The notes under the pieces were generated by a model. It did no database searches, was not told the origin of the DNA, and worked only from the letters and a program-made list of their open reading frames with translations. Positions 1 through 64,000 of a stretch of DNA of 64,000 bases are shown here, one piece after another. Source of the DNA: Candidatus Poribacteria bacterium (GTDB lineage: Bacteria; Poribacteria; WGA-4E; GCA-2687025); contig JAPPNK010000012.1 in the NCBI GenBank assembly GCA_028818695.1, forward strand, positions 62,001 to 126,000, given 5' to 3'. The first letter of the stretch is position 1. Each line of letters starts with the position of its first letter. Position numbers and translations under genes: made by a program.

Positions 1-1
1 T

Positions 2-331
2 GCGCTGGGCGAGATGAGGCATGCGAGGGCGGCGGAACCGTTGAAAGAGGCGTTTGAAAACGACGCGGACGCCGCCGTTCAACGAAACGCCCTGAAAGCG
101 CTCATCCAGCTGGGAGAGTACGCGTTCGCTTCGGAGAAGATCGCGGACGAACAGGTTCCGCTCGCGGCGCGCCTTTTGGCTCTTCAAGCGATCGCGGACG
201 AGGGGGCGAGGGCGCAGGCGGCGCTGCCGGCGGTTCTGCCGCTGCTGGACGCCGAGGACGGGCTTCTCGCCTTTCGCGCTTGGGAAGCGTCCGCCGCCAT
301 CGAGAACGGGGACGGAGGAGGCGCTCCATGA
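2..331 (+). CDS. HEAT-repeat protein, 3' end (partial)
   Basis: The reading frame is open from base 2 and ends in TGA at 329-331, so only the last 109 residues are in the window. The sequence consists of short amphipathic helix pairs rich in Ala and Leu, for example NALKALIQLGEYA and LALQAIADEGA. That is the pattern of HEAT/armadillo-type solenoid repeats used for protein-protein contact. Its stop overlaps the next start in an ATGA, so it is translationally coupled to the KDPG aldolase gene. The function cannot be told from this fragment; in this kind of genome such C-terminal HEAT repeats often follow a sulfatase or other enzyme domain that would lie outside the window. Confidence 0.6.
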   Translation, partial: ALGEMRHARAAEPLKEAFENDADAAVQRNALKALIQLGEYAFASEKIADEQVPLAARLLALQAIADEGARAQAALPAVLPLLDAEDGLLAFRAWEASAAIENGDGGGAP

Positions 332-978
332 ACCTGCATGATCTGTGCGCGCGGATACGGGAGCAGGGCGTTGTCGCCATTCTGCGCGCCGACAGCTCCG
401 ATCGGCTTGTATCGACAGCTCTTGCGCTTGCGGAGGGAGGCGTTGATATTGTGGAGATCACGATGACGACGCCGAACGCGCTGGCGGCGATTGAGGCGGC
501 GCGCAAGGCGGCGTCGGGCGGGATGGTTGTCGGCGTTGGATCGGTTCTGGACGGGGAGACGGCGCGGGCGGCTCTTTTAGCGGGGGCTGAATTTGTGGTG
601 TCGCCGGTTGTGAAGGCGGAAGTCATGCAGGTGTGCCGACGGTATCAGGTTCCGTCGATGGCGGGCGCCTTCACGCCGACAGAGGCGTTGACGGCGCATG
701 AAGCGGGAGCGGATTTTGTGAAGATATTTCCTGCGAACCTGCTTGGTCCTGGTTTTTTAAAAGACATCTTGGCGCCGATGCCGCACTTGTCGCCCGTTCC
801 GACGGGAGGCATTGACGCATCGAACGCGGGGGCGTATCTGGAGGCGGGGGCGGCAGCCGTCGGCGTTGGCAGCGCCCTGGCGAAGAAAGACTGGATCGCC
901 GAGGGCCGCTTCGGTCTGTTGACGAACGCGGCGCGGGAGCTGGCGTCGGCTGTCGAAGCGGCGCGCCGCAAACGGTAG
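328..978 (+). CDS. eda: 2-dehydro-3-deoxyphosphogluconate / 4-hydroxy-2-oxoglutarate aldolase
   Basis: This 216-residue protein has the usual length for a class I KDPG aldolase, a cytosolic TIM-barrel enzyme that splits KDPG into pyruvate and glyceraldehyde 3-phosphate (Entner-Doudoroff or uronate pathway). Visible signatures are the VEITMTTPNAL strand carrying the catalytic Glu and the FVKIFPA strand carrying the Schiff-base Lys, plus a C-terminal PTGGID phosphate loop. I chose the ATG at 328, which overlaps the upstream stop (ATGA) and is preceded by GGAGGAGG. An in-frame upstream start at 280 would add 16 Arg-rich residues that the family does not have. Specificity within the KDPG/KHG/KDPGal family cannot be fixed from sequence alone. 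Confidence 0.93.
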   Translation: MNLHDLCARIREQGVVAILRADSSDRLVSTALALAEGGVDIVEITMTTPNALAAIEAARKAASGGMVVGVGSVLDGETARAALLAGAEFVVSPVVKAEVMQVCRRYQVPSMAGAFTPTEALTAHEAGADFVKIFPANLLGPGFLKDILAPMPHLSPVPTGGIDASNAGAYLEAGAAAVGVGSALAKKDWIAEGRFGLLTNAARELASAVEAARRKR

Positions 979-1030
979 AATATCGGATCGATACCGCCGT
1001 CATGAACGGCGAGCTGGCGCCCCGCCCCTC

Positions 1031-3277
1031 TTATTTCAAAAGAAGCATGCGCCGCTGCGCCGTAAACGACTCGGTTTGGATGCGCGCAAAGTAGATCCCG
1101 CTTGCGACTCGTTCGCCCAGCGCGTTGCGTCCGTCCCAGTAGGCGGCTTTCTGTCGACTGCGGTAGGCTCCCGGCGGCAGCGTTCCAAGGTTCAATTCGC
1201 GCGCAAGCTCGCCCGCCTCGTTGTAGATAGAGATGCGGACGCGGGAGGTTTCCGCCAGGTCGAAGGGTATCCATGTTTCAGGATTGAACGGGTTTGGGTA
1301 ATTCGGCAAGAGGGCAGGCGCCGAGGGGACGCTTCCGCCTTCTGCCGCTTCTTCTGGGCGGCGTATGTCCGCCCATTGGATCGGCGTCTGCTCGCCTCGC
1401 CGCGCGTTCCAGAGCAACAGGGAGCCGTCATGGGAGCCGCTGACAAGATAACGGCCGTCCGGCGAATAGGCAAGGGCGCCGACCCATCTCGTATGCCCTT
1501 TCAACACCGCTTTCAACTCCCTGTTGTCTGTTCCCCATAGCCGAACCAGCCCGTCGCTGCCGCCGCTGGCGAGCGTTCGACCGTCCGGCGAATACGCAAG
1601 AGCATCAACACCGTGGATATCCGCCTGAATCTTTCGGATCATTTTGTAGGTCTGCGCGTTCCAGAAGGTGACAGTTCCGTCTCTATGTCCGACAGCGAAG
1701 GCTCCGCCGTCCGGCGAATAAGCGAAGCAATCGGGAGTGGAATGGTGAGTGACGGTCGCTCGGAGCCGCCCTGTTTCAACATTGAAAAACTGCGAGCCTT
1801 TCAGCGCAATCGTCCGCCCGTCGGGCGAGTAGTCCATGAACGACTGTGAATACCATCCTTTCCCTATAACAATCTCTTGGGTCGCTTCGCCTGTGTCGGC
1901 GTTTCGCAGCTCAATGACCGAAATGTGGTCTCTATTTCTGTATTCATATCGAATGCTTGCGATCGTTTCTCCGTCCGGCGAATAGACGGCAGGGTTGGTG
2001 TTTCTGAGATCACGACCATATTCGTCTCCAAGCGCTTTTTTAAACTGCCCCGTTTGCACATCCCACAGGGCGATGTCCACGAAATTAGCGCCAAGAACTG
2101 TTTTCCCGTCTTTAGAAAAGTCGACCGATTCAATGTATTTATAGGAATACGGAGCCAGCCAGAGCTTGTGTAGGAAACGCAGCGTATGGACATCCCACAG
2201 GCGGACGGCGCCGTCGACTGAGCCGACAGCGAGCGTTTTGCTGTCGCGCGAAAAGGCGGCTGAATAGATCGCTCCAGTGTTTTCGCCGCCAAATGTTGAA
2301 TGCAATCTTCCATCGTTCAGGTTCCAGATCTGGACGGCGCCGCCTGCCAAGGGAAACGCGGCTTTTTCTCCGTCTAGCGACACCGCTACGTCGGGCCAGA
2401 TGGTCGATCTGGACGCGATCTGGACGCGCTCCCCCGTTTTGAGATCGTAAATCCATAAGGTTGCGCCCTCCACGATTGCAAGTCGCTCTCCGTCCGGTAA
2501 AAAATGAACTTTGAACGCGGCAGCGTCGTCCTCAAGGGAGTAGATCGTCTCGCCCGTTTCCATATCCCATATCATTATTCCTCTGGAGCCGCCGGCGGCA
2601 AGCCATCTGCGGTCGGGAGAAAAAGAGAGCGACCGGATGTAGCTGACGCGCCATGACTGTTTCACCAACGCGCCGGTGTCGACTTCTATCAATATGACAG
2701 CGTCGTTCGCGCTTCCAAACTCGTCCACAGCGGCGGCCGCAATTTGTCCATCGGACGATAACGTCATTGCGGTGTACGTTTTGGAACCTTCGCCAAGCCG
2801 CTTGATCAGCTCCCCCGTCTCGGCGTCCCAATGCAATGCGCCGTTGCCGGAGGAGCTGAGAAGCGTCTTGCCGTCCGGCAGAAACGCCAGCGAGCGAATC
2901 GCTTCCGTTTGTTCATCGATCGTCGTTTTCAGCGCGCCCGTTTCAACATCCCATATATGAATGGTTCCCCCGTAGTCGCCGGAAGCGAGCTGCGCGCCGT
3001 CGGACGAATACGCAAGCGCATTAATGGACCGATCATGTCCGACGGTACGGCGCAGGACGCGCCCTGTGTCAACATCCCATAACACAAGCGAGTCGTCTAT
3101 GCCGCCTGTTGAGAGCGTCTTGCCATCTGGAGAAAAGGCGGCTGCATACACGGTACCCCAGTTGCCCGTCCTGCGCGATAGATCGATCGCGTCCTCGTAC
3201 ATTTGAACATCTACGCCCGCCGCCGGAACCGCAACAAGCAGCGTCAACGCGCACATCAAAAACGCTGTCGCTTTCAT
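1031..3277 (-). CDS. Secreted 14-blade WD40 protein with C-terminal FlgD-like (NYPNPFNP) module
   Basis: The 748-residue product begins with a Sec signal peptide (MKATAFLMCALTLLVAVPAAG). It continues with 14 WD40 blade motifs of the [10 protein letters not shown]...LWDVDTG type, enough for two seven-bladed propellers, and ends with about 85 residues starting at [14 protein letters not shown]. That last module is an FlgD-like Ig fold often found at the C-terminus of exported proteins, where it may act in sorting or anchoring. The start at 3277 was chosen because GAAAGGA lies 7 bases upstream and a signal peptide follows; an upstream extension of 104 residues is compositionally wrong and overlaps the neighbour. 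It is a tandem paralogue of the gene at 3346-5625, with a nearly identical C-terminus. Role unknown; propellers of this kind usually bind proteins or glycans. Confidence 0.85.
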   Translation of the reverse strand: MKATAFLMCALTLLVAVPAAGVDVQMYEDAIDLSRRTGNWGTVYAAAFSPDGKTLSTGGIDDSLVLWDVDTGRVLRRTVGHDRSINALAYSSDGAQLASGDYGGTIHIWDVETGALKTTIDEQTEAIRSLAFLPDGKTLLSSSGNGALHWDAETGELIKRLGEGSKTYTAMTLSSDGQIAAAAVDEFGSANDAVILIEVDTGALVKQSWRVSYIRSLSFSPDRRWLAAGGSRGIMIWDMETGETIYSLEDDAAAFKVHFLPDGERLAIVEGATLWIYDLKTGERVQIASRSTIWPDVAVSLDGEKAAFPLAGGAVQIWNLNDGRLHSTFGGENTGAIYSAAFSRDSKTLAVGSVDGAVRLWDVHTLRFLHKLWLAPYSYKYIESVDFSKDGKTVLGANFVDIALWDVQTGQFKKALGDEYGRDLRNTNPAVYSPDGETIASIRYEYRNRDHISVIELRNADTGEATQEIVIGKGWYSQSFMDYSPDGRTIALKGSQFFNVETGRLRATVTHHSTPDCFAYSPDGGAFAVGHRDGTVTFWNAQTYKMIRKIQADIHGVDALAYSPDGRTLASGGSDGLVRLWGTDNRELKAVLKGHTRWVGALAYSPDGRYLVSGSHDGSLLLWNARRGEQTPIQWADIRRPEEAAEGGSVPSAPALLPNYPNPFNPETWIPFDLAETSRVRISIYNEAGELARELNLGTLPPGAYRSRQKAAYWDGRNALGERVASGIYFARIQTESFTAQRRMLLLK

Positions 3278-3345
3278 AACGTATCCTTTCAGCAGCTTCA
3301 TCTGCAGAAGATTGAAGCAAATTTTATGCCAACGCCGCGCGCCTC

Positions 3346-5625
3346 CTATTTCAACAGAAGCATGCGCCGCTGCGCCGCGAACGACTCGGCTTGGATGCGC
3401 GCAAAGTAGATCCCGCTTGCCGCCCGTTCGCCCAGCGCGTTGCGCCCGTCCCAGTAGGCGGCTTTCTGTCGAGTGCGGTAGGCTCCAGGCGGCAGCGTTC
3501 CAAGGTTCAATTCGCGCGCAAGTTCGCCCGCCTCGTTGTAGATAGAGATGCGGACGCGGGAGGTTTCCGCCAGGTCGAAGGGTATCCATGTTTCAGGATT
3601 GAACGGGTTTGGGTAATTCGGCAAGAGGGCAGGCGCCGAGGGGACGCTTCCGCCTTCTGCCGCTTCTTCTGGGCGGCGTATGTCCGCCCATTGGATCGGC
3701 TTGCTGCTGCTGACGTCTATGTTCCACAGCTGCGCGGAGCCGTCGGAGGCGCCGCTGACAAGATAACGCCCGTCCGGCGAATAGGCGAGCGCGCCGATTC
3801 CGCCTGTATGTCCTTTCAGAACCGCTTTCAACTCCCCATTGTTCGTCCCCCATAGCCGAACCAGCCCGTCGACGCCGCCGCTGGCGAGCGTCCGACCGTT
3901 CGGCGAATATGCGACTTCAGCGACATAGCGGAGATAACTAGGCGTCTGGTCAGTGAATGGTTGCGCCTGAATCGTCCTGATTCGCTTATAGGTTTGCGCG
4001 TTCCAGATCGTGACGGTTCCGTCCCAATGTCCGACAGCGAAGGCTCCGCCGTCCGGCGAATAAGCGAAGCATCTGGGAGTGGAATGGTGAGTGACGGTCG
4101 CTCGGAGCCGCCCCGTTTCAACATTGAAAAACAGCGACCCTTCCAGCGCAATCGTTCGCCCGTCGGGCGAATAGGACATGAACGACTGTGAATACCATCG
4201 CTTCCCTATCACAATCTCTTTGGTCGCTTTGCCGGTATCGGCGTCTCGCAGTTCAATGATCGAGACGTTGGCTCTGTAATCGTATCGAAAGCTTGCGATC
4301 GTTTCTCCATCCGGTGAATAGACGCCCGGGGTAGAGTTTCTAAAGGGACGGCCGAATTCGTCTCCGAGGGCTTTTTTGAACTGCCCCGTTTCAACATCCC
4401 ACATAGCGATGTCCACGGAATTGGCGCCAAGAACCGTTTTCCCATCTTTAGAAAAGTCGACCGATTCGATCTCTTTATACGAATACGGAGCCAGCCAGAG
4501 CCTGTGTTGAAAGCGCAGCGTCGGGACATCCCACAGGCGCACGCCCCCGTCGGCGCAGCCGAGGGCAAGCGTTTTGCCGTCTCTTGAAAAGGCGGCTGAG
4601 AGAACAGGTCCTGTGTCGTTCCCTCCAAACGCCGCATGAAGGCTGCCGTCGTTCAGGTTCCATATCTGGACGGCGCCGAAGGCGAAGCCGAGCGCAATCC
4701 TGTTTCCGTCCGGCGAGACCGTTTTGCCCCCCACGATATCGGGGGCGGCCGCGATGCGAATGCGGTCGCCAGTTTTCAAATCATGGATATAAACGCCCTT
4801 GTATGAGACGGCAGCGAGCCGTTCTCCGTCTGGCAAAAACTGAACCAGATAGGCTCTGGCTCTGCTGTCTTCGCCTAGGGCGTCAATCAGCTCGCCCGTT
4901 TCCATATCCCATAGCATGAACCTGTCGTAGCCGGCAGCGGCAAGCCTTTTGCCGTCGGGAGAAAAGGAAAGGGATCGAATAGAGGGGACGTCCGGAAGAT
5001 GAATCTGCTTCTTGAGCGCGCCGGTGTCGATGTCCATCAATTCAATGAAGGATTCCTTATTCAGGGGGTAGCGGATAAACCTCGCGGCGGCGATCGTGCT
5101 GCCGTCGGACGATAACGTCAATGCAGTATATGTATTGGAATGTGCGCTCAGACTCTTGATGAGCTCCTTCTTCTCGACATCCCAATGCAGTAATCTGTAG
5201 CCGGCGCTGAAAAGCGTCTTGCCGTCCCGCCCATAGATGAGCGCGTTGATCGAATCCTCGCGTCCTTCGAGTTCAGCTTTCAGCGCCCCTGTTTCGGCGT
5301 CCCTAATTAGAATGTCTCCGCCATGGCCGCCGTGGGCGAACTCGGCGCCGTTGGGTGAAAACGCAAGACTTCCACCGCGAGATGAACTGAAGAAGCGGCT
5401 CTTGGCGCGCCCTGTGTCGGCGTCCCATAGAACGATCCGGCCGTCGTTTCCGACGGTCGCGAGCGTCTTGCCGTCCGGAGAAAACGCGACAGATTTGACG
5501 GTTCCCCAATGCCCTGTGTCGCGCGTCAGAGTGATCGCTTCCACATACACAGGGGCGTCGCCGCCCTTCGCTGAAACCGCAAAAAACAGAGTCAACGCCG
5601 TCATCAATAATGCTGTCGCTTTCAT
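3346..5625 (-). CDS. Secreted 14-blade WD40 protein with C-terminal FlgD-like module (paralogue)
   Basis: The 759-residue product has the same architecture as the gene downstream of it: a signal peptide ([21 protein letters not shown]), 14 WD40 blade motifs and the [12 protein letters not shown]-terminal module. The start is at 5625, with an AAAGGGTGC ribosome site just before the ATG; 24 upstream residues in frame lack signal character. The last 110 codons match the neighbouring gene almost exactly, differing at only about five residues (S/T, V/A, T/A changes), while the propeller blades are more diverged. The two genes lie 68 bp apart on the same strand and probably share a transcript. Some blades are degenerate (for example [10 protein letters not shown]). 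Function unknown; extracellular or periplasmic binding is the likely job. Confidence 0.85.
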
Positions 5626-5817
5626 AGCGCACCCTTTCAACAGCCTCATTTGCAGAAGACCACAGCAAATTTTATGCCAACGCTGTCCGTCGTTCATACG
5701 CAGGCGGGAATCCAGAAGCCGCCCTTTTCAAGGGAACGCGCGCCGCCGACAACATTGCCATACCGCGCCGCATGCGGCATCATATGCAGCGTGTGAAATC
5801 GGCGATGAGAGGCCTCC

Positions 5818-7029
5818 ATGAATTCCCCGCCCAAACGGGCTGAAAAACTGCATCTTTACAGACCATGGATAGGCCAGGAAGAGATTGACGCTGTCGCCGA
5901 AACCTTCCGCTCAGGATGGATCGGAACTGGACAGAAAACGCGCGACTTTGAGCGGCGCTTCGCCGAAACGGTCGGAGCCGACGAAGCGGTCGCTGTCAAC
6001 TCATGCACCGCCGCGCTGCATTTGACGCTCACAGCCGCAGGCGTCGGGCCGGGCGACAACGTCCTTGTCCCCGTATACACCTTCACCGCCACCGCCGAAG
6101 CCGCCCTTCACGCCGGCGCGGAGATCCGCTTCCTAGACGTCAACCCGACAACGCTCAACGTCGATCCCGAAACGATGGAAGCCGCCCTTAACCCAAAAAC
6201 GAAGGCGGTTGTCCCCGTCCATATCGCCGGTTACCCATGCGACATGACCGCCCTTCAACAGATCGCCGACGCGCATGATCTTCTCCTGCTGGACGACGCC
6301 GCGCATGCGGTCGCCGGTGAACACAACGACAAGCGCATCGGCGGGATCGGGCATGCGTCCGCCTTCAGCTTTTACCCAACGAAGCATATCACTTCCATTG
6401 AGGGCGGCATGGCGACGACGAACGACCGCCAGCTCGCCGACGCCGTCCGCAATATCCGCTACCACGCGATCACGCGGGACGCTTGGACGCGCGAAGCGGA
6501 TCAAAGCAGCGCCAACGCCGAACAGTCTCCCGCCATGGCGTATGATGTGACGGCGCAGGGGTATAAATGCAACATGACCGACGTTCAGGCGGCTGTCGGG
6601 CTGGCGCAGCTGGAGAAGCTGGACCGGCAGATGGAGATACGGCGGCGCATCGCGCGGATGTATCAGGACGCCTTCGGCGACTGCGGCGCGCTGGAAACGC
6701 CGCCTGAACCCGACAACGGACGGCATGCATGGCATCTTTATATACTTAAGCTGAACCTAGATCGGCTGTCGGCGAGCCGAGACGAATTCGCCGCCGAGTT
6801 GGAGGCTCTCAACATTGGAACCGCCGTTCATTACATCCCGCTCCACCGCTTCACGCATTACCGCGAGAGATGCCGGTCGGCGCGGGGCGATTTTCCGAAC
6901 GCCGAGCGGCTTTACCGGCGCGTTTTGAGCATACCGCTTTGGCCCGGCATGGACGAAAACGACGCCGAGGATGTGATTCGCGCTGTGTTGTGGACGGCGA
7001 AAAAACGGCGCGTCAAACGCATTTTTTAA
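5818..7029 (+). CDS. DegT/DnrJ/EryC1/StrS family PLP aminotransferase
   Basis: This 403-residue protein has the length and motifs of the sugar aminotransferase family that transfers an amino group to keto-sugar nucleotides. The N-terminal RSGWIGTGQKT block, the NSCTAALHL phosphate-binding turn, the DDAAHA motif with the PLP-ring Asp, and FYPTKHITSIEGG with the Schiff-base Lys are all present. The ATG at 5818 follows GAGAGG. It is the first gene of a tight run with ilvD (20 bp gap) and ilvC. That is an unusual partner set, because DegT proteins normally sit in glycan or nucleotide-sugar loci. The 192 bp upstream, shared with the divergent WD40 gene, should hold its promoter, but I see no clear consensus there. 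The substrate cannot be told. Confidence 0.9.
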   Translation: MNSPPKRAEKLHLYRPWIGQEEIDAVAETFRSGWIGTGQKTRDFERRFAETVGADEAVAVNSCTAALHLTLTAAGVGPGDNVLVPVYTFTATAEAALHAGAEIRFLDVNPTTLNVDPETMEAALNPKTKAVVPVHIAGYPCDMTALQQIADAHDLLLLDDAAHAVAGEHNDKRIGGIGHASAFSFYPTKHITSIEGGMATTNDRQLADAVRNIRYHAITRDAWTREADQSSANAEQSPAMAYDVTAQGYKCNMTDVQAAVGLAQLEKLDRQMEIRRRIARMYQDAFGDCGALETPPEPDNGRHAWHLYILKLNLDRLSASRDEFAAELEALNIGTAVHYIPLHRFTHYRERCRSARGDFPNAERLYRRVLSIPLWPGMDENDAEDVIRAVLWTAKKRRVKRIF

Positions 7030-7049
7030 ACGACCGGAAGGAGCCAGAT

Positions 7050-8720
7050 ATGAACGAACTGAAACGCGAAAGCAAACGGGTGACGCAGCGGCCGGACCGC
7101 GCCGGCTCCCGCGCCATGTTCCACGCTGTCGGACTCACCGACGCCCAGATCGACAGCCCGCTTGTCGGGATTGCCAACACATGGACGGAGATCGGTCCGT
7201 GCAACTTTCATCTGCGCAGGCTCGCCGAGAAGGTGAAGCAGGGCGTCCGCGCCGCCGGCGGAACGCCGCTCGAATTCAACACCATCGTCGTCTCGGACGG
7301 CATCTCAATGGGAACCGAGGGAATGAAGGCGTCGCTCATCAGCCGAGAGGTGATCGCCGACAGCATAGAGCTGGTCGCGCGCGGGCATTCGCTGGACGCT
7401 CTTGTCGCGCTTTCAGGCTGCGACAAGACGATTCCCGGTTCCGTTATGGCGCTGTCGCGTTTGAACCTGCCCTCCGTCATGCTGTACGGCGGGGCGATTG
7501 CGCCGGGGCGTTTTCAGGGGCGGGATGTGACGATACAGGATGTGTTTGAGGGCGTCGGCGCGCATGCGGCGGGGCGCATGACCGAGCAGGAGCTGATTCA
7601 GCTGGAGCGCTCCGCCTGTCCGGCGGCGGGGGCATGCGGCGGGCAATTCACCGCCAACACAATGGCGACCGCATTTGAGATCATGGGAATATCGCCCGCA
7701 GGCTCCGCGTCCACGCCGGCGATGGACCCGCGCAAGGACGAGATCGCCTTCCAGACCGGCAAGCTGGTCATGCAGGCGCTAGAAAACGACATCCGCCCGC
7801 GCCAGATCGTCACAAAAGAGGCGCTGGAGAACGCTGTCGCTTCGGTCGCCATGACGGGCGGCTCAACGAACGCCGTTCTTCATCTGCTTGCCGTCGCGCG
7901 GGAGGCGGAGGTTGATCTGCGCATCGAGGATTTTGACCGCATCAGCTCGCGCACCCCGCTTCTGTGCGATCTGAAGCCGGGCGGGCGTTATGTGGCGAAC
8001 GATCTGTTTCGAGCGGGGGGAGTCGGGCTTGTCGCGAAGCGTCTTTTGGAAGGCGGTTTTATCCATCCGAACGCGCTCTCGATCACGGGGCAAACCATCG
8101 CCGAGATCGCCGAATCCGCTTCGGAAACGGAGGGGCAGGATGTCGTACTTCCGTTGAGCGACCCGATCAAACCGACAGGCGGAATACTCATTTTAAAAGG
8201 GAACCTAGCGCCTGAAGGGTGCGTCTTGAAGATCGTCGGGCATGACCGAAAACGGCATGAGGGACCCGCCCGCGTCTTCAACAACGAAGAGGACGCTTTC
8301 GCGGCTGTCCAGTCAGGGTCGATTCAAAAAGGCGACGTCGTCGTCATACGTTATGAAGGGCCGAAGGGCGGCCCCGGCATGCGCGAGATGCTGGCTGTTA
8401 CGGCGGCGGTCGTCGGCGCAGGCGTCAGCGACGAGGTTGCGCTCATCACAGACGGGCGGTTTTCAGGCGCGACGTACGGCTTCACCGTCGGGCATATCGC
8501 GCCCGAAGCGGCCGCAGGCGGGCCGCTGGCGGCTGTCCAGGACGGCGACATCATTACGCTGGATGTGGACTCCCGCTCGCTCAACGTCCAGCTGACAGAC
8601 GACGATATTGAGGCGCGGATGCAAAACTGGAACCCGCCAGCCTCCAAATACGCAACAGGGGCGCTCGCAAAATACGCGCGGCTGGTCTCCTCCGCTTCAA
8701 AAGGAGCCGTGACAAGCTGA
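7050..8720 (+). CDS. ilvD: Dihydroxy-acid dehydratase
   Basis: The product is 556 residues, the family norm, and catalyses dehydration of 2,3-dihydroxy acids to 2-keto acids in valine and isoleucine synthesis in the cytosol. Iron-sulfur ligand motifs are visible: Cys in GPCNFHL, GCDKTIPG and ACGGQFTANTM. The C-terminal SGATYGFTVGHIAPEA and YARLVSSASKGAVT blocks are diagnostic for IlvD within the IlvD/EDD family rather than for sugar-acid dehydratases. I chose ATG 7050, which is preceded by GGAAGGAG; a longer frame back to 6870 overlaps the aminotransferase gene. The following ilvC gene lies 39 bp downstream, supporting a branched-chain amino acid operon. Confidence 0.96.
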   Translation: MNELKRESKRVTQRPDRAGSRAMFHAVGLTDAQIDSPLVGIANTWTEIGPCNFHLRRLAEKVKQGVRAAGGTPLEFNTIVVSDGISMGTEGMKASLISREVIADSIELVARGHSLDALVALSGCDKTIPGSVMALSRLNLPSVMLYGGAIAPGRFQGRDVTIQDVFEGVGAHAAGRMTEQELIQLERSACPAAGACGGQFTANTMATAFEIMGISPAGSASTPAMDPRKDEIAFQTGKLVMQALENDIRPRQIVTKEALENAVASVAMTGGSTNAVLHLLAVAREAEVDLRIEDFDRISSRTPLLCDLKPGGRYVANDLFRAGGVGLVAKRLLEGGFIHPNALSITGQTIAEIAESASETEGQDVVLPLSDPIKPTGGILILKGNLAPEGCVLKIVGHDRKRHEGPARVFNNEEDAFAAVQSGSIQKGDVVVIRYEGPKGGPGMREMLAVTAAVVGAGVSDEVALITDGRFSGATYGFTVGHIAPEAAAGGPLAAVQDGDIITLDVDSRSLNVQLTDDDIEARMQNWNPPASKYATGALAKYARLVSSASKGAVTS

Positions 8721-10232
<1,512 letters not shown>

Positions 10233-10243
10233 CCCAAAAGAAA

Positions 10244-10272
10244 CGGCCGGGGCGATGGAATCTCCCCGGCCG
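10244..10272. terminator. GC-rich hairpin between convergent genes
   Basis: CGGCCGGGG and CCCCGGCCG form a perfect 9-bp stem with an 11-nt loop, placed between the stops of ilvC and the convergent gene at 10284. No U-tract follows on either strand, so this is a candidate bidirectional terminator or transcript-stabilising hairpin rather than a canonical intrinsic terminator. Confidence 0.55.
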
Positions 10273-10283
10273 CGAATGGGCGT

Positions 10284-11591
10284 TCAGTTGCCGTTTCTAA
10301 AGTAGGTTCCCAAAAGGAACTTCGGCGGCGTCTGATTTCTCGGCTCGCTCGGTATCAGCTCAAAGGCGAAGCCGATCGGAGCGGGGCCGAGGTCGTTCTG
10401 CCGGAAGTTGTACGTCGTCGCGCCCCATCGGGAAGCGGCGGCGACCATGTCGAACTGCTCAAAGGCGTTCGTCTTTCGGTTGTAGCGGATAACGCCCTTG
10501 ATCGTTGCGTCCATGCCGCGTTTCATGTCGATCTTGAAGCCCGAATACGGGTTTGTCTGCCCTGTTGGATCCGCTTCGAGAAGCGCATGCCCTTCGAGAC
10601 GTATCTTCAAGGCGTTTTCGTTTACCGATTCGACGCGCAGCGTCAACCCCGCCTTTTGGATATGTTTGTCGTGCCAAGGCGGCGCCTCGCCCCGCACCTG
10701 ATCAACCAGATGGTACTGCGCGATGCGGCGCACAAGCTCTTTCGGCGCCTCGTATTCCATGCCCGCCTTTGGGTTGTCGGGAATGAGCGCCTGCGCCTCC
10801 TCTTTCCGTATCCAGAGATGGTCAAAGTTGTGCTTCCAAATCTGGACTTCGTCGCTGCTTTTGTCTTTGCGCGGGATGTCGCGCATCGTTTCACGCAGAA
10901 TGAGCGCGCCTTCAGGGAAGGAGCGGTTGAAATTCCGGTCCTTTTCGTAGGACGCGGGAACATCCGCTGTCGGGTTCATTTCGTTCCACTTTTTCAGCGC
11001 CTTGTTCAGCATGCTCAGGACATGCTCAACGCGCGTCGTGTTGATGGAGGCAAGCAGCTCGCCTTCCGACGTGCAGGCGTAAAGCCCCTGGCGGGTGCCG
11101 GTCGGCTTCGTTCTGCCGGAGTAATGGCCTTGTTCAGCCATTTTGCGGAAGAACTCGCCCTCGGCGTCTCTTTGAATCTGCGTGAAGGTGCAGTTGTCGG
11201 CGACAGGAATGAATTGCTCGGTGAGAATTTTGATGACTCGGTCGTCGGAGAAGACGGACGCACGGCCCGTCACGCCGTTGTTTCAGACGCAACCGAGCGG
11301 GTCGCCGTTCATTGCCCAGATGAACATCGGCTTCTCTTGCTGCGCCGATCGGATTCTGCCTTCCCAGATGTCGGGCGTCCATGGTATCTTGCGCCATTTC
11401 GTTTCGCCAGCTTCCGGCAGAATGAAGCGCATGACGGTCTGAAATTGCTCGTCCGTTTGCATGTTCTGTTCGAAGGCGGCTATCACGCTCGACTCCTCCG
11501 CAATCTGCTTCAGTTTGTCGGGATCAATCGTCTGACTGTTTGCGAACGCCGCCGCCGCCAAGACGGCGGCAAAGGCAATCATTCGTCTCAT
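10284..11591 (-). CDS. Secreted thioredoxin-like protein with in-frame UGA: probable selenoprotein
   Basis: One reading frame runs from ATG 11591 to 10284 and is broken only by a single TGA at 11283-11285. Reading that TGA as selenocysteine gives a 435-residue protein with U103. The first part starts with a signal peptide (MRRMIAFAAVLAAAAFANSQ). A thioredoxin-like segment follows, with the strand KPMFIWAMNG, the motif PLGCV-U-NNGVTGR and the strand EQFIPVADN. Cys101 and U103 would form a C-x-U redox pair. A GC-rich hairpin starts 12 nt after the UGA. Conventional calling gives two genes, 11283-11591 and 10284-11273, but the second has no ribosome site and begins mid-domain. The start at 11591 is supported by AGAAGGA and an upstream promoter. 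Downstream residues 110-435 show no family I recognise. Alternatives are a nonsense mutation or a sequencing error. Confidence 0.7.
11253..11271 (-). promoter_or_regulatory. Candidate bacterial SECIS hairpin
   Basis: Starting 12 nt downstream of the UGA, the mRNA can fold GACGGGC against GUGCGUC-side bases as a 7-bp stem (one G-U pair) closing a 5-nt loop CGUGC. The loop begins 19 nt after the UGA and has a G at its second position. Position and shape fit what is known of bacterial SECIS elements, but GC-rich coding DNA yields such hairpins easily, so this is suggestive only. Confidence 0.4.
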
Positions 11592-11628
11592 CGGATCCTT
11601 CTTTCTGTGGTTGCCCGTTCTTTAGATT

Positions 11629-11656
11629 AGTATAACCCAAAGGCGGGCATTTGCAA
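11629..11656 (-). promoter_or_regulatory. Sigma-70-like promoter for the UGA-containing gene
   Basis: On the minus strand TTGCAA (11656-11651) and TATACT (11634-11629) are separated by 16 bp, matching -35 and -10 boxes at 4/6 and 5/6 positions. The start codon is 38 bp downstream. The orientation and distance fit the gene at 10284-11591. Confidence 0.45.
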
Positions 11657-11663
11657 GCGGCAA

Positions 11664-11870
11664 GGTCAGACCTTAGCGCTTTAGTTGGGACATTCGCCTG
11701 GGCGAATGCGGACGGTTTCTGCGGCGCCTCTGGATTCCCTCCCCGTTTTCACGGGGACATGGCTTGCGCGGGAATGACGGCCTGGTTGGCGGCGCCTTTT
11801 TCCCATAAATAGAGCGATCATTCGTTCAAATGTCCCAACTTTACGCAATGAGGTCGGGCAAGGTCTGATC
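11664..11870. repeat. MITE-like inverted-repeat element, about 207 bp
   Basis: The left arm has GGTCAGACCTT then AGTTGGGACATT (11683-11694). The right arm has AATGTCCCAACT (11829-11840) then AAGGTCTGATC, so the 12-bp inner arms are perfect and the outer ones match 10 of 11. No open reading frame of coding character lies inside. The interior resembles a second copy at 11877 and another at 32388. This accounts for most of the 478-bp gene-free stretch between 11592 and 12069. Confidence 0.55.
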
Positions 11871-11876
11871 TCCTCT

Positions 11877-11935
11877 CTTGAGTTCGGACAATTCTGAATG
11901 CGAATGCGGACAGCGTCTGCGGAGCCTATAAGAAT
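11877..11935. repeat. Dispersed repeat copy (TTGAGTTcGGACAATTC type)
   Basis: This stretch, beginning CTTGAGTTCGGACAATTC and containing GAATGCGGACAGCGTC, matches the intergenic segment at 32388-32472 and the interior left part of the element at 11683. The copies are imperfect, and none encodes protein. Confidence 0.5.
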
Positions 11936-12003
11936 AAGGGGGCGAAGGCTCGCTTCATCTGGCGAAAGGTTGACTCGCCGGCGCGTCTCGTGTAAAAACA
12001 TGC

Positions 12004-12032
12004 TTGACAAACGGTCTGCCTGTAGGTAGGCT
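12004..12032 (+). promoter_or_regulatory. Promoter for the sulfite reductase operon
   Basis: A perfect consensus -35 TTGACA (12004-12009) is followed after 17 bp by TAGGCT (12027-12032), a weak -10. The inverted repeat GCCT-gtaggt-AGGC (12018-12031) overlaps the -10 and could be a small operator. The start codon at 12070 lies 37 bp downstream. Confidence 0.4.
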
Positions 12033-12069
12033 TTATGAAAGCATCGTGTTCCCAAAAGAAAGGCGCGGT

Positions 12070-14502
12070 ATGTCCCTCACTGTACGCAACGCTGACATCG
12101 CCTCCAAGATTGCGAGCATTCCTCCAGAAATTGAGCGCGAACTGAACGTCTTCGAGATCGAACTGGATCGCTTTCAAAACGACGATATTCCTGAAAATAT
12201 CTTCACCGAGTTTCGACTTCGACACGGCGTCTATGGACAGCGCCAAGACGGCGTCCAGATGATACGCATCAAAATTCCCTTCGGCGGCGTGACGACGGAG
12301 CAGATGGAGGTCCTCGCCGACGTCTCTGAAGAATACGCCGACGGCGTCTCCCATATCACAACCCGTCAGGACATCCAGTACCACTTCGTCAAGATCAGCG
12401 ACGCCCCCGCGCTCATGCGGCGCCTCGCCTCGGTCGGCATCACGACGCGCGAAGCGTGCGGCAACGTCGTCCGCAACGTCACCGCATGCCCCGAAGCGGG
12501 CGTCTGCGCCGACGACGCCTTCGATGTGACGCCGTATGCGAAGGCGCTGGCGAACTTCCTGCTGCGCCACCCTGAGGCGCAAAACTTCGGCAGAAAGTTC
12601 AAAATCGCCTTCTCCGGCTGCGAAGACAAAGCATGCGGGCTGGCGAACATGCATGACATCGGCCCGATCGCCGCGCTCAAAGAGGTGGACGGCGAAATGA
12701 AGCGCGGATTCCGCTTCCTTGTCGGCGGCGGACTCGGCGCGGTGCCGCATCAGGCGAAGGTTCTTTACGACTTCCTGCCTGAAGAGGAACTGCTGCCGGT
12801 ATCGCAGGCGATCGCGCGCGTCTTCACCCAACACGGCGAACGCAAGCGGCGCATGAAAGCGCGCATGAAGTTTCTGATTGCCAAGATCGGCATCGACGAA
12901 TTCCGCCGCCTTGTGGAAGAGGAGCGGGAGAAGCTCGACTTTGACCCGCGCTGGACGGAGTATCTGAATCATCTGAAAGACTCGGAAGAGTCGCCGTTGA
13001 AACCGCCCTCAACGCTGGACGAAACGGACCTGCCGGACGATTTCCTGCGCTGGAAAGAGCGCAACGTGAAACCGCAGCGCGAGGAAGGGTATGTTTCGGC
13101 GCAGGTCACGCTCCCGCTGGGCGACATCACGGCAGATCAGTTCCGCGATCTTGCCGCCGTCTGCCGAAAGTATGTGAAGGACACGATTCGATTGACGGTG
13201 CCGCAGAACATTCTGGTGCGCTGGCTTAGCGAGGGCGACCTGCTCGACTTTTACAACGACCTGAAGGCGATTCATCTGGACGACTTCGGCACGGAGGGCA
13301 TCTCGGACGTTCTCGCCTGCCCTGGCACCGACTCCTGCAAGCTGGGGATCTCGTCGTCGCGCGGTCTTGCGGCGGTTCTTCGGGAGAAGTTTTTGGACGA
13401 ATCGTACGACGACGTCCGCCATCTGAGCGTCAAGATCAGCGGCTGCCCGAACTCGTGCGGTCAGCATCACATCGCCGACATCGGCTTCTTTGGATCGATC
13501 ATGCGGAAAGGCGGGCATGTCGCGCCGCACTTCCAGGTGGTTCTCGGCGGACAGCAGCAGGGGAATGCGCAGTCGTTCGGGCTTGCGGTCGGCAAGGTGC
13601 CGTCGAAACAGGCGCCCGCGTTTGTCGACAGGCTCCTGGATCTTTACCGGGCGCAGGCGGAGGAGGGCGAAGCGTTCGCCAGCTTCGTTGAGCGCATCGG
13701 CGTTCAAACGGTCAAGGAGAACCTGAGCGAGTTCAACGATCTGCCGGAGTTTGACGACGACGACAGCTTCTACTTCGACTGGGGGCAGGCGCGCGAGTTT
13801 TCGCTTCAGTCTGGGACGGGCGAATGCGCCGGCGAGCTGGTCGATCTGGTCGAGTTCATGTTGACCGAAGCGGACCGCTGGCTCTACGAGGCGGCGCTCC
13901 GTTTTGAAAAAGACCTGTACGAAGCGACGGCTCTGCACACGCTGCAAGGGATGCAGCGCGCCGCGGACGCCCTGCTGACGACGAAGGGCATTCAGCAGAA
14001 AGACCTACAGACGACGGCGGCCGACTTCAAGCGCGAGTTTGTTGAAACGGCGCAGTTCTGGGCTCCGTTCGCCGAGTTCTTCGACAAGTATATCGAGATG
14101 GACAAGTCGGCGCTGAACGAAGAAGGCGCCCACATCGCCATCGAAGAAGCGACCCTGTTTGTCGAGCAGGCGCATGAGGTGTACGGGCGCATGCAGATTC
14201 AGGCGGAAAAGAAACCGCGGACCGCCGCCAAGAAGGCTCCGAAAGCTGCCGCCAAACCGGCCGAGAAGGTCGAAGAGATTGTCGACAGCCTCGACCTGAA
14301 AGGCGTCGCATGCCCCTACAACTACGTCCGCACGAAGCTGCGCATGGAGCAGATGAACGTCGGCGAGCTGCTGGAGATCACGATCGATGACGGCGAGCCG
14401 ATCCGCAACGTTCCCGCCAGCCTCAAAAACGACGGTCAGGAAGTCGTTGACACGAAGAAGATCGGCAGCCATTACCGACTCATCATACGGAAGGCAGAAT
14501 GA
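12070..14502 (+). CDS. Siroheme [4Fe-4S] sulfite/nitrite reductase fused to a C-terminal TusA-like domain
   Basis: The 810-residue product starts with the two-fold repeated sulfite/nitrite reductase hemoprotein (about residues 1-530). The siroheme-iron-sulfur ligands are C417-x5-C423 (ACPGTDSCK) and C459-x3-C463 (SGCPNSCGQHH); the first repeat has TACPEAGVC and SGCEDKACG. A helical segment (about 560-705) follows, then a Lys/Ala-rich linker (KKPRTAAKKAPKAAAKPAEK). The end is a roughly 75-residue TusA/SirA-like domain whose CPY motif carries Cys748. The catalytic half reduces sulfite to sulfide (or nitrite to ammonia) with ferredoxin; TusA domains carry persulfide sulfur. The fusion suggests handing sulfide-derived sulfur to a carrier (inference). 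ATG 12070 was chosen over an upstream start that lies inside the promoter. The stop overlaps the next gene (ATGA). Confidence 0.9.
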   Translation: MSLTVRNADIASKIASIPPEIERELNVFEIELDRFQNDDIPENIFTEFRLRHGVYGQRQDGVQMIRIKIPFGGVTTEQMEVLADVSEEYADGVSHITTRQDIQYHFVKISDAPALMRRLASVGITTREACGNVVRNVTACPEAGVCADDAFDVTPYAKALANFLLRHPEAQNFGRKFKIAFSGCEDKACGLANMHDIGPIAALKEVDGEMKRGFRFLVGGGLGAVPHQAKVLYDFLPEEELLPVSQAIARVFTQHGERKRRMKARMKFLIAKIGIDEFRRLVEEEREKLDFDPRWTEYLNHLKDSEESPLKPPSTLDETDLPDDFLRWKERNVKPQREEGYVSAQVTLPLGDITADQFRDLAAVCRKYVKDTIRLTVPQNILVRWLSEGDLLDFYNDLKAIHLDDFGTEGISDVLACPGTDSCKLGISSSRGLAAVLREKFLDESYDDVRHLSVKISGCPNSCGQHHIADIGFFGSIMRKGGHVAPHFQVVLGGQQQGNAQSFGLAVGKVPSKQAPAFVDRLLDLYRAQAEEGEAFASFVERIGVQTVKENLSEFNDLPEFDDDDSFYFDWGQAREFSLQSGTGECAGELVDLVEFMLTEADRWLYEAALRFEKDLYEATALHTLQGMQRAADALLTTKGIQQKDLQTTAADFKREFVETAQFWAPFAEFFDKYIEMDKSALNEEGAHIAIEEATLFVEQAHEVYGRMQIQAEKKPRTAAKKAPKAAAKPAEKVEEIVDSLDLKGVACPYNYVRTKLRMEQMNVGELLEITIDDGEPIRNVPASLKNDGQEVVDTKKIGSHYRLIIRKAE

Positions 14503-15074
14503 ACAACGACACGCTGAGCCTCGACCGAATCGACCTGAAGCTGTTTTTGGACGATTCGGTCGAGGTGGATTGGGAAGGTTGCGTCCAGGTCTTCACACAT
14601 TGGCTGAAGGCGGATCCTGACGAAGAAGAGTGGCTTGACATCGCCGACTACACGCATATGCCGCAGGGGCCGGGCGTTCTTGTCATCGGTCCGGAAAAGC
14701 ATGTGAGCATCGACGATCGGCGCGGGGAGCTGGGCGTGCTGTACAGCCGGCGCGAGCCGTTCAGCGGAACGAACATTGAGCGGCTTCAACAGCTTGTCTC
14801 GGAGACGGCGCGGTTTGCATGCCTGCTGGAAGAGGCGGACGTCGGCGTCAAGGTCAAGACGGATCGGCTGGAGTTCGTCGTGAACGACCGCCTCGGCTTC
14901 CCGAACGACGCCGAAACGGCAGCCGCGCTAGAGGCAGACCTTCGGGCGGCGCTGGCGTCGGCGGGCGAGCTTTCCTTTGAGCGGGATGAGGACCCTGGGC
15001 AGCGGCTCAACTTGATCGCGCATCCGGCGGAGCCGCTGACAGCAGCCGACTGGGCAGACGGCGTTCCTGAATGA
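14499..15074 (+). CDS. Conserved hypothetical protein coupled to sulfite reductase
   Basis: This 191-residue acidic protein starts inside the stop of the reductase gene (ATGA overlap), so its translation is coupled to it. It has no signal peptide and no membrane segment. I recognise no named family. Visible features are a compact alpha/beta pattern (GVLVIGPEKHVSIDDRRGELGVLYSRRE), a helix with ARFACLLEEAD, and a C-terminal ERDEDPGQRLNLIAHP stretch. Co-occurrence with the TusA-fused reductase suggests an accessory role in sulfur handling or assembly, but this rests only on gene order. Confidence 0.75.
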   Translation: MNNDTLSLDRIDLKLFLDDSVEVDWEGCVQVFTHWLKADPDEEEWLDIADYTHMPQGPGVLVIGPEKHVSIDDRRGELGVLYSRREPFSGTNIERLQQLVSETARFACLLEEADVGVKVKTDRLEFVVNDRLGFPNDAETAAALEADLRAALASAGELSFERDEDPGQRLNLIAHPAEPLTAADWADGVPE

Positions 15075-15195
15075 CGCGGCGCCGATTGCAACGCTTCATG
15101 ATCGCCCCGAGACGCTTTGAGCAACGAAAATGGAGAAGCTGCGCTTAAAGAAGTAAATCTCGCGGCTGATCGTCATGGTTTTCGCAGAATAAAGC

Positions 15196-15792
15196 ATGGC
15201 AATGCTTGAATTCACATGCGAGCTCAAAGACCCAAGCAAAGTCTGCGGACGAGAAGGGTACGAATACGGACATATGGCGTTCGTAGGGGAGCTCGGCCAT
15301 CTGACTTCAAAGCCGGATCCGAACAATCCTCATTACGAACCGTTCATGGCGATCTGGGCAATCCATGATCTGCTGAGCGGTTTGCGGAAGCTTTTGGAAA
15401 GCGATATCGGCGAGACGTTCATGCTTTACACCATCGGCAACCCTTTCACCTTGAAGGTGTGGTTTGTGAAGAAGCCGGACGGGATGGTCGCCGTCATGTC
15501 GTTCCCGGAGCCTGGCTTCTGGAGTAAGATCATGAAAGCAGAAAAACTGCAGCGGTACAAAGACCATCTCGAACGTTATCCAGGCGTCTCAAAGAGCCGG
15601 ATCATCTCCATTCTAAGCTGGGAAGATCTGGTTCGCGCTGTTTCTAAGGGCGTCTTGGAATTTGCCGACCAGCTGGTCACGCGCGCGCCGGATGGAACCG
15701 TTTACCCAGACGCGCTTTATAGCCAGGAAGGTTTGCGAAACGACGTTAAAATGCTGCAGGACAAATTCAGCGCCGCCAATTTGCCAGGCTAA
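15196..15792 (+). CDS. Unknown protein, first copy of a tandem duplicate
   Basis: This 198-residue protein has no signal peptide or transmembrane segment and no family I can name. Conserved features shared with the next gene are CGREGYEYGHM, PDPNNPHYEPFMAIWAI, LYTIGNPFTLKVWFVKKPDG and a C-terminal helical region ending KFSAANLPG. The size, the single globular domain and the tandem duplication resemble immunity proteins of polymorphic toxin systems, but no toxin gene is adjacent, so this is speculation. The start may instead be ATG 15202, which aligns with the start of the paralogue. Confidence 0.75.
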   Translation: MAMLEFTCELKDPSKVCGREGYEYGHMAFVGELGHLTSKPDPNNPHYEPFMAIWAIHDLLSGLRKLLESDIGETFMLYTIGNPFTLKVWFVKKPDGMVAVMSFPEPGFWSKIMKAEKLQRYKDHLERYPGVSKSRIISILSWEDLVRAVSKGVLEFADQLVTRAPDGTVYPDALYSQEGLRNDVKMLQDKFSAANLPG

Positions 15793-15800
15793 GGCAAACA

Positions 15801-16391
15801 ATGCTTGAACTCACATGCGAGCTCGCAAACCCAAGCAAAGTTTGCGGACGGGAAGGGTACGAATACGGGCATATGACGTTCGTAGGCGAGCTCGGACATC
15901 TGACTTCAAAGCCGGATCCGAACAATCCCCATTACGAACCGTTCATGGCGATCTGGGCGATCAACGATCTATTGAAAGGACTGCGGAAGCTTTTGGAAAG
16001 CGATGTCGGCGAGATGTTTATGCTTTACACCATCGGCAACCCGTTCACCTTGAAGGTATGGTTTGTGAAGAAGCCGGACGGGATGGTCGCTGTCAGGTCG
16101 TTCCCGGAGCCTGGCTTCTGGAGCAAGATCATGAAGGCAGAAAAACTGCAGCGGTATAAAGACCATCTCGAACGTTATCCAGGCGTCTCAAAGAGCCGGA
16201 TCATCTCCATTCTAAGCTGGGAAGATCTGGTCCGCGCTGTTTCTAAGGGCGTCTTGGAATTTGCCGACCGGCTGGTCACGCGCGCGCCGGACGGAACCGT
16301 TTATCCGGGCGGGCTTTATCGTCAGGAGAGGCTGCGGTCTAACGTTAAAATGCTGCAGGACAAATTCAGCGCCGCCAATTTGCCAGGCTGA
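15801..16391 (+). CDS. Unknown protein, second copy of a tandem duplicate
   Basis: This 196-residue product is about 90 percent identical by eye to the protein encoded 9 bp upstream, with changes concentrated near residues 35-60 (IHDLLSG versus INDLLKG) and 165-185. TAAGG precedes the ATG. The short spacing implies co-transcription with its twin. No catalytic motif is obvious. As with its partner, the function is unknown. Confidence 0.75.
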   Translation: MLELTCELANPSKVCGREGYEYGHMTFVGELGHLTSKPDPNNPHYEPFMAIWAINDLLKGLRKLLESDVGEMFMLYTIGNPFTLKVWFVKKPDGMVAVRSFPEPGFWSKIMKAEKLQRYKDHLERYPGVSKSRIISILSWEDLVRAVSKGVLEFADRLVTRAPDGTVYPGGLYRQERLRSNVKMLQDKFSAANLPG

Positions 16392-16553
16392 GGACGCGCG
16401 GGAAGACGACAGGGCGCGCGTCCGATTCCCCTTGAAGCATGTCCTCGCGGAAGCGGGGGAGGCGTTAGAGAGTTTCTGGCGGCGTCTCGTCCTGGGCCGC
16501 CGCGATTCTGTCGATACGATGCGCCAACTAAACTCGGAAGGTCCAAATCGCTG

Positions 16554-16582
16554 TTCAAAAAAAGCGCGCCATCGTCTATCAT
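16554..16582 (+). promoter_or_regulatory. Promoter for argG
   Basis: TTCAAA (16554-16559) and TATCAT (16577-16582) are separated by 17 bp and match the -35 and -10 consensus at 4/6 and 5/6 positions, with the argG start 41 bp downstream. The rest of the 232-bp gap from 16392 shows no gene. Confidence 0.4.
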
Positions 16583-16623
16583 AAAGCGTGTGATGCGATT
16601 CATATTCTTTGGAGGCGGTCGGA

Positions 16624-17865
16624 ATGACGCGCGGCGACTTATCCGATAAAAAGGTGTTGGCTCTGGTGTCCGGCGGGCTGGACAGCACAACGATTGTGCA
16701 TTGGCTCTCACAAGCGGGAGTAGACGTAACCGCCGTCACCATCGACCTAGGCCAACCCGACGAAGACGACCTGGAATCGATCCCATCCCGCATGAAAGCG
16801 GCGGGCGCCTCGCAGGCGCTGCTGGTGGACGGCAAAGAGCGCCTAGCCCAGTATATGCTCCAAACGATACAGGGGCAGGCATGGCATGAGGGCATGTACT
16901 GGAACACAACCGGCATCGCGCGAATGGCGAGCGTCGCGGCGGCGCTTCCCGCGATACGCGACCTCGGCATCGAGATTGTGACGCACGGCGCGACCGGACG
17001 CGGAAACGATCAGGCGCGTTTTGAAATCGCCCTAGCCGCGCTCGCCCCTGAAACGCGCGTCTACGCTCCCTGGCGCGACGCCGAATTTATCGATGCGCTC
17101 GGCGGACGAAGCCTCATGATCGATTACTGCGAGGCGAACAGCCTCCCGGTGTCCGCGACGCGCGAAAAACCGTACTCAACCGACGCAAACTTCTGCGGCT
17201 TGACGCATGAGGCGGGCAAGCTCGAAAGCCTCTCGACGCCGACCGACTTTGTCTCGTTCGTCATGGGCTGCTCCCCTATGGACGCCCCCGACAAAACGGA
17301 GCGCGTCTCCATACGGTTTGAGATGGGCGCGCCCGTTCAGGTGAACGGCGAACCGACGGGGCTGGTGAAAGCGTACGAGACGCTGAACGAGATCGCCGGA
17401 CGCAACGGCGTCGGCATCGGACTGGATGTGGTCGAAAACCGTCGCATCGGCATCAAGTCGCGCGGCGTCTATGAAGCGCCGGGCGTGACGCTGCTCGGCT
17501 ACGCATACGGCAAGCTGCTCCAGCTGATTCTGGACCGCAACTCGCGCAAGTTCTTCGACATCGTCTCGCGCCAGATGGCGGACGCGGTCTACGAAGGCGA
17601 ATGGTTCACGCCCCATGCGGCGTCGCTCATCGGCGTGACGGAAGGGATCGCCCGCTTTGCGACGGGCGAAATCGCCGTTCGGCTGTATAAAGGCAATATC
17701 CGCTTCGACTCGGCGGCCGACGCCCCGCACAGCCTCTACGACGAGGAAGGCTCGTCAATGGAAAAAATCGGAGAGTTGAGCCACGAATGGGCGCAGGGAT
17801 ATATGGAGCTCGCGGACTACACGGCGCGCGGCTTTGCCCACAGCGGACAGGCGCGCAAACCATAA
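16624..17865 (+). CDS. argG: Argininosuccinate synthase
   Basis: The 413-residue protein joins citrulline and aspartate using ATP in arginine synthesis. The N-terminal PP-loop ALVSGGLDSTT binds ATP. GATGRGNDQARFE, YAPWRD and SREKPYS-like ATREKPYSTDANF blocks match the family, as does the C-terminal VENRRIGIKSRGVYEAPG. ATG 16624 follows GGAGG; a TTG 15 bases earlier lies on the ribosome site itself and was rejected. No other arginine genes are adjacent, so it appears to stand alone behind its own promoter. Confidence 0.95.
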   Translation: MTRGDLSDKKVLALVSGGLDSTTIVHWLSQAGVDVTAVTIDLGQPDEDDLESIPSRMKAAGASQALLVDGKERLAQYMLQTIQGQAWHEGMYWNTTGIARMASVAAALPAIRDLGIEIVTHGATGRGNDQARFEIALAALAPETRVYAPWRDAEFIDALGGRSLMIDYCEANSLPVSATREKPYSTDANFCGLTHEAGKLESLSTPTDFVSFVMGCSPMDAPDKTERVSIRFEMGAPVQVNGEPTGLVKAYETLNEIAGRNGVGIGLDVVENRRIGIKSRGVYEAPGVTLLGYAYGKLLQLILDRNSRKFFDIVSRQMADAVYEGEWFTPHAASLIGVTEGIARFATGEIAVRLYKGNIRFDSAADAPHSLYDEEGSSMEKIGELSHEWAQGYMELADYTARGFAHSGQARKP

Positions 17866-17943
17866 AGAGCAAAAACGAAATGCCGCGCCGCAGCTTAACC
17901 TGTGATTCCGGGAGCTTGACGCTGAAATTTGCTGTCAAAACCC

Positions 17944-18012
17944 ATCGCTGCCAAACCCGCCGCTTTAGGCGCCGCCGGTTAAGTTGACGGCAGCGATCAA
18001 TCATGTGAGAAT
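17944..18012 (+). promoter_or_regulatory. Inverted repeat overlapping a promoter upstream of the MBL-fold gene
   Basis: ATCGCTGCC (17944-17952) and GGCAGCGAT (17989-17997) are perfect 9-bp inverted arms, with AACC and GGTT continuing the pairing inside. A TTGACG (17984-17989), 17 bp, GAGAAT (18007-18012) promoter overlaps the right arm. This could be an operator or a structured leader; I do not recognise a known riboswitch. Confidence 0.35.
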
Positions 18013-18032
18013 AAAGCCGACTGGAACCGCTT

Positions 18033-18896
18033 ATGCGAAAACATGAACAGCTGCTAGAGAGCGTATCGGAAGCCAAAACGGCATACGGCGAAGCTGTTTT
18101 TTGGTGGATGGGTCAGCATAGTTTTATCCTGAAGCTCGGCGAACGCGTCGTTTACATCGACCCGTACCTTTCGCCGAACCCCGCCCGGCGGACGCCTCCG
18201 CTGCTCCTTCCGTCCGAAACTGGACATGCCGACCTGATCCTCTGCACGCATGACCATACCGACCATATCGACCCAGGCTCCATTCCTGGCATAGCGAAGG
18301 CGGCTTCCAACGCCGTATTCGTCGCCCCCAAGACAGCCCGTCAGCGCATGCTGGACCTAGGCGTTGATGAAAAGCGGCTCGTTAGCCTCGATGCAGAGGA
18401 TGTGTATGAAGGAGACTGGGTACGGGTCGCGGCGGTGAAGGGCAAGCATGAGTTTTTTGATCATGACCCCGTCCTCGGCTACCCGTATCTCGGCTATGTG
18501 ATTGAGGCGAACGGCGCAGCGTTATACCATGCCGGCGACACGATTGTGTATGAGGGGCTTGTTTCGACGCTGCAGGCTTGGGATTTTGACGCTGTGTTTT
18601 TGCCGATCAACGGACGGGACGCGCGCCGTTTGAAGGCGGGCTGCCTCGGAAATATGACCTTTCAGGAGGCGGTTGATCTCGCGGGAGATATTTCGACGCG
18701 CTGGGCTGTTCCGACGCATTATGAGATGTTTGAAGGCAATTCTGCCGACCCGCAAGATTTCACCGATTACCTGTCGGCGAAGTATCCGCAGATACGCGCG
18801 TGGGTCGGCGAGGCGGGAGAGCCTGTTTTGATTCCGTCTAGAAATACGCAAACGAAAAACAAATCCAAAACAGCAACCAAGGAGACGCGCATATGA
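18033..18896 (+). CDS. UlaG-like metallo-beta-lactamase-fold hydrolase
   Basis: The 287-residue protein carries the metal-binding THDHTDHID motif, a further Asp/His set in YHAGDT, and a late PTHYEMF His, the layout of the UlaG branch of the metallo-beta-lactamase superfamily. UlaG itself is L-ascorbate-6-phosphate lactonase, but most of this branch are uncharacterised hydrolases. There is no signal peptide, so it is cytosolic. The C-terminal tail is Lys/Thr-rich. The last codons overlap the symporter gene (ATGA at 18893), so the two are co-expressed. That pairing suggests the hydrolase acts on something the transporter imports (inference). Confidence 0.87.
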   Translation: MRKHEQLLESVSEAKTAYGEAVFWWMGQHSFILKLGERVVYIDPYLSPNPARRTPPLLLPSETGHADLILCTHDHTDHIDPGSIPGIAKAASNAVFVAPKTARQRMLDLGVDEKRLVSLDAEDVYEGDWVRVAAVKGKHEFFDHDPVLGYPYLGYVIEANGAALYHAGDTIVYEGLVSTLQAWDFDAVFLPINGRDARRLKAGCLGNMTFQEAVDLAGDISTRWAVPTHYEMFEGNSADPQDFTDYLSAKYPQIRAWVGEAGEPVLIPSRNTQTKNKSKTATKETRI

Positions 18897-20515
18897 ACGC
18901 CAATGACAACGCGCAACAATCGGGCAGCTTCGGCCTTCTGATTGCGATCCTGATCGCTATCATCGCCGGGGTTGCGGTCGGGGGCCTCGCGCCAGAATTC
19001 GGCCACAAACTAGATTTTCTAGGAGAAATTTTTCTAAACGCGCTGAAGATGATCGTGGTTCCGCTCGTCATGTTTTCGATGTTGGTCGGCATCACCTCTC
19101 TGGGGGATGTCCGCAAAATCGGAGGCATCGGCGGTCGAACAATCGTCTTTTATATGGTCACGACGGGGCTTTCGGTCCTTGTCGGCCTGATTCTCGTCAA
19201 TATCTTTCGTCCTGGGGTCGGAATGACGCCGGGCGAGATGCATGCGACAGCGGAGTACCGCATTGAGGGCAGCTACACGGTTCGGCTGATCGGTTCTCAC
19301 CAGTGGGAACGAGAAAATCTGAACGAATATGTGAAAAAATATACGGTCGCGTTGCTGGATGACGAGGGCGAACCCAGCTATGTCGGCGAAATCGCCAAGA
19401 TCGATTCGACGACAGCGACGGTGAAATCCTGGTCAAAAGTGGGGGACGACGGCTCCTACATTGCCACGATGGACGGGAAGAACTTGCATTATCAGTCGGA
19501 GGACGGCACGCTCGTTGAAGTGATGCCCGAATTCAGTTCTGGGAAAGGCGTTGCGATCGCCCTCCCGATTGCAGCGAAGGTCGTCGATAAGCAGGATCGC
19601 GACATCGTCTCAACGCTCAAAGATGTTGTGCTGGGAATGATCCCTGTCAACATTTTTAAGGCGATGGTCGAGATGGATGTTCTGCCGCTCATCGTCTTTT
19701 CGCTTCTGCTGGGCGCCGTGTTGACCATTCTAGGCGACGTTGGCAAGATCGTCATCCAATTCGCGCACGGGATGAACGAAGCGATCATGAAAATGGTCCA
19801 TTGGCTCATGTATTTCGCCCCGATCGGCATCATGGGGCTTCTCGCGGGGCGAATCGGAAAAGAGGGGGGGTTTGTCCAATTCCTTCCAGAGCTAAAGATG
19901 GTCGGCATGTACTTCATCACCGTTCTCATCGGGCTGATCATCCATGGCTTCATCACGTTGCCGCTCATTCTGATGGCGTTCGGCAGGCGCAACCCGTGGA
20001 AGTATTTCCTCGGCATGGCAAAGGCGCTCATGAACGCCTTCTCAACCGCGTCCAGCTCAGCGACATTGCCGCTGACGATGGAGGGCGTTGAGGAGGAGAA
20101 CAAGATCTCGACGCGGACGTCCAGCTTTGTGCTGCCGTTGGGGGCGACGATCAACATGGACGGGACGGCGCTGTATGAGGCGGTCGCCGCGGTGTTCATC
20201 GCGCAGATGTACGCCGCCGCCGATCCGAGCATTGATCTTGGGCTTGCAAATCAGGTGGTGATTGCGCTGACGGCGACGCTGGCGGCGATTGGGGCTGCCG
20301 GCATCCCTGAGGCGGGCCTTGTAACGATGGTGATCGTGTTGAAAGCGGCGGGTCTGCCGATTGAGGGGATCACGTTGATTCTGACGGTCGACTGGCTCCT
20401 TGACCGGTTCCGCACGACGGTGAACGTCTGGGGCGACAGCGTCGGCGCCGGCGTCATTGAGACGCTAGAAAACGGCGCGGGCAGTTCGGATGAGGAGGCG
20501 GCTGCGCCAGCTTAA
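18893..20515 (+). CDS. DAACS-family dicarboxylate/amino acid:cation symporter with inserted domain
   Basis: This 540-residue inner-membrane protein is about 120 residues longer than usual GltP/DctA proteins (roughly 420). It shows the family hallmarks: a Ser-rich hairpin AFSTASSSATLPLT, the unwound TM7 motif GATINMDGTALYE, and the TM8 motif DWLLDRFRTTVNVWGDSVGA with the substrate-binding Arg/Asp region. The extra length is a soluble, acidic segment of about 110 residues (roughly 105-215) between TM3 and TM4. It contains YRIEGSYTVRLIGSHQW and NLHYQSEDG and probably faces outward. Its start overlaps the MBL hydrolase stop. The substrate is probably glutamate, aspartate or a C4-dicarboxylate coupled to sodium or protons. 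Confidence 0.9.
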   Translation: MNANDNAQQSGSFGLLIAILIAIIAGVAVGGLAPEFGHKLDFLGEIFLNALKMIVVPLVMFSMLVGITSLGDVRKIGGIGGRTIVFYMVTTGLSVLVGLILVNIFRPGVGMTPGEMHATAEYRIEGSYTVRLIGSHQWERENLNEYVKKYTVALLDDEGEPSYVGEIAKIDSTTATVKSWSKVGDDGSYIATMDGKNLHYQSEDGTLVEVMPEFSSGKGVAIALPIAAKVVDKQDRDIVSTLKDVVLGMIPVNIFKAMVEMDVLPLIVFSLLLGAVLTILGDVGKIVIQFAHGMNEAIMKMVHWLMYFAPIGIMGLLAGRIGKEGGFVQFLPELKMVGMYFITVLIGLIIHGFITLPLILMAFGRRNPWKYFLGMAKALMNAFSTASSSATLPLTMEGVEEENKISTRTSSFVLPLGATINMDGTALYEAVAAVFIAQMYAAADPSIDLGLANQVVIALTATLAAIGAAGIPEAGLVTMVIVLKAAGLPIEGITLILTVDWLLDRFRTTVNVWGDSVGAGVIETLENGAGSSDEEAAAPA

Positions 20516-20539
20516 GACCGAACCAATTCTCACACACCG

Positions 20540-20582
20540 GGCGGCGTTTTGAGTTTGATTGAGACGCCGCCTTTTCTTTTTA
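20540..20582 (+). terminator. Rho-independent terminator
   Basis: GGCGGCGT (20540-20547) pairs with ACGCCGCC (20564-20571) around a 16-nt interior that can pair further. The run TTTTCTTTTT follows immediately. It lies 25 bp after the symporter stop and ends that operon. Confidence 0.85.
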
Positions 20583-20656
20583 AGCGTCGCTGGGCGCATT
20601 GATCCGCCGCCTGTTGTCCTATACGCTAAAGCGAGTCAACAAGAAAGGGACTGCCC

Positions 20657-22537
20657 ATGAAGAACTCTCGCGGCGCGAGACGGCGCTTCCATTTTCTATG
20701 CGTTTGCCTCTTCCTGTGCTGCGTCTTTCAGGCGTTCTCCTCGCCGCTCATTTCGCAGCTTGGGCTTCCGGACGGCGTCAAGCTGCGCATCGGCAGAGGC
20801 TCCATTGCCCAAATCGCCTACTCTCCAGACAGCTTGCAAATCGCCGCCGCAAGCAGCATCGGCGTATGGATCTACGACGCCCGCTTCGGCAGGGAGATTG
20901 CCCTGATGCGCGGGCATACAGAGACGGTCAATTCGGCGTCGTATTCCCCGGACGGCAAAAGAATCGTCAGCGCCGGCGGCGACAGCGCAATCCGCATCTG
21001 GGACGCCAAGACCTTTCAGACGCTTAAAACGTTGATTGGGCATACGGAGAGCGTCCATTCAGCGGCGTATTCCCCTGACGGCAAAAGAATTATCAGCGCC
21101 GGCGCAGACGAAACGGTTCGCATCTGGGACGCCGAGACCGGCGCCCTTCTTAAAACATATGAAGCGGGCGTCGTTCATTCCGTCGCGCTTTCGCCAGACG
21201 GCAAAAGAATCATCGCCGGCGGCGGGGATATGACGATCCGCATCTGGGACGCCGACACAGGCGCGCTTCTCAAAACGCTCAAAGGACATACAGCCTCTGT
21301 CAGTTCAGTCGCATACTCGCCGACTGGAAAGAGAATCGCCAGCGCAGGAGATACCGAGAAGATACGAATCTGGGACGCCGAAACGGGCGCGCTGCTGCAA
21401 ACGCTCTCACAGGATGAATTGGACGCCGCATATTCGGTCGCGTTTTCGCCGGATGGGAGGATCCTCGCAAGCGCGGGCGTTTTTGAGACGCTGCGCCTGT
21501 GGAACGGCGCCTACGGATCGCCTCTACGACCGTTCGATGAATACAACGGCGCTCGCTCTGCCGCGTTTTCGCCGGACGGACATTTCCTTGCAGGCGCGCA
21601 AAACAACAACGCCATCCGCATTTGGAATATCAAGCTCCGCGCCCTCGTTCATAAGATGGACGGGCATACAGGTTGGGCTGAGTTTGCCGCGTTTTCGCCG
21701 GACGGCAAGACGCTTGTCTCCAACCATTCAGGGTTTCAAGTTGACCTGCGCATCTGGAACGCCGAAACCGGCGCCCTTCTCAAAACATTCCGAAAGCGCG
21801 GCGAGCATATGAATTCGGCGGCATATTCGCCGGACAGCAGGACAATCCTCGCAGGCATGGACGACGGGACGCTGCGGATATTGGACGCTGAAAACGGGGC
21901 GGTTTTACAAACGCTCATTGGACATACGGAGCAGATCTATTCCGTCGCGTTTTCTCCAAGCGGATTGACCGCGGCGTCCGCAAGCGGCGACAAAACGGTT
22001 CGCATCTGGGGAGCCGCGTCGCCCCGCGCGCTTGAGGGGCATACGGGTTCGGTCTATTCGGCGGCGTATTCCCCGGACGGCAAGGCGATCGCCAGCGCGA
22101 GCGGGGACGAAACGATACGGGTTTGGGATGTCGAGACGGGCAAGACGATCAAAACGCTTGAGGGGCATACGGGTTCGGTCTATTCGGCGGCGTACTCTCC
22201 GGACGGCAAGACGATCGCCAGCGCGGGCGGCGACAAAACAATACGCATCTGGGATGTCGAGACGGGCAAGACGATCAAAACGCTTGAAGGGCATACGGGT
22301 TCGGTCCGATCGGCGGGATATTCGCCGGACGGCATGACGATCGTCAGCGCGGGCTATGACATGTCGGTTCGAATCTGGGACGCCGAGACAGGATCGCTTC
22401 TCAAAACGCTCAAAGGGCATACCGACGCGATCCTTTGGGTCCGTTATTCTCCAAACGGGAAGACGCTTGCAAGCGCAAGCCGCGACGGTACCATCCTCTT
22501 GTGGGACATCTCCGACTTCTTAGAAAGTGGCTTATGA
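20657..22537 (+). CDS. Secreted 14-blade WD40 protein, tandem copy 1
   Basis: The 626-residue protein starts with a signal peptide (RRFHFLCVCLFLCCVFQAFSS), followed by the block LISQLGLPDGVKLRIGRG shared by all four copies. It then has 14 WD40 blade motifs of the YSPDGKRIVSAG...IRIWDAETG type and ends at ILLWDISDF without any extra domain. Fourteen motifs fit two seven-bladed propellers. AAAGGGA precedes the ATG at 20657. Its stop overlaps the start of copy 2 (ATGA). It lacks the FlgD-like module of the WD40 pair at 1-5.6 kb, so it must be retained or released differently. Several Cys residues in the signal hydrophobic core could form a lipobox (VCLFLCC), but this is not a clear one. Function unknown. 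Confidence 0.85.
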   Translation: MKNSRGARRRFHFLCVCLFLCCVFQAFSSPLISQLGLPDGVKLRIGRGSIAQIAYSPDSLQIAAASSIGVWIYDARFGREIALMRGHTETVNSASYSPDGKRIVSAGGDSAIRIWDAKTFQTLKTLIGHTESVHSAAYSPDGKRIISAGADETVRIWDAETGALLKTYEAGVVHSVALSPDGKRIIAGGGDMTIRIWDADTGALLKTLKGHTASVSSVAYSPTGKRIASAGDTEKIRIWDAETGALLQTLSQDELDAAYSVAFSPDGRILASAGVFETLRLWNGAYGSPLRPFDEYNGARSAAFSPDGHFLAGAQNNNAIRIWNIKLRALVHKMDGHTGWAEFAAFSPDGKTLVSNHSGFQVDLRIWNAETGALLKTFRKRGEHMNSAAYSPDSRTILAGMDDGTLRILDAENGAVLQTLIGHTEQIYSVAFSPSGLTAASASGDKTVRIWGAASPRALEGHTGSVYSAAYSPDGKAIASASGDETIRVWDVETGKTIKTLEGHTGSVYSAAYSPDGKTIASAGGDKTIRIWDVETGKTIKTLEGHTGSVRSAGYSPDGMTIVSAGYDMSVRIWDAETGSLLKTLKGHTDAILWVRYSPNGKTLASASRDGTILLWDISDFLESGL

Positions 22538-24408
22538 ACATCCCCCGCAGATCAAATCGGCGCTTCCATTTTCTATGCGCCTGTTTCTTCCTGTGCTGCA
22601 TCTTTCAGGCGTCCCCCTCGCCGCTCATTTCGCAGCTTGGGCTTCCGGACGGCGTCAAGCTGCGCATCGGCAGGGGGTCTGTCCATTCGGTCGACTACTC
22701 GCCGGACGGTCGGCGGATCGCTGCCGCCAGCAGCGTCGGCATATGGATCTACGACGCGCTCTTCGGCGGCGAGATCGCCCTGCTTGGCGCACATGAGCGC
22801 TGGGTCTATTCAGCGGCGTATTCTCCGGACGGCAAAAGAATCGTCAGCGCCAGCGCCGACGAGACGATTCGCATTTGGAACGCCGACACAGGCGCGCTTC
22901 TCAAAACGCCCAAAGGGCATACGCGGGCGGTCGCTTCAGCAGCGTATTCTCCGGACGGCAAACGAATTGTCAGCGCGAGCTGGGACAGGACGGTTCGCAT
23001 CTGGGACGCCGAGACGGGCGCGCCGATCAAGACGCTCAAAGGGCATACTGATTGGGTCTACTCGGCGGCATATTCTCCGGATGGCAAACGAATTGTCAGC
23101 GCGGGCCGCGACAGGACGGTTCGCATCTGGGACGCCGAGACGGGCGCGCCGATCAACGCGCTTAAAGGACATCAAGATTCGGTCATTTGGGTGTCGTATT
23201 CGCCGGACGGAACGATCATCGCCAGCGCAAGCAGGAACAGGACAATTCGGATATGGGACGCGCAGACAGGGAAACATATACGAATGCTATTGAAGCGCAG
23301 CTTTGGCGGTCTTGCCGCAGCGTTTTCACTGGACGGGAAGCATATTGCCGGCGGGGACGATTTTGGGCTGAGGCTGTGGAACGTCGCTTACGGTTCGCCT
23401 CTTCGGCCATTCGATCGGAACAGGGGCGTCGATTCGATCGCGTTTTCGCCGGACGGTCATTTCATCGCAGGCGCCCAATACAACTCCATCCGCATTTGGA
23501 ACATCAAGCTTCGCGCTCTTGTCCGTACGTTTGACGGGCATAGTGCAGGATCTGAGCGCGCCGCATTTTCGCCGGACGGCAAGCGGCTCGCAATCGTAGG
23601 TGGGGTTAATGGACTGATCAAGATATTGGATGTCGAAACCGGCGCATTTTCCAGCAGATTCAAAGAAAAAATTGGCGGGTTTGCGCATCAGGCGGCATAT
23701 TCCCCGAGCGGGAAGACGATCGCCCTTCTCATGGGCAGCCGAGCGGAGATACAGATAGTGAACGCTGAAACGGGCAAAACGATCAAAACATTTAAGCGTC
23801 TGCCAGATAGTATCTGGGGGCTGACGTATTCGCCGGACGGGAAGAGAATCGTCGGGATCAGCGGCAAAACGGTTTGGATCTGGGACGCCGAGACGGGCAA
23901 GACGGTCAAAACGCTCAAAGGACATATCGAAAAGGTCCATTATACGACATATTCGCCGGATGGAATGACGATCGCCAGCGTAAGCGGCGACAAGACGGTC
24001 CGCATCTGGGACGCCGAAACAGGCGAGGCGCTCAAGACGCTCAAAGGGCATCAACACAACCCCACCTCAGCGGCGTATTCGCCGGACGGCAAAAAAATTG
24101 TCAGCGCAAGCGGCGATAGGACGGTCCGCATCTGGGACGCCGAAACAGGTGAGGCGCTCAAGACGCTCAAAGGGCATACAGATTGGGTCTACTATGCGGC
24201 GTATTCGCCGGACGGCAAGACGATCGTCAGCGCGGGCAGGGACAAAACGATACGCATCTGGGACGCCGAAACAGGCAAAACGATCAAAACGCTCAAAGGG
24301 CACACAGCGCCGGTCAAAAGGGTTGGATATTCCCCGGACGGAAAAACGCTTGCAAGCGGAGGCTACTACGACGGTACCATCTTCTTGTGGGACATCTCCG
24401 ACCTCTAG
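22534..24408 (+). CDS. Secreted 14-blade WD40 protein, tandem copy 2
   Basis: This 624-residue paralogue has the signal peptide RRFHFLCACFFLCCIFQASPS, the LISQLGLPDGVKLRIGRG block and 14 blade motifs ending in IFLWDISDL. ATG 22534 overlaps the stop of copy 1, and a longer frame starting at 22435 lies inside copy 1. Blades near the C-terminus are nearly identical to each other (VRIWDAETGEALKTLKGH repeated), showing recent blade-level duplication, while the middle blades (SLDGKHIAGG, NGLIKILDVETGAFSSRF) are irregular and conserved in position in copies 3 and 4. Confidence 0.85.
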   Translation: MNIPRRSNRRFHFLCACFFLCCIFQASPSPLISQLGLPDGVKLRIGRGSVHSVDYSPDGRRIAAASSVGIWIYDALFGGEIALLGAHERWVYSAAYSPDGKRIVSASADETIRIWNADTGALLKTPKGHTRAVASAAYSPDGKRIVSASWDRTVRIWDAETGAPIKTLKGHTDWVYSAAYSPDGKRIVSAGRDRTVRIWDAETGAPINALKGHQDSVIWVSYSPDGTIIASASRNRTIRIWDAQTGKHIRMLLKRSFGGLAAAFSLDGKHIAGGDDFGLRLWNVAYGSPLRPFDRNRGVDSIAFSPDGHFIAGAQYNSIRIWNIKLRALVRTFDGHSAGSERAAFSPDGKRLAIVGGVNGLIKILDVETGAFSSRFKEKIGGFAHQAAYSPSGKTIALLMGSRAEIQIVNAETGKTIKTFKRLPDSIWGLTYSPDGKRIVGISGKTVWIWDAETGKTVKTLKGHIEKVHYTTYSPDGMTIASVSGDKTVRIWDAETGEALKTLKGHQHNPTSAAYSPDGKKIVSASGDRTVRIWDAETGEALKTLKGHTDWVYYAAYSPDGKTIVSAGRDKTIRIWDAETGKTIKTLKGHTAPVKRVGYSPDGKTLASGGYYDGTIFLWDISDL

Positions 24409-24417
24409 GATAAGCTT

Positions 24418-26334
24418 ATGAACATCCTCCGCAGACCCGATCAGCGCTTCTATTATTTATGCGCCAGCCTCTTTCTTTGCTGCGTCTTTCAGGCGTCGTC
24501 CTCGCCGCTCATTTCGCAGCTTGGGCTTCCGGACGGCGTCAAGCTGCGCATCGGAAGGGGGTCTGTCCATTCGGTCGACTACTCGCCGGACGGTCGGCGG
24601 ATCGCAGCCGCCAGCAGCGTCGGCATATGGATATACGACGCGCTCTACGGCGGCGAGATCGCCCTGCTTGGAGGACATGAGAGCTGGGCCAACTCTGCGG
24701 CGTATTCTCCGGACGGCAAAAGAATCGTCAGCGCCGACCGCGACGGAATGATCCGCATCTGGGACGCCGAGACCGGCAAGGCGCTCAAGACGCTCAAAGG
24801 GCATCAACACATCGTTATCTCCGCGGCGTATTCTCCGGACGGCAAAAGAATTGTCAGCGCGAGCTGGGACAAGACGGCGCGCATCTGGGACGCCGAGACG
24901 GGCGCGCTTCTCAAAACGCTCGAAGGACATACGGATACGGTCGCGTCTGCCGCGTTTTCTCCAGACGGAAAGCGAATCGTCAGCGCGAGCTGGGACAAGA
25001 CGGCGCGCGTCTGGGACGCCGAGACGGGCGAACCGATCAACACGCTCAAAGGGCATACAGAGAAGGTCATTTGGGCGGCGTATTCGCCGGACGGAACGAT
25101 CATTGCCAGCGCGAGCCTGGACAATACGATTCGGATATGGGACGCGCAGACAGGGGAACACATACGAACGCTATCGAAGCGCGGCTCTAACGTTCTTGCC
25201 GCCGCGTTTTCGCCGGATGGAAAGCATATTGCCGGCGGGGTCGATTCTGGACTGAGGCTGTGGAGCGCCGCTTACGGTTCGCCTCTTCAGCCGTTTGACA
25301 CGCCACACGGCGTTTCTTCGCTCGCGTTTTCGCCGGACGGTCATTTCATTGCAGGCGGTCTATCCGCGAATCGGCCGTCCTCCGACTCATTCTTCGGAGG
25401 ATTCGAAAGACATTCGGGCATTCGCATTTGGAACATCAAGCTTCGCGTCCTTGTCCGTATGTTTGACGGCCATGCTTCCTGCTCCCAGTACGCCGCATTT
25501 TCGCCGGATGGCAAGCGGCTCGCAGTTGAGTTTAATGGACAGTTCAAGATATTGGACGTCGAGACCGGCGTGTTTTCCAGCAGGTTCAAAGAAAAAGTTG
25601 GCGGGACTGTGAAAAAGGCGGCATATTCCCCGGACGGAAAGGCGATCTCTCTCCTTAATAGAGTTAATAGAAGGATACAAATACTGGACGCCGACACAGG
25701 GGCACTTCTCAAAACATTTATGGGTCTGCCAGATAAGGTCTGGACGGCGGCATATTCGCTGGACGGCAAGAGAATCGTTCTCGGAGGCGGAAATGGTATG
25801 GTTCATATCTGGGATGCTGAGACAGGCGCGCTTCTCAAAACGCTCGAAGGACACACAAGATGGGTCAATTCGACGGCGTATTCGCCGGACGGCAAGCGGA
25901 TCGCCAGCGCAAGCATGGACGAAACGGTTCGGATCTGGGACGCTGAGACAGGCGCGCTTCTCAAAACGCTCGAAGGACATAAGGGCGCGGCGTTTTGGAC
26001 AGGATATTCCTCGGATGGAAAAACGCTCGCAAGCAGCGACGAATACGGCGCCATACGGATCTGGGACGCCGAGACAGGCGCGCTTCTCAAAACGCTTGAA
26101 GGGGATAAGGGCGCGGCGTTTGGGAAGGGGTATTCCCCGGACAGCAAAACGCTCGCCAGCGGCGGCGCCGACGGCGCCATAAGGATCTGGAACATCGAGA
26201 CAGGCGCGGTTCTCAAAACACTTGAGGGGCATACAAGCGGAATTGTATGGGTTGGGTATTCGCCGGACGGCAAGACGATCGCGAGTTTGAGCTTTGACCA
26301 AACCATCCTTCTTTGGGACATCTCCGATCTCTAG
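24418..26334 (+). CDS. Secreted 14-blade WD40 protein, tandem copy 3
   Basis: The 638-residue product follows copy 2 after 9 bp. It has the same signal peptide type (LCASLFLCCVFQASSS), the common N-terminal block, and 14 blade motifs ending in ILLWDISDL. Compared with copy 2 it has an insert near residue 320 (GLSANRPSSDSFFGGFERH), which is also in copy 4. A 432-bp segment covering blades 2-5 looks identical at the DNA level to copy 4. The second propeller differs in sequence from copy 2, so exposed surfaces probably differ in ligand. Confidence 0.85.
   Translation: MNILRRPDQRFYYLCASLFLCCVFQASSSPLISQLGLPDGVKLRIGRGSVHSVDYSPDGRRIAAASSVGIWIYDALYGGEIALLGGHESWANSAAYSPDGKRIVSADRDGMIRIWDAETGKALKTLKGHQHIVISAAYSPDGKRIVSASWDKTARIWDAETGALLKTLEGHTDTVASAAFSPDGKRIVSASWDKTARVWDAETGEPINTLKGHTEKVIWAAYSPDGTIIASASLDNTIRIWDAQTGEHIRTLSKRGSNVLAAAFSPDGKHIAGGVDSGLRLWSAAYGSPLQPFDTPHGVSSLAFSPDGHFIAGGLSANRPSSDSFFGGFERHSGIRIWNIKLRVLVRMFDGHASCSQYAAFSPDGKRLAVEFNGQFKILDVETGVFSSRFKEKVGGTVKKAAYSPDGKAISLLNRVNRRIQILDADTGALLKTFMGLPDKVWTAAYSLDGKRIVLGGGNGMVHIWDAETGALLKTLEGHTRWVNSTAYSPDGKRIASASMDETVRIWDAETGALLKTLEGHKGAAFWTGYSSDGKTLASSDEYGAIRIWDAETGALLKTLEGDKGAAFGKGYSPDSKTLASGGADGAIRIWNIETGAVLKTLEGHTSGIVWVGYSPDGKTIASLSFDQTILLWDISDL
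24634..25065 (+). repeat. 432-bp segment duplicated at 26562-26993
   Basis: Read side by side, this stretch of WD40 copy 3 and the equal-length stretch 26562-26993 of copy 4 show no base difference, including at silent codon positions, whereas sequence just beyond both ends differs. A shorter second identical stretch occurs around 25324-25430 and 27252-27358. Confidence 0.8.
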
Positions 26335-26345
26335 GAGGCGAGCTT

Positions 26346-28295
26346 ATGAACATCCCCCGCATATCAAATCGGAGCTTCCATTTTCTATGCGTCTGTTTCT
26401 TCTTGTGCTGCGTCATTCAGGCGTCGCCCTCGCCGCTCATTTCGCAGCTTGGGCTTCCGGACAGCGTCAAGCTGCGTATCGGCAGGGGATCTGTCCATTC
26501 GGTCGACTACTCGCCGGACGGTCGGCGGATCGCAGCCGCTAGCAGCGTCGGCATATGGATCTACGACGCGCTCTACGGCGGCGAGATCGCCCTGCTTGGA
26601 GGACATGAGAGCTGGGCCAACTCTGCGGCGTATTCTCCGGACGGCAAAAGAATCGTCAGCGCCGACCGCGACGGAATGATCCGCATCTGGGACGCCGAGA
26701 CCGGCAAGGCGCTCAAGACGCTCAAAGGGCATCAACACATCGTTATCTCCGCGGCGTATTCTCCGGACGGCAAAAGAATTGTCAGCGCGAGCTGGGACAA
26801 GACGGCGCGCATCTGGGACGCCGAGACGGGCGCGCTTCTCAAAACGCTCGAAGGACATACGGATACGGTCGCGTCTGCCGCGTTTTCTCCAGACGGAAAG
26901 CGAATCGTCAGCGCGAGCTGGGACAAGACGGCGCGCGTCTGGGACGCCGAGACGGGCGAACCGATCAACACGCTCAAAGGGCATACAGAGAAGATCACAT
27001 GGGCGGCGTATTCGCCGGACGGAACGATCATCGCCAGCGCAAGCGCGGACGATACGACAAGCGTGGACGATACGATTCGGATTTGGGACGCGCAGACAGG
27101 GAAACACATACGAACGCTATCGAATCGCGGCATTGGCGGCCTTGCCGCCGCGTTTTCACTAGACGGGAAGCATATTGCAGGCGGGAACGATTCTGGACTG
27201 AGGCTGTGGAGCGCCGCTTACGGTTCGTCTCTTCAGCCGTTTGACACGCCACACGGCGCTTCTTCGCTCGCGTTTTCGCCGGACGGTCATTTCATTGCAG
27301 GCGGTCTATCCGCGAATCGGCCGTCCTCCGACTCATTCTTCGGAGGATTCGAAAGACATTCGGGCATTCGCATTTGGAACATCAAGCTTCGCGCCCTTGT
27401 CCGTACGTTTGACGGCCATGCTTCCTGCTCCCAGTACGCCGCATTTTCGCCGGACGGCAAGCGACTCGCAGTTGAGTTTAATGGACAGTTCGAGATATTG
27501 GACGTCGAGACCGGCGCGTTTTCCAGCAGGTTCAAAGAAAAAGTTGGCGGAATTGTGAACAAGGCGACATATTCCCTGGACGCAAAGACGGTCGCTCTCA
27601 TGCAGGGCCGAAGGGAGATACTAAAGAAGATACAGATACTGAGCGCCGAGTCGGGCGCGCCTCTCAAAACATTTACGGGTCTGCCATATAAGTTCTGGAT
27701 GATAGCGTATTCGCCGGACGGAAAAAGAATCGTTGTTGGGAGCAGAGACAATACGGTTTGGATCAGGGATTCTGGGACGGGCGCGCTTCTCAAAACGCTC
27801 AAAGGGCATACGGGGTGGGTCTGCGAGGCGGCGTATTCGCCGGACGGCAAGCGGATTGCCAGCGCAAGTACGGACAAAACGGTTCGGATATGGGACGCCG
27901 ACACAGGCGCGCTTCTCAAGACGCTAGAAGGGCATAATGGCGCGGCGTTTTGGACGGGGTATTCCCCGGACGGAAAAACGCTCGCCAGCGGCGACGAAGA
28001 CGGCGCCATACGGATCTGGGACGCTGACACCGGCGCGCTTCTCAAAACGTTAGAAGGCGCGCATATGAACGCCTTATGTTTTTGGGCGGGGTATTCCCCG
28101 GACGGAAAAATGCTCGCCAGCGGCGGCGGCGATGGCGCCATACGGATCTGGGACGTCGAGACGGGCGCGGTTCTCAAAACGCTTGAGGGGCATACAAGCG
28201 CAATTGTATGGGTCGGGTATTCGCCGGACGGCAAGACGGTCGCAAGCGTGGGCTTTGATCAAACCATCCTCCTTTGGGACGTCTCCGACCTCTAG
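26346..28295 (+). CDS. Secreted 14-blade WD40 protein, tandem copy 4
   Basis: The 649-residue product has the signal peptide RSFHFLCVCFFLCCVIQASPS, 14 blade motifs and the end ILLWDVSDL. ATG 26346 follows AGGAGG, 11 bp after the stop of copy 3. It is slightly longer because of a small duplication in blade 6 (SADDTTSVDDTIRIW) and an insert before blade 13 (GAHMNALCFW). Its stop lies only 5 bp from the stop of the convergent dop gene, so there is no room for a terminator between them. Confidence 0.85.
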   Translation: MNIPRISNRSFHFLCVCFFLCCVIQASPSPLISQLGLPDSVKLRIGRGSVHSVDYSPDGRRIAAASSVGIWIYDALYGGEIALLGGHESWANSAAYSPDGKRIVSADRDGMIRIWDAETGKALKTLKGHQHIVISAAYSPDGKRIVSASWDKTARIWDAETGALLKTLEGHTDTVASAAFSPDGKRIVSASWDKTARVWDAETGEPINTLKGHTEKITWAAYSPDGTIIASASADDTTSVDDTIRIWDAQTGKHIRTLSNRGIGGLAAAFSLDGKHIAGGNDSGLRLWSAAYGSSLQPFDTPHGASSLAFSPDGHFIAGGLSANRPSSDSFFGGFERHSGIRIWNIKLRALVRTFDGHASCSQYAAFSPDGKRLAVEFNGQFEILDVETGAFSSRFKEKVGGIVNKATYSLDAKTVALMQGRREILKKIQILSAESGAPLKTFTGLPYKFWMIAYSPDGKRIVVGSRDNTVWIRDSGTGALLKTLKGHTGWVCEAAYSPDGKRIASASTDKTVRIWDADTGALLKTLEGHNGAAFWTGYSPDGKTLASGDEDGAIRIWDADTGALLKTLEGAHMNALCFWAGYSPDGKMLASGGGDGAIRIWDVETGAVLKTLEGHTSAIVWVGYSPDGKTVASVGFDQTILLWDVSDL

Positions 28296-28300
28296 GAGGC

Positions 28301-29815
28301 TTAAAGCAAGCCCGCCGCCCGCAAAAAATCCTCGGCCGTCTCGGAAGCGTCCAGCGCCTGGATATGCCGCGCCGCCGCCTCATATTCTGCCAAGGACGCG
28401 AGGTCCAGCTCCACCTTCCGCCCTTCCGCCTCAAACGTCAACGCTCCCCACTGCGCCGCTTGAACCTGCGTCCCAAAACGCTCCAAAGCGCGCCCCCGGA
28501 CATACGCCCTTGTGTCGGACGGAGGCGAGAACGCCGCCGCTACTACCGCCGCTTCTGACACAACGCGCCGCATCTCTTCCGCCTTCTGAAGATCGTAAAA
28601 AATGCCCTCGTCCGTATCGATGTTATGGTATTCTAGGTCGAGGCTGCGCAGCCAAGGATCGTCCCAATCCAGCCCTTCCTCCTCCACAAACATCGTCAAA
28701 GCCCACTTTTTGGCGACCCAGTCCAGCTCCCGCCGCAGTTCCATCGGATCGCGCTCAAGGGCGTCCAAAACGCGCGTCCATTCGTTCAGCGTCCATTCGG
28801 CGTCCGCACCCGTTTCGCGCGTGTGTTTCTCGGCAAGGCGCAGATAGGCGCGCTGAACCTCAATCGCGTTGGAGCGGCTCCCGTCCGCCATGCGCACGGG
28901 CCAGTCCCCCTCAGCGTTCCGCGAGATGCGCCGCGCCGCCCCCACCGGATTGGTGAGCCGAAGCTTCTCCGGAACCGCTTTCTGCTCAATCAGGTCCACA
29001 ACTAGAGCCGTCGTTCCGATCTTCAACGCTGTCGCGTACTCCGACATGTTCGCGTCCCCGGCGATGCCATGCAGCCGCCGGTATTTGGAAGGGTCGGCAT
29101 GCGGTTCGTCGCGCGTGTTCACAAGCGGGCGCTTATGCATGGTGTCAACGCTCGCCTTCACCTGAAAAAAATCGGAACGCTGCGCAACCTGATAATGCCC
29201 AGGCGTTTTCAAACCGCGCTCCGTCTCAATGCCGACCTTGCCCGCCCCCGCGTAAATCTGTCGCGTCGCGTTGAATGCCAACAGGCTCTCCCGCACATAC
29301 CGAAACGGAACCTCGCGCGACATGAGATAGTTGTCATGGCAGCCGTAGGAATGTCCACGAAAGTCGGTGTTGTTCTTATACAGAAGGCAGCGGACGCCCA
29401 GATGCTCCGTCCGCCGGCGGGCGCACTGCAGAAGAATGCGCTCCCCCGCCTTGTCATGCGCGACCAGATCAAACAGGCTGCGGCATTCCGGGGTGGAATA
29501 CTCTGGATGCGCGTGGTCGTTGTAGAGGCGGGCGCCGTTGAACAGAATGCGGTCGCTCTTCACCTGCTCATAGGTGAGAGGACGCTTCGCGTCGCGCTTC
29601 TGCTCCTTTTTCTCGTCGGGATGCTCATGGAGAACCGCCGCCCGTCCGCCCTGCGCGTCCCGAAACGGGTCTTCGCGCGAATAGTCCCACCGCGGAGCCG
29701 GATCGTCCGGACGATAACAGTGAATCAGCGCGATCGACTCGGCGACAGGGTCTGACTCCTTCTCCTGGTCAAGCGCGATGCCGTACTCCGTTTCGATGCC
29801 CATGAGCCGATTCAT
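28301..29815 (-). CDS. dop: Dop-type Pup deamidase/depupylase (Dop/PafA family)
   Basis: The 504-residue protein belongs to the glutamine-synthetase-like Dop/PafA family that acts on the prokaryotic ubiquitin-like protein Pup using ATP. Motifs include MGIETEYG with the metal-binding Glu residues, NGARLYNDHAHPEYSTPEC with the catalytic Asp, LYKNNTDFRGHSYGCHDNYLM and NTRDEPHADPSKYRRLHGIAGDANMSE. The DHAHPEYS form and the roughly 40-residue loop before it (a Dop-loop equivalent) favour Dop over PafA. It deamidates the Pup C-terminal Gln and removes Pup from substrates. It lies 61 bp downstream of the ARC ATPase, as in actinobacterial mpa-dop order. No pup, prcA, prcB or second ligase gene follows; the WD40 cluster does. 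Confidence 0.9.
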   Translation of the reverse strand: MNRLMGIETEYGIALDQEKESDPVAESIALIHCYRPDDPAPRWDYSREDPFRDAQGGRAAVLHEHPDEKKEQKRDAKRPLTYEQVKSDRILFNGARLYNDHAHPEYSTPECRSLFDLVAHDKAGERILLQCARRRTEHLGVRCLLYKNNTDFRGHSYGCHDNYLMSREVPFRYVRESLLAFNATRQIYAGAGKVGIETERGLKTPGHYQVAQRSDFFQVKASVDTMHKRPLVNTRDEPHADPSKYRRLHGIAGDANMSEYATALKIGTTALVVDLIEQKAVPEKLRLTNPVGAARRISRNAEGDWPVRMADGSRSNAIEVQRAYLRLAEKHTRETGADAEWTLNEWTRVLDALERDPMELRRELDWVAKKWALTMFVEEEGLDWDDPWLRSLDLEYHNIDTDEGIFYDLQKAEEMRRVVSEAAVVAAAFSPPSDTRAYVRGRALERFGTQVQAAQWGALTFEAEGRKVELDLASLAEYEAAARHIQALDASETAEDFLRAAGLL

Positions 29816-29876
29816 CTTAGATGGCGCCTTTCAAGCCTTTTTTCGTCAACCCCGCGCAGCAAGTTTGCCGATGCGT

Positions 29877-31544
29877 TTATATGGCGCCTTCCAGGAAACG
29901 TTCACGCGCCCGGTTCTTTTTCAAAGACACAGGTGAGACAGCCGCCACCTGCTCCGGATCCCGGTCGATCAGCTTGAGCCAGTCGCCGACGTCGCCTGTG
30001 GAGGGGAAAATTTCGCTTTCTTGGTATTCGTTTGCGATCGCCTCATACAGGTCGTCTGCCGTCACGCCCGATTCCTTTCCTTCGGCGATGGAGCGCTTGA
30101 TGGCTGTCTCCTTCGCCCGCTGAACGACCGACGCGATGACAGCGCCGCTGGCGAGATCGCCTCGATGCAGCGTCTCGCGGTGTCCGTCTCTCAGTTCGAT
30201 CTCCAGAAAGCGCGTGTCGTCCCGTTTCGCCCACAGCTCCTCCACCGACTTGTCGATGAGCGACTCGACGCTCTCGCTTGGATGAATCGGTATGCCATGC
30301 GTCAGATATATCTGAAAAATCTCGCGCGCGCCCTCCTTGTTCGGCCGCTTCACCTTGATCTTCCGATCAATGCGCCCAGGACGCAGGATGGCGGGATCGA
30401 TCAGATCGGGTCGGTTCGTCGCCAGAATGATGACGACATCCTGAATCGAGTGGATGCCGTCCATTTCGGCGCAGAACATCGGCACAACCGTATTGGAAAT
30501 GTTATGGGAGCGGAGGGCGCGGCGCGTTCCCAGCACCGCCTCCGCCTCGTCAATAAACACAAACGGCAGGAATCCCTCTTTTCGCCGCTGCCGAGCGGTT
30601 TCAAAGATCTCCCGCACTTTCCGCTCCGATTCGCCCAGCCACATGTTCAGGATCTCAGGTCCCTTGATGTGCATGAACTGCCCTTGAACCGGCTCCCCGC
30701 TGTCCGCTTGAAGTTTCGCCGCTAGGTTGTGCGCCGTCGCCTTTCCGATGAGCGTCTTGCCGCAGCCTGGCGGTCCATAAAGCAGAAACCCCTTCGGCGG
30801 CTGATATTGAAAGTTTTCAAACAGCTCTGGATGCAGCAGCGGCATCTCGATGGCGTCTCGTATCGACTGAATTGCGTCGTCCTGTCCGCCGATGTTCTCC
30901 CAGGGGACATCCGGCGTTTCGTCCAGATAGTAGTTCTGCGTTTCGCGTTTGGGAAACACCTCAACGACGAACCGCCCGCTTGGATCAAGCCGCGCCTCAT
31001 CGCCTGCATCGACCTCCGCCTCTTCAATGAGCGCGGCTCTAAGCAGGAGATTGGACGGCTCCGGCTTAGATCCGATGCGGATGCGCCCGTCCTCCATCGC
31101 CTCGGCGACCGTTTCGATGCGCCCCGTCGTCGGGTAGCCGAGGTCGCCCACCACCGCAAACGCCTCGTTCAACAGCGCCTGCGTTCCGGCTTTGAGCAGA
31201 TCGGCGTCCAGATCGGGATCAATGTTGGAGTAGTAGCTCGCGCCGCCGACCATCACATGCGCCGTTCCAGGTTTGGGCGATTCGATATAGACGCCGACGC
31301 GGTTTGCCGGGGCGCGCAGCGTCTCGACCGCCTCCTCGAGGGCGGCGCGGGCGCGCTCCAACTCGATTCGACTGCTCTCATCCTGTTCAAGTTGCCTGCG
31401 CAGTCGGTACAGCAGCAGCCGGCGCGGGTCGTTCTCGTCTGTCGCGTCAATGAGCGTGTAGAGCAGTTCCAGCGCCGAGGAGGCTCCGCCGCCTGCGCTC
31501 TGGGGTTCCCTGCCGTCCCCTTTTCGGTTCCGTCCGGTCGCCAT
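29877..31544 (-). CDS. arc: ARC/Mpa-type proteasomal AAA ATPase
   Basis: The 555-residue protein has an N-terminal coiled coil (about 40-78, RRLLLYRLRRQLEQDESSR), an OB-domain region (about 85-205), and one AAA module. The AAA module has Walker A GPPGCGKT (257-264), Walker B FVFIDEAEA (about 328-336), the sensor ATNRPD and the arginine-finger region RPGRIDR. Mpa/ARC unfolds Pup-tagged proteins and threads them into the 20S proteasome in Actinobacteria. The C-terminus ends RARERFLEGAI and lacks the GQYL/HbYX-type tail that docks the proteasome. AAAGGA precedes ATG 31544. It sits between PhyH (24 bp upstream) and dop. It may work without a proteasome, as reported for some proteasome-less Pup systems. 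Confidence 0.92.
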   Translation of the reverse strand: MATGRNRKGDGREPQSAGGGASSALELLYTLIDATDENDPRRLLLYRLRRQLEQDESSRIELERARAALEEAVETLRAPANRVGVYIESPKPGTAHVMVGGASYYSNIDPDLDADLLKAGTQALLNEAFAVVGDLGYPTTGRIETVAEAMEDGRIRIGSKPEPSNLLLRAALIEEAEVDAGDEARLDPSGRFVVEVFPKRETQNYYLDETPDVPWENIGGQDDAIQSIRDAIEMPLLHPELFENFQYQPPKGFLLYGPPGCGKTLIGKATAHNLAAKLQADSGEPVQGQFMHIKGPEILNMWLGESERKVREIFETARQRRKEGFLPFVFIDEAEAVLGTRRALRSHNISNTVVPMFCAEMDGIHSIQDVVIILATNRPDLIDPAILRPGRIDRKIKVKRPNKEGAREIFQIYLTHGIPIHPSESVESLIDKSVEELWAKRDDTRFLEIELRDGHRETLHRGDLASGAVIASVVQRAKETAIKRSIAEGKESGVTADDLYEAIANEYQESEIFPSTGDVGDWLKLIDRDPEQVAAVSPVSLKKNRARERFLEGAI

Positions 31545-31568
31545 GGCGCTGTCCTTTCGATGGAAGCG

Positions 31569-32309
31569 TCAGTAGGTTTTATCCGCCTGCGCCTCGCCGC
31601 GCACGACGCGCCTGCAGTAGCCGTTCCCTGTCACATCGTAGGCGATTGTCACGGCGCGCCGTTGATGCGGCGACTTGTTTGCATCCGAGCCGTGGATCAC
31701 CAGCGAGTTGAAAAAGACGGCGTCGCCCGCCTTCATATCGAGCGTGACCGCCGTCTCCCGCTTTTGAAAAAAGCCCGGCAGAAAAACGCCAAACGATGTG
31801 TTCGCCCTGTCATGCTCAAGCAGACCCAGCTTGTGGCTTCCCGGCACAAACTGAATGCAGCCGTTCTCGGCGTTCGCGTCATCGATGAACATCATGCAGT
31901 TCATCATCTTCGGCTCGTTGTTGTGCCGCGTCCAGTAGGCGTAATCCTGATGCCAAGGGATGATGGAGCCGTCGTTCGCCGCTTTCAAGAGCAGCTTGCA
32001 GTGAAACAAAGCGATGTTGGGTCCCATGATCGGCTCAAGGCAGCTTAACACCTCGTCCGATTCGATGAGGCGGTTCAAGCCCTCGCTCACAACCTCGCCA
32101 TGCATGAGCTGGCGGATGCGCTTCGGGCGGTCGTCTTCATATTCTTCCCATGAGATGCCGACGCCCTGAGGCGTATGCTCCGCCATGCGTTCGTGGAGCT
32201 GGTCGGTCTCTTTCTGTATCTGGGCTATCCATTCGCCGTCAATGATCTGCCGTTTTACAAAGAAGCCGTTGTCGATGAAAAAGTTGCGGTCGTTGTCTGT
32301 CAAAGGCAT
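31569..32309 (-). CDS. Phytanoyl-CoA dioxygenase (PhyH) family protein
   Basis: This 246-residue cytosolic protein has the Fe(II)/2-oxoglutarate dioxygenase facial triad: the HxD pair in IPWHQDYAYW and the distal His in LVIHGSDANKSPHQRRA, followed by the Arg expected to bind 2-oxoglutarate. The PGSHKLG and EENG-like AENGCIQFVPGSH blocks are typical of PhyH. GGAGG lies 7 bases before the ATG. It heads a run with arc and dop. Substrates of PhyH proteins range from lipids to small metabolites and cannot be inferred here; poribacterial genomes are noted for many PhyH paralogues (recollection). Confidence 0.9.
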   Translation of the reverse strand: MPLTDNDRNFFIDNGFFVKRQIIDGEWIAQIQKETDQLHERMAEHTPQGVGISWEEYEDDRPKRIRQLMHGEVVSEGLNRLIESDEVLSCLEPIMGPNIALFHCKLLLKAANDGSIIPWHQDYAYWTRHNNEPKMMNCMMFIDDANAENGCIQFVPGSHKLGLLEHDRANTSFGVFLPGFFQKRETAVTLDMKAGDAVFFNSLVIHGSDANKSPHQRRAVTIAYDVTGNGYCRRVVRGEAQADKTY

Positions 32310-32387
32310 ATGCCGCCCTCCATAGTCCTACGGGAATCATACACGCATTGAAGTTTGAGCGCAACCGCCTCTTCCAATCCCCGTTCC

Positions 32388-32472
32388 TTGAGTTAGGACA
32401 ATTCTGAAATATGAATGCGGACGTCGTCAGCGGCGCCTAAGATTCCCGCTCCCCGTCCTGTGCCGGAATGGC
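32388..32472. repeat. Dispersed intergenic repeat copy
   Basis: TTGAGTTAGGACAATTC followed by GAATGCGGACGTCG and GCGGCGCCTAAGATTCCC matches the copies at 11683 and 11877 with scattered differences. No coding potential is seen in this 255-bp gap between the PhyH gene and the lipoprotein gene, apart from the promoter at its right end. Confidence 0.5.
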
Positions 32473-32511
32473 GATGGGAGAGCGCGCGGAAGAACGGCAT
32501 GGGTTGGCGGC

Positions 32512-32551
32512 TTGCGTTTTCTTGAATGGGCATGTATTCTATAGACGTCTA
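32512..32551 (+). promoter_or_regulatory. Promoter with 10-bp palindrome before the lipoprotein gene
   Basis: TTGCGT (32512-32517), 17 bp, TATTCT (32535-32540) form a weak sigma-70-like promoter. The perfect palindrome TAGACGTCTA (32542-32551) sits at the likely transcription start, just before the AGGAGG ribosome site, and could bind a repressor. Confidence 0.35.
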
Positions 32552-32564
32552 GAAGGAGGCTCTT

Positions 32565-33503
32565 ATGTTGAAAAAGTTTCGATGGGCGGCTCTCTTGGCG
32601 GGGGCGTTTCTGTTGGCGGGATGCATGCAGCCGGCGTCAATGGTGAACGCGCCGGAACGGACGAAGCGGAAAACAACCTTTGCCGTTCCGAGGGTGCAGA
32701 TCAACATCTCGCAGGACGCGCATCAGTTCTCCTCGCCTCATTTCACGCTGTATCTGAAGAGGGAGCTGGACGCGCTGCGCCAGTTCGCTTCTTTACAGGA
32801 TCGGGTCAGCTACGGGAAAGGTCTGATTCTTCAGCTGGAGACCTACTACATCCATCTGAAAAATACGCTCGGATACGTTGTCAAGGAGCCGGTGAATGTC
32901 GTCATCTCCAAACAGGTCGGGCAGGTGTTTAGCGGGGGCTTCACGACGCCCGCTTATGCGACCTCTGCCGATCCTGACTACGGAAACAAGCCGACGGCGC
33001 ATTTTTCGCCTAAGTCGGCGGCAGAGGTCTCCACGCTGATTCATGAGGTCACCCACCTGCTTGATTACGCCTATGTCGGCAAGTTTGCGCCGCCATGGTT
33101 CATGGAAGGCATTGCCACCATGATCGAGAACGACTTTCTGGAGGGGAACAACCGCCGGCGTAAAGAGCCGCTCATAAATGAAGCCGGCGTCAACCTGCTG
33201 CAAAAATGGGCGGCGCACCGCCGCGAGGGAAATATGCTCCCCGACGGCTTAGAGATAGAGGCGTACAACCACTCCTACTACATTCTCTCGGAGCTCCACA
33301 GGCGGTACGGCGACGACTTTTACATCAAACTGTTCCGCGAAATGCAGAAATGGCCTGATCGCAGATTAAACGACGGGCAGCTGGTCGATCTCATGTCGCG
33401 CGTAACAAAGACCGACATGAGGCGAGTCTTTGAAAACGAGTTTGAGTTCAAGTTCGAGGATCCTGAAAAGAAATCAACGCAAACAACAACTCAACAGAAA
33501 TAG
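32565..33503 (+). CDS. Lipoprotein with gluzincin-type metallopeptidase domain
   Basis: The 312-residue product has a lipoprotein signal (KKFRWAALLAGAFLLAGC), so it is lipid-anchored after cleavage before Cys. The zinc motif is LIHEVTH (HExxH), and a third ligand Glu is likely in WFMEGIATMIE about 20 residues on, the arrangement of gluzincin or peptidase MA-like families. A helical C-terminal region ends in a charged, Thr/Gln-rich tail. AGGAGG precedes the ATG. The next gene starts 8 bp after its stop. It probably cleaves cell-envelope proteins, but no substrate can be named. Confidence 0.82.
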   Translation: MLKKFRWAALLAGAFLLAGCMQPASMVNAPERTKRKTTFAVPRVQINISQDAHQFSSPHFTLYLKRELDALRQFASLQDRVSYGKGLILQLETYYIHLKNTLGYVVKEPVNVVISKQVGQVFSGGFTTPAYATSADPDYGNKPTAHFSPKSAAEVSTLIHEVTHLLDYAYVGKFAPPWFMEGIATMIENDFLEGNNRRRKEPLINEAGVNLLQKWAAHRREGNMLPDGLEIEAYNHSYYILSELHRRYGDDFYIKLFREMQKWPDRRLNDGQLVDLMSRVTKTDMRRVFENEFEFKFEDPEKKSTQTTTQQK

Positions 33504-33511
33504 GAAAACGT

Positions 33512-34585
33512 ATGCCCATACCGACGATCCATGCAGGATGCAAGCATTTTGGCAGCGGACGGCTTCAAGCGCTGGTGAACGCCGAGGGGCTGGAACCGGT
33601 CGCCTGCGTCGATCTTGACATTGACGGCGCGAAGCGGGTCATCGAAAACCTGAATAACGACCCGCCCGCCGATCTTGTCAACCGCGTTTACTCGTCCATC
33701 GGCGAGGCGCTGGAACATCATGAAGCGGAGGCGTGCCTCATCTTCGCGTCGACGACAGCGCATGCGAAGCTGGTCATTGAGAGCCTGGATGCAGGCATGC
33801 ACACGCTGTGCGTCAAGCCGATCGTGACCAATCAGGACGACTTCAAGGCGATTCTGGCGGCGCAGCGCGCCAGCGACAAGAATCCGATGCTCGTACAGGG
33901 ACAGAACAAGCGGTGGAACCCCGCCGCGGCAAAGATGCGCGAATGGCTGCGCGACGAGGGCGGCATCGGCGAAATGCTGGGCGGCGAATGCCGTTTCTGG
34001 ATTCGCCAAAATTTATGGACAGGTCCAGACTCGCGGCAGCCGGACGCCTTTGTTGAAGGCTTGTATTTCCACGCCGGGGCGAGCCATCAACTTGATCAGC
34101 TGGTTGCGGCAAAAGGGCTGCCTCAATATGTGACGGCGCACATCCATAACCTGATTGACGAGTCGCTTGGGCAGACAGGCGTCTGGGGAACGGCGGGCGG
34201 CAACGCGCTCTTTGAGTATGAAAACGGCGCGCCGTTCACCTACGCGGGGACGCGCTCCGGCCATGCGCGCTCGACCGGATGGAGCGGCGCGTGGAGCTTC
34301 CACGGCGTCGACGGGGATCTCCAGCGCGACCATGGGAGTCTAAAGCTGTGGCGAAAGGGCGAATGCGTCGAAGACCTGCAGCTTCAAGACCTGCACGGCG
34401 GCCTCATTGAAGACGACCGCATTCAGTTCGACTCCTTCGCAACTGCCATCGCTACAGGCGAGGGGCGCGAATGGATGCAGACCAGCTCGTTGAACACATG
34501 GACGCTCATGGAGGCTTGCAACGAGTCGGCGCGGACGCATTCGCGGATCGATATGGCGGCGTTTCGGGAGGGGCTGTTCGCGTAA
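33512..34585 (+). CDS. Gfo/Idh/MocA family oxidoreductase
   Basis: The 357-residue protein has an N-terminal Rossmann fold (HAGCKHFGSGRLQALVNAEG, then a CVDLD acidic strand end that favours NAD) and a C-terminal Gfo/Idh alpha/beta sheet domain. The usual EKP motif around the catalytic Lys reads CVKPIV, and YFHAGASHQLDQL stands at the site of the usual G-x-x-x-D-x-x-H-like catalytic region. Such enzymes oxidise sugars, inositols or sugar derivatives with NAD(P). It is followed, 135 bp later, by a DUF993 protein, a pairing common in sugar-degradation loci. The substrate is unknown. Confidence 0.85.
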   Translation: MPIPTIHAGCKHFGSGRLQALVNAEGLEPVACVDLDIDGAKRVIENLNNDPPADLVNRVYSSIGEALEHHEAEACLIFASTTAHAKLVIESLDAGMHTLCVKPIVTNQDDFKAILAAQRASDKNPMLVQGQNKRWNPAAAKMREWLRDEGGIGEMLGGECRFWIRQNLWTGPDSRQPDAFVEGLYFHAGASHQLDQLVAAKGLPQYVTAHIHNLIDESLGQTGVWGTAGGNALFEYENGAPFTYAGTRSGHARSTGWSGAWSFHGVDGDLQRDHGSLKLWRKGECVEDLQLQDLHGGLIEDDRIQFDSFATAIATGEGREWMQTSSLNTWTLMEACNESARTHSRIDMAAFREGLFA

Positions 34586-34632
34586 AAACTGAACCTTTTG
34601 CGTCCGTCGTTTCGTTACGATAAACGGAATGG

Positions 34633-34655
34633 ACCGCGCGCGTTCAAGGCGCGGT
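34633..34655. terminator. Hairpin after the oxidoreductase gene
   Basis: ACCGCGC and GCGCGGT form a perfect 7-bp stem with a 9-nt loop, 47 bp after the stop. Only a weak TTTG follows, so it may be a poor terminator or an attenuating structure before the DUF993 gene. Confidence 0.35.
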
Positions 34656-34720
34656 TTGCGATTGGCGTCCGTCAGGGGTATGCTTTTTAAAAGGAACAGG
34701 AATCAACGCGAAAGACGTCC

Positions 34721-35908
34721 ATGAGCAAGAACGAAATATGGCTTCCAGCGCCCGGCGGCGAGTTGGAGTTTTATATCCCGCGCGCTGTCTGGTCACCGCC
34801 TTTGCCCGATCTGGAGCCGCCCGACGCCCCTGTGCGCGAGATCGACGCCGCCGTCCATGTGGTCGTCAACCCGCAATACGGCGGCAGCGAAACGGAGCTG
34901 GACGCCGACGTCATCGACTGGAAAACGACAGCGCAGATACGCGAGCATATATGGAGCAGCGGGCTGGGCGTCGCCGACGGAATGGACACCGCCCAGCGCG
35001 ACATCCTTCCTCAAAAAATAACCGACCGCCTTCTCCGCCAAACCGCAGAACAGGCGAACGGGCGCAGATGGTATTTCGGCGCGGGAACCGACGCGATACA
35101 TTCCGACAGCCCAACCAACAAGGAGATCGCGCGGGCGTATATTCGCCAGATTGTTCAGATTCAGCGTCTCGGCGGGAAGGTCGCCGTCTTTCCGTCGCTG
35201 CATCTCGCCGGACGCTCCGAGGCGGACTTCATGGAGACATTCACGCAGCTGGACGCCGCCGCCGAAGGTCCCTTGCTGGCGCACTGGCTCGGCGAGATGT
35301 TCAATCCTGCCATGAAGGGCTACTTCCCCGGCGCCTCCTTCTATAAAATCATGGAGCTGCCCAACTTTGAAAGCGCAAAGATTTCGCTCTTAGACGCTGA
35401 AAGAGAGATCGAGATACGGCGTCGGCTCGCCAAAATCGGCAAGATTGTCAAAACGGGCGACGACTTCCACTATGTCGAGCTGATCGAAGGGACGGACGAG
35501 CCTATAGAAGCGGAGGGGGCGTATGAATCGGACGGCGTTCGGTATCCGTTGGGCGACTATAGCCACGCTCTGCTGGGATGCATGGGCGCGTTTGAGACGG
35601 TCGCCGAGCAGGCGCTGAACGCGCTGGCGCAGGGCAACGTTCAGGGTTACCGCCGGCGCCTGCTTCCGACGGCGCCGCTTTCGTATTGGCTCTTTCAAAG
35701 CCCGACTGCGGCGTATAAGCATGGCGTCGCTGCGGTTGCGATGCTTCAGGGCAAGCAGGACAACTGCCAGCTTTTGCCGAACAACCCGTCCGCGCGTCCG
35801 TCGCTCCACATCGCGCACCTGTTCAAGCTGATGGACGGCGCGGGGCTTTTCAGCGAGGAGCAGGCGCGGAAAGCGTATCGTCAACATATTCAACCGCTTC
35901 TGCGCTGA
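34721..35908 (+). CDS. DUF993 protein, predicted dihydrodipicolinate synthase-like TIM barrel
   Basis: The 395-residue protein matches my recollection of the DUF993 family closely: DADVIDWKTTAQIREHIW, GLGVADGMDTAQRD, FGAGTDAIH, HWLGEMFNPAMKGYF and LPNNPSARPSLH. This family is annotated as dihydrodipicolinate synthase-like TIM-barrel proteins and is found with Gfo/Idh oxidoreductases in sugar loci, so an aldolase-type step on a sugar derivative is plausible (inference). There is no signal peptide. The next gene begins 3 bp after the stop, so it heads the run that continues to 38225. Confidence 0.8.
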   Translation: MSKNEIWLPAPGGELEFYIPRAVWSPPLPDLEPPDAPVREIDAAVHVVVNPQYGGSETELDADVIDWKTTAQIREHIWSSGLGVADGMDTAQRDILPQKITDRLLRQTAEQANGRRWYFGAGTDAIHSDSPTNKEIARAYIRQIVQIQRLGGKVAVFPSLHLAGRSEADFMETFTQLDAAAEGPLLAHWLGEMFNPAMKGYFPGASFYKIMELPNFESAKISLLDAEREIEIRRRLAKIGKIVKTGDDFHYVELIEGTDEPIEAEGAYESDGVRYPLGDYSHALLGCMGAFETVAEQALNALAQGNVQGYRRRLLPTAPLSYWLFQSPTAAYKHGVAAVAMLQGKQDNCQLLPNNPSARPSLHIAHLFKLMDGAGLFSEEQARKAYRQHIQPLLR

Positions 35909-35911
35909 ACG

Positions 35912-36697
35912 ATGACAGACCTTTTTCGACAACTCATCGGCGGCTTCGAAATCCTGCTCACAGGCGGGGCGATGTTTTTTCCGCTTCTGTTTTTTTCCAT
36001 CGTCGCGATGGCTCTCTTTTTAGATAAACGGGCGGAACTGAAACGGCAGCGCAAAGTGCCGGCTGAATACATCGCGCGCATTTACAGACTCCTAGAAAAT
36101 GAGCGGTACGACATCGCCGCCTCTCTATGCGAAAACAGACCGATGCTGGTGACCGACCTGCTTTTGACGGGTATTCAAAACCGCCGCCTCGGCGAAAGAG
36201 AGCTGAACAAGCTTCTCAAGCAGCGGTTACGGCTGCTTAGACAGCAGACGCAGACAAACCTGCCCCTTCTTGGGATGGTCGCGACCGCCGCGCCGATACT
36301 GGGGCTGCTCGGCACGACGCTTGGAATGATCGTCTCCTTCGCCGCTCTCACAGAGGGGCAGGGCGGCGACGCGCAAAAAATGGGCGTTGTGGCGGACGGC
36401 ATCAAAGTAGCGCTTTTGACAACCTTCGGGGGCCTTGTCGTCGCGGCGCCAACCTTCATCGCCCACCGGTACCTTGTTGTCCTCGCCGACCAGGTTATCC
36501 GAGAGGTCCAGCGGTACGGAACGGGACTCAGCCTCTTCCTGAAAGCGGAAGACCTTTACAACATGCAGCGGCTGGATCAAAGCGGCATGGACATCGACAT
36601 GGATGCGACGGAGATCGACGAACCTAACGACGCGGCGCAGGGCGTCTACGACCGAGGAGAGCGGAATACGCCGACTGTGATCGGTAAAAAGGCATGA
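35912..36697 (+). CDS. MotA/TolQ/ExbB proton-channel family protein
   Basis: The 261-residue inner-membrane protein has one N-terminal membrane helix (MFFPLLFFSIVAMALFL) and two more in the characteristic region LPLLGMVATAAPILGLLGTTLGMIVSF and GIKVALLTTFGGLVVAAP, which carries the conserved channel-lining Thr and Pro residues. ExbB/TolQ subunits form a proton-driven motor with ExbD/TolR. No exbD/tolR gene is adjacent, so its partner is elsewhere. It overlaps the next gene by an ATGA. Its place inside a run of metabolic enzymes is unusual. The C-terminal tail is acidic. Confidence 0.88.
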   Translation: MTDLFRQLIGGFEILLTGGAMFFPLLFFSIVAMALFLDKRAELKRQRKVPAEYIARIYRLLENERYDIAASLCENRPMLVTDLLLTGIQNRRLGERELNKLLKQRLRLLRQQTQTNLPLLGMVATAAPILGLLGTTLGMIVSFAALTEGQGGDAQKMGVVADGIKVALLTTFGGLVVAAPTFIAHRYLVVLADQVIREVQRYGTGLSLFLKAEDLYNMQRLDQSGMDIDMDATEIDEPNDAAQGVYDRGERNTPTVIGKKA

Positions 36698-37530
36698 TGT
36701 ATCTGAACCGCATGGTTGAATTTGAGGCGTCTCATTACTACTGGGATGCGCGCCTTTCGCCCGAAGAGAACCGAGCGCGGTTCGGCAATGAGACGCGCGC
36801 TCACGGGCACAACTGGACGGCGCAGATCGGCGTCACAGGCGAGGCGGACACGCGCACCGGCATGGTCGTCAATATCAAGGAGCTGGACGACATCGCGCGT
36901 CGCTGCGTCGTTCAGCCGCTTGATCACAAGTGTCTCAATCTGGACGTCCCCGCCTTTCAAACGGCTCTGCCGACGCCGGAAAATGTGGCTTTTTTTATAT
37001 GGAAACGGATCGCGCCGAATGCGCGCGGTTTTCAGCTTGCCAGCGCCGAGGCGACCGAAAACAAACGCTCAAAAGCCCGCTTCAACGGACAATACGAGGA
37101 AAGAACGCAGATGCCGATCGTCACAATCACCCGCGCCTACGAATTCACCGCCACCCACCGACTGCATAACCCGAATCTGTCCGACGAGGAGAACGTTCAG
37201 CTTTACGGCAAATGCAACAATCTGAACGGGCACGGGCATGATTACAGGCTGGAAGTGTCCGTTCAAGCGCCGATGGACGAGCGGGCGGGCGCGGCGCGCG
37301 GGCGCGAACAGATCGACCCGATCGTTCATAAAGAGGCGGTGGAACGGCTCGACTATCAACACATGAACGACATGGAAGAGTTTCAAGACGCCGTCCCGAC
37401 GACGGAAAATCTGGTTCGTTTTTTGTATGAAACGATGCAGCCGCTTTTTAAACGGGAGGGGCTGCGGCTCCAACGCGCGCGGCTGTATGAAACGCGCAAA
37501 AGCTGGTTCGATTATGGAGAAGCGGTATGA
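36694..37530 (+). CDS. Tandem fusion of two 6-pyruvoyl-tetrahydropterin synthase (PTPS/QueD) domains
   Basis: The 278-residue protein contains two PTPS domains, residues 1-125 and 141-278; single-domain enzymes are about 120-145 residues. Domain 1 has zinc His14, His38 and His40 and the LDHK catalytic dyad Asp77-His78, but GNETR replaces the Cys motif. Domain 2 has zinc His155, His180 and His182 and the catalytic Cys174 in YGKCNN, but the dyad reads Asp220-Tyr221. Domain 2 is strikingly like animal PTPS (ATHRLHNP, LSDEEN, GKCNN, NGHGH). The family works on 7,8-dihydroneopterin triphosphate, giving 6-pyruvoyl-tetrahydropterin or 6-carboxy-tetrahydropterin (queuosine route). Both ends overlap neighbours by ATGA, so it is tightly coupled to the channel and SDR genes. 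Confidence 0.88.
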   Translation: MMYLNRMVEFEASHYYWDARLSPEENRARFGNETRAHGHNWTAQIGVTGEADTRTGMVVNIKELDDIARRCVVQPLDHKCLNLDVPAFQTALPTPENVAFFIWKRIAPNARGFQLASAEATENKRSKARFNGQYEERTQMPIVTITRAYEFTATHRLHNPNLSDEENVQLYGKCNNLNGHGHDYRLEVSVQAPMDERAGAARGREQIDPIVHKEAVERLDYQHMNDMEEFQDAVPTTENLVRFLYETMQPLFKREGLRLQRARLYETRKSWFDYGEAV

Positions 37531-38225
37531 AAGGCAAAGTTGCGGTTGTCACAGGCGGGAGCAGCGGCATCGGGAAGGCGATTGCGGCGAAATTGACCTC
37601 CCTTGGGGCGGAGGTTGTCATCGCGGCGCGGAATGAAGAGAGGCTAACAGCCGCCGCCGAAGAGATAAACGCGCTGCCAATCCGAGCCGACGTCACCGAA
37701 GAAGCGGACGTTCAGCGTCTGGCGGAGCAAACGCTCAGTCGGTTCCAGCGCATCGACATTCTTGTCAACAACGCGGGCGCGTCGCTCTCAAGCGGAACGG
37801 TCGCCGAGTCGGAGCCGACGCGCTGGTGGGACACCGTGCGCGTCAATCTGCAGGGCGTTTATCTCTGCTCGCGCGCCGTTCTGCCGGGGATGATTCAGAA
37901 CCGTCGGGGCGACATTCTCAACATTCTCTCGGTCGCGTCCAAAACGGCGTTTTCGGGCGGAAGCGCCTACTGCTCAGCAAAGGCGGGCGCGCTCATGCTG
38001 ACGCAGGTCATGGCGGCGGAGGCGCGTCCGCATGGCGTGCGCGTTTTGGCGCTGCTGCCGGGCGCGGTCGACACGCCGCTCTGGGATATGCAGTCATGGT
38101 CGCCCGACCGGAAGGAGATGCTGACAGCGGAGCAGACGGCGGAGACGGCCGTCTTTGCGCTCACTCTTCCTCGCCAGGCGACAATGGAGCAGGCGATTCT
38201 GACCCCGGCAAAAGGGATTCTTTAG
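37527..38225 (+). CDS. Short-chain dehydrogenase/reductase
   Basis: The 232-residue protein is a classical SDR: the NAD(P) motif TGGSSGIG, the NNAG strand, and the catalytic Ser in NILSVAS with YCSAK (Tyr and Lys). Arg in AARNEE after the second strand favours NADPH. The start overlaps the PTPS fusion stop (ATGA). An NADPH-SDR next to a PTPS gene could act as a sepiapterin-reductase-like enzyme making a tetrahydropterin, but this is inferred from gene order only. The last 65 bp overlap, in antisense, the end of the convergent pentapeptide-repeat gene. Confidence 0.88.
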   Translation: MKGKVAVVTGGSSGIGKAIAAKLTSLGAEVVIAARNEERLTAAAEEINALPIRADVTEEADVQRLAEQTLSRFQRIDILVNNAGASLSSGTVAESEPTRWWDTVRVNLQGVYLCSRAVLPGMIQNRRGDILNILSVASKTAFSGGSAYCSAKAGALMLTQVMAAEARPHGVRVLALLPGAVDTPLWDMQSWSPDRKEMLTAEQTAETAVFALTLPRQATMEQAILTPAKGIL

Positions 38226-38778
38226 AGGCGTAATCGGCGGTCAGCTCGGCGGTTGAATTCGAACTCAGGGAGAGCCGCTTCACCTTCGCGCCGTCTAGAA
38301 CCGCTCCGCGCAGGTCGGCGCCGGAGAGATGCGCCTCGTAGAGGTAGGCATGCGTCAGGTTGGCGCGGTAGAGGGCGACGCCGTTCAGGTCGACATTGCG
38401 GAAGACAGCGCCGGTCAGGTTCGCTTCGGCAAAAGTGGCGGGCGGGTCTAGCGGGTCTTCTAAGGCGGGGTCCATATCTCCGAGCATCGCTTCTCTCAGG
38501 GAGGCTTTTTGAAAGTTGGCGCTTCCGACCTTGGCTCCGCTGAGGAAGGCTCCGTCTAGGACGGCGTTTTCAAAGTTGGCGCCGCGCAGGTCAGCCCCGA
38601 CGAAGTAGGCGAGGGACAGGTCGGCTCCGTTGAAGTTGGCTCCGCGCAGGTCGGCTCCGTTGAAGTTGGCTCCGCGCAGGTCGGCGTTGGAAAAGTCGCG
38701 TCCGATGAGCGTCTCGTTGGCGTAGTTGGCTTCCATGCTGCGTCTCGCGTGTTGTTTGGGCGAACGGCGTTTGCGCAT
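38161..38778 (-). CDS. Pentapeptide-repeat protein
   Basis: The 205-residue product carries two blocks of A(D/N)LxG-type pentapeptide repeats, residues about 28-95 (ADLRGANFNG repeated) and 112-165 (ANLTGAVF, ADLRGAVLDG), which fold as a right-handed quadrilateral beta helix. A short non-repeat insert rich in Pro and Asp separates them. There is no clear signal peptide; the start may be ATG 38778 or 38736, neither with a good ribosome site. Such proteins can mimic DNA or act as scaffolds; the role here is unknown. Its 3' end overlaps the SDR gene. Confidence 0.75.
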   Translation of the reverse strand: MRKRRSPKQHARRSMEANYANETLIGRDFSNADLRGANFNGADLRGANFNGADLSLAYFVGADLRGANFENAVLDGAFLSGAKVGSANFQKASLREAMLGDMDPALEDPLDPPATFAEANLTGAVFRNVDLNGVALYRANLTHAYLYEAHLSGADLRGAVLDGAKVKRLSLSSNSTAELTADYASKESLLPGSESPAPLSPGEEE

Positions 38779-38821
38779 ATGATAGACGGACAGGGGCTGC
38801 GTTTCAAGAGCGCTTTGACGC

Positions 38822-41470
38822 CTACTCTATTTCGCCCAGGCGACCCTGGACGACAGCGTCGTCCGTCATCTGGGTCTGGTCAGCCTCCTCGCGGATGAGG
38901 CGCCATTCTTCGACCAGGTAGTTGAACAGAACCGCCCCGCGCGAATTGTCTGCGCTGTCAAAGTAGCTGTATAACGCCCGCGCAAGACGCTCGCTTGCGT
39001 TTAGGTTCACTCCGCTGCGGCGCATGAGGCGCATCACCCTCGCGCATTCGTCAATCCCGCCCGCCTCTTCGCCGACATCCAAATGGCGCGCCATGCGGAA
39101 GCAGCCCTCCCACGCCGTCATCTTATCGCTCATATCACGGGTTAGGTACTCGTCCAGGCTGAACAGGCGAACCTTCCCAGCTTGCGATTCCAAAATCGAT
39201 CCGTCCATGCTGTTCACATCAATAGCCCAGTTGCGCGCCGACCTGTTCGCCTCATCGTAAGAGCCTTTATCGAACCCATGACTCGCCAGCCATTCCCAAC
39301 AGAACTGGCTTTGCTCGTTCGCCCCCTCAATCGTCCGGCGGTGGTATTCGCTGATGATATCGTTGATCTCGATCAGAGCCTCCCGCACCTCCACCGGCTG
39401 ATCGCTCATACTCCGCTTAACTGAACTGTAACGGGAATAGACGCCCATGCCGAGACCAATCGCCGCCTGACGAAAATCGACCGGCGCAAGATGGCAACTG
39501 TTCTCAAGATGCGCCAGCTCCTTCGGCAGCTCCTCCTCCAATGCCGTTTTAAACTGATTGCGCGTCGCGCTTGGCGCATCTTCTGGACGAGGCGAACATA
39601 CCAGCACGACGGAGGAGAGCAGCGCTGCCTTATTAATAGCTGTCATGCGCCTCTTCATCTCCGTACGCATCGCCCATGTCCCTTTTATCTGCAGCCCCGT
39701 CTTGATGACAGCGTTCAGGAATGTTTCCCATCCTGTTGAGGCGCGGCCGCCTCGCTCCACCACCTCTTCCTTGTAAGCATAGAAGATGGAGGACGGATAT
39801 TTATGTTCAGCATTTTCCTGTATGCGCTTGAACGCGCGCAGCATCAGGTACTCAAACCAATCCCGCCGCTCGTCTTTGTCGCCGAAGCGGCGCGCGGCAA
39901 TCATCTCATCCTCTTTAGGCGTTAGGACACTTCCGAACAGTTTGGGATGGATCTTCCGCAGCAGCGGACGGAGCCAAACATAGAAGAAGTCAGACAGCTC
40001 GGCGTAGCTGATGTTGCCGTAATAGGGCGGATCGGTCGCGATGATAGATCGGCGTTTTAGTTTTGTCGTCGCAGCGTCCGCTTGAAATGCTTCCCCTGGA
40101 TTCACACCGGCAGGCAGGCGCGCGACAGCCTTAGCGATCCATTCAACATGCGCCATGAAATTGCCAGTCGAAGACGAAAACGGATTCACCTCTGCATAAT
40201 CCCAAACCATAGCGATAGATTGCCTTGCAAAAGTACTTCGTATCTTATCTCCTATTGCTTGCCATGTCGCACAAGTAGAGCTGTAATCGGAGAATTTGCT
40301 GACCGCCAGCGCAAGGTAGCTTAGAACAGCGTCGGCGTACTCGTTATCCTTCCCGTCATTGATGATTTGCTCATGAACTTCTTGAACCAGATCGCTGAAG
40401 GTTGTCAATGCGAGCAGCTGCCGCTCCGTGAACAGCTGACGCCATTCTGTGATTCCATATCTGTAGGCGCGGATCGACATTTGCTCTTCAGGAATACGCT
40501 GTTTAGGTCTCCATGCCGGCTTTGCCGTTTTAGCCGCTTCGATATGGGCGTCGTTCGGCGAAAGATAGACGCGCCCAGGGTTTCCGTCCGCGACAATCGC
40601 TGTCATCACAGCGCCCATCCGTCCAGTCCGCGCCTGCTCCGGCACATATTCCAACTTCGTAATCGTTCCGCAGGCGACGCAGATTGTGCCCTTGTCGCCC
40701 GCCGTTCGTCCGTCCGGCAGCGTTTCAGGCAACCCGCCAGGGTGATCTTGAACAGCGAACCTTATCCGCTTGGCACCGCGGTCAACGATTGGGCGCGTCC
40801 AATGTTCGTTCCCTTCCTTTTTGGATATCTGAAGGCTGCTCATGAGCGGCATATGAACGCCGCATGCGGGGTTGGAGCATGGGACGGTTCTCGCCCATAA
40901 CCATGCGATGACGGTCGCTTCCGTTCCATCTTGCAATGTCGCTTTCGGGTAGAAATGCCCTATCCGATCAAAGGCGCGGTCGCGCATCCATTGCCCGTAA
41001 TACCGTATGTCCTCGGCGAGTCCATGTCGCCGCTTTCCATCAATTTTCTCGCGGGCGTCAGGATTGACAGGCGGTTTTCCGCTGTATTTCGGCGCCAATT
41101 CGATCATGGCGCGGTTGATGAGAACGGCGACAGGATTCAGATCGGAGGCGACAGCGCGCAAGCCGAGGCGCTGCGCCTCTAGCGGTATGGAGCCGCCGCC
41201 CGCGAACGGATCGTATATTTCAGGTCCGCGCTTTTCAAGGAAATCTATGACAGCGTCAGGATCGTTGGGCGGCGAGTCAGTCATTTCCATCCGAGCGACC
41301 GACTTGGCGATCTCATACCGGGCGGCGTTCAGAATGTCGCGGGAATCTTCCCTAGTCTCGTCGGTCGTTTCCCACTTCACCAGCTGCCGTATCAGCTCGT
41401 GCAGGCGTTCCCGTTCGGCGTTTTGCGCTTCTTCGGTCTTGAATTCTGGACATGTGGACGGGTCGTCCAC
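38822..41470 (-). CDS. DUF1156 DNA methyltransferase, main open frame (N-terminus cut off by a stop)
   Basis: The open frame encodes 882 residues if it starts at the GTG at 41470. SAM-binding motif I is DPFAGGGSIPLEAQ and the catalytic motif IV is TDPPYYGNISYAELSDFFYVW, as in amino-methyltransferases of the DUF1156 family. Two zinc-ribbon-like CxxxC/CxxC pairs (CSNPACG, CVACG) lie between. The conserved family N-terminus is encoded just upstream in frame (RHGHPSTLHLWWARRPLAAC), so the GTG lies inside a conserved block (SIVDDPSTCPEF) and is unlikely to be the natural start. It lies downstream of a DUF499 ATPase, its usual partner in anti-phage gene sets. Probably a recently disabled gene, or one rescued by readthrough. 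Confidence 0.8.
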   Translation of the reverse strand: MDDPSTCPEFKTEEAQNAERERLHELIRQLVKWETTDETREDSRDILNAARYEIAKSVARMEMTDSPPNDPDAVIDFLEKRGPEIYDPFAGGGSIPLEAQRLGLRAVASDLNPVAVLINRAMIELAPKYSGKPPVNPDAREKIDGKRRHGLAEDIRYYGQWMRDRAFDRIGHFYPKATLQDGTEATVIAWLWARTVPCSNPACGVHMPLMSSLQISKKEGNEHWTRPIVDRGAKRIRFAVQDHPGGLPETLPDGRTAGDKGTICVACGTITKLEYVPEQARTGRMGAVMTAIVADGNPGRVYLSPNDAHIEAAKTAKPAWRPKQRIPEEQMSIRAYRYGITEWRQLFTERQLLALTTFSDLVQEVHEQIINDGKDNEYADAVLSYLALAVSKFSDYSSTCATWQAIGDKIRSTFARQSIAMVWDYAEVNPFSSSTGNFMAHVEWIAKAVARLPAGVNPGEAFQADAATTKLKRRSIIATDPPYYGNISYAELSDFFYVWLRPLLRKIHPKLFGSVLTPKEDEMIAARRFGDKDERRDWFEYLMLRAFKRIQENAEHKYPSSIFYAYKEEVVERGGRASTGWETFLNAVIKTGLQIKGTWAMRTEMKRRMTAINKAALLSSVVLVCSPRPEDAPSATRNQFKTALEEELPKELAHLENSCHLAPVDFRQAAIGLGMGVYSRYSSVKRSMSDQPVEVREALIEINDIISEYHRRTIEGANEQSQFCWEWLASHGFDKGSYDEANRSARNWAIDVNSMDGSILESQAGKVRLFSLDEYLTRDMSDKMTAWEGCFRMARHLDVGEEAGGIDECARVMRLMRRSGVNLNASERLARALYSYFDSADNSRGAVLFNYLVEEWRLIREEADQTQMTDDAVVQGRLGEIE

Positions 41471-41587
41471 GATGCTGGCGAAAATGACTGCGCGGCATGC
41501 GGCTAGGGGCCGCCTTGCCCACCAGAGATGGAGCGTGCTGGGATGCCCATGCCGTATCGATTTTTCCCGCGCCGCTTCTTTATTGAT

Positions 41588-41629
41588 CTATTCCAGCGGC
41601 AACCCGACTTCGATCAGTTTTTTTCGCAT
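41588..41629 (-). pseudogene. True start of the DUF1156 gene, ended by TAG at codon 14
   Basis: ATG 41629 has GGAAGG six bases upstream and encodes MRKKLIEVGLPLE, the typical start of this family, then TAG at 41590-41588. The same frame continues through INKEAAREKSIRHGHPSTLHLWWARR into the main body without another stop. One base change (for example GAG, CAG or AAG to TAG) would explain it. Confidence 0.75.
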
Positions 41630-41741
41630 CGCCATCCTTCCGCCTGTTCCCTTTAAGGCAATGCTCTGCTTCGGCGTTCAGTTGCGCATTTTCCGCCTAT
41701 TATGACATCATGGCGCGTAAAAAAAATTTGTCAAGAGCGAT

Positions 41742-44700
41742 CTACAGATCGCTCTCCTCATCCAGCTCAATCCCCAGCTCTTTGCAGTTTTCCCTCACAG
41801 CGCGCGCGTCGTTTTCGTCAAAGCCGCGCGCATGCTTCGCCGTCACGATGATGCGCATCGAGACCTCGCCGTTCCGCAGACTCGGCATGATCTCGTTCTC
41901 CAGCTGCTCAACCGCTTGTTTCAGCGTATCCGGCTTCGCCTCCGCGGTCATCGTGAACAGCTTCGGCAGCTTCGGCGGGTCTAGCTCTTTACGGCGCCGC
42001 TCTTCTTCTTCTCGCCGCCGCTTTTCCTCCTCGGCGCGCCGCTTCGCCGCGTCCTCTCGCTTCAAGTCGTATTGGAACTGAGCCGCTTCTTTCCGCACAA
42101 TCAGCCCGCGCAGATCGTTCAGCGTCCAGACCGACATCTTCGACTCATATTGCAGGTTCTCGTACTTTCCCGACTCCTCGTCGTACTTGGACGCGCTGCC
42201 GAGAAGCCCTTCCGCCACGCTTGCAGCAACCGCATTGGCAAGGACGCTCTTGCTCTCAAGGCGCGGCATATACACAAACTGCGCAAACAGCTCCCAGAGC
42301 TTGTCGATGTCGATGTGATCCTTCGTTTGCTCGCGGCTCCATACATATTCGTCCAGGAAACGCTCAAGGCTTGCCGCCGACATGTTGTCAGCGACTGCAT
42401 CTTCTTCGATCAGCTTGTTGAACGCCGCCTCAACGATGTCGCCGTCCGCGTCTGTCTGAACCTGTTTGAACTCGTATTTTGCATTCGTGTTGTCGGGCTG
42501 ACGCGGATACAGCGCATGCTGATAGGCGCGGATGAGCGCATCCTCCGTCTTGTTCTTGTTGTCTTTTAGACGAGCCTTCGCCTCTGTCAAGCGGTCGTCT
42601 TTCAGCCCCGGCATCTTCTCCCCATGCGCGTTGCCGTTGACGATCGATTCCCACGCCAAATATTGACCCGCCCAGCGGCGCAGTTCGCGTATCGAGTCGT
42701 TTTTTGCGGCGAGAAAGACGATCATGTTGCGGAAGGAGCGGGGGCTTCCGTCGCCGCGCGTTGTCAGTATCTTGAGCGCCGCTTCGGTTGCCTCGTCGTT
42801 TTCGGCGGCTCGGGACGGGATCGATTCGCTGGGGCTTAAGACCGCCAGCGTGACTCTATTCTGATCGTCCGTCATGAATGTTTCGTCTGGACAGACGACG
42901 ACGCCCGGATGTCTCCGCGTCGCTTCGTTCAGCTTCTGAACGATATGCGCGTCAAGCTGCTCCCTTGTCAGCTTGTCGATTCTGTCCTGCGCGACTCTCA
43001 CCAGGTTCGGCTCGACATGGAAGTAATGCATCCCTCCCTGCGCGTACAGGTAGTACAGCTTTTCCTTCATCTGTTTCAGCGCGTCGGAGTAGACGGTGAC
43101 GCCGTCTCCCGGTTTTACGACGCCGAGATGTATCTGCCGCAGATCAATGCCGTGTCTTGCGCTTGCCTGCGCGCTTCCGAGCAGGGTCGCTCGGGCGATG
43201 CGCTGCGCTGCGCCTCCCGCTTCCTCAAACCGCTTCGATGGCGCATCGATGTCCTTCACGCGGGCGTCGGGTCCGTCCGCCTCTGAGAAAACAGGGTCCC
43301 AGTTGCCGCCAAGACAACGCGCAAACTCTTCTTTCACGTTCGACTCATCCATTGGTAGATCCCCCGGCATGATGAGCGGATCATCGCTGTTTTGAAGGCG
43401 ATGAGCGCACGCCGCCATCAGCCGCAGAACGCCGCGCGTCCGCTGAAACTTGCTGTATGCCGACCAGTCTTCATAAAGCCGATCAAACACCTCCGGATGG
43501 ATCGGATAGCACATCTTCATCTTTTCCAGATACTTTGGGTCGCGGCTGTGTGGCGGATAGTTCTTGCTGGAGTTGCGGTACATTTTTGCGAACGCTTCGC
43601 ATGTTTGGTCGCGCGCCTCCTCATCCTTCACCTCTTCGAACAGGCGCCGGCGCACCACTTCGTACGATTCCTTGATCTCCAGAACCTCGTTCGCCGCCTC
43701 TACGCGCCCCAAGATATTTTCGATTCGGCTCTGGACTTCTTGTCCCCCGACGCCGCCCGCCTCCTCTGCGCTGGACGGGAGCGTTACGACAAGGACGCCG
43801 CGCTTGCTGCGGTGAACCGCCTCCGTCAGATTCTGAATGAAGGTGTAGATACGATCCTGCATCTGATCCGGCAGATTCCGCGTATAGGCGACGATCTCGT
43901 CCATCAAGATGACAAACGAGCCGACATTTTTGAAAAGCGCGTCCAGTTCGTCCCCGCCGGGCGCCAGACCTTTCCGCGCCGCTTCCCCCACGAACTCATA
44001 CCCGCGTTGATCCGCCAGCTGATGCGCCATCTCGCCCCAGAGCGTGTTGAGCAGATCTCCTTTTTCCGTTTTGGCGCCGCTTGTTGTGGAAAGGGATGTT
44101 CCCGCCAGAACGGCGACCTCGCATTTGTCAGGCGTTTTGTCGGGGCTCAGCCCCGCCGCTTTGACAATCTCGCGTATCTCGCGCGTCATCCGCGCCAGAG
44201 CGGGTTTGCTTGACTCGCTATAACTCAGCAGCTCTTTCGGGTTCGTCGCCAGATGGCGCAGCGCGATGAGGCTGTGCGTCTTTCCGCCGCCGAAGCCGAT
44301 TTTCGTTTGAACGACCGGGTCGCCGCCTTTGCCGTTCCAGCGTTTCAGCGAATTCACCAACAACTCCCGAAGCCCCGCCGAGATGTATGTCCGCTTAAAA
44401 AATTGAATCGGATCGCTATAGATTGAGTTTGCCGCTCCTTTACCAACCTTCTGCAGATCCGCCCGGTATTCCGCCTGTCCGCTCTCCTTCTTCACATCAG
44501 GATTCAGGTCGATCGCCTCGCGCCAAGGGGTCATATCTCCTGTCTTCCGCTTGATGGGTACAGGCGGCTTTATTTCTTCGGATTCTTCGTTCCCTTCGGC
44601 CTCGTTGACCTCGTCTTCCGTCTCTTCGTTTTGCGTCGGCTGTTTCAGGCTGTCCCGTATCGTCTCCACTTTCGCCTTCGCTTGCGGCGCGTTGATTCGC

Positions 44701-45107
44701 CCCAGAGCGTCAATGATGTACTGCAGCGACGACAGCGTTTTCTCCTCTTCGAAATCGGTTGAGGGCGGATGCGCAGCCGCGTTGCGCGCGTTGTCGTGGA
44801 TAAGATATGTCAGATTCTGAACGCCTCGATCTCCTTTGAAGTACCGTGAAAACGGTTCGTTCCAGCACCGCTTGATGATCTCAGGAAAATCGGTTGTGTC
44901 GATGAAATCGTCCACCTTTTTACCGTCCCGAAAAGCGGCTTCAAACTCGGCGGCGCGTTTAGGAAGCAGCGAGCTGCTAATCATCTCTTCTACTTTGCTG
45001 CCTTGGACCTGCTTCAGTTGGCGAACGATGAAGGCGCGCATAGCGTCCCTGTATATGTCCACCGCCTTCGTCAGCGCATCTTTGTTTGGACGGTCGATTA
45101 TTGCCAT
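41742..45107 (-). CDS. DUF499 ATPase with N-terminal Swt1-like HEPN domain
   Basis: The 1121-residue protein has an N-terminal HEPN-like domain (about 1-140) with the RNAAAH motif (R108-x4-H113) that defines HEPN ribonucleases. An acidic linker rich in Glu and Asn follows, then an ATPase core with Walker A GFGGGKTH (271-278) and a Walker B-like SFVILMDEIVAYTRNL. A long coiled, Glu/Arg-rich stretch (about 1030-1060, RREEEERRRKE) precedes a small C-terminal domain. DUF499 proteins are found in defence islands with DUF1156 methyltransferases, and PglY of BREX-type systems is related (recollection). It is the gene before the interrupted methyltransferase, 112 bp away on the same strand. Likely role: nucleic-acid sensing or remodelling in phage defence. 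Confidence 0.85.
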   Translation of the reverse strand: MAIIDRPNKDALTKAVDIYRDAMRAFIVRQLKQVQGSKVEEMISSSLLPKRAAEFEAAFRDGKKVDDFIDTTDFPEIIKRCWNEPFSRYFKGDRGVQNLTYLIHDNARNAAAHPPSTDFEEEKTLSSLQYIIDALGRINAPQAKAKVETIRDSLKQPTQNEETEDEVNEAEGNEESEEIKPPVPIKRKTGDMTPWREAIDLNPDVKKESGQAEYRADLQKVGKGAANSIYSDPIQFFKRTYISAGLRELLVNSLKRWNGKGGDPVVQTKIGFGGGKTHSLIALRHLATNPKELLSYSESSKPALARMTREIREIVKAAGLSPDKTPDKCEVAVLAGTSLSTTSGAKTEKGDLLNTLWGEMAHQLADQRGYEFVGEAARKGLAPGGDELDALFKNVGSFVILMDEIVAYTRNLPDQMQDRIYTFIQNLTEAVHRSKRGVLVVTLPSSAEEAGGVGGQEVQSRIENILGRVEAANEVLEIKESYEVVRRRLFEEVKDEEARDQTCEAFAKMYRNSSKNYPPHSRDPKYLEKMKMCYPIHPEVFDRLYEDWSAYSKFQRTRGVLRLMAACAHRLQNSDDPLIMPGDLPMDESNVKEEFARCLGGNWDPVFSEADGPDARVKDIDAPSKRFEEAGGAAQRIARATLLGSAQASARHGIDLRQIHLGVVKPGDGVTVYSDALKQMKEKLYYLYAQGGMHYFHVEPNLVRVAQDRIDKLTREQLDAHIVQKLNEATRRHPGVVVCPDETFMTDDQNRVTLAVLSPSESIPSRAAENDEATEAALKILTTRGDGSPRSFRNMIVFLAAKNDSIRELRRWAGQYLAWESIVNGNAHGEKMPGLKDDRLTEAKARLKDNKNKTEDALIRAYQHALYPRQPDNTNAKYEFKQVQTDADGDIVEAAFNKLIEEDAVADNMSAASLERFLDEYVWSREQTKDHIDIDKLWELFAQFVYMPRLESKSVLANAVAASVAEGLLGSASKYDEESGKYENLQYESKMSVWTLNDLRGLIVRKEAAQFQYDLKREDAAKRRAEEEKRRREEEERRRKELDPPKLPKLFTMTAEAKPDTLKQAVEQLENEIMPSLRNGEVSMRIIVTAKHARGFDENDARAVRENCKELGIELDEESDL

Positions 45108-45135
45108 ATTCTTCTCCTTGCCTGCTTTATTATAC

Positions 45136-46707
45136 TCACTCTGCGCCGGTTTTTTCTTCTTCCTCGGACGGCGGACGGCGGAAATAATGCATCCAGAGCA
45201 GCAGCGCCGCTGTCAAAAAGTACGCCGCCCCAAATTCAGGCGCCGCCTTCCATCCAAACTGATTCACAATGCCTAGCTCCGTCAACTCGTATGCGTGGAT
45301 CACGCCCACCATCGAAAGGATGCCGCCCGCCGCCGTCCACGCCGCCGCTTTCAAAAATTGCCGGTTGATCACAAACGCCAGCGCCGCCGACAGGATTATG
45401 GAGGTCACAATGAAGCCTTGACTCAACGCAATCGCGCCGTGTATGAAAATGTCTTCGCTTATCAAAACGTGCGCCGCATTGAAAAGCGACGTTCCGCCTA
45501 TCCGCAGCGCCGTCTCTATGAGCAGCAGCGCCCATGCCGCTAATGAGGGCGTCAAGCCGAGCGCGACCGCAGGCGCATGCTTCTTCGGCACATCCTGAAA
45601 GCTCTGCGCCATGATGATCATCCCGACCCAGAGCAGGATGCCGATGACCGCCTCAATGGGAACATACTGTTGAATGAGCGCGATGCCGCCGAACAGCGTC
45701 AACGCGACGATGACGACGCCGTTCATCGTGGAATACGCCGCGCGGGCGCCCAACGCCTTCCAGCCTGGATGGCCGATGTAGATCGTGGTCGGGAACGCGC
45801 TGCCAAACGCCGCGGCGACAATGGAGCCGATGCCGTTTGCCAAGAGCGAAGGACGAGTCTCGTACCGGTCGCCTGCCGCTTCGGCGCTTTCCAAATTTTG
45901 AAGTGAGCCGATGATGTTGAAAAGACCCATCGGCACGATGATTCCCATATACTTCCAGCCGCGCGGGTCGCTCAAAAATGCGAACAGGTCTCCCAAATAC
46001 AGCGACGGGAAATAGAGCTGTACCGCCGCTTTCCCGTCCGACGGTTCAAACAGCTCCAGACCCAGTAAGCGCAAACCCCACGCCAACACAACGCCGACCA
46101 GCAGCGCAAACAGCCCCCCAGGCAGCCCGAACGGCATCTTCGTTCGGGAGGCGTATGCGATCAAAATGACCATCGTCGGCAGCAGCGCAATGACGGGATT
46201 GGAGAAGATCTGGAACACAAACGGCATGGAGATAAATGTGATGGCGATGCCGGCAAGCGCCGAAAGCAAAGCGGCGCGCGGCGTGTTCCGCCTCAGCCAG
46301 TCCGCGATAAACGCGCCCCCCGTCTCCATCAGCCCGCTGACGAGGCAGGCGAACAGCCCCATCTGCCACGCCAAGGTTGAATCGCCCGTCTCGCGGTACA
46401 CCGGTCCCATGATGAGAAAGATGTAGGCGATGAGGCTGGGGGTGTTGATGCCGTAGGGAAGGGCGGTGACGTCGGAGCGGCCCGTTTGCTTCATGAGCCG
46501 CCGCGCCTGCCAGGCGTAGAACAGGTTGCCGACCAGGATAGAGACCGCCGCGCCCGGCAGGATTCGCCCCAAGATGATCTCATTTGGGATGCCGCAGATT
46601 TCTGCGCACAAAGCGACCATCATGACGAGCTGGACGAGATTGTCGATAAACAGGCCAAAAAATCCGTCAATATCTCCGCGAACGATTCGCCGCATACTCA
46701 TAGACAC
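45136..46707 (-). CDS. NCS2/AzgA-type xanthine/uracil permease-like membrane protein
   Basis: The 523-residue protein has about 12-14 hydrophobic segments and the NCS2 fold features: an early GDIDGFFGLFIDNLVQ, TGRSDVTALPYGINTPS, and GSLQNLESAEAAGDRYETRPSLLANGIGS, which resembles the substrate-binding motif region of AzgA-like purine permeases. The extended C-terminal hydrophobic region is unusual. Proton-coupled uptake of a nucleobase or related compound is the best guess. It lies 28 bp upstream of the DUF499 gene on the same strand and may share its transcript, though a functional link is not apparent. Confidence 0.8.
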   Translation of the reverse strand: MSMSMRRIVRGDIDGFFGLFIDNLVQLVMMVALCAEICGIPNEIILGRILPGAAVSILVGNLFYAWQARRLMKQTGRSDVTALPYGINTPSLIAYIFLIMGPVYRETGDSTLAWQMGLFACLVSGLMETGGAFIADWLRRNTPRAALLSALAGIAITFISMPFVFQIFSNPVIALLPTMVILIAYASRTKMPFGLPGGLFALLVGVVLAWGLRLLGLELFEPSDGKAAVQLYFPSLYLGDLFAFLSDPRGWKYMGIIVPMGLFNIIGSLQNLESAEAAGDRYETRPSLLANGIGSIVAAAFGSAFPTTIYIGHPGWKALGARAAYSTMNGVVIVALTLFGGIALIQQYVPIEAVIGILLWVGMIIMAQSFQDVPKKHAPAVALGLTPSLAAWALLLIETALRIGGTSLFNAAHVLISEDIFIHGAIALSQGFIVTSIILSAALAFVINRQFLKAAAWTAAGGILSMVGVIHAYELTELGIVNQFGWKAAPEFGAAYFLTAALLLWMHYFRRPPSEEEEKTGAE

Positions 46708-46845
46708 GCTCCATTCTCCGTTGGACGCTGTTTAGAATACACATTATAGCCATGAATTCAAACAGCTGCCTTTTGCTTGCCGCTTAAGTTGGGAGTTTGA
46801 ACGATGAGCGGTTTTTATGGGAAAGGCGCGCCAACTCGAGGGGGC

Positions 46846-48258
46846 TTACTCTGCCCATTCGCCCCAGTAAACGTCTAGCAGCCAGGACTCTTCGCTCTCC
46901 AGCTCTTTTCGGCTGTACCGTCCGTATTCCGCCTCCGCCTCCGACCATGGGCGCAGCCGCAGCTCCACCCGATCGCCAACCTCCAAAGAAGCGGCGCGCG
47001 TCCACTCATGCGCGCGCATTCCCCACACAAACGCGACCGCCTCCGCAGGAAGCTCCGCTCCCGCGCTTGACAGCTCCCCTAAACGAAGCGCGACGACGCA
47101 ATCGCCGTACGGCGTTGAACCTGGCGCCGGCGGCCGCGTCAACTCCAACACCGCGCCGCGCGCCAGCGCCGCCCCTGACGGCTTCGACGGCTCAGGCGAA
47201 CGCTCAAACGAACCCAGCTCATATAACCGCCAATTGCCCCAAGACAGCTCCCGCGTCGCAAACTGCCACAACACGACCCGCGCCGCCGCCAAACGCCCCG
47301 AATCCCGCGCCAGCTCGCGCCGCGTCGTATGGCTGCCCCCCTCGTTCAACACGATGCGATCGATCGGACGCCCGAGCGCATACGACAGCTGCTCCGCAAA
47401 ACCGGCCGACGACCCCCAGCTCATCTCCTCCAGCGAATAGATGTTGCTAAAGCTGTCGCCCAGCAGCAGAATCTCCGCGCCGCGCCGCGCCTCCCAAGGG
47501 GTTCCGTCCGCCGTCTCGATCGGCTCAATCTCGACCCGCTCCGCCGGCAGTTCAATGTCCAGCATTCCCGCCAGATCGCCCCGCCCCTCAACCGAGCGCG
47601 TCTGGCGAACATATCGGTCTGTTCTCGGCGTCAGCTCAACGCGCGCCTCAATGAAACGCGCCGCCTCCTCCGCAGCCTCGCGCATCGCGGCGGGCGTCCA
47701 GTGCGTGTCGGTCTTCAGATAGGCGCGCGGGACCGCCTCCAGCGTCCAGACGCCCTCGCCGCGCAGCCGCTCCATGAACGCTTCATAGGACGGGTTGCGA
47801 AGGACGCTTTCAGGCTCTATGCGCCGCCGGGCGAAATGAACCCACTCCACAGCCGACTTCGGCGCGACCGGCATGACGATGAGTCGAATGCCGCGCGCCT
47901 CCAGCTGACGTCGAAAATCCAGTATCGCGGCGAGAGGCTCTTTAACCGAAAAACCGGGGCCGGAGGTATGCTCTATGTCCGGCTGATAAAAAAGCCAGCC
48001 GCCCCTGCCGAGATACGCCTGCCCGCCGCCCGCCGCGCCGACATGCGTCAACGCCTGTTGCGTCCAAGGGCGCAGCCGCTCCGACAACGGCGACCGCTCC
48101 TCCAGCGCGTCCTCATACGCCTCTATGTGCGGAAGGGAGACGCCCGCCGGCAGAGGCGGCGCGCCTTCTCCAAACAGCTGATGAAGCAGCGCCGGAACCC
48201 CAACCGTCAGGCAGAAGAGAATGACGATCGTCCATCTTGTTTTAGAAAATGCCGCCAC
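46846..48258 (-). CDS. AlgJ/AlgX-like SGNH O-acetyltransferase-type protein
   Basis: The 470-residue protein has an N-terminal membrane anchor (WTIVILFCLTVGVPALL) and a periplasmic SGNH-like domain. The nucleophile Ser is in LLLGDSFSNIY, and the Asp/His pair is in KTDTHWTPAAM, the arrangement of AlgJ and AlgX, which pass acetyl groups to exopolysaccharide. GRGGWLFYQPD near residue 85 is typical of the family. The C-terminal 100 residues (from VVALRLGELS to DVYWGEW) resemble the ends of two other proteins in this locus. The membrane partner is probably the AlgI-like protein at 51067-52473. Confidence 0.82.
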   Translation of the reverse strand: MAAFSKTRWTIVILFCLTVGVPALLHQLFGEGAPPLPAGVSLPHIEAYEDALEERSPLSERLRPWTQQALTHVGAAGGGQAYLGRGGWLFYQPDIEHTSGPGFSVKEPLAAILDFRRQLEARGIRLIVMPVAPKSAVEWVHFARRRIEPESVLRNPSYEAFMERLRGEGVWTLEAVPRAYLKTDTHWTPAAMREAAEEAARFIEARVELTPRTDRYVRQTRSVEGRGDLAGMLDIELPAERVEIEPIETADGTPWEARRGAEILLLGDSFSNIYSLEEMSWGSSAGFAEQLSYALGRPIDRIVLNEGGSHTTRRELARDSGRLAAARVVLWQFATRELSWGNWRLYELGSFERSPEPSKPSGAALARGAVLELTRPPAPGSTPYGDCVVALRLGELSSAGAELPAEAVAFVWGMRAHEWTRAASLEVGDRVELRLRPWSEAEAEYGRYSRKELESEESWLLDVYWGEWAE

Positions 48259-48325
48259 CTGTTGCCCGCCTCATTCGCTCGCTTTTATGAAAGCGAATTG
48301 ATGATACCGCGCGCTGATGCGGCGG

Positions 48326-48970
48326 TCAACGGCTGTCGGATGTTGCGTTGTCTGGAGGCTTCCCGCTTGATTCTTCGTAAGCCTCGACAAGTACTTTTGC
48401 CGCGTTTGGCGTCAATGCGCCTTCCGTCAACATCGTCCGAATTTTCAGTAAAAACGGATTTTCCGGATTCTCGAGGCTTCGCGTTAAACCTTCCAACATC
48501 GATATCCTAAGTTCAGCCTCTCTCGCTCTTTTGAGAATTATCTCAAACAAGACGCCGAAAATGATTGTGCCAAGGAGTCCACCGAGACCAAATCCGTACC
48601 ATACCCCCCAAGGTTGTCCTGACAGGTATGCAGCGATGCCGACGAAGACTGAAACGAACGAGAGGAGAAACGCGAAGGCGTTAACTCCTAAAGTAAGTTT
48701 CGTCGCTTTTCCTCTTGACGCAAACGCGCCTGCCAATGTGCCGACGATTCCGCCAAGGATGCCTATTGCCCCGCCGAGTATCCCCCCTATCCATCCAGGG
48801 TTTCTGATCCAAGGTTCGACGACGCGCTCCCCTAGGTTTTGAGCCGACGCGCTCAAGCATAAAACCGAGAAGAGGACGCTCAACGCGGCGGCGAAGCGAA
48901 CAAACCGATTGCCTAGTATGAGAAGAATTCCTCCATTCTTACGGTTAGTCTTTGCCCTGAAACGAATCAT
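48326..48970 (-). CDS. Membrane protein co-encoded with the sigma factor
   Basis: The 214-residue protein has a hydrophobic segment that may be a cleaved signal (FVRFAAALSVLFSVLCLSASAQ) at about 22-44. A Gly-rich membrane stretch follows (GWIGGILGGAIGILGGIVGTLAG) and two more helices (FAFLLSFVSVFVGIAAYL, GVWYGFGLGGLLGTIIFGVLFE), then a soluble C-terminal helix region. ATG 48970 overlaps the sigma factor stop (ATGA), so the two are coupled. A membrane protein next to an ECF sigma gene could be an anti-sigma or sensor, but no known anti-sigma motif is visible. The N-terminal GGILLILGN region echoes the sigma gene at DNA level. Confidence 0.75.
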   Translation of the reverse strand: MIRFRAKTNRKNGGILLILGNRFVRFAAALSVLFSVLCLSASAQNLGERVVEPWIRNPGWIGGILGGAIGILGGIVGTLAGAFASRGKATKLTLGVNAFAFLLSFVSVFVGIAAYLSGQPWGVWYGFGLGGLLGTIIFGVLFEIILKRAREAELRISMLEGLTRSLENPENPFLLKIRTMLTEGALTPNAAKVLVEAYEESSGKPPDNATSDSR

Positions 48971-50271
48971 TGGGCGCGTTTCTGCGCCGCCGACCATTTC
49001 GCTTGATATTCAGGATTCTCATGTATCTTGCGCATGATGTCTTGAGGCGTCATACCGCCCATGAGAAGCATCTCTAACTTTGAAGGGATGCCAATGGAGC
49101 TAGCCGCGCTTCTAAACATCGCATCCTTCTTTACACTTGCTGAATTTGCTTCGTGGATGATCATGCGATCCAAGATGTTGACGAAATACTTTTCGGATAC
49201 CTGCGCTTTCCGCTCTTCAACCGACGCCCCTTGCCGCCGCAATTGAGCGTCCAGATCGGCAAGATCCTTCATCGAGCCGGTCATCACGTCCGCATACTCC
49301 GTCAATTCAGGCGAATAGGCTTTCAGCTTTTCTGCGAAGTCGAACACTTCCTGAATGCCTTCTAGGAGCTGGTTTGCAAAATCGTCAAGAGCGTCGGCGG
49401 GAGCGGCCTCGGAGGGCGGAGCGGTCAAGGTTTCTGCCGTTTCCCCGGCGTTGCCGGCGTCCTGCTGGGCGTCAGAAGAGAGCGTCGAGTCGGCGCCGTC
49501 GGCTGTTTCGGTTTGGGTTAAGGCGCCGTCGTTTGAAGCGCTGTCGTTTGAGGCGTCGGTCTCGACAGGGGGCGTCTGCTCTTCAAGCGTCAACTCGGAA
49601 GGCTCGCTGTCGGATGAACCGCCGTATTCCAGCCAGAGATACCCGCCCAGCAGAGCAAGAATCAGAACCGCCGTAATTCCAAGAACAATCTTCGTTGATT
49701 TTGTCATGAGAAGGATTCCTCCGAATGCGTTGCGTTTCAGGTTGACAAGCGTCAAGGCGAGCGCGATCTTCATCCCGTTCAGTATTTTTTTGAGACGCTG
49801 TTTGGCGCGGTGCAGCCGAATCCCGACCGCCGAATAGGACAACCCGTGCCGATTCTGCAGCTCGGCGTACGACTCCTCGTCCATATATCTCCCGCGCAGC
49901 AGATCGCGGTCGACAGGGTTCAGCCTGTTCATCGCTTGGCGTATCTGTTCGTTTCGCTCCGCCTGCTCAAGGGCGTCCAGCGGATTTCTTTCGTCCAGCA
50001 ACTCTGCCTCGTCCGTCAGCGGCTGCTCTGCCTTGCGGTACCGCTCCCGGTTCCAGTCGTTCACCACGTTGCGCGCGATGCCGGCGATCCACTGCTTCAA
50101 CTTGGCAGGGTCTCGCAGCTGCGATCGGTTCGCATAGACCCGCGCGATCGTTTCTTGGACGAAGTCGTCCAGCTCGTTCTGGTTGCGCAGTTTGCGTCTC
50201 CCGACGGCGCGTATATGCTCCATCTGTCCCAGAACCGTTTTGTCGAAATCGGTCAGCGGTCGATCTTTCAA
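48967..50271 (-). CDS. ECF-type RNA polymerase sigma factor with transmembrane C-terminal extension
   Basis: Residues 1-165 form an ECF sigma factor. Region 2 includes ELDDFVQETIARVY and KQWIAGIARNVVNDWNRER, and region 4 includes LNPVDRDLLRGRYMDEESYAEL and YSAVGIRLHRAKQRLKK. It is followed by a membrane helix (KIVLGITAVLILALLGGYLWL, about 193-213), a low-complexity Asp/Ser/Thr/Glu segment (about 215-290) and a helical C-terminal domain to residue 434. Usual ECF proteins are about 170-200 residues. A GGAGGA box stands 9 bases before an in-frame ATG at 49707 (residue 189), so the membrane part may also be made as a separate protein. It would direct RNA polymerase to a stress or envelope regulon. 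Confidence 0.85.
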   Translation of the reverse strand: MKDRPLTDFDKTVLGQMEHIRAVGRRKLRNQNELDDFVQETIARVYANRSQLRDPAKLKQWIAGIARNVVNDWNRERYRKAEQPLTDEAELLDERNPLDALEQAERNEQIRQAMNRLNPVDRDLLRGRYMDEESYAELQNRHGLSYSAVGIRLHRAKQRLKKILNGMKIALALTLVNLKRNAFGGILLMTKSTKIVLGITAVLILALLGGYLWLEYGGSSDSEPSELTLEEQTPPVETDASNDSASNDGALTQTETADGADSTLSSDAQQDAGNAGETAETLTAPPSEAAPADALDDFANQLLEGIQEVFDFAEKLKAYSPELTEYADVMTGSMKDLADLDAQLRRQGASVEERKAQVSEKYFVNILDRMIIHEANSASVKKDAMFRSAASSIGIPSKLEMLLMGGMTPQDIMRKIHENPEYQAKWSAAQKRAQ

Positions 50272-50361
50272 AGCGCGCTCTCCTCGTTCAGTTGTTTTGT
50301 AGCGTTCGCCCTGCAGATTTTACATATTTTTGCGTCAAAATTCCGTTTTGGAGCGAATTGA

Positions 50362-50445
50362 GATTCTCGCCTGCGCAAGAATCGCCATATAGATGGCGTT
50401 TGATCGGAAGATGTATCTTTTAAGATTCCCGCTTGCGCAGGAATG
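50362..50445. repeat. Cluster of three short palindromes (REP-like)
   Basis: GATTCTCGCCTGCGCAAGAATC (50362-50383), CGCCATATAGATGGCG (50383-50398) and GATTCCCGCTTGCGCAGGAATG (50424-50445) lie in the 218-bp gap upstream of the sigma gene. The first and third are related and each can fold. Similar ATTCCC/GGGAAT pieces occur at 5707 and 11740-11780. No gene is seen in this gap. Confidence 0.5.
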
Positions 50446-50489
50446 ACGACGACGGGCGGCGCCAACCCAACAAGTTTTAGACGCTTCTA

Positions 50490-51044
50490 TCAGGAGTCCG
50501 AACGGCTTTCATACTCTCTGCTTTGAAGCTGGCGCGTCAGTTCGTCGATCTGCCGGCGGAGGTACGCCAGCTCAGCGTTTTGGGGCGACTTTGCGTCGCT
50601 CATGAGGATGGTCAGGTCGGCGATCTCTTGGCGCAGCCGCGCGACCTTCTCGTCCGTCGGCTGCTGTGCGTTTTTCAGCTGGCGCGTCAGTTCGTCGATC
50701 TGCTCCTGCAGATGGACAATTTCTCGCTCCGCGCGCAATTCCCGATTCTGCCGCTGCCTCTCCGACGGTACCGAAAAACGCCGCCTTGCCCGATCCCCTC
50801 TCGTCATAGAGGGCCGCTCAGCCCATGCATCATCTTCCTCATCATCCCACTCCAGACGCCGCTCCTCTGCTTTTCGAAGCGTCCGCGCAAAGCGCTCCTC
50901 CTGTTCGCGCCGCAGACGCATTTCCATTTTTTTGGCAGACTTATTAGACTTGTTCCGCCCCCAGAAATATCCTGCAATGCCGCCGAACCCTAAAACAAAA
51001 CAGCAACAGAAAAGCGAGCAAAATTCCAAAGGGCTTACCATCAT
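50490..51044 (-). CDS. Membrane-anchored coiled-coil protein
   Basis: The 184-residue protein has one N-terminal hydrophobic segment (FCSLFCCCFVLGFGGIAGYFWG), a basic and acidic mixed linker, and a C-terminal coiled coil (about 110-180) with the internally repeated block QIDELTRQL (residues near 114 and 166). GGAAGG directly precedes the tandem ATGs at 51044/51041. It lies 22 bp downstream of the AlgI-like gene. No enzymatic motif is present. It may organise the acetylation complex at the membrane, but this is only positional inference. Confidence 0.75.
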   Translation of the reverse strand: MMVSPLEFCSLFCCCFVLGFGGIAGYFWGRNKSNKSAKKMEMRLRREQEERFARTLRKAEERRLEWDDEEDDAWAERPSMTRGDRARRRFSVPSERQRQNRELRAEREIVHLQEQIDELTRQLKNAQQPTDEKVARLRQEIADLTILMSDAKSPQNAELAYLRRQIDELTRQLQSREYESRSDS

Positions 51045-51066
51045 CCTTCCCTGCGCGGGTTCCGCT

Positions 51067-52473
51067 TCAAAAAATGAAGTAGATAAAGGGATTATATGTC
51101 TGCGCGGAGAGTAGCGCTAGCGACAGCCATAATCCCGCCAGCGCAGCTCCCGCTTTCAAGGGCGTCAGTCGTTCCGTCCAGTCCAGCGCCGTCGGAGAGA
51201 GCCATATCGTCAATCCGCTGACGACCATGCAGATCAGATAGTACGGCTGATACACAACGCCCGACAAGAGCGCCGCCTCCGGCCTTGGCGATCCCAGCCC
51301 CGCCAGAGAGCATAAAAATGTCCATGCCGAGCCAAGATCAGGGGCGCGGAAGAACGCCCAGCCGAGGCAGACCAGTAAAAAGGTCAGCCCGACGCGCGCC
51401 CAGCGCGGCAACCCGCTGTACACCGCCCGCTTGCCGCGCCAGCGCTCCAGCGCCAGCATTCCGCCATGCAGCGATCCCCATACGACGAAGTTCCAAGAGG
51501 CGCCATGCCACAGCCCGCCGAGGATCATCACAAGCGCAAGGTTCACATAGGTGCGCCCCGGACCCTTCCGGTTGCCGCCAAGAGGTATATAGAGGTAGTC
51601 GCGCAGCCAGCTCGAAAGGGAGATATGCCATCGGCGCCAAAATTCGGTGATCGACTCGGAGCGGTACGGCGAGTCGAAGTTCTTCGGGAACGCGAAGCCG
51701 AGCGTCAAGCCGAGGCCGATCGCCATGTCGGAGTAGCCGCTGAAATCGAAGTAGATCTGAAACGCATACGCGAGCAGACCATGCCAAGCGTCTAGAAAAT
51801 GGAGCGATCCCGCCTCAAAGACCGTATCAGCCACTTTCCCGCACGGGTTCGCCAGCGCGACCTTCTTCGCCATGCCGACCGAAAACAGAGCCGCGCCCCG
51901 CGCAAACTTCTCCAATGTATGCGTACGGCTGCGCAACTGCTCCGACACATCCGAAAAACGCACAATCGGACCCGCCACCAGCTGCGGAAACATCGACACA
52001 TAACAGGCGAAGTCGATGAAACGGCGAATCGGCCGCGCATTCCCTCTGTAAACATCGATCGTATAACTCATCGACTGAAACGTATAAAAACTGATGCCAA
52101 GCGGGAGCGTTACCTGCAAGACCCCTTCCCACGCGGGCGAGCCTAGACCGATCAGGCGCATGAACGCAGCGGCGTTCTCAGCGGCGAAGTTAAAATACTT
52201 GAAGAAGCCGAGAAGCGACAGGTTTGCGCAGATCGAGACGACCAGCGCGCGCTTGCGGGTCGACTCGCCGCCGCTTGACATCGCCAGACCGCACCGGTAA
52301 TCGACCAGCGTGGAGCCGAGCATGAGCAGTGTGAACCACGGATTTGCCCAGCCGTAAAACAGATAGCTGAACGCCGTCAGCGCAAAATGCTTCGCCCGTC
52401 GAGGCGTCAGGCAGTAAACGGCGAGCGCCAGCGGCAGATAGTAGTAAACGAACAGCGGCGAACTAAAGACCAT
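51067..52473 (-). CDS. AlgI-like MBOAT O-acyltransferase
   Basis: The 468-residue polytopic membrane protein matches the AlgI/DltB family of membrane-bound O-acyltransferases. Evidence includes VFSSPLFVYYYLPL at the start, DFSGYSDMAIGLGLTLGF, FWRRWHISLSSWLRDYLYIPLGGNR, and GGLWHGASWNF with the catalytic His. It moves acetyl groups from the cytoplasmic donor across the membrane for exopolysaccharide O-acetylation. The partner AlgJ/AlgX-like protein is encoded at 46846-48258, separated by the sigma gene pair. The gene at 52506 upstream is 32 bp away, indicating one transcript. Confidence 0.93.
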   Translation of the reverse strand: MVFSSPLFVYYYLPLALAVYCLTPRRAKHFALTAFSYLFYGWANPWFTLLMLGSTLVDYRCGLAMSSGGESTRKRALVVSICANLSLLGFFKYFNFAAENAAAFMRLIGLGSPAWEGVLQVTLPLGISFYTFQSMSYTIDVYRGNARPIRRFIDFACYVSMFPQLVAGPIVRFSDVSEQLRSRTHTLEKFARGAALFSVGMAKKVALANPCGKVADTVFEAGSLHFLDAWHGLLAYAFQIYFDFSGYSDMAIGLGLTLGFAFPKNFDSPYRSESITEFWRRWHISLSSWLRDYLYIPLGGNRKGPGRTYVNLALVMILGGLWHGASWNFVVWGSLHGGMLALERWRGKRAVYSGLPRWARVGLTFLLVCLGWAFFRAPDLGSAWTFLCSLAGLGSPRPEAALLSGVVYQPYYLICMVVSGLTIWLSPTALDWTERLTPLKAGAALAGLWLSLALLSAQTYNPFIYFIF

Positions 52474-52505
52474 GCATCATGCCGCGGGGACCGCGCGCCG
52501 CGCCG

Positions 52506-53264
52506 TTACAGCAGCGAAGAGGGCGGCGGCGGAGGCAGCAGAGCGTTCCAGCCGTATCCCGGCCCCTCGGCGTCTTGCGCCGCGTCTTCCTCCATCAGGA
52601 GCGGCAGGCCGTCGTCCATTGGAAACGCGTTGCTGACATACGCGCCGTCCGGCGACTTATACGGGCGCAGACGCAGTATATGCGCGCCGCCGATCTCATA
52701 CGCAAGCGCCGGTTGACGAGCTTCGTTGCGAACCGCCCAGTGAGCCACGCGCAGGCGCAGCTGATCGGTCAAACCCCTGATGCGCCGTAAAATGCGGTAC
52801 TCATACACCACCAGCACATTGTGAAACGACGCTTCTTCAAAGACGGGCAGAGGCGACTTCGCCACCAGCTCCGCCTCAACCATGAATCGGCTCTCGTTTT
52901 CCGACGGATCGCCGCCGTTGTCGGCATACTCCAAGGGGAGGTCGGTTTCGTCCTCTAGCGAAGATGCGGCGCCGTCACCGCCGCTCTCCGCGCTGTAAGG
53001 CTCGGAGCTCTCGACATGCGCTTTGTCCGCTTCCCGTTCGCGCATCGTTTTTTCTAAAACAATGTTCCATACGCGGGAGCGTTCCTCGTCAAGGTTCGGC
53101 TCTCCCTTTGAGACGGGAACATGCCTTTGGCGCGGCGTCTGGATCAGCGTCGCGCCGCTCTCCTGCGAAGGGGTTGACCAGCCCACATAATAGACAGCGG
53201 CCGCCAACAAGCAACCGAGGCCAAAACCGATCAAAAAAGCGAACCCGCGATCCGATTTCAACAT
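52506..53264 (-). CDS. Single-pass membrane protein of the acetylation locus, shared C-terminal module
   Basis: The protein is 252 residues from ATG 53264, preceded by GAAAGG. It has one N-terminal membrane helix (GFAFLIGFGLGCLLAAAVYYVGW) and an acidic disordered linker. The C-terminal domain starts about residue 145 (FHNVLVVYEYRILRRIRG, LRVAHWAVRN, HILRLRPY). That domain resembles the ends of the LamG protein upstream and the AlgJ-like protein downstream. A Pro-rich tail (LLPPPPPSSLL) closes it. No known enzyme motif is present. It most likely supports polysaccharide modification or export at the membrane. Confidence 0.72.
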   Translation of the reverse strand: MLKSDRGFAFLIGFGLGCLLAAAVYYVGWSTPSQESGATLIQTPRQRHVPVSKGEPNLDEERSRVWNIVLEKTMREREADKAHVESSEPYSAESGGDGAASSLEDETDLPLEYADNGGDPSENESRFMVEAELVAKSPLPVFEEASFHNVLVVYEYRILRRIRGLTDQLRLRVAHWAVRNEARQPALAYEIGGAHILRLRPYKSPDGAYVSNAFPMDDGLPLLMEEDAAQDAEGPGYGWNALLPPPPPSSLL

Positions 53265-53281
53265 ATGCCGTCGCCTTTCTA

Positions 53282-56200
53282 TCAAGGGTCTACCGCGTAA
53301 AACAGGGGCGTATTAAAGTCCGGCTCTAACGTGTCCGACATGTAAAACGATTCGAGCTGAGGGTTCCTTTCAAAAGGCTCAATGCGGATGCGGACGGAGC
53401 GCCCCGCCTTCCATTGGGCCGAATCGAGCGTTTTGCCGTCCAGGGCGACCCAGTGAACGACGCGCATCTTCGAGGGCGCCGCCGAGCCGTCCAACGCCCG
53501 CGCCGATTCATATTCATACACCGCCAACGCCTCCCGATACGGTTTGATCTCCTCTAGTGTCGGGGCGCGGGACAGATTTGTCAAGGTCGCTTCCACTTCC
53601 AGCGGACGAATCGACTTGCGGCTCTCGTATAGGCGCCAGTACGCCTCGCTGTTTTGACGCGCCTCGGAGGCGTCCATCCAGCGCGAATAGATTGCGACGC
53701 CCTCTAGACGCCCCGACCAGTCGCGTCCGCCGCCCAATTCGTCGCCGAACAGGAGGCACTGAGCTTCCCAGTTTTCAAAGCCGCCGCGAACGCTCTTAGA
53801 GCGCAAAACCTCTACCCCGTCCCGATAACACACAAGCAAACCCTGCCTATACGTAATTGAGACATGAACAGGCCGATTTTTAGGTAAATCGAACAGCGGC
53901 GTTTGCGGGCTAGACCCGTTCGCCCCTGTCGACGGCGTCCGAAGCCTCAAAATAAGCTGCCCGCCTTGCTGTCCCAACGTGAAATTGCGCGACGATGCGC
54001 TGCTGGAAAAGGTGACGATGCGCGCCGGCCCGTCTTGATTCATCGAGTCGGTCTGTATAAACGCCTCAATCGTCAGCTGATTCGTTCGCTTCGCCGAGTC
54101 CAAAAGCCGCTTTGCCGCGCTCTCGTCAGCCTGATACGCCCCGCCCGAAAGCGCCATCGCATACTCGCCTGTCAAACGGCCCTTCCCGGTCGGCTTGACG
54201 ACGCATGCGTTGTTGTTGATGAGATTGTCTGCCTTGTCCGTCTGCCAGATAAATTGAAGACCTGCGCGGTTCGCCGGCCAGGGCGTCGGGTTCTCTGCAA
54301 AACGCCGATCGCGCAGCGCCTTAAAGTCGCGCCAGCTGCGCCGCGCCTCGTTGGCGGACAGCGCCCGGCTGTGAACCGCAAACGCCTCCACAACGCCGTT
54401 CCATCGGCGGTTGCCGTCCGCCTCGTCGCCCAGCAGAAAGTAATGGTCGGTCCACGCCTTCAAATCGCCTTTCAGCGCCGTTGTCTCAAACGCCTTCTCG
54501 CCGTCCCGATAGGCGGTCAGCTGCCCGTTGCGGTATGCCGCGACGACATGGACGGTCTCGTACGCCTTCAGCGGAAACAATGTGAATTCGCGGTAGCCGC
54601 CGCTTTCCGCTGTCGTTTCGGAGGTGCGCAGACGGAGGATGAGCTGGCCGTTCTGTTGGCCGAGCGTGAAGTTGCGCGCCGACGCTGTACTTGAGAAGGT
54701 GACGATGCGGGCGGGACCGCTCTGGTCAAGCCGATCCGTCCGAAACACCGCCTCAATGGACGCCTCTCCAGACGCCCGGCACGCTTTCAAAAGAGCGGCC
54801 GCGGCGGTTGGAAAACGAGCCGAGCCGCCTGAAAACTCCAATGAGCCGTCCCAGCCCTCTTTTACCGCGCCCTCGCGCTTCATTTCATGCGTCCCTGCGG
54901 ACGCTTCGCCCGACGACCATGAAACGACCGCGGCGTCCGAATCGACAGGCCAAGCAGGAGGCTGAACCGCAATGCGCAGCGGCTCCATCTCATTCGGGCT
55001 TTGCGCCAAATCCTTCGCGCCCGACAAAATCAGCGTATCCGCCGACTCCACCGGCTCCCGAAGCGTCAATGCCGCCGCGTCTGCGCCCACCGCCTTCACC
55101 GACTCAACTTCAACCCCTGACGCCAGCGACGCCTTAAAACCGCTCAAATCGACCGGTTCGCTGAATTGAACCCGCGCAAGCCGCTTCGACGGAAGCGACG
55201 CATCCACCACATACGGAATGCTGCGCGGAGACGCTTTGACGCGCCCGCGGTAGGTCTCCTCGCCGTCTGCCGCCAAAATCTCATATTCGCCCGCTTCTTT
55301 GTAGAGATACGACACGCGCGAACCGCGCAAACGGGACCCGTCGCCCATATCCCATGCGGCGCCCTTCGAGACGCCCTCCGGCGCAAACTCCACCCGCAGC
55401 GGAACCTCGCCCTCCACGCGGCCGAGCTCCAGACCGCGCAGATACACATCGGGGTACCGATCCGCCTCGGAGTCAAACGTATAGCGCGCCGGCTTGCCGA
55501 TCAGCTCCAGCGTTTCTGGGTCAATGCGGGAGATGAAGATGTCGTAATCGGAACGGAAATGGTCATGCTGATTGGGAGACGCGCCAAACGCGATCAGGTC
55601 GGAGCTGTCGGAGATCATCGGAAAGTAGATGTAGCTGCGTCCCGCTGGGAGTCGGCTGTCATTTTTATGGAGGATCGCTTCCACGGCGCCCGTTTCAAGG
55701 TGTATGCGGTTGACGGGACCGCCGCCGCCGCCCATCCAGTATCCCCAGACGCCGTCGCGCGTGAAGTAAGGCTGGCAGCCGCCGCGGTGTTTTCGGCGCG
55801 AGATCTGTTTGCTGCTCAAATCGTAGGGGGAAAACTCTGGACGGCCGGGCGTCGCATGCGTCAAGGAGGCGTTGATGAGCATTCCGAACTCTTTTTGCGG
55901 CTCGGAGGTGAGGCGCAGATTGCCGTCCGTTTTCAGATTCATCTTATATGTATGCCCGTCTCCGCCAATGTAGATGAATTCGTCGGGGTTGATCCAGACG
56001 GCGGCGCGGTCCTCAAAATAGGCGCGCGCGTTCTCAACGACGACGCGGTCCCGCCCCGTCTCGATATGGTACAGATGCAGCGGCACCTTGATGTTATGCA
56101 GATCGGGCTTGCCATGGAGGGTCTTGTCGTAGCTGTTTCGCCCTTTTGGGTAGCTCAGGTAGAGAAGCCGCTTGCCGTCGGGGGAGACATGCGGACAAAA

Positions 56201-56443
56201 ATGGTCGCGCCCGTTTTCGTCTGGGACAAGCTGGCGCAGACCGCTGCCGTCCAGGTTGCGCGTCCAGATTCGCCAAGCGCCGGTACGGCTCGACTCCCAC
56301 ACGACAAAGCCGTCGCCGATCTGCGCGATTTCGTTCCATGCCGCTTTTTCGCCGGCGGTCTGCGCCTCCGCCCCGTTAAGAAAGGCGGCAGAAAAAAGGA
56401 AATATCCCAGAGCAGACAACACAGCGAACCGACGATAGCTCAT
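53282..56443 (-). CDS. Large secreted LamG/beta-propeller protein
   Basis: The 1053-residue exported protein has a signal peptide (RRFAVLSALGYFLFSAAFLNGAEA). A TolB-like beta-propeller follows (about 35-345, HVSPDGKRLLYLSYP), then a PKD-like domain (about 350-405, WDMGDGSRLRGSRVSYLYKEAGEY) and an Ig-like SbsA-type segment (about 415-490). Two LamG/concanavalin-type domains come next (about 530-695 and 740-930). They share GPARIVTFSSxASxRNFTLGQQ and LILRLRT, so they are internal duplicates. The last 95 residues carry the module shared with two other proteins here (LAVYEYESAR, MRVVHWVAL, RIRIEPFER). Likely roles are sugar binding or attachment in exopolysaccharide. It heads the operon and ends 17 bp before the next start. 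Confidence 0.85.
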   Translation of the reverse strand: MSYRRFAVLSALGYFLFSAAFLNGAEAQTAGEKAAWNEIAQIGDGFVVWESSRTGAWRIWTRNLDGSGLRQLVPDENGRDHFCPHVSPDGKRLLYLSYPKGRNSYDKTLHGKPDLHNIKVPLHLYHIETGRDRVVVENARAYFEDRAAVWINPDEFIYIGGDGHTYKMNLKTDGNLRLTSEPQKEFGMLINASLTHATPGRPEFSPYDLSSKQISRRKHRGGCQPYFTRDGVWGYWMGGGGGPVNRIHLETGAVEAILHKNDSRLPAGRSYIYFPMISDSSDLIAFGASPNQHDHFRSDYDIFISRIDPETLELIGKPARYTFDSEADRYPDVYLRGLELGRVEGEVPLRVEFAPEGVSKGAAWDMGDGSRLRGSRVSYLYKEAGEYEILAADGEETYRGRVKASPRSIPYVVDASLPSKRLARVQFSEPVDLSGFKASLASGVEVESVKAVGADAAALTLREPVESADTLILSGAKDLAQSPNEMEPLRIAVQPPAWPVDSDAAVVSWSSGEASAGTHEMKREGAVKEGWDGSLEFSGGSARFPTAAAALLKACRASGEASIEAVFRTDRLDQSGPARIVTFSSTASARNFTLGQQNGQLILRLRTSETTAESGGYREFTLFPLKAYETVHVVAAYRNGQLTAYRDGEKAFETTALKGDLKAWTDHYFLLGDEADGNRRWNGVVEAFAVHSRALSANEARRSWRDFKALRDRRFAENPTPWPANRAGLQFIWQTDKADNLINNNACVVKPTGKGRLTGEYAMALSGGAYQADESAAKRLLDSAKRTNQLTIEAFIQTDSMNQDGPARIVTFSSSASSRNFTLGQQGGQLILRLRTPSTGANGSSPQTPLFDLPKNRPVHVSITYRQGLLVCYRDGVEVLRSKSVRGGFENWEAQCLLFGDELGGGRDWSGRLEGVAIYSRWMDASEARQNSEAYWRLYESRKSIRPLEVEATLTNLSRAPTLEEIKPYREALAVYEYESARALDGSAAPSKMRVVHWVALDGKTLDSAQWKAGRSVRIRIEPFERNPQLESFYMSDTLEPDFNTPLFYAVDP

Positions 56444-56586
56444 AGGCGAAACCTTCCGCGCTTCTTATTTGCATGAATCATACACCATGGCTCCGCCAGC
56501 TGTTGTTATATGCTTATGAAATCAGAATAAAAAACGCCCTAGAAGCGCGCCTCTCATATTAACGATGTCTAGATTCGAATGCGACT

Positions 56587-57135
56587 TTACAGCTTCGCGA
56601 TACGAAAATCCTCAAACCGTATCCAATGCTCGGCGTTGGGCGGGCCGTTGTAGCACTGAATGCTCACCTGATCGTCGTTCGGCGCTGGGAGGGCGCCTTT
56701 TGCGGCCGTTTGAAATTCCGTCTCGCCTTCAGGACGGAAAGTCGCTTCCCACGAATCTGCCGTGACGATCAGGCGCAAACGAACGCTTTTTGTCCGCATG
56801 GAGACGTGGCCGGGGATGATCCACAGGTCGCCGTTGATCAGCTCCTTCACCACTTTAAAGACAGGGCGGCCGCCGCAATACCATGTGATGCCCGCCTGCT
56901 CGTACTGCTGAATCGGCATCGTGTGGTTCATGACGGTCACTTCGATGGCGAAGGCGCCTTCGTTTCGGTCCGGCGCGGGGCGGCAAAGCGCGTTCAAAAC
57001 CGTGTCGGCGACGCCAGGCTCCACCCGTATCTCAAGGCCGCCGTCCGCGAGGCGCCAATGGTCAGGGTTTTCCCGCAGCCATGTCCAGCCGTCTCCCAGC
57101 TGTCCGTCAAATGCGTCTTCAAAAATCGTTTCCAT
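56587..57135 (-). CDS. DUF1349-like concanavalin-fold protein
   Basis: The 182-residue protein has no signal peptide. It begins with METIFEDAFDGQLGDGWTWLREN and continues as WRLADGGLEIRVEPG, QYEQAGITWYC and SMRTKSVRLRLIVTADSWEATFRP. That is the beta-sandwich pattern of DUF1349 (concanavalin A-like) proteins, many of which have no known function. The ATG at 57135 was chosen; a longer open frame would run through the tRNA. It stands alone between the tRNA and the acetylation locus, on the minus strand. Confidence 0.78.
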   Translation of the reverse strand: METIFEDAFDGQLGDGWTWLRENPDHWRLADGGLEIRVEPGVADTVLNALCRPAPDRNEGAFAIEVTVMNHTMPIQQYEQAGITWYCGGRPVFKVVKELINGDLWIIPGHVSMRTKSVRLRLIVTADSWEATFRPEGETEFQTAAKGALPAPNDDQVSIQCYNGPPNAEHWIRFEDFRIAKL

Positions 57136-57260
57136 ACATACGTCCTCTTGTGTAGGTTTTGCGCCTTCATGATACATCAGAGCGCGCCTGAATAAAAGCG
57201 CCTGTCTTTGGAGAGCTGCCTTGAGTTGGGACATGTCAGCGGCGGTTACCTGCAAAATGT

Positions 57261-57334
57261 TGGTTGGCCGGGTAGGATTCGAACCTACGATCGCGGGTCC
57301 AAAGCCCGCTGCCTTGCCGCTTGGCCACCGGCCA
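57261..57334 (-). tRNA. trnQ: tRNA-Gln (UUG)
   Basis: The minus strand folds as a complete cloverleaf: acceptor TGGCCGG/CCGGCCA, D arm GCCAAGCGGCAAGGC, anticodon stem GCGGG/CCCGC around CTTTGGA giving anticodon UUG, variable GATC, and T arm GTAGG-TTCGAAT-CCTAC. The discriminator is A and the CCA end is encoded. It lies 12 bp after the ispE stop, so it is probably co-transcribed with ispE. Confidence 0.97.
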
Positions 57335-57346
57335 ACATTGGACTGC

Positions 57347-58222
57347 TCAACGCATCGGCGACCAGAACGCGCTCGCTTCCGCAAACGGGTAAACGCTCCG
57401 CAGAGCCTTCAAGGCGCGGTCGCGCTGCGCTTCGGTCTTGAAGACGCCGAAAACTGTCCCGCCTGTTCCGCTCATGAGGGCGGCGGCGCCGAAGCTGCGG
57501 AGCCTGCCGCGCGCCTCGCGTATCTGCGGAAAACGTTTGAAGACCGACGCCTCAAAGCCGTTTCGGGCGGCTCCCGTTTTGAACGGATCGTGAAGCCATC
57601 CGTTTCTTATCTTAACCCGTTCTGGAAACGGCGGCAAGTTAAAGGAGTCGAGAAGAGGGGCGTTCAGAGCCGCATACGCCTCGCCCGTATGGACCTGCGC
57701 GCCGGGATTGATCAGCAGGAGCGGGCGTTTCGGCAGGGGAGGAAGCGGGCGAAGGCGGTTGCCGACGCCTTCTCCAGAGGCGCATCCGCCGACGACGCAG
57801 AATGGAACATCCGCGCCGATAGAGGAGCCCATCCGCGCGAGGGCGTCTTTAGGGTATCCGGTTCCGCACAGGGCGTTTAACCCGACCAAGACGGCTGCCG
57901 CGTCCGCGCTTCCGCCGCCGAGGCCTCCCCCGACAGGGATGCGTTTCATGATGCGGATATGAACGCCGCCGTTTATGCCCGTAAACTGAAAAAACAGGCG
58001 CGCCGCTCGACAGGCGAGGTTGCGGTCGTCCGTCGGGATGTCCGCGCCGAGAAGCTCCGCCGACACTCCGCGCCTGCGCAGCTCCAGCTCCAGATCGTCT
58101 GCCAGCTCAATCGAGTGCAGTACCGTTTGGACGGCATGGAGTCCGCTTGGGAGCCTGCCGAGAATGTCAAGGTACAGATTGATCTTCGCCCTCGCTTGGA
58201 GGGTCAATCGGGTCGCCTTCAT
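57347..58222 (-). CDS. ispE: 4-diphosphocytidyl-2-C-methyl-D-erythritol kinase
   Basis: The 291-residue GHMP kinase phosphorylates CDP-methylerythritol in the MEP isoprenoid pathway. It has the N-terminal ARAKINLYLDI motif with the catalytic Lys, the ATP-binding Gly-rich loop PVGGGLGGGSADAAAVL, and the C-terminal MSGTGGTVFGVF motif. The start at 58222 overlaps the upstream LolB-like gene by 56 bp, so the start is not fully certain, though the family N-terminus is short. Downstream is tRNA-Gln. The order LolB-like, ispE, tRNA-Gln recalls conserved arrangements in proteobacteria. Confidence 0.93.
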   Translation of the reverse strand: MKATRLTLQARAKINLYLDILGRLPSGLHAVQTVLHSIELADDLELELRRRGVSAELLGADIPTDDRNLACRAARLFFQFTGINGGVHIRIMKRIPVGGGLGGGSADAAAVLVGLNALCGTGYPKDALARMGSSIGADVPFCVVGGCASGEGVGNRLRPLPPLPKRPLLLINPGAQVHTGEAYAALNAPLLDSFNLPPFPERVKIRNGWLHDPFKTGAARNGFEASVFKRFPQIREARGRLRSFGAAALMSGTGGTVFGVFKTEAQRDRALKALRSVYPFAEASAFWSPMR

Positions 58223-59048
58223 CGTTTACCCATATCGTTCTTGCGCCGGGGGGAAGCCGATGCTGAAACTGGGACGGGTTGAGCTCCACGTTCACCTGCG
58301 GATCGGTCGCGTGGAAGCGCATGCGCACCTGTTCAGGTTTGCGCTCTATGGAGACGTCCATCGGGCGGAGGAGTCCGCCGACGCTTCGATAGTTCCAAAA
58401 GCGGATGGCGAGCGTCTCCCCGCCGTCGGCTGCGCGCTGCTTCCACTCCGTGACGACCGGTTCTCCGTTGATCCATTTGAGCCGAATCTCCTCCTCGCCG
58501 CCGGTCGACTCCATTGGGCGGTTCAGGACAGCTTCATCTTCCGTTCGGCGCAGGTTTCCTTCTGTGAACGGCGCGCCGATAAACGGGTTTGCGGCAATGG
58601 CGCGCCGTATGTCGGAGACGCGCACATCCATTTCAAACAGCCGCTTCAAACGGGCGTCGCTCAACGAGCCGCGCACAGCTGTATTTGAGCGGATATAGAT
58701 CTCCGTCAGCTGTCTCTCCGACGCGACCATGACCGCGACGGGCGAGCCGGCAGGGCTGAGCGCGCTGAATCGAAACGAATCGGGCGTTTTGAAATGCAGT
58801 AGACCGCGCACTTCCTGCGATCCGCTGGGATCGTTCACCTTGACGGTCATCTGCGTACGCATCGATTCCATCTGCCGCCATCGGACGTCCAGATCGGCGA
58901 GCGCGTCCTGAAACGCTTCGCGTTCCATCGGTGCGAACACTGTTCCTCCGCCGCATCCGTTTAGCGCTGCGAATATCGCCGCCAAGAGGATGGGAGCCGC
59001 GTTCCAAACAACCTTCATTCGCGTTTTTTCAATCTTCCGCAATTCCAT
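58167..59048 (-). CDS. LolB-like outer-membrane lipoprotein
   Basis: The 293-residue protein has a lipoprotein-type signal ending AAIFAALNGC, so it is anchored by the Cys. The following domain (RWRQMESMRTQMTVKVNDPSGSQEVRGLLHFKTPDSFRFSALSPAG) has the beta-barrel pattern of LolB/DUF4292 proteins that accept lipoproteins at the outer membrane. AGGTGG six bases before 59048 supports this start; ATG 59018 would give a shorter signal. It overlaps ispE at its 3' end and the discoidin-like gene at its 5' end by 20 bp. lolB next to ispE is also the order in Escherichia coli, which supports the call. Confidence 0.75.
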   Translation of the reverse strand: MELRKIEKTRMKVVWNAAPILLAAIFAALNGCGGGTVFAPMEREAFQDALADLDVRWRQMESMRTQMTVKVNDPSGSQEVRGLLHFKTPDSFRFSALSPAGSPVAVMVASERQLTEIYIRSNTAVRGSLSDARLKRLFEMDVRVSDIRRAIAANPFIGAPFTEGNLRRTEDEAVLNRPMESTGGEEEIRLKWINGEPVVTEWKQRAADGGETLAIRFWNYRSVGGLLRPMDVSIERKPEQVRMRFHATDPQVNVELNPSQFQHRLPPGARTIWVNDEGDPIDPPSEGEDQSVP

Positions 59049-59733
59049 ACGCTTCCACCTCGTGCAGACGAATTGTTCCTGTTACATAGAATTCATAACG
59101 GCCGTACGCTCGGAACGCGTCCTGTTTTTGAGAGCCGTTGACCCAGAGGGCCGCGGCGCGCAGATACTGCGTTTCAACAGGGTCGAACGAAACGGCGAGA
59201 CGGGGGAGCTGGTTGCCGCGCGCCTCGCCCGCGTTAACCCAGAGGCGTTGGGCGTCGTCCCAATACTGAACCAGAACGTCGCGTATGCCGAAGCGGGTGG
59301 CGGGGTACCGCTCCGTGTTGACCGAATGCAGAACGACGCGCGCCGCCTTTCTCGGTTTGTCAAAACGTATCAAGACCCAACCGAAGGCGGCGTACTCCTT
59401 GCCGAGGCGGTAGTTTCGGCGCAGCCCCTTCCATTCAAACGGCTCCCCCGCTGCGGCCGCGTCCACCTCAACATTGAACAGGCGGCGCCGTTCCAACGCT
59501 CCGTCAAAGGTCGATTCCCAGCCGACAGCGGGCGACCATTCCTCCGCCGAAACGACGCCGTCCGTCAACACGGTTGGATCGAACCCCTCCTCCCATGAGG
59601 AGACGTCGACCGTTGTTCCCGGCAAACGCGCCAGATTAACGAGGCGAGGAGCGGGCTGAAACAGCGCCGTTTGAGAGCCGCAGCCTGCGCAAAAGATCCA
59701 AACCGCCGACATCCACCGTACAATTCTCAACAT
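59029..59733 (-). CDS. Discoidin (F5/8 type C)-like lipoprotein
   Basis: The 234-residue protein has a lipoprotein signal (MLRIVRWMSAVWIFCAGC). It continues with a discoidin-like beta-sandwich: LVNLARLPGTTVDVSS, LTDGVVSAEEW, WVLIRFDKPRKAARVVLHSV and IRLHEVEAYG are typical of F5/8 type C domains, which bind carbohydrates or membranes. It overlaps the LolB-like gene by 20 bp and starts 16 bp after the AddA stop. Surface carbohydrate binding is the likely use. Confidence 0.8.
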   Translation of the reverse strand: MLRIVRWMSAVWIFCAGCGSQTALFQPAPRLVNLARLPGTTVDVSSWEEGFDPTVLTDGVVSAEEWSPAVGWESTFDGALERRRLFNVEVDAAAAGEPFEWKGLRRNYRLGKEYAAFGWVLIRFDKPRKAARVVLHSVNTERYPATRFGIRDVLVQYWDDAQRLWVNAGEARGNQLPRLAVSFDPVETQYLRAAALWVNGSQKQDAFRAYGRYEFYVTGTIRLHEVEAYGIAED

Positions 59734-59749
59734 GATCAAGTCCGCCCTG

Positions 59750-62700
59750 TTACTCTTCTTCGATTTGGCGATGCGCAGTGTGAAACGCCGAAGTCGGCTC
59801 TCCGTTGACGAAGTCGACCGCGACGCCTGTCAATTGCGGGCATTCCAGCAGACGCAGCGCCGCTTCTGCCGCCGAACGCGCCGCTTCATGAATATCGGCG
59901 GAACCGCCGTAGAATACAACCGCCGCAGCCAGCGGTCCCTCTTCGCCCATCATGAGCGCGTCGATCTGGTCTATTGAGCCGTCGAACGGGTCGGCGTTTG
60001 GGAAGGCTAAGTTCGTCAGAATCTCGGCGCCAGGGTACGTCTCTTGGAGCAGCTTTTTTGTTAAGACAGCGCATCGGGCGGCTTGAGCCGCTTCTTTTTG
60101 GGTTGAGTCGACGGAGCCGGCGCGCAAATGCGCCTCAGCGCGCTCCGTCAGCGATTCTTCATCCATGCCGTCCAGCGCCAGCGGAAGCAGGAAACGGCCT
60201 AAGTCGGTTGAACGGCTGTTGGTCGGCGAATCGTCGGGCGGGGCGTAACGCTCCCAGACGGCGTCCGCGTCAAAGTCGACAGGGGCGCCGACCTGAATGG
60301 GCTGAAGCGGGACGCCCGCGTCTCCTTTTGGCAGATCATAGACGCCGACATATTCCTCCTCGTCCCATCCGCTTAAAATGGTTTCGATCCAGTCTGTCCA
60401 GCAGTTGCCCGCCTTGACGCTTTGCGGCGGATTCTCTTTTTCGCGGGTGAAAAGGACAAGCCGCTCCTTCGCGCGCGTGAGGGCGACATAGAGCAGGCGT
60501 TTCTCTTCCGCCCTTGTCCGCTTGCGGTTTTCTATGTTGAGCGCTTCCCACATGAACGGCTGGGGGGCGTTTTTTTCTTCTGGGTCTAGAGTGATTTTTA
60601 CTGCCGCTTCGAACTCGTCCCGTCCGCCGAAACCGGCGAGGCGGCCGACAGCGACTCCCGCCCAGTTGCTCGTCGTATCGATGCGGTATTGAAATCCGGC
60701 GTCCATGTCTGGCAGGATGACGACGGGCCATTCCAGCCCCTTGGCGCGATGGACTGTCAGCAGCTGGATGCTGCCGCCGTCGGGCAGGTCGGCGTCCCCG
60801 GCGTCTGAGAAGCCCGCGTCCAACGCATCCAGATACCGCATGAAATCGACCAGCGCGCCGGAGCCGACCGATTCCCAGTCGCGCGCAAAATCGATGAACT
60901 TTTCGACGTTCAGGACGCGCTGCTGTCCCATAACGCCCATTGCGAGCGGCGCGTACATGCCCGATTCTTCGATCACTGCCGTAAGCGTGTCGGCGACGCC
61001 GGACGCGCGCGATGTTTCAACCCAGCGGGAGAGAAGCGCCTTCGCCTTCCGCAGAGCCGCCGCGTCTTCTTCAGACAACTCGTTCAGTTCAGCGAGGTCC
61101 GACAAACGCTCCAAGCGGTTCCGCAGCCGCCCCCTAGACGATTCCCCCGCCGCGCTTAAGAGAAGCAGCCCCTCGTCGCTGCATCCGATAAGCGGGGAGC
61201 GCAGAAAGCCGGCAAACGCGATCTCGTCCGCCGGGTCGTTGATAACGCGGAGCGCGTTGCGGAGGTCGCATATTTCCTGCCGTTGAAAAAAACCTCGTCC
61301 GCGCGAAGCCACATAGGGAACGCCGCGCCGGCGCAGGGCGTCTTCATACAGCCGCTGGTGCGTTGAGCGTCTGAACAGAACAGCGACCGCCGGTTCGGAG
61401 GCGGCGATGCGGTCGGCGATGCCGGGGAATTTGGTCTCAAGCCGCCCTTCGGAGATCTCTTGGATCAGGTCGGCGACAGCGTTCGCCTCTCGTTCGCGCG
61501 TTTTCTCCTTTTCGTCCGGCACGATGAAGCGGTAGACGCATCCGCCTTCTTGGAGGGGCGCGCCTTTTTGGGGCGGAGTCGGGGCGTCTCCCGCGCGTAA
61601 AGACTGCGCCTCCGCCTCATAGGACGCGCCGCCGGTCAAGAGCGACTCGAAGAAGCGGTTGAAAAAAAGTATCAGATTTGGGAGCGAGCGGAAATTCGCG
61701 GTCAAGTACAACTCGGCGTTCGGGTCGAACTCGGCGCGCGCCTGAGAGAACAGGTCAACCTCGCCCCCTCGGAAGGAGTAGATCGCCTGTTTTTCGTCGC
61801 CGACGATGAACAGCTTGCCGGCGTCGGCGACGGAGCCGTCCGCGTCGGTTCCGAGATGTTTGAAGATGTCCCATTGCCGCCGGTTCGTATCTTGAAACTC
61901 GTCAATGAAGACGGCGCGGAACTGCTCTCGAAAGGTTCGCAGCCCCTCCGGATGATGGATGACGCCGTGAGCCAGCCCTTCGAGATCGTTGAAATCTAGC
62001 GCGTTCTGAATGCGCTTTCGCCGGCTGTAAAGTTCTCCGCCCGCTTCCGCCAGTTTTGCCAGCGACTTGAGCGTTTCCAGCGCCTCTCGTTCTAGCTTGT
62101 CGTCCCAGGCGAGCTCCAGGGAAGGTTCCGCGGCGACCAGCTCGGCGTACTCATTCATATGCGCGCGCGCGGTCCCCAACGTTTCTTTTCCCCAGAAAGC
62201 GGCGCTTCCAACCCTGCCGAAAGAACGCGCCGCGCCAGCTTTGGTCGTGAACAGCTCGCGGATGCAGACCGAGTCCCGCTTCTCTGTCGCCTCCAGCATG
62301 TTCGCGCGCAGCTCCACCATTTTGTCCTCTCCGTCCTTGGGCGGAGGGCAATTTTCAACAGCGCGCGTCAGGTCGAGAACCTGCGCCGAGTTGAAAAACT
62401 CCTCTTTAAAATTGGCGATGTACTGCTCCGCGTCGGCGCGGTAGGCGTCCAGCAGCGCGTCCGTATCGGTTGTCAAAAAACGGCGCATCCACGGCTGCAG
62501 ATCGTAACGCCTTTCGATCAGCGCCTTCACCGCGGAACCGACCAGCGCTCTCCTCCGGCGATGCATGAGCCAGCGCCGCAGATCTTCCCGCAGCGGCGCT
62601 GTCGGATCAAAGGCGGTCTCGTCCAAAATGCGATCGACGGAGCGAAGCAGCAGCGTGTCCGCCTCAAAGCCTTCTATGACGCGGTATTCTCGGTCGACGC

Positions 62701-63085
62701 CTGGATCGTTTCCCGCGCCGGGGACAAGGTTCGGAAAACGGCGCAGAGTCTTCGCAAAAAACGAATGCATCGTTGAAACGAAGTTGTCCGAATAGTTTTC
62801 TTTAAGGGAGGTTAGGCGATCTAGGCGCGCGCCTTCCGCTGTTTCCATCTCGCTCATGATCGCGCGGTAGATGCGTCCGCGTATTTCGCTGGCGGCTTCT
62901 TCGTTGAAGGCGAGTACGAGAGCCTGCTCAATGCGCTCAACTCCTGTCAAGAGGCGGGTGATGCGGTCGATCATGGCGCGCGTCTTGCCGGTTCCGGCGC
63001 CTGCCGTCACAGCGACCGCCCCTGGCCGTTCGACCGTCTCCCGCTGCTCTTTTGTGAGGGCGAATTTAGCCGCCATTCTCTTCAT
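59750..63085 (-). CDS. addA: AddA/UvrD-type ATP-dependent helicase with degenerate nuclease end
   Basis: The roughly 1110-residue SF1 helicase has motif I AGAGTGKT near residue 30, motif II FIDEFQDTN, motif III GDEKQAIYSFRGGE, motif V TVHRAKGLEWPVVIL and motif VI LLYVALTRAKERLVL. In AddAB it unwinds DNA at double-strand breaks. The C-terminal region where the AddA nuclease sits shows GSIDQIDALMMGEEG and then VVFYG, where active enzymes have a DYK motif, so the nuclease looks inactive. The start could be ATG 63085 or 63076, both behind GGAGG. It overlaps the upstream nuclease gene and is followed closely by the discoidin-like gene. Confidence 0.88.
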   Translation of the reverse strand: MKRMAAKFALTKEQRETVERPGAVAVTAGAGTGKTRAMIDRITRLLTGVERIEQALVLAFNEEAASEIRGRIYRAIMSEMETAEGARLDRLTSLKENYSDNFVSTMHSFFAKTLRRFPNLVPGAGNDPGVDREYRVIEGFEADTLLLRSVDRILDETAFDPTAPLREDLRRWLMHRRRRALVGSAVKALIERRYDLQPWMRRFLTTDTDALLDAYRADAEQYIANFKEEFFNSAQVLDLTRAVENCPPPKDGEDKMVELRANMLEATEKRDSVCIRELFTTKAGAARSFGRVGSAAFWGKETLGTARAHMNEYAELVAAEPSLELAWDDKLEREALETLKSLAKLAEAGGELYSRRKRIQNALDFNDLEGLAHGVIHHPEGLRTFREQFRAVFIDEFQDTNRRQWDIFKHLGTDADGSVADAGKLFIVGDEKQAIYSFRGGEVDLFSQARAEFDPNAELYLTANFRSLPNLILFFNRFFESLLTGGASYEAEAQSLRAGDAPTPPQKGAPLQEGGCVYRFIVPDEKEKTREREANAVADLIQEISEGRLETKFPGIADRIAASEPAVAVLFRRSTHQRLYEDALRRRGVPYVASRGRGFFQRQEICDLRNALRVINDPADEIAFAGFLRSPLIGCSDEGLLLLSAAGESSRGRLRNRLERLSDLAELNELSEEDAAALRKAKALLSRWVETSRASGVADTLTAVIEESGMYAPLAMGVMGQQRVLNVEKFIDFARDWESVGSGALVDFMRYLDALDAGFSDAGDADLPDGGSIQLLTVHRAKGLEWPVVILPDMDAGFQYRIDTTSNWAGVAVGRLAGFGGRDEFEAAVKITLDPEEKNAPQPFMWEALNIENRKRTRAEEKRLLYVALTRAKERLVLFTREKENPPQSVKAGNCWTDWIETILSGWDEEEYVGVYDLPKGDAGVPLQPIQVGAPVDFDADAVWERYAPPDDSPTNSRSTDLGRFLLPLALDGMDEESLTERAEAHLRAGSVDSTQKEAAQAARCAVLTKKLLQETYPGAEILTNLAFPNADPFDGSIDQIDALMMGEEGPLAAAVVFYGGSADIHEAARSAAEAALRLLECPQLTGVAVDFVNGEPTSAFHTAHRQIEEE

Positions 63086-64000
63086 CGCCTCCAAACGGTT
63101 TTGGACGGTACGCCGGCAGCTCTTCGGGCATCCCGCTCTGCCTTGTTTCGTCCACCCTGCAGATTTCTTTGAATTGGCAGTAGGCGCAGCCGGCGTCGAT
63201 GGGTTTGATGATCGTCGGGTGGAACCGCCCCGCGCGGATATGCGCGTCGATTTCGGCGATGCGCTTGCGCGTGAACTGCAGCAGCCCGCTAAACTCGTTC
63301 GATTGCATCATGCCCGAACGCCTGCTGGACGCCCCCTCTAGGAGCGCGCCGACCGGTTCCTGCTTGCCGGCATCGCGCGGATCTCCCGCTGAATAGTACG
63401 CGCCGCCGACCGGCCGCTCGCACCCTTTATGCCCAGACGCCGCCATCATATACAGCGGCAGTTGGAAATGCAGACCCTCCAGCGTCAAGCGCGCCCTTGG
63501 CAGGCGGCCCGTTTTGTAGTCGTACACCGTAAATTCGCCGGTCTCCTTATTCAGATCGATTCGATCAATGACGCCGCGCGTCTGTATCGGCTCCTCCATA
63601 TCTTCGCGTTCAATCGCAACATGCGGAAACGCTTGGAGCTCTGGCAACCCTGGCATCTCGCCAAAGGTCTTCTCAACGAGATAGCCGCGGTCAAAATGCG
63701 CCCCGAAGGCAAACTCGGAACCGTCCATCTCGGCGTCTATGAATAGGCGGAGGACGCCCTTCGGCTCATCCTTGTCGGTCAAGCCGCTTAACAGGTCGCG
63801 CCGGCGCTCCTGCCAGTAAAGGTTGCGGTAACGCGCGTCGTATGGGCGCGCCTTCTCCCGCGCGTGGTCATAAAGCGTCTTGCGCAGCCGTTTTTTCGCT
63901 TCGTCGTCTAGGTTCTCTGCGGTTCCCTGCCATGACCTGAAAAAGCTCTCCAAGATCTGATGGATCAGCTTGCCGTAGATGATCGGGGCGACGTCGGAAT
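63066..64000 (-). CDS. addB: AddB-like PD-(D/E)XK nuclease, C-terminal part (runs off the edge)
   Basis: The frame is open to the right edge at 64000 and upstream residues (VAPIIYGKLIHQILESFF) fit the start of the nuclease domain, so only the C-terminal 310 residues are in view. RecB-type nuclease motifs are GVIDRIDLNKETGEFTVYDYKTG, with the catalytic Asp, Asp and Lys. Near the end CAYCQFKEIC (C-x2-C-x5-C) provides three ligands of the AddB iron-sulfur cluster; the fourth would be N-terminal. It overlaps the addA start, as in AddBA operons that process double-strand breaks. A TTG at 63953 is not a true start. Confidence 0.87.
   Translation of the reverse strand, partial: SDVAPIIYGKLIHQILESFFRSWQGTAENLDDEAKKRLRKTLYDHAREKARPYDARYRNLYWQERRRDLLSGLTDKDEPKGVLRLFIDAEMDGSEFAFGAHFDRGYLVEKTFGEMPGLPELQAFPHVAIEREDMEEPIQTRGVIDRIDLNKETGEFTVYDYKTGRLPRARLTLEGLHFQLPLYMMAASGHKGCERPVGGAYYSAGDPRDAGKQEPVGALLEGASSRRSGMMQSNEFSGLLQFTRKRIAEIDAHIRAGRFHPTIIKPIDAGCAYCQFKEICRVDETRQSGMPEELPAYRPKPFGGDEENGG

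What the first reader, a model, noticed from the sequence alone, without database searches (positions are those of the whole stretch)
10284..11591. Candidate new selenoprotein: secreted thioredoxin-like protein with a C-V-U motif
A single in-frame TGA (11285-11283) splits an otherwise open 436-codon frame. It falls two residues after a Cys in a thioredoxin-like active-site region (PLGCV-U-NNGVTGR), exactly where a redox partner would be. The downstream half has no ribosome site and starts mid-domain, so two separate genes are unlikely. The fold prediction and redox position come from sequence; selenocysteine is inference.
Basis: partly seen in the sequence, partly recalled or inferred. Interest (0 to 1): 0.85.

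Follow-up and report, generated by a model that had tools for sequence, protein, structure and literature searches.

The report
New bacterial thioredoxin-fold selenoprotein family
The gene really does read one UGA "stop" as the rare amino acid selenocysteine, and it belongs to a so far uncatalogued family of mostly exported, thioredoxin-fold selenoproteins that keeps this UGA in seven bacterial phyla.

Summary
Confirmed and extended. The 436-codon frame (window 11591 to 10284, minus strand) is broken only by TGA at 11285-11283. All 80 relatives fetched from seven phyla (30-56% identity) have TGA at that column. The rare exceptions, found in a separate planctomycete search, are mostly Cys; both closest Cys forms lie in genomes where no selA was found. 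Directly after the UGA lies a bacterial SECIS hairpin: 98.5% of cells paired, all five pairs covary, and the loop codon for Arg110 is CGT in 51 of 53 sequences. The genome has tRNA-Sec(TCA), adjacent selA and selB, and a Sec-type selD. In one planctomycete class, selA is present in 33 of 36 genomes with the gene and 14 of 40 without. The fold is thioredoxin-like at residues 65-206 (Z 13) plus a C-terminal beta domain without a clear match. Sec appears to replace the attacking Cys of CxxC; the second Cys is Gly, and a Cys lies two residues before Sec (C-x-U). No Pfam or NCBIfam model, nor a 2026 list of 119 selenoprotein families, covers it. Substrate and redox chemistry are inferred.

The parts
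10284..11591 (-). Coding sequence of the selenoprotein, 435 residues with Sec103, plus the TGA stop
   Evidence: homologues aligned full length
11283..11285 (-). In-frame UGA, predicted selenocysteine codon (residue 103)
   Evidence: TGA in 80 of 80 relatives
11289..11291 (-). Codon of Cys101, the Cys of the C-x-U motif
   Evidence: Cys in 52 of 53 representatives
11253..11271 (-). bSECIS hairpin: 7-bp stem GACGGGC/GUCCGUC with loop CGUGC; 18 nt lie between the UGA and the apical loop
   Evidence: MFE -10.9 kcal/mol; covariation
11260..11264 (-). Apical loop CGUGC of the SECIS, with the GU expected for SelB binding; contains the nearly invariant CGT codon of Arg110
   Evidence: (CGT 51 of 53 against 18% usage)
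11597..11602 (-). Shine-Dalgarno-like GAAGGA before the ATG
   Evidence: sequence
11532..11591 (-). Signal-peptide-like N-terminus (MRRMIAFAAVLAAAAFANSQ)
   Evidence: hydrophobic 12-mer mean 2.6 at residue 5; no dedicated signal-peptide predictor was run
10974..11399 (-). Thioredoxin-like domain, residues 65-206
   Evidence: AlphaFold model, mean pLDDT 91; Z 13.0 to 3f9u, 11.9 to AGR3, 11.5 to ERp19
10350..10907 (-). C-terminal beta-rich domain, residues 229-414, with the conserved motif R-x4-H-x2-D-x2-R-G
   Evidence: model pLDDT 93; best PDB Z 6.8, i.e. no clear relative

Best explanation
The gene encodes a selenoprotein of a new family. Shown by sequence: SelB, tRNA-Sec, SelA and SelD are encoded in the genome, and a SECIS hairpin starting about 11 nt after the UGA would recode it as Sec103. 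Inferred: the protein is exported (signal-like N-terminus) and folds as a thioredoxin domain joined to a C-terminal beta domain. Sec103 sits where thioredoxins have their N-terminal, attacking Cys. Its selenolate would attack an oxidised substrate (a disulfide or a peroxide) and be resolved by Cys101 through a C-x-U selenenyl sulfide, while the C-terminal domain would choose the substrate or partner. Probabilities: UGA = Sec 0.97; thioredoxin fold 0.97; Sec as the attacking residue 0.8; C101 as resolving thiol 0.55; disulfide reductase or isomerase rather than peroxidase 0.5.
For: Sec: 80 of 80 relatives from seven phyla have TGA at the column, although one of the two search patterns required Cys there and so would have favoured Cys forms. 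In a planctomycete class search almost all further full-length members also carry one TGA; residues read in the exceptions are Cys (L171, L172, L175), Ser (L173) and Asp (L174). SECIS: 98.5% of cells paired, all 5 pairs with changes on both sides, slid controls 17-39%; Arg110 is CGT in 51 of 53 against 18% pool usage, by far the strongest codon bias of 53 columns; MFE -10.9 kcal/mol, 5-nt loop, 18-nt spacing, which fits the bSECIS criteria of PMC13188914. Machinery: tRNA-Sec 74.7 bits, selB, adjacent selA, selD with its own in-frame TGA in the GUASK motif. Co-occurrence: selA in 37 of 41 genomes with the gene outside Poribacteria; 33 of 36 with against 14 of 40 without in one class, Fisher p 3e-7. 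Both closest Cys forms (L171, L172) are in genomes without detected selA. Fold. Position of Sec: two of three thioredoxin relatives align the first Cys of their CxxC with Sec without a gap (L178, L179).
Against: Nothing found contradicts Sec. For the mechanism: C101 is Ala in L043, a paralogue in a related genome, so C-x-U is not strictly required. L180 aligns its second Cys, not the first, with Sec. Gene neighbours are not conserved, so no partner or substrate is suggested. Several members have no signal-like N-terminus. A few genomes with the gene lack a detected selA; most are draft assemblies.
Confidence: 0.93

Rival explanations
1. The UGA is a true stop: a decayed gene, or a frame ended by a sequencing error.
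For: A single stop inside one otherwise open frame is the usual look of a nonsense mutation or base error.
Against: The same UGA is in 80 of 80 relatives, with both halves conserved and full-length; the SECIS covaries; codon-position GC is normal after the UGA.
Confidence: 0.01
2. The UGA is read through as another residue (e.g. Trp, by a code change or suppressor) and not as Sec.
For: Read-through as such does not tell the residue.
Against: UGA ends 14 of 26 checked window genes while TGG is used 256 times, so UGA is not reassigned. A SelB-type hairpin follows, Sec machinery is present, and residues read at the column in relatives are mostly Cys, never Trp.
Confidence: 0.01
3. Two separate genes: an exported short peptide and a downstream protein started at GTG 11273.
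For: An ORF of 329 aa starts at GTG 11273.
Against: No Shine-Dalgarno-like site before it; the thioredoxin fold spans both halves; relatives keep the UGA and the frame.
Confidence: 0.01
4. The protein is a selenoprotein, but its chemistry is peroxidase-like (Sec as peroxidatic residue, as in glutathione peroxidase or peroxiredoxin) rather than disulfide exchange.
For: There is no C-terminal resolving Cys (UxxG), as in peroxidases with UxxT; peroxidase folds appear lower in the structure list (3e0u Z 5.8, 8hla Z 5.7).
Against: The best structural matches are DsbD C-terminal, AGR, ERp19 and DsbH-type thiol oxidoreductases at Z 10-13; C-x-U offers a local resolving Cys in 52 of 53.
Confidence: 0.35

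Closest known systems
VPGUxxT family thioredoxin-like (seleno)protein, type 2 (NF041383; OS_HP5)
   Same: A thioredoxin-like domain with Sec; a weak profile match over the first ~70 positions in 10 of 53 members.
   Different: At most 17.7 bits in members scanned one by one against a cut-off of 275; no match for the rest; motif PLGC[TV]U[NG]NG instead of VPGUxxT; different C-terminal part.
Thioredoxin_7 / Thioredox_DsbH (PF13899, PF03190), with DsbD C-terminal, AGR2/3, ERp19 and DsbH structures
   Same: Same fold at Z 10-13; sub-threshold sequence matches; Sec aligns with the first Cys of CxxC in two of three relatives.
   Different: Second Cys replaced by Gly; extra Cys at -2 (C-x-U); Sec instead of Cys; added C-terminal beta domain; below Pfam cut-offs.
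Thioredoxin-like selenoprotein Sec.1 (PF13192, CxU) in the list of PMC13188914
   Same: Thioredoxin-like fold with a C-x-U motif, by the paper's table.
   Different: No match to PF13192 in any scan here; the two were not compared directly.
Sec/Cys families DG, DW, DF (deep-Sep, PMC12013277) and GOS_B, GOS_C (PMC2398784)
   Same: Hypothetical selenoproteins found by computation.
   Different: The NCBIfam models named for them in PMC13188914 give no match to any of the 53 members at E 0.01.

Membership tests
Bacterial selenoproteins | In-frame UGA conserved in homologues, or Sec/Cys pairs | tested here: met
   80 of 80 TGA; Cys in L171, L172
Bacterial selenoproteins | bSECIS after the UGA: 3-9 nt loop, stem of 4 bp or more, G in the first two loop positions, spacing 16-37 nt, MFE at or below -7.5 kcal/mol | tested here: met
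   5-nt loop CGUGC, 7 bp, spacing 18 nt, -10.9 kcal/mol; covariation
Bacterial selenoproteins | SelA, SelB, SelD and tRNA-Sec in the genome | tested here: met
Bacterial selenoproteins | Selenium present in the protein | not testable with these tools
   needs 75Se labelling or mass spectrometry
Thioredoxin-fold oxidoreductases | Thioredoxin fold | tested here: met
   Z 13.0, 2.0 A over 106 residues to 3f9u, on a predicted model
Thioredoxin-fold oxidoreductases | CxxC or UxxC active site | tested here: not met
   UxxG with Cys at -2
Thioredoxin_7 (PF13899) | Score above the gathering cut-off (27 bits) | tested here: not met
   window protein: no match at E 1; relatives reach 15.9 bits
VPGUxxT type 2 (NF041383) | Score above the cut-off (275 bits) | tested here: not met
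   17.7 bits or less in the members scanned one by one, N-terminal part only

The most novel reading that the evidence does not exclude
This is a Sec-dominated enzyme class, common in Planctomycetota, Verrucomicrobiota, Latescibacterota and Poribacteria, with an activity not known from other thioredoxin-fold proteins, set by the C-x-U-N-N-G site and a C-terminal domain of possibly new fold; with the CUGSG and related UGA subfamilies it forms a large selenoprotein superfamily that searches relying on Cys homologues have missed.
Probability: 0.4. Interest if true: 0.78.

Novelty: new member of a known kind. Interest (0 to 1): 0.66.

Why it matters
Most ways of finding selenoproteins rely on Cys homologues; this family has hardly any, which may be why it is missing from the lists although it occurs in seven phyla. 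Automatic annotation will tend to cut it into two false genes. It gives PVC-group bacteria, Poribacteria and Latescibacterota a shared selenoprotein, offers a reason for keeping the Sec machinery in these largely uncultured lineages, and presents a testable C-x-U active site on a thioredoxin fold.

Tried and rejected
Pfam, NCBIfam and PHROGs scans of the window protein gave no family; two searches were run with the final TGA also read as U, one residue too many. No PDB chain is related by sequence (best E 1). No relative by tblastn in the plasmid collection, queried with L075, nor in viral contigs, so it does not look like a mobile or phage gene. Gene neighbourhoods of 80 loci gave no recurrent partner beyond single clades; a DUF1501-like neighbour in 10 loci varies in place and orientation. 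The C-terminal domain alone gave only weak matches to outer-membrane and other small barrels (best Z 6.8), too weak to name a fold. The closing TGA stop shared by the close Poribacteria members was considered as a second Sec and rejected, because the sequence after it is not conserved. The 347-aa antisense ORF (10587-11630) was considered and put down to codon bias. An Rfam search for T-box was off the point. Papers: no open-access paper found describes the family. The supplementary lists of PMC4807772 (planctomycete selenoproteins) could not be read, and the groundwater candidates cited in PMC13188914 were not found in the library.

Full report
What is there. Window 11591 to 10284 on the minus strand is one frame of 436 codons with a single internal stop, TGA at 11285-11283. 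It starts at an ATG behind GAAGGA and has a signal-like N-terminus. Codon-position GC is the same before and after the TGA. The genome, 3.57 Mb in 35 contigs, belongs to Candidatus Poribacteria, judged from the titles of its nearest relatives.

Homologues. A search of 82 genomes of the class found full-length relatives of 31-56% identity, each with one TGA in the frame. A scan of 84,980 species genomes returned 122 encoded relatives, of which the best 80 were kept: Poribacteria, Latescibacterota, Gemmatimonadota, Planctomycetota, Verrucomicrobiota, Kiritimatiellota and Chloroflexota by record title. All 80 have TGA at the column, and the 79 examined continue 299-358 codons beyond it. One of the two search patterns required Cys at this column and the other did not include it, so Cys forms would have been found if common. 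At a 72% identity limit, 53 representatives remain; Sec103 is invariant, and so are Trp71, Met94, Gly96, Pro98, Asn105 and Arg110. C101 is Cys in 52 of 53; the exception is L043 (PLGAVU).

Rare non-Sec forms. In 297 genomes of one planctomycete class, nearly all full-length matches have one TGA. The full-length matches without a stop were read: L172 has GCSC and L171 GSAC (Cys at the column), L175 Cys by a gapped alignment, L173 Ser and L174 Asp. No selA was found in the genomes of L171 and L172, as expected when Sec is replaced by Cys. In the tree L173-L176 form an outer group, and L171 and L172 lie among Sec forms; L172 is on a long branch, so the direction of change is unsure.

SECIS. Directly after the UGA lies a stem-loop: window 11271-11253, GACGGGC/GUCCGUC with loop CGUGC, -10.9 kcal/mol, 18 nt between the UGA and the loop. 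This meets the bSECIS criteria printed in PMC13188914. Across 41 distinct sequences, 98.5% of cells of the five core pairs are paired, all five pairs show changes on both sides, the shuffled mean is 80.7%, and slid versions give 17-39%. The loop codon for Arg110 is CGT in 51 of 53 sequences, while CGT is 18% of Arg codons in the same genes; the next most biased column is six times weaker. Such a bias at one codon points to selection on the RNA. In two divergent members (L084, L093) the Arg codon changes to AGA, and the sequence offers instead a shifted six-pair stem with loop AGUCU, again with GU (read by eye).

Machinery. The genome has tRNA-Sec with anticodon TCA, selB, selA next to it on the same contig as the window, and selD, itself with an in-frame TGA in the GUASK motif. 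Among Poribacteria 71 of 84 genomes have selA over the cut-off. Outside Poribacteria 37 of 41 genomes carrying the gene have it. Within one planctomycete class it is 33 of 36 with the gene and 14 of 40 without (Fisher p 2.8e-7). The genomes are drafts, so absences are soft.

Structure and mechanism. The model (pLDDT 91, pTM 0.89) has a thioredoxin domain at 65-206 (Z 13.0, 2.0 A over 106 residues to the DsbD-like C-terminal domain 3f9u; AGR3, ERp19, DsbH next) and a beta-rich domain at about 229-414 (alone pLDDT 93; best Z 6.8). In two of three CxxC thioredoxin relatives the first Cys aligns with Sec103 without a gap, and the second with Gly106. So Sec is most likely the attacking residue, with C101 (C-x-U) as the likely resolving thiol; this is inference. 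The C-terminal domain has a conserved R289-x4-H294-x2-D297-x2-R300-G301 motif, perhaps a binding site. Gene neighbours are not conserved, so the substrate is open. Export fits most planctomycete and verrucomicrobial members and the window protein, but not all members.

Known or new. No Pfam or NCBIfam family reaches its cut-off. The nearest curated selenoprotein model, NF041383, scores at most 17.7 bits in the members scanned one by one, against a cut-off of 275. The 2026 list of 119 selenoprotein families shows none with this motif and architecture. I therefore call it a new family of a known kind. The limits are that subscription papers, preprints and supplementary tables were not searchable.

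Noticed in passing
L023-L036 (Poribacteria, e.g. L024:784-2373): A separate, larger family (518-692 aa frames) with adjacent Cys-Sec, [DN]-E-[SA]-C-U-G-S-G, one in-frame TGA in each hit, and a SECIS-like GAGGGC-AGUU-GUCCUC hairpin by eye; tandem copies in L031. Seems a second uncatalogued selenoprotein family.
   Followed up: partly
L176, L186, L187, L188, L190: Further planctomycete subfamilies with TGA at the same column and other motifs (TVCUAAG, GVCUSAA, GCLUNG, GRAUGG), beside Cys forms with RCGGS (L183, L184): a wide Sec/Cys superfamily.
   Followed up: partly
L171: A Cys form fused behind a serine/threonine protein kinase domain and a probable membrane anchor (Pkinase E 3e-26), in a genome without detected selA.
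   Followed up: partly
L173, L174: Forms with Ser or Asp at the column follow what reads like an ECF sigma-factor region 4 and a hydrophobic anchor; possibly redox or ligand sensors.
   Followed up: no
window 12004-14502: The divergent neighbour is a sulfite/nitrite reductase (NIR_SIR) with a C-terminal TusA domain in one frame.
   Followed up: no
L082, L088, L089, L092, L094, L104: In one verrucomicrobial clade a same-strand gene with a CFSCHH motif directly follows the selenoprotein gene (distance -21 to 38 bases); a clade-specific operon partner.
   Followed up: no
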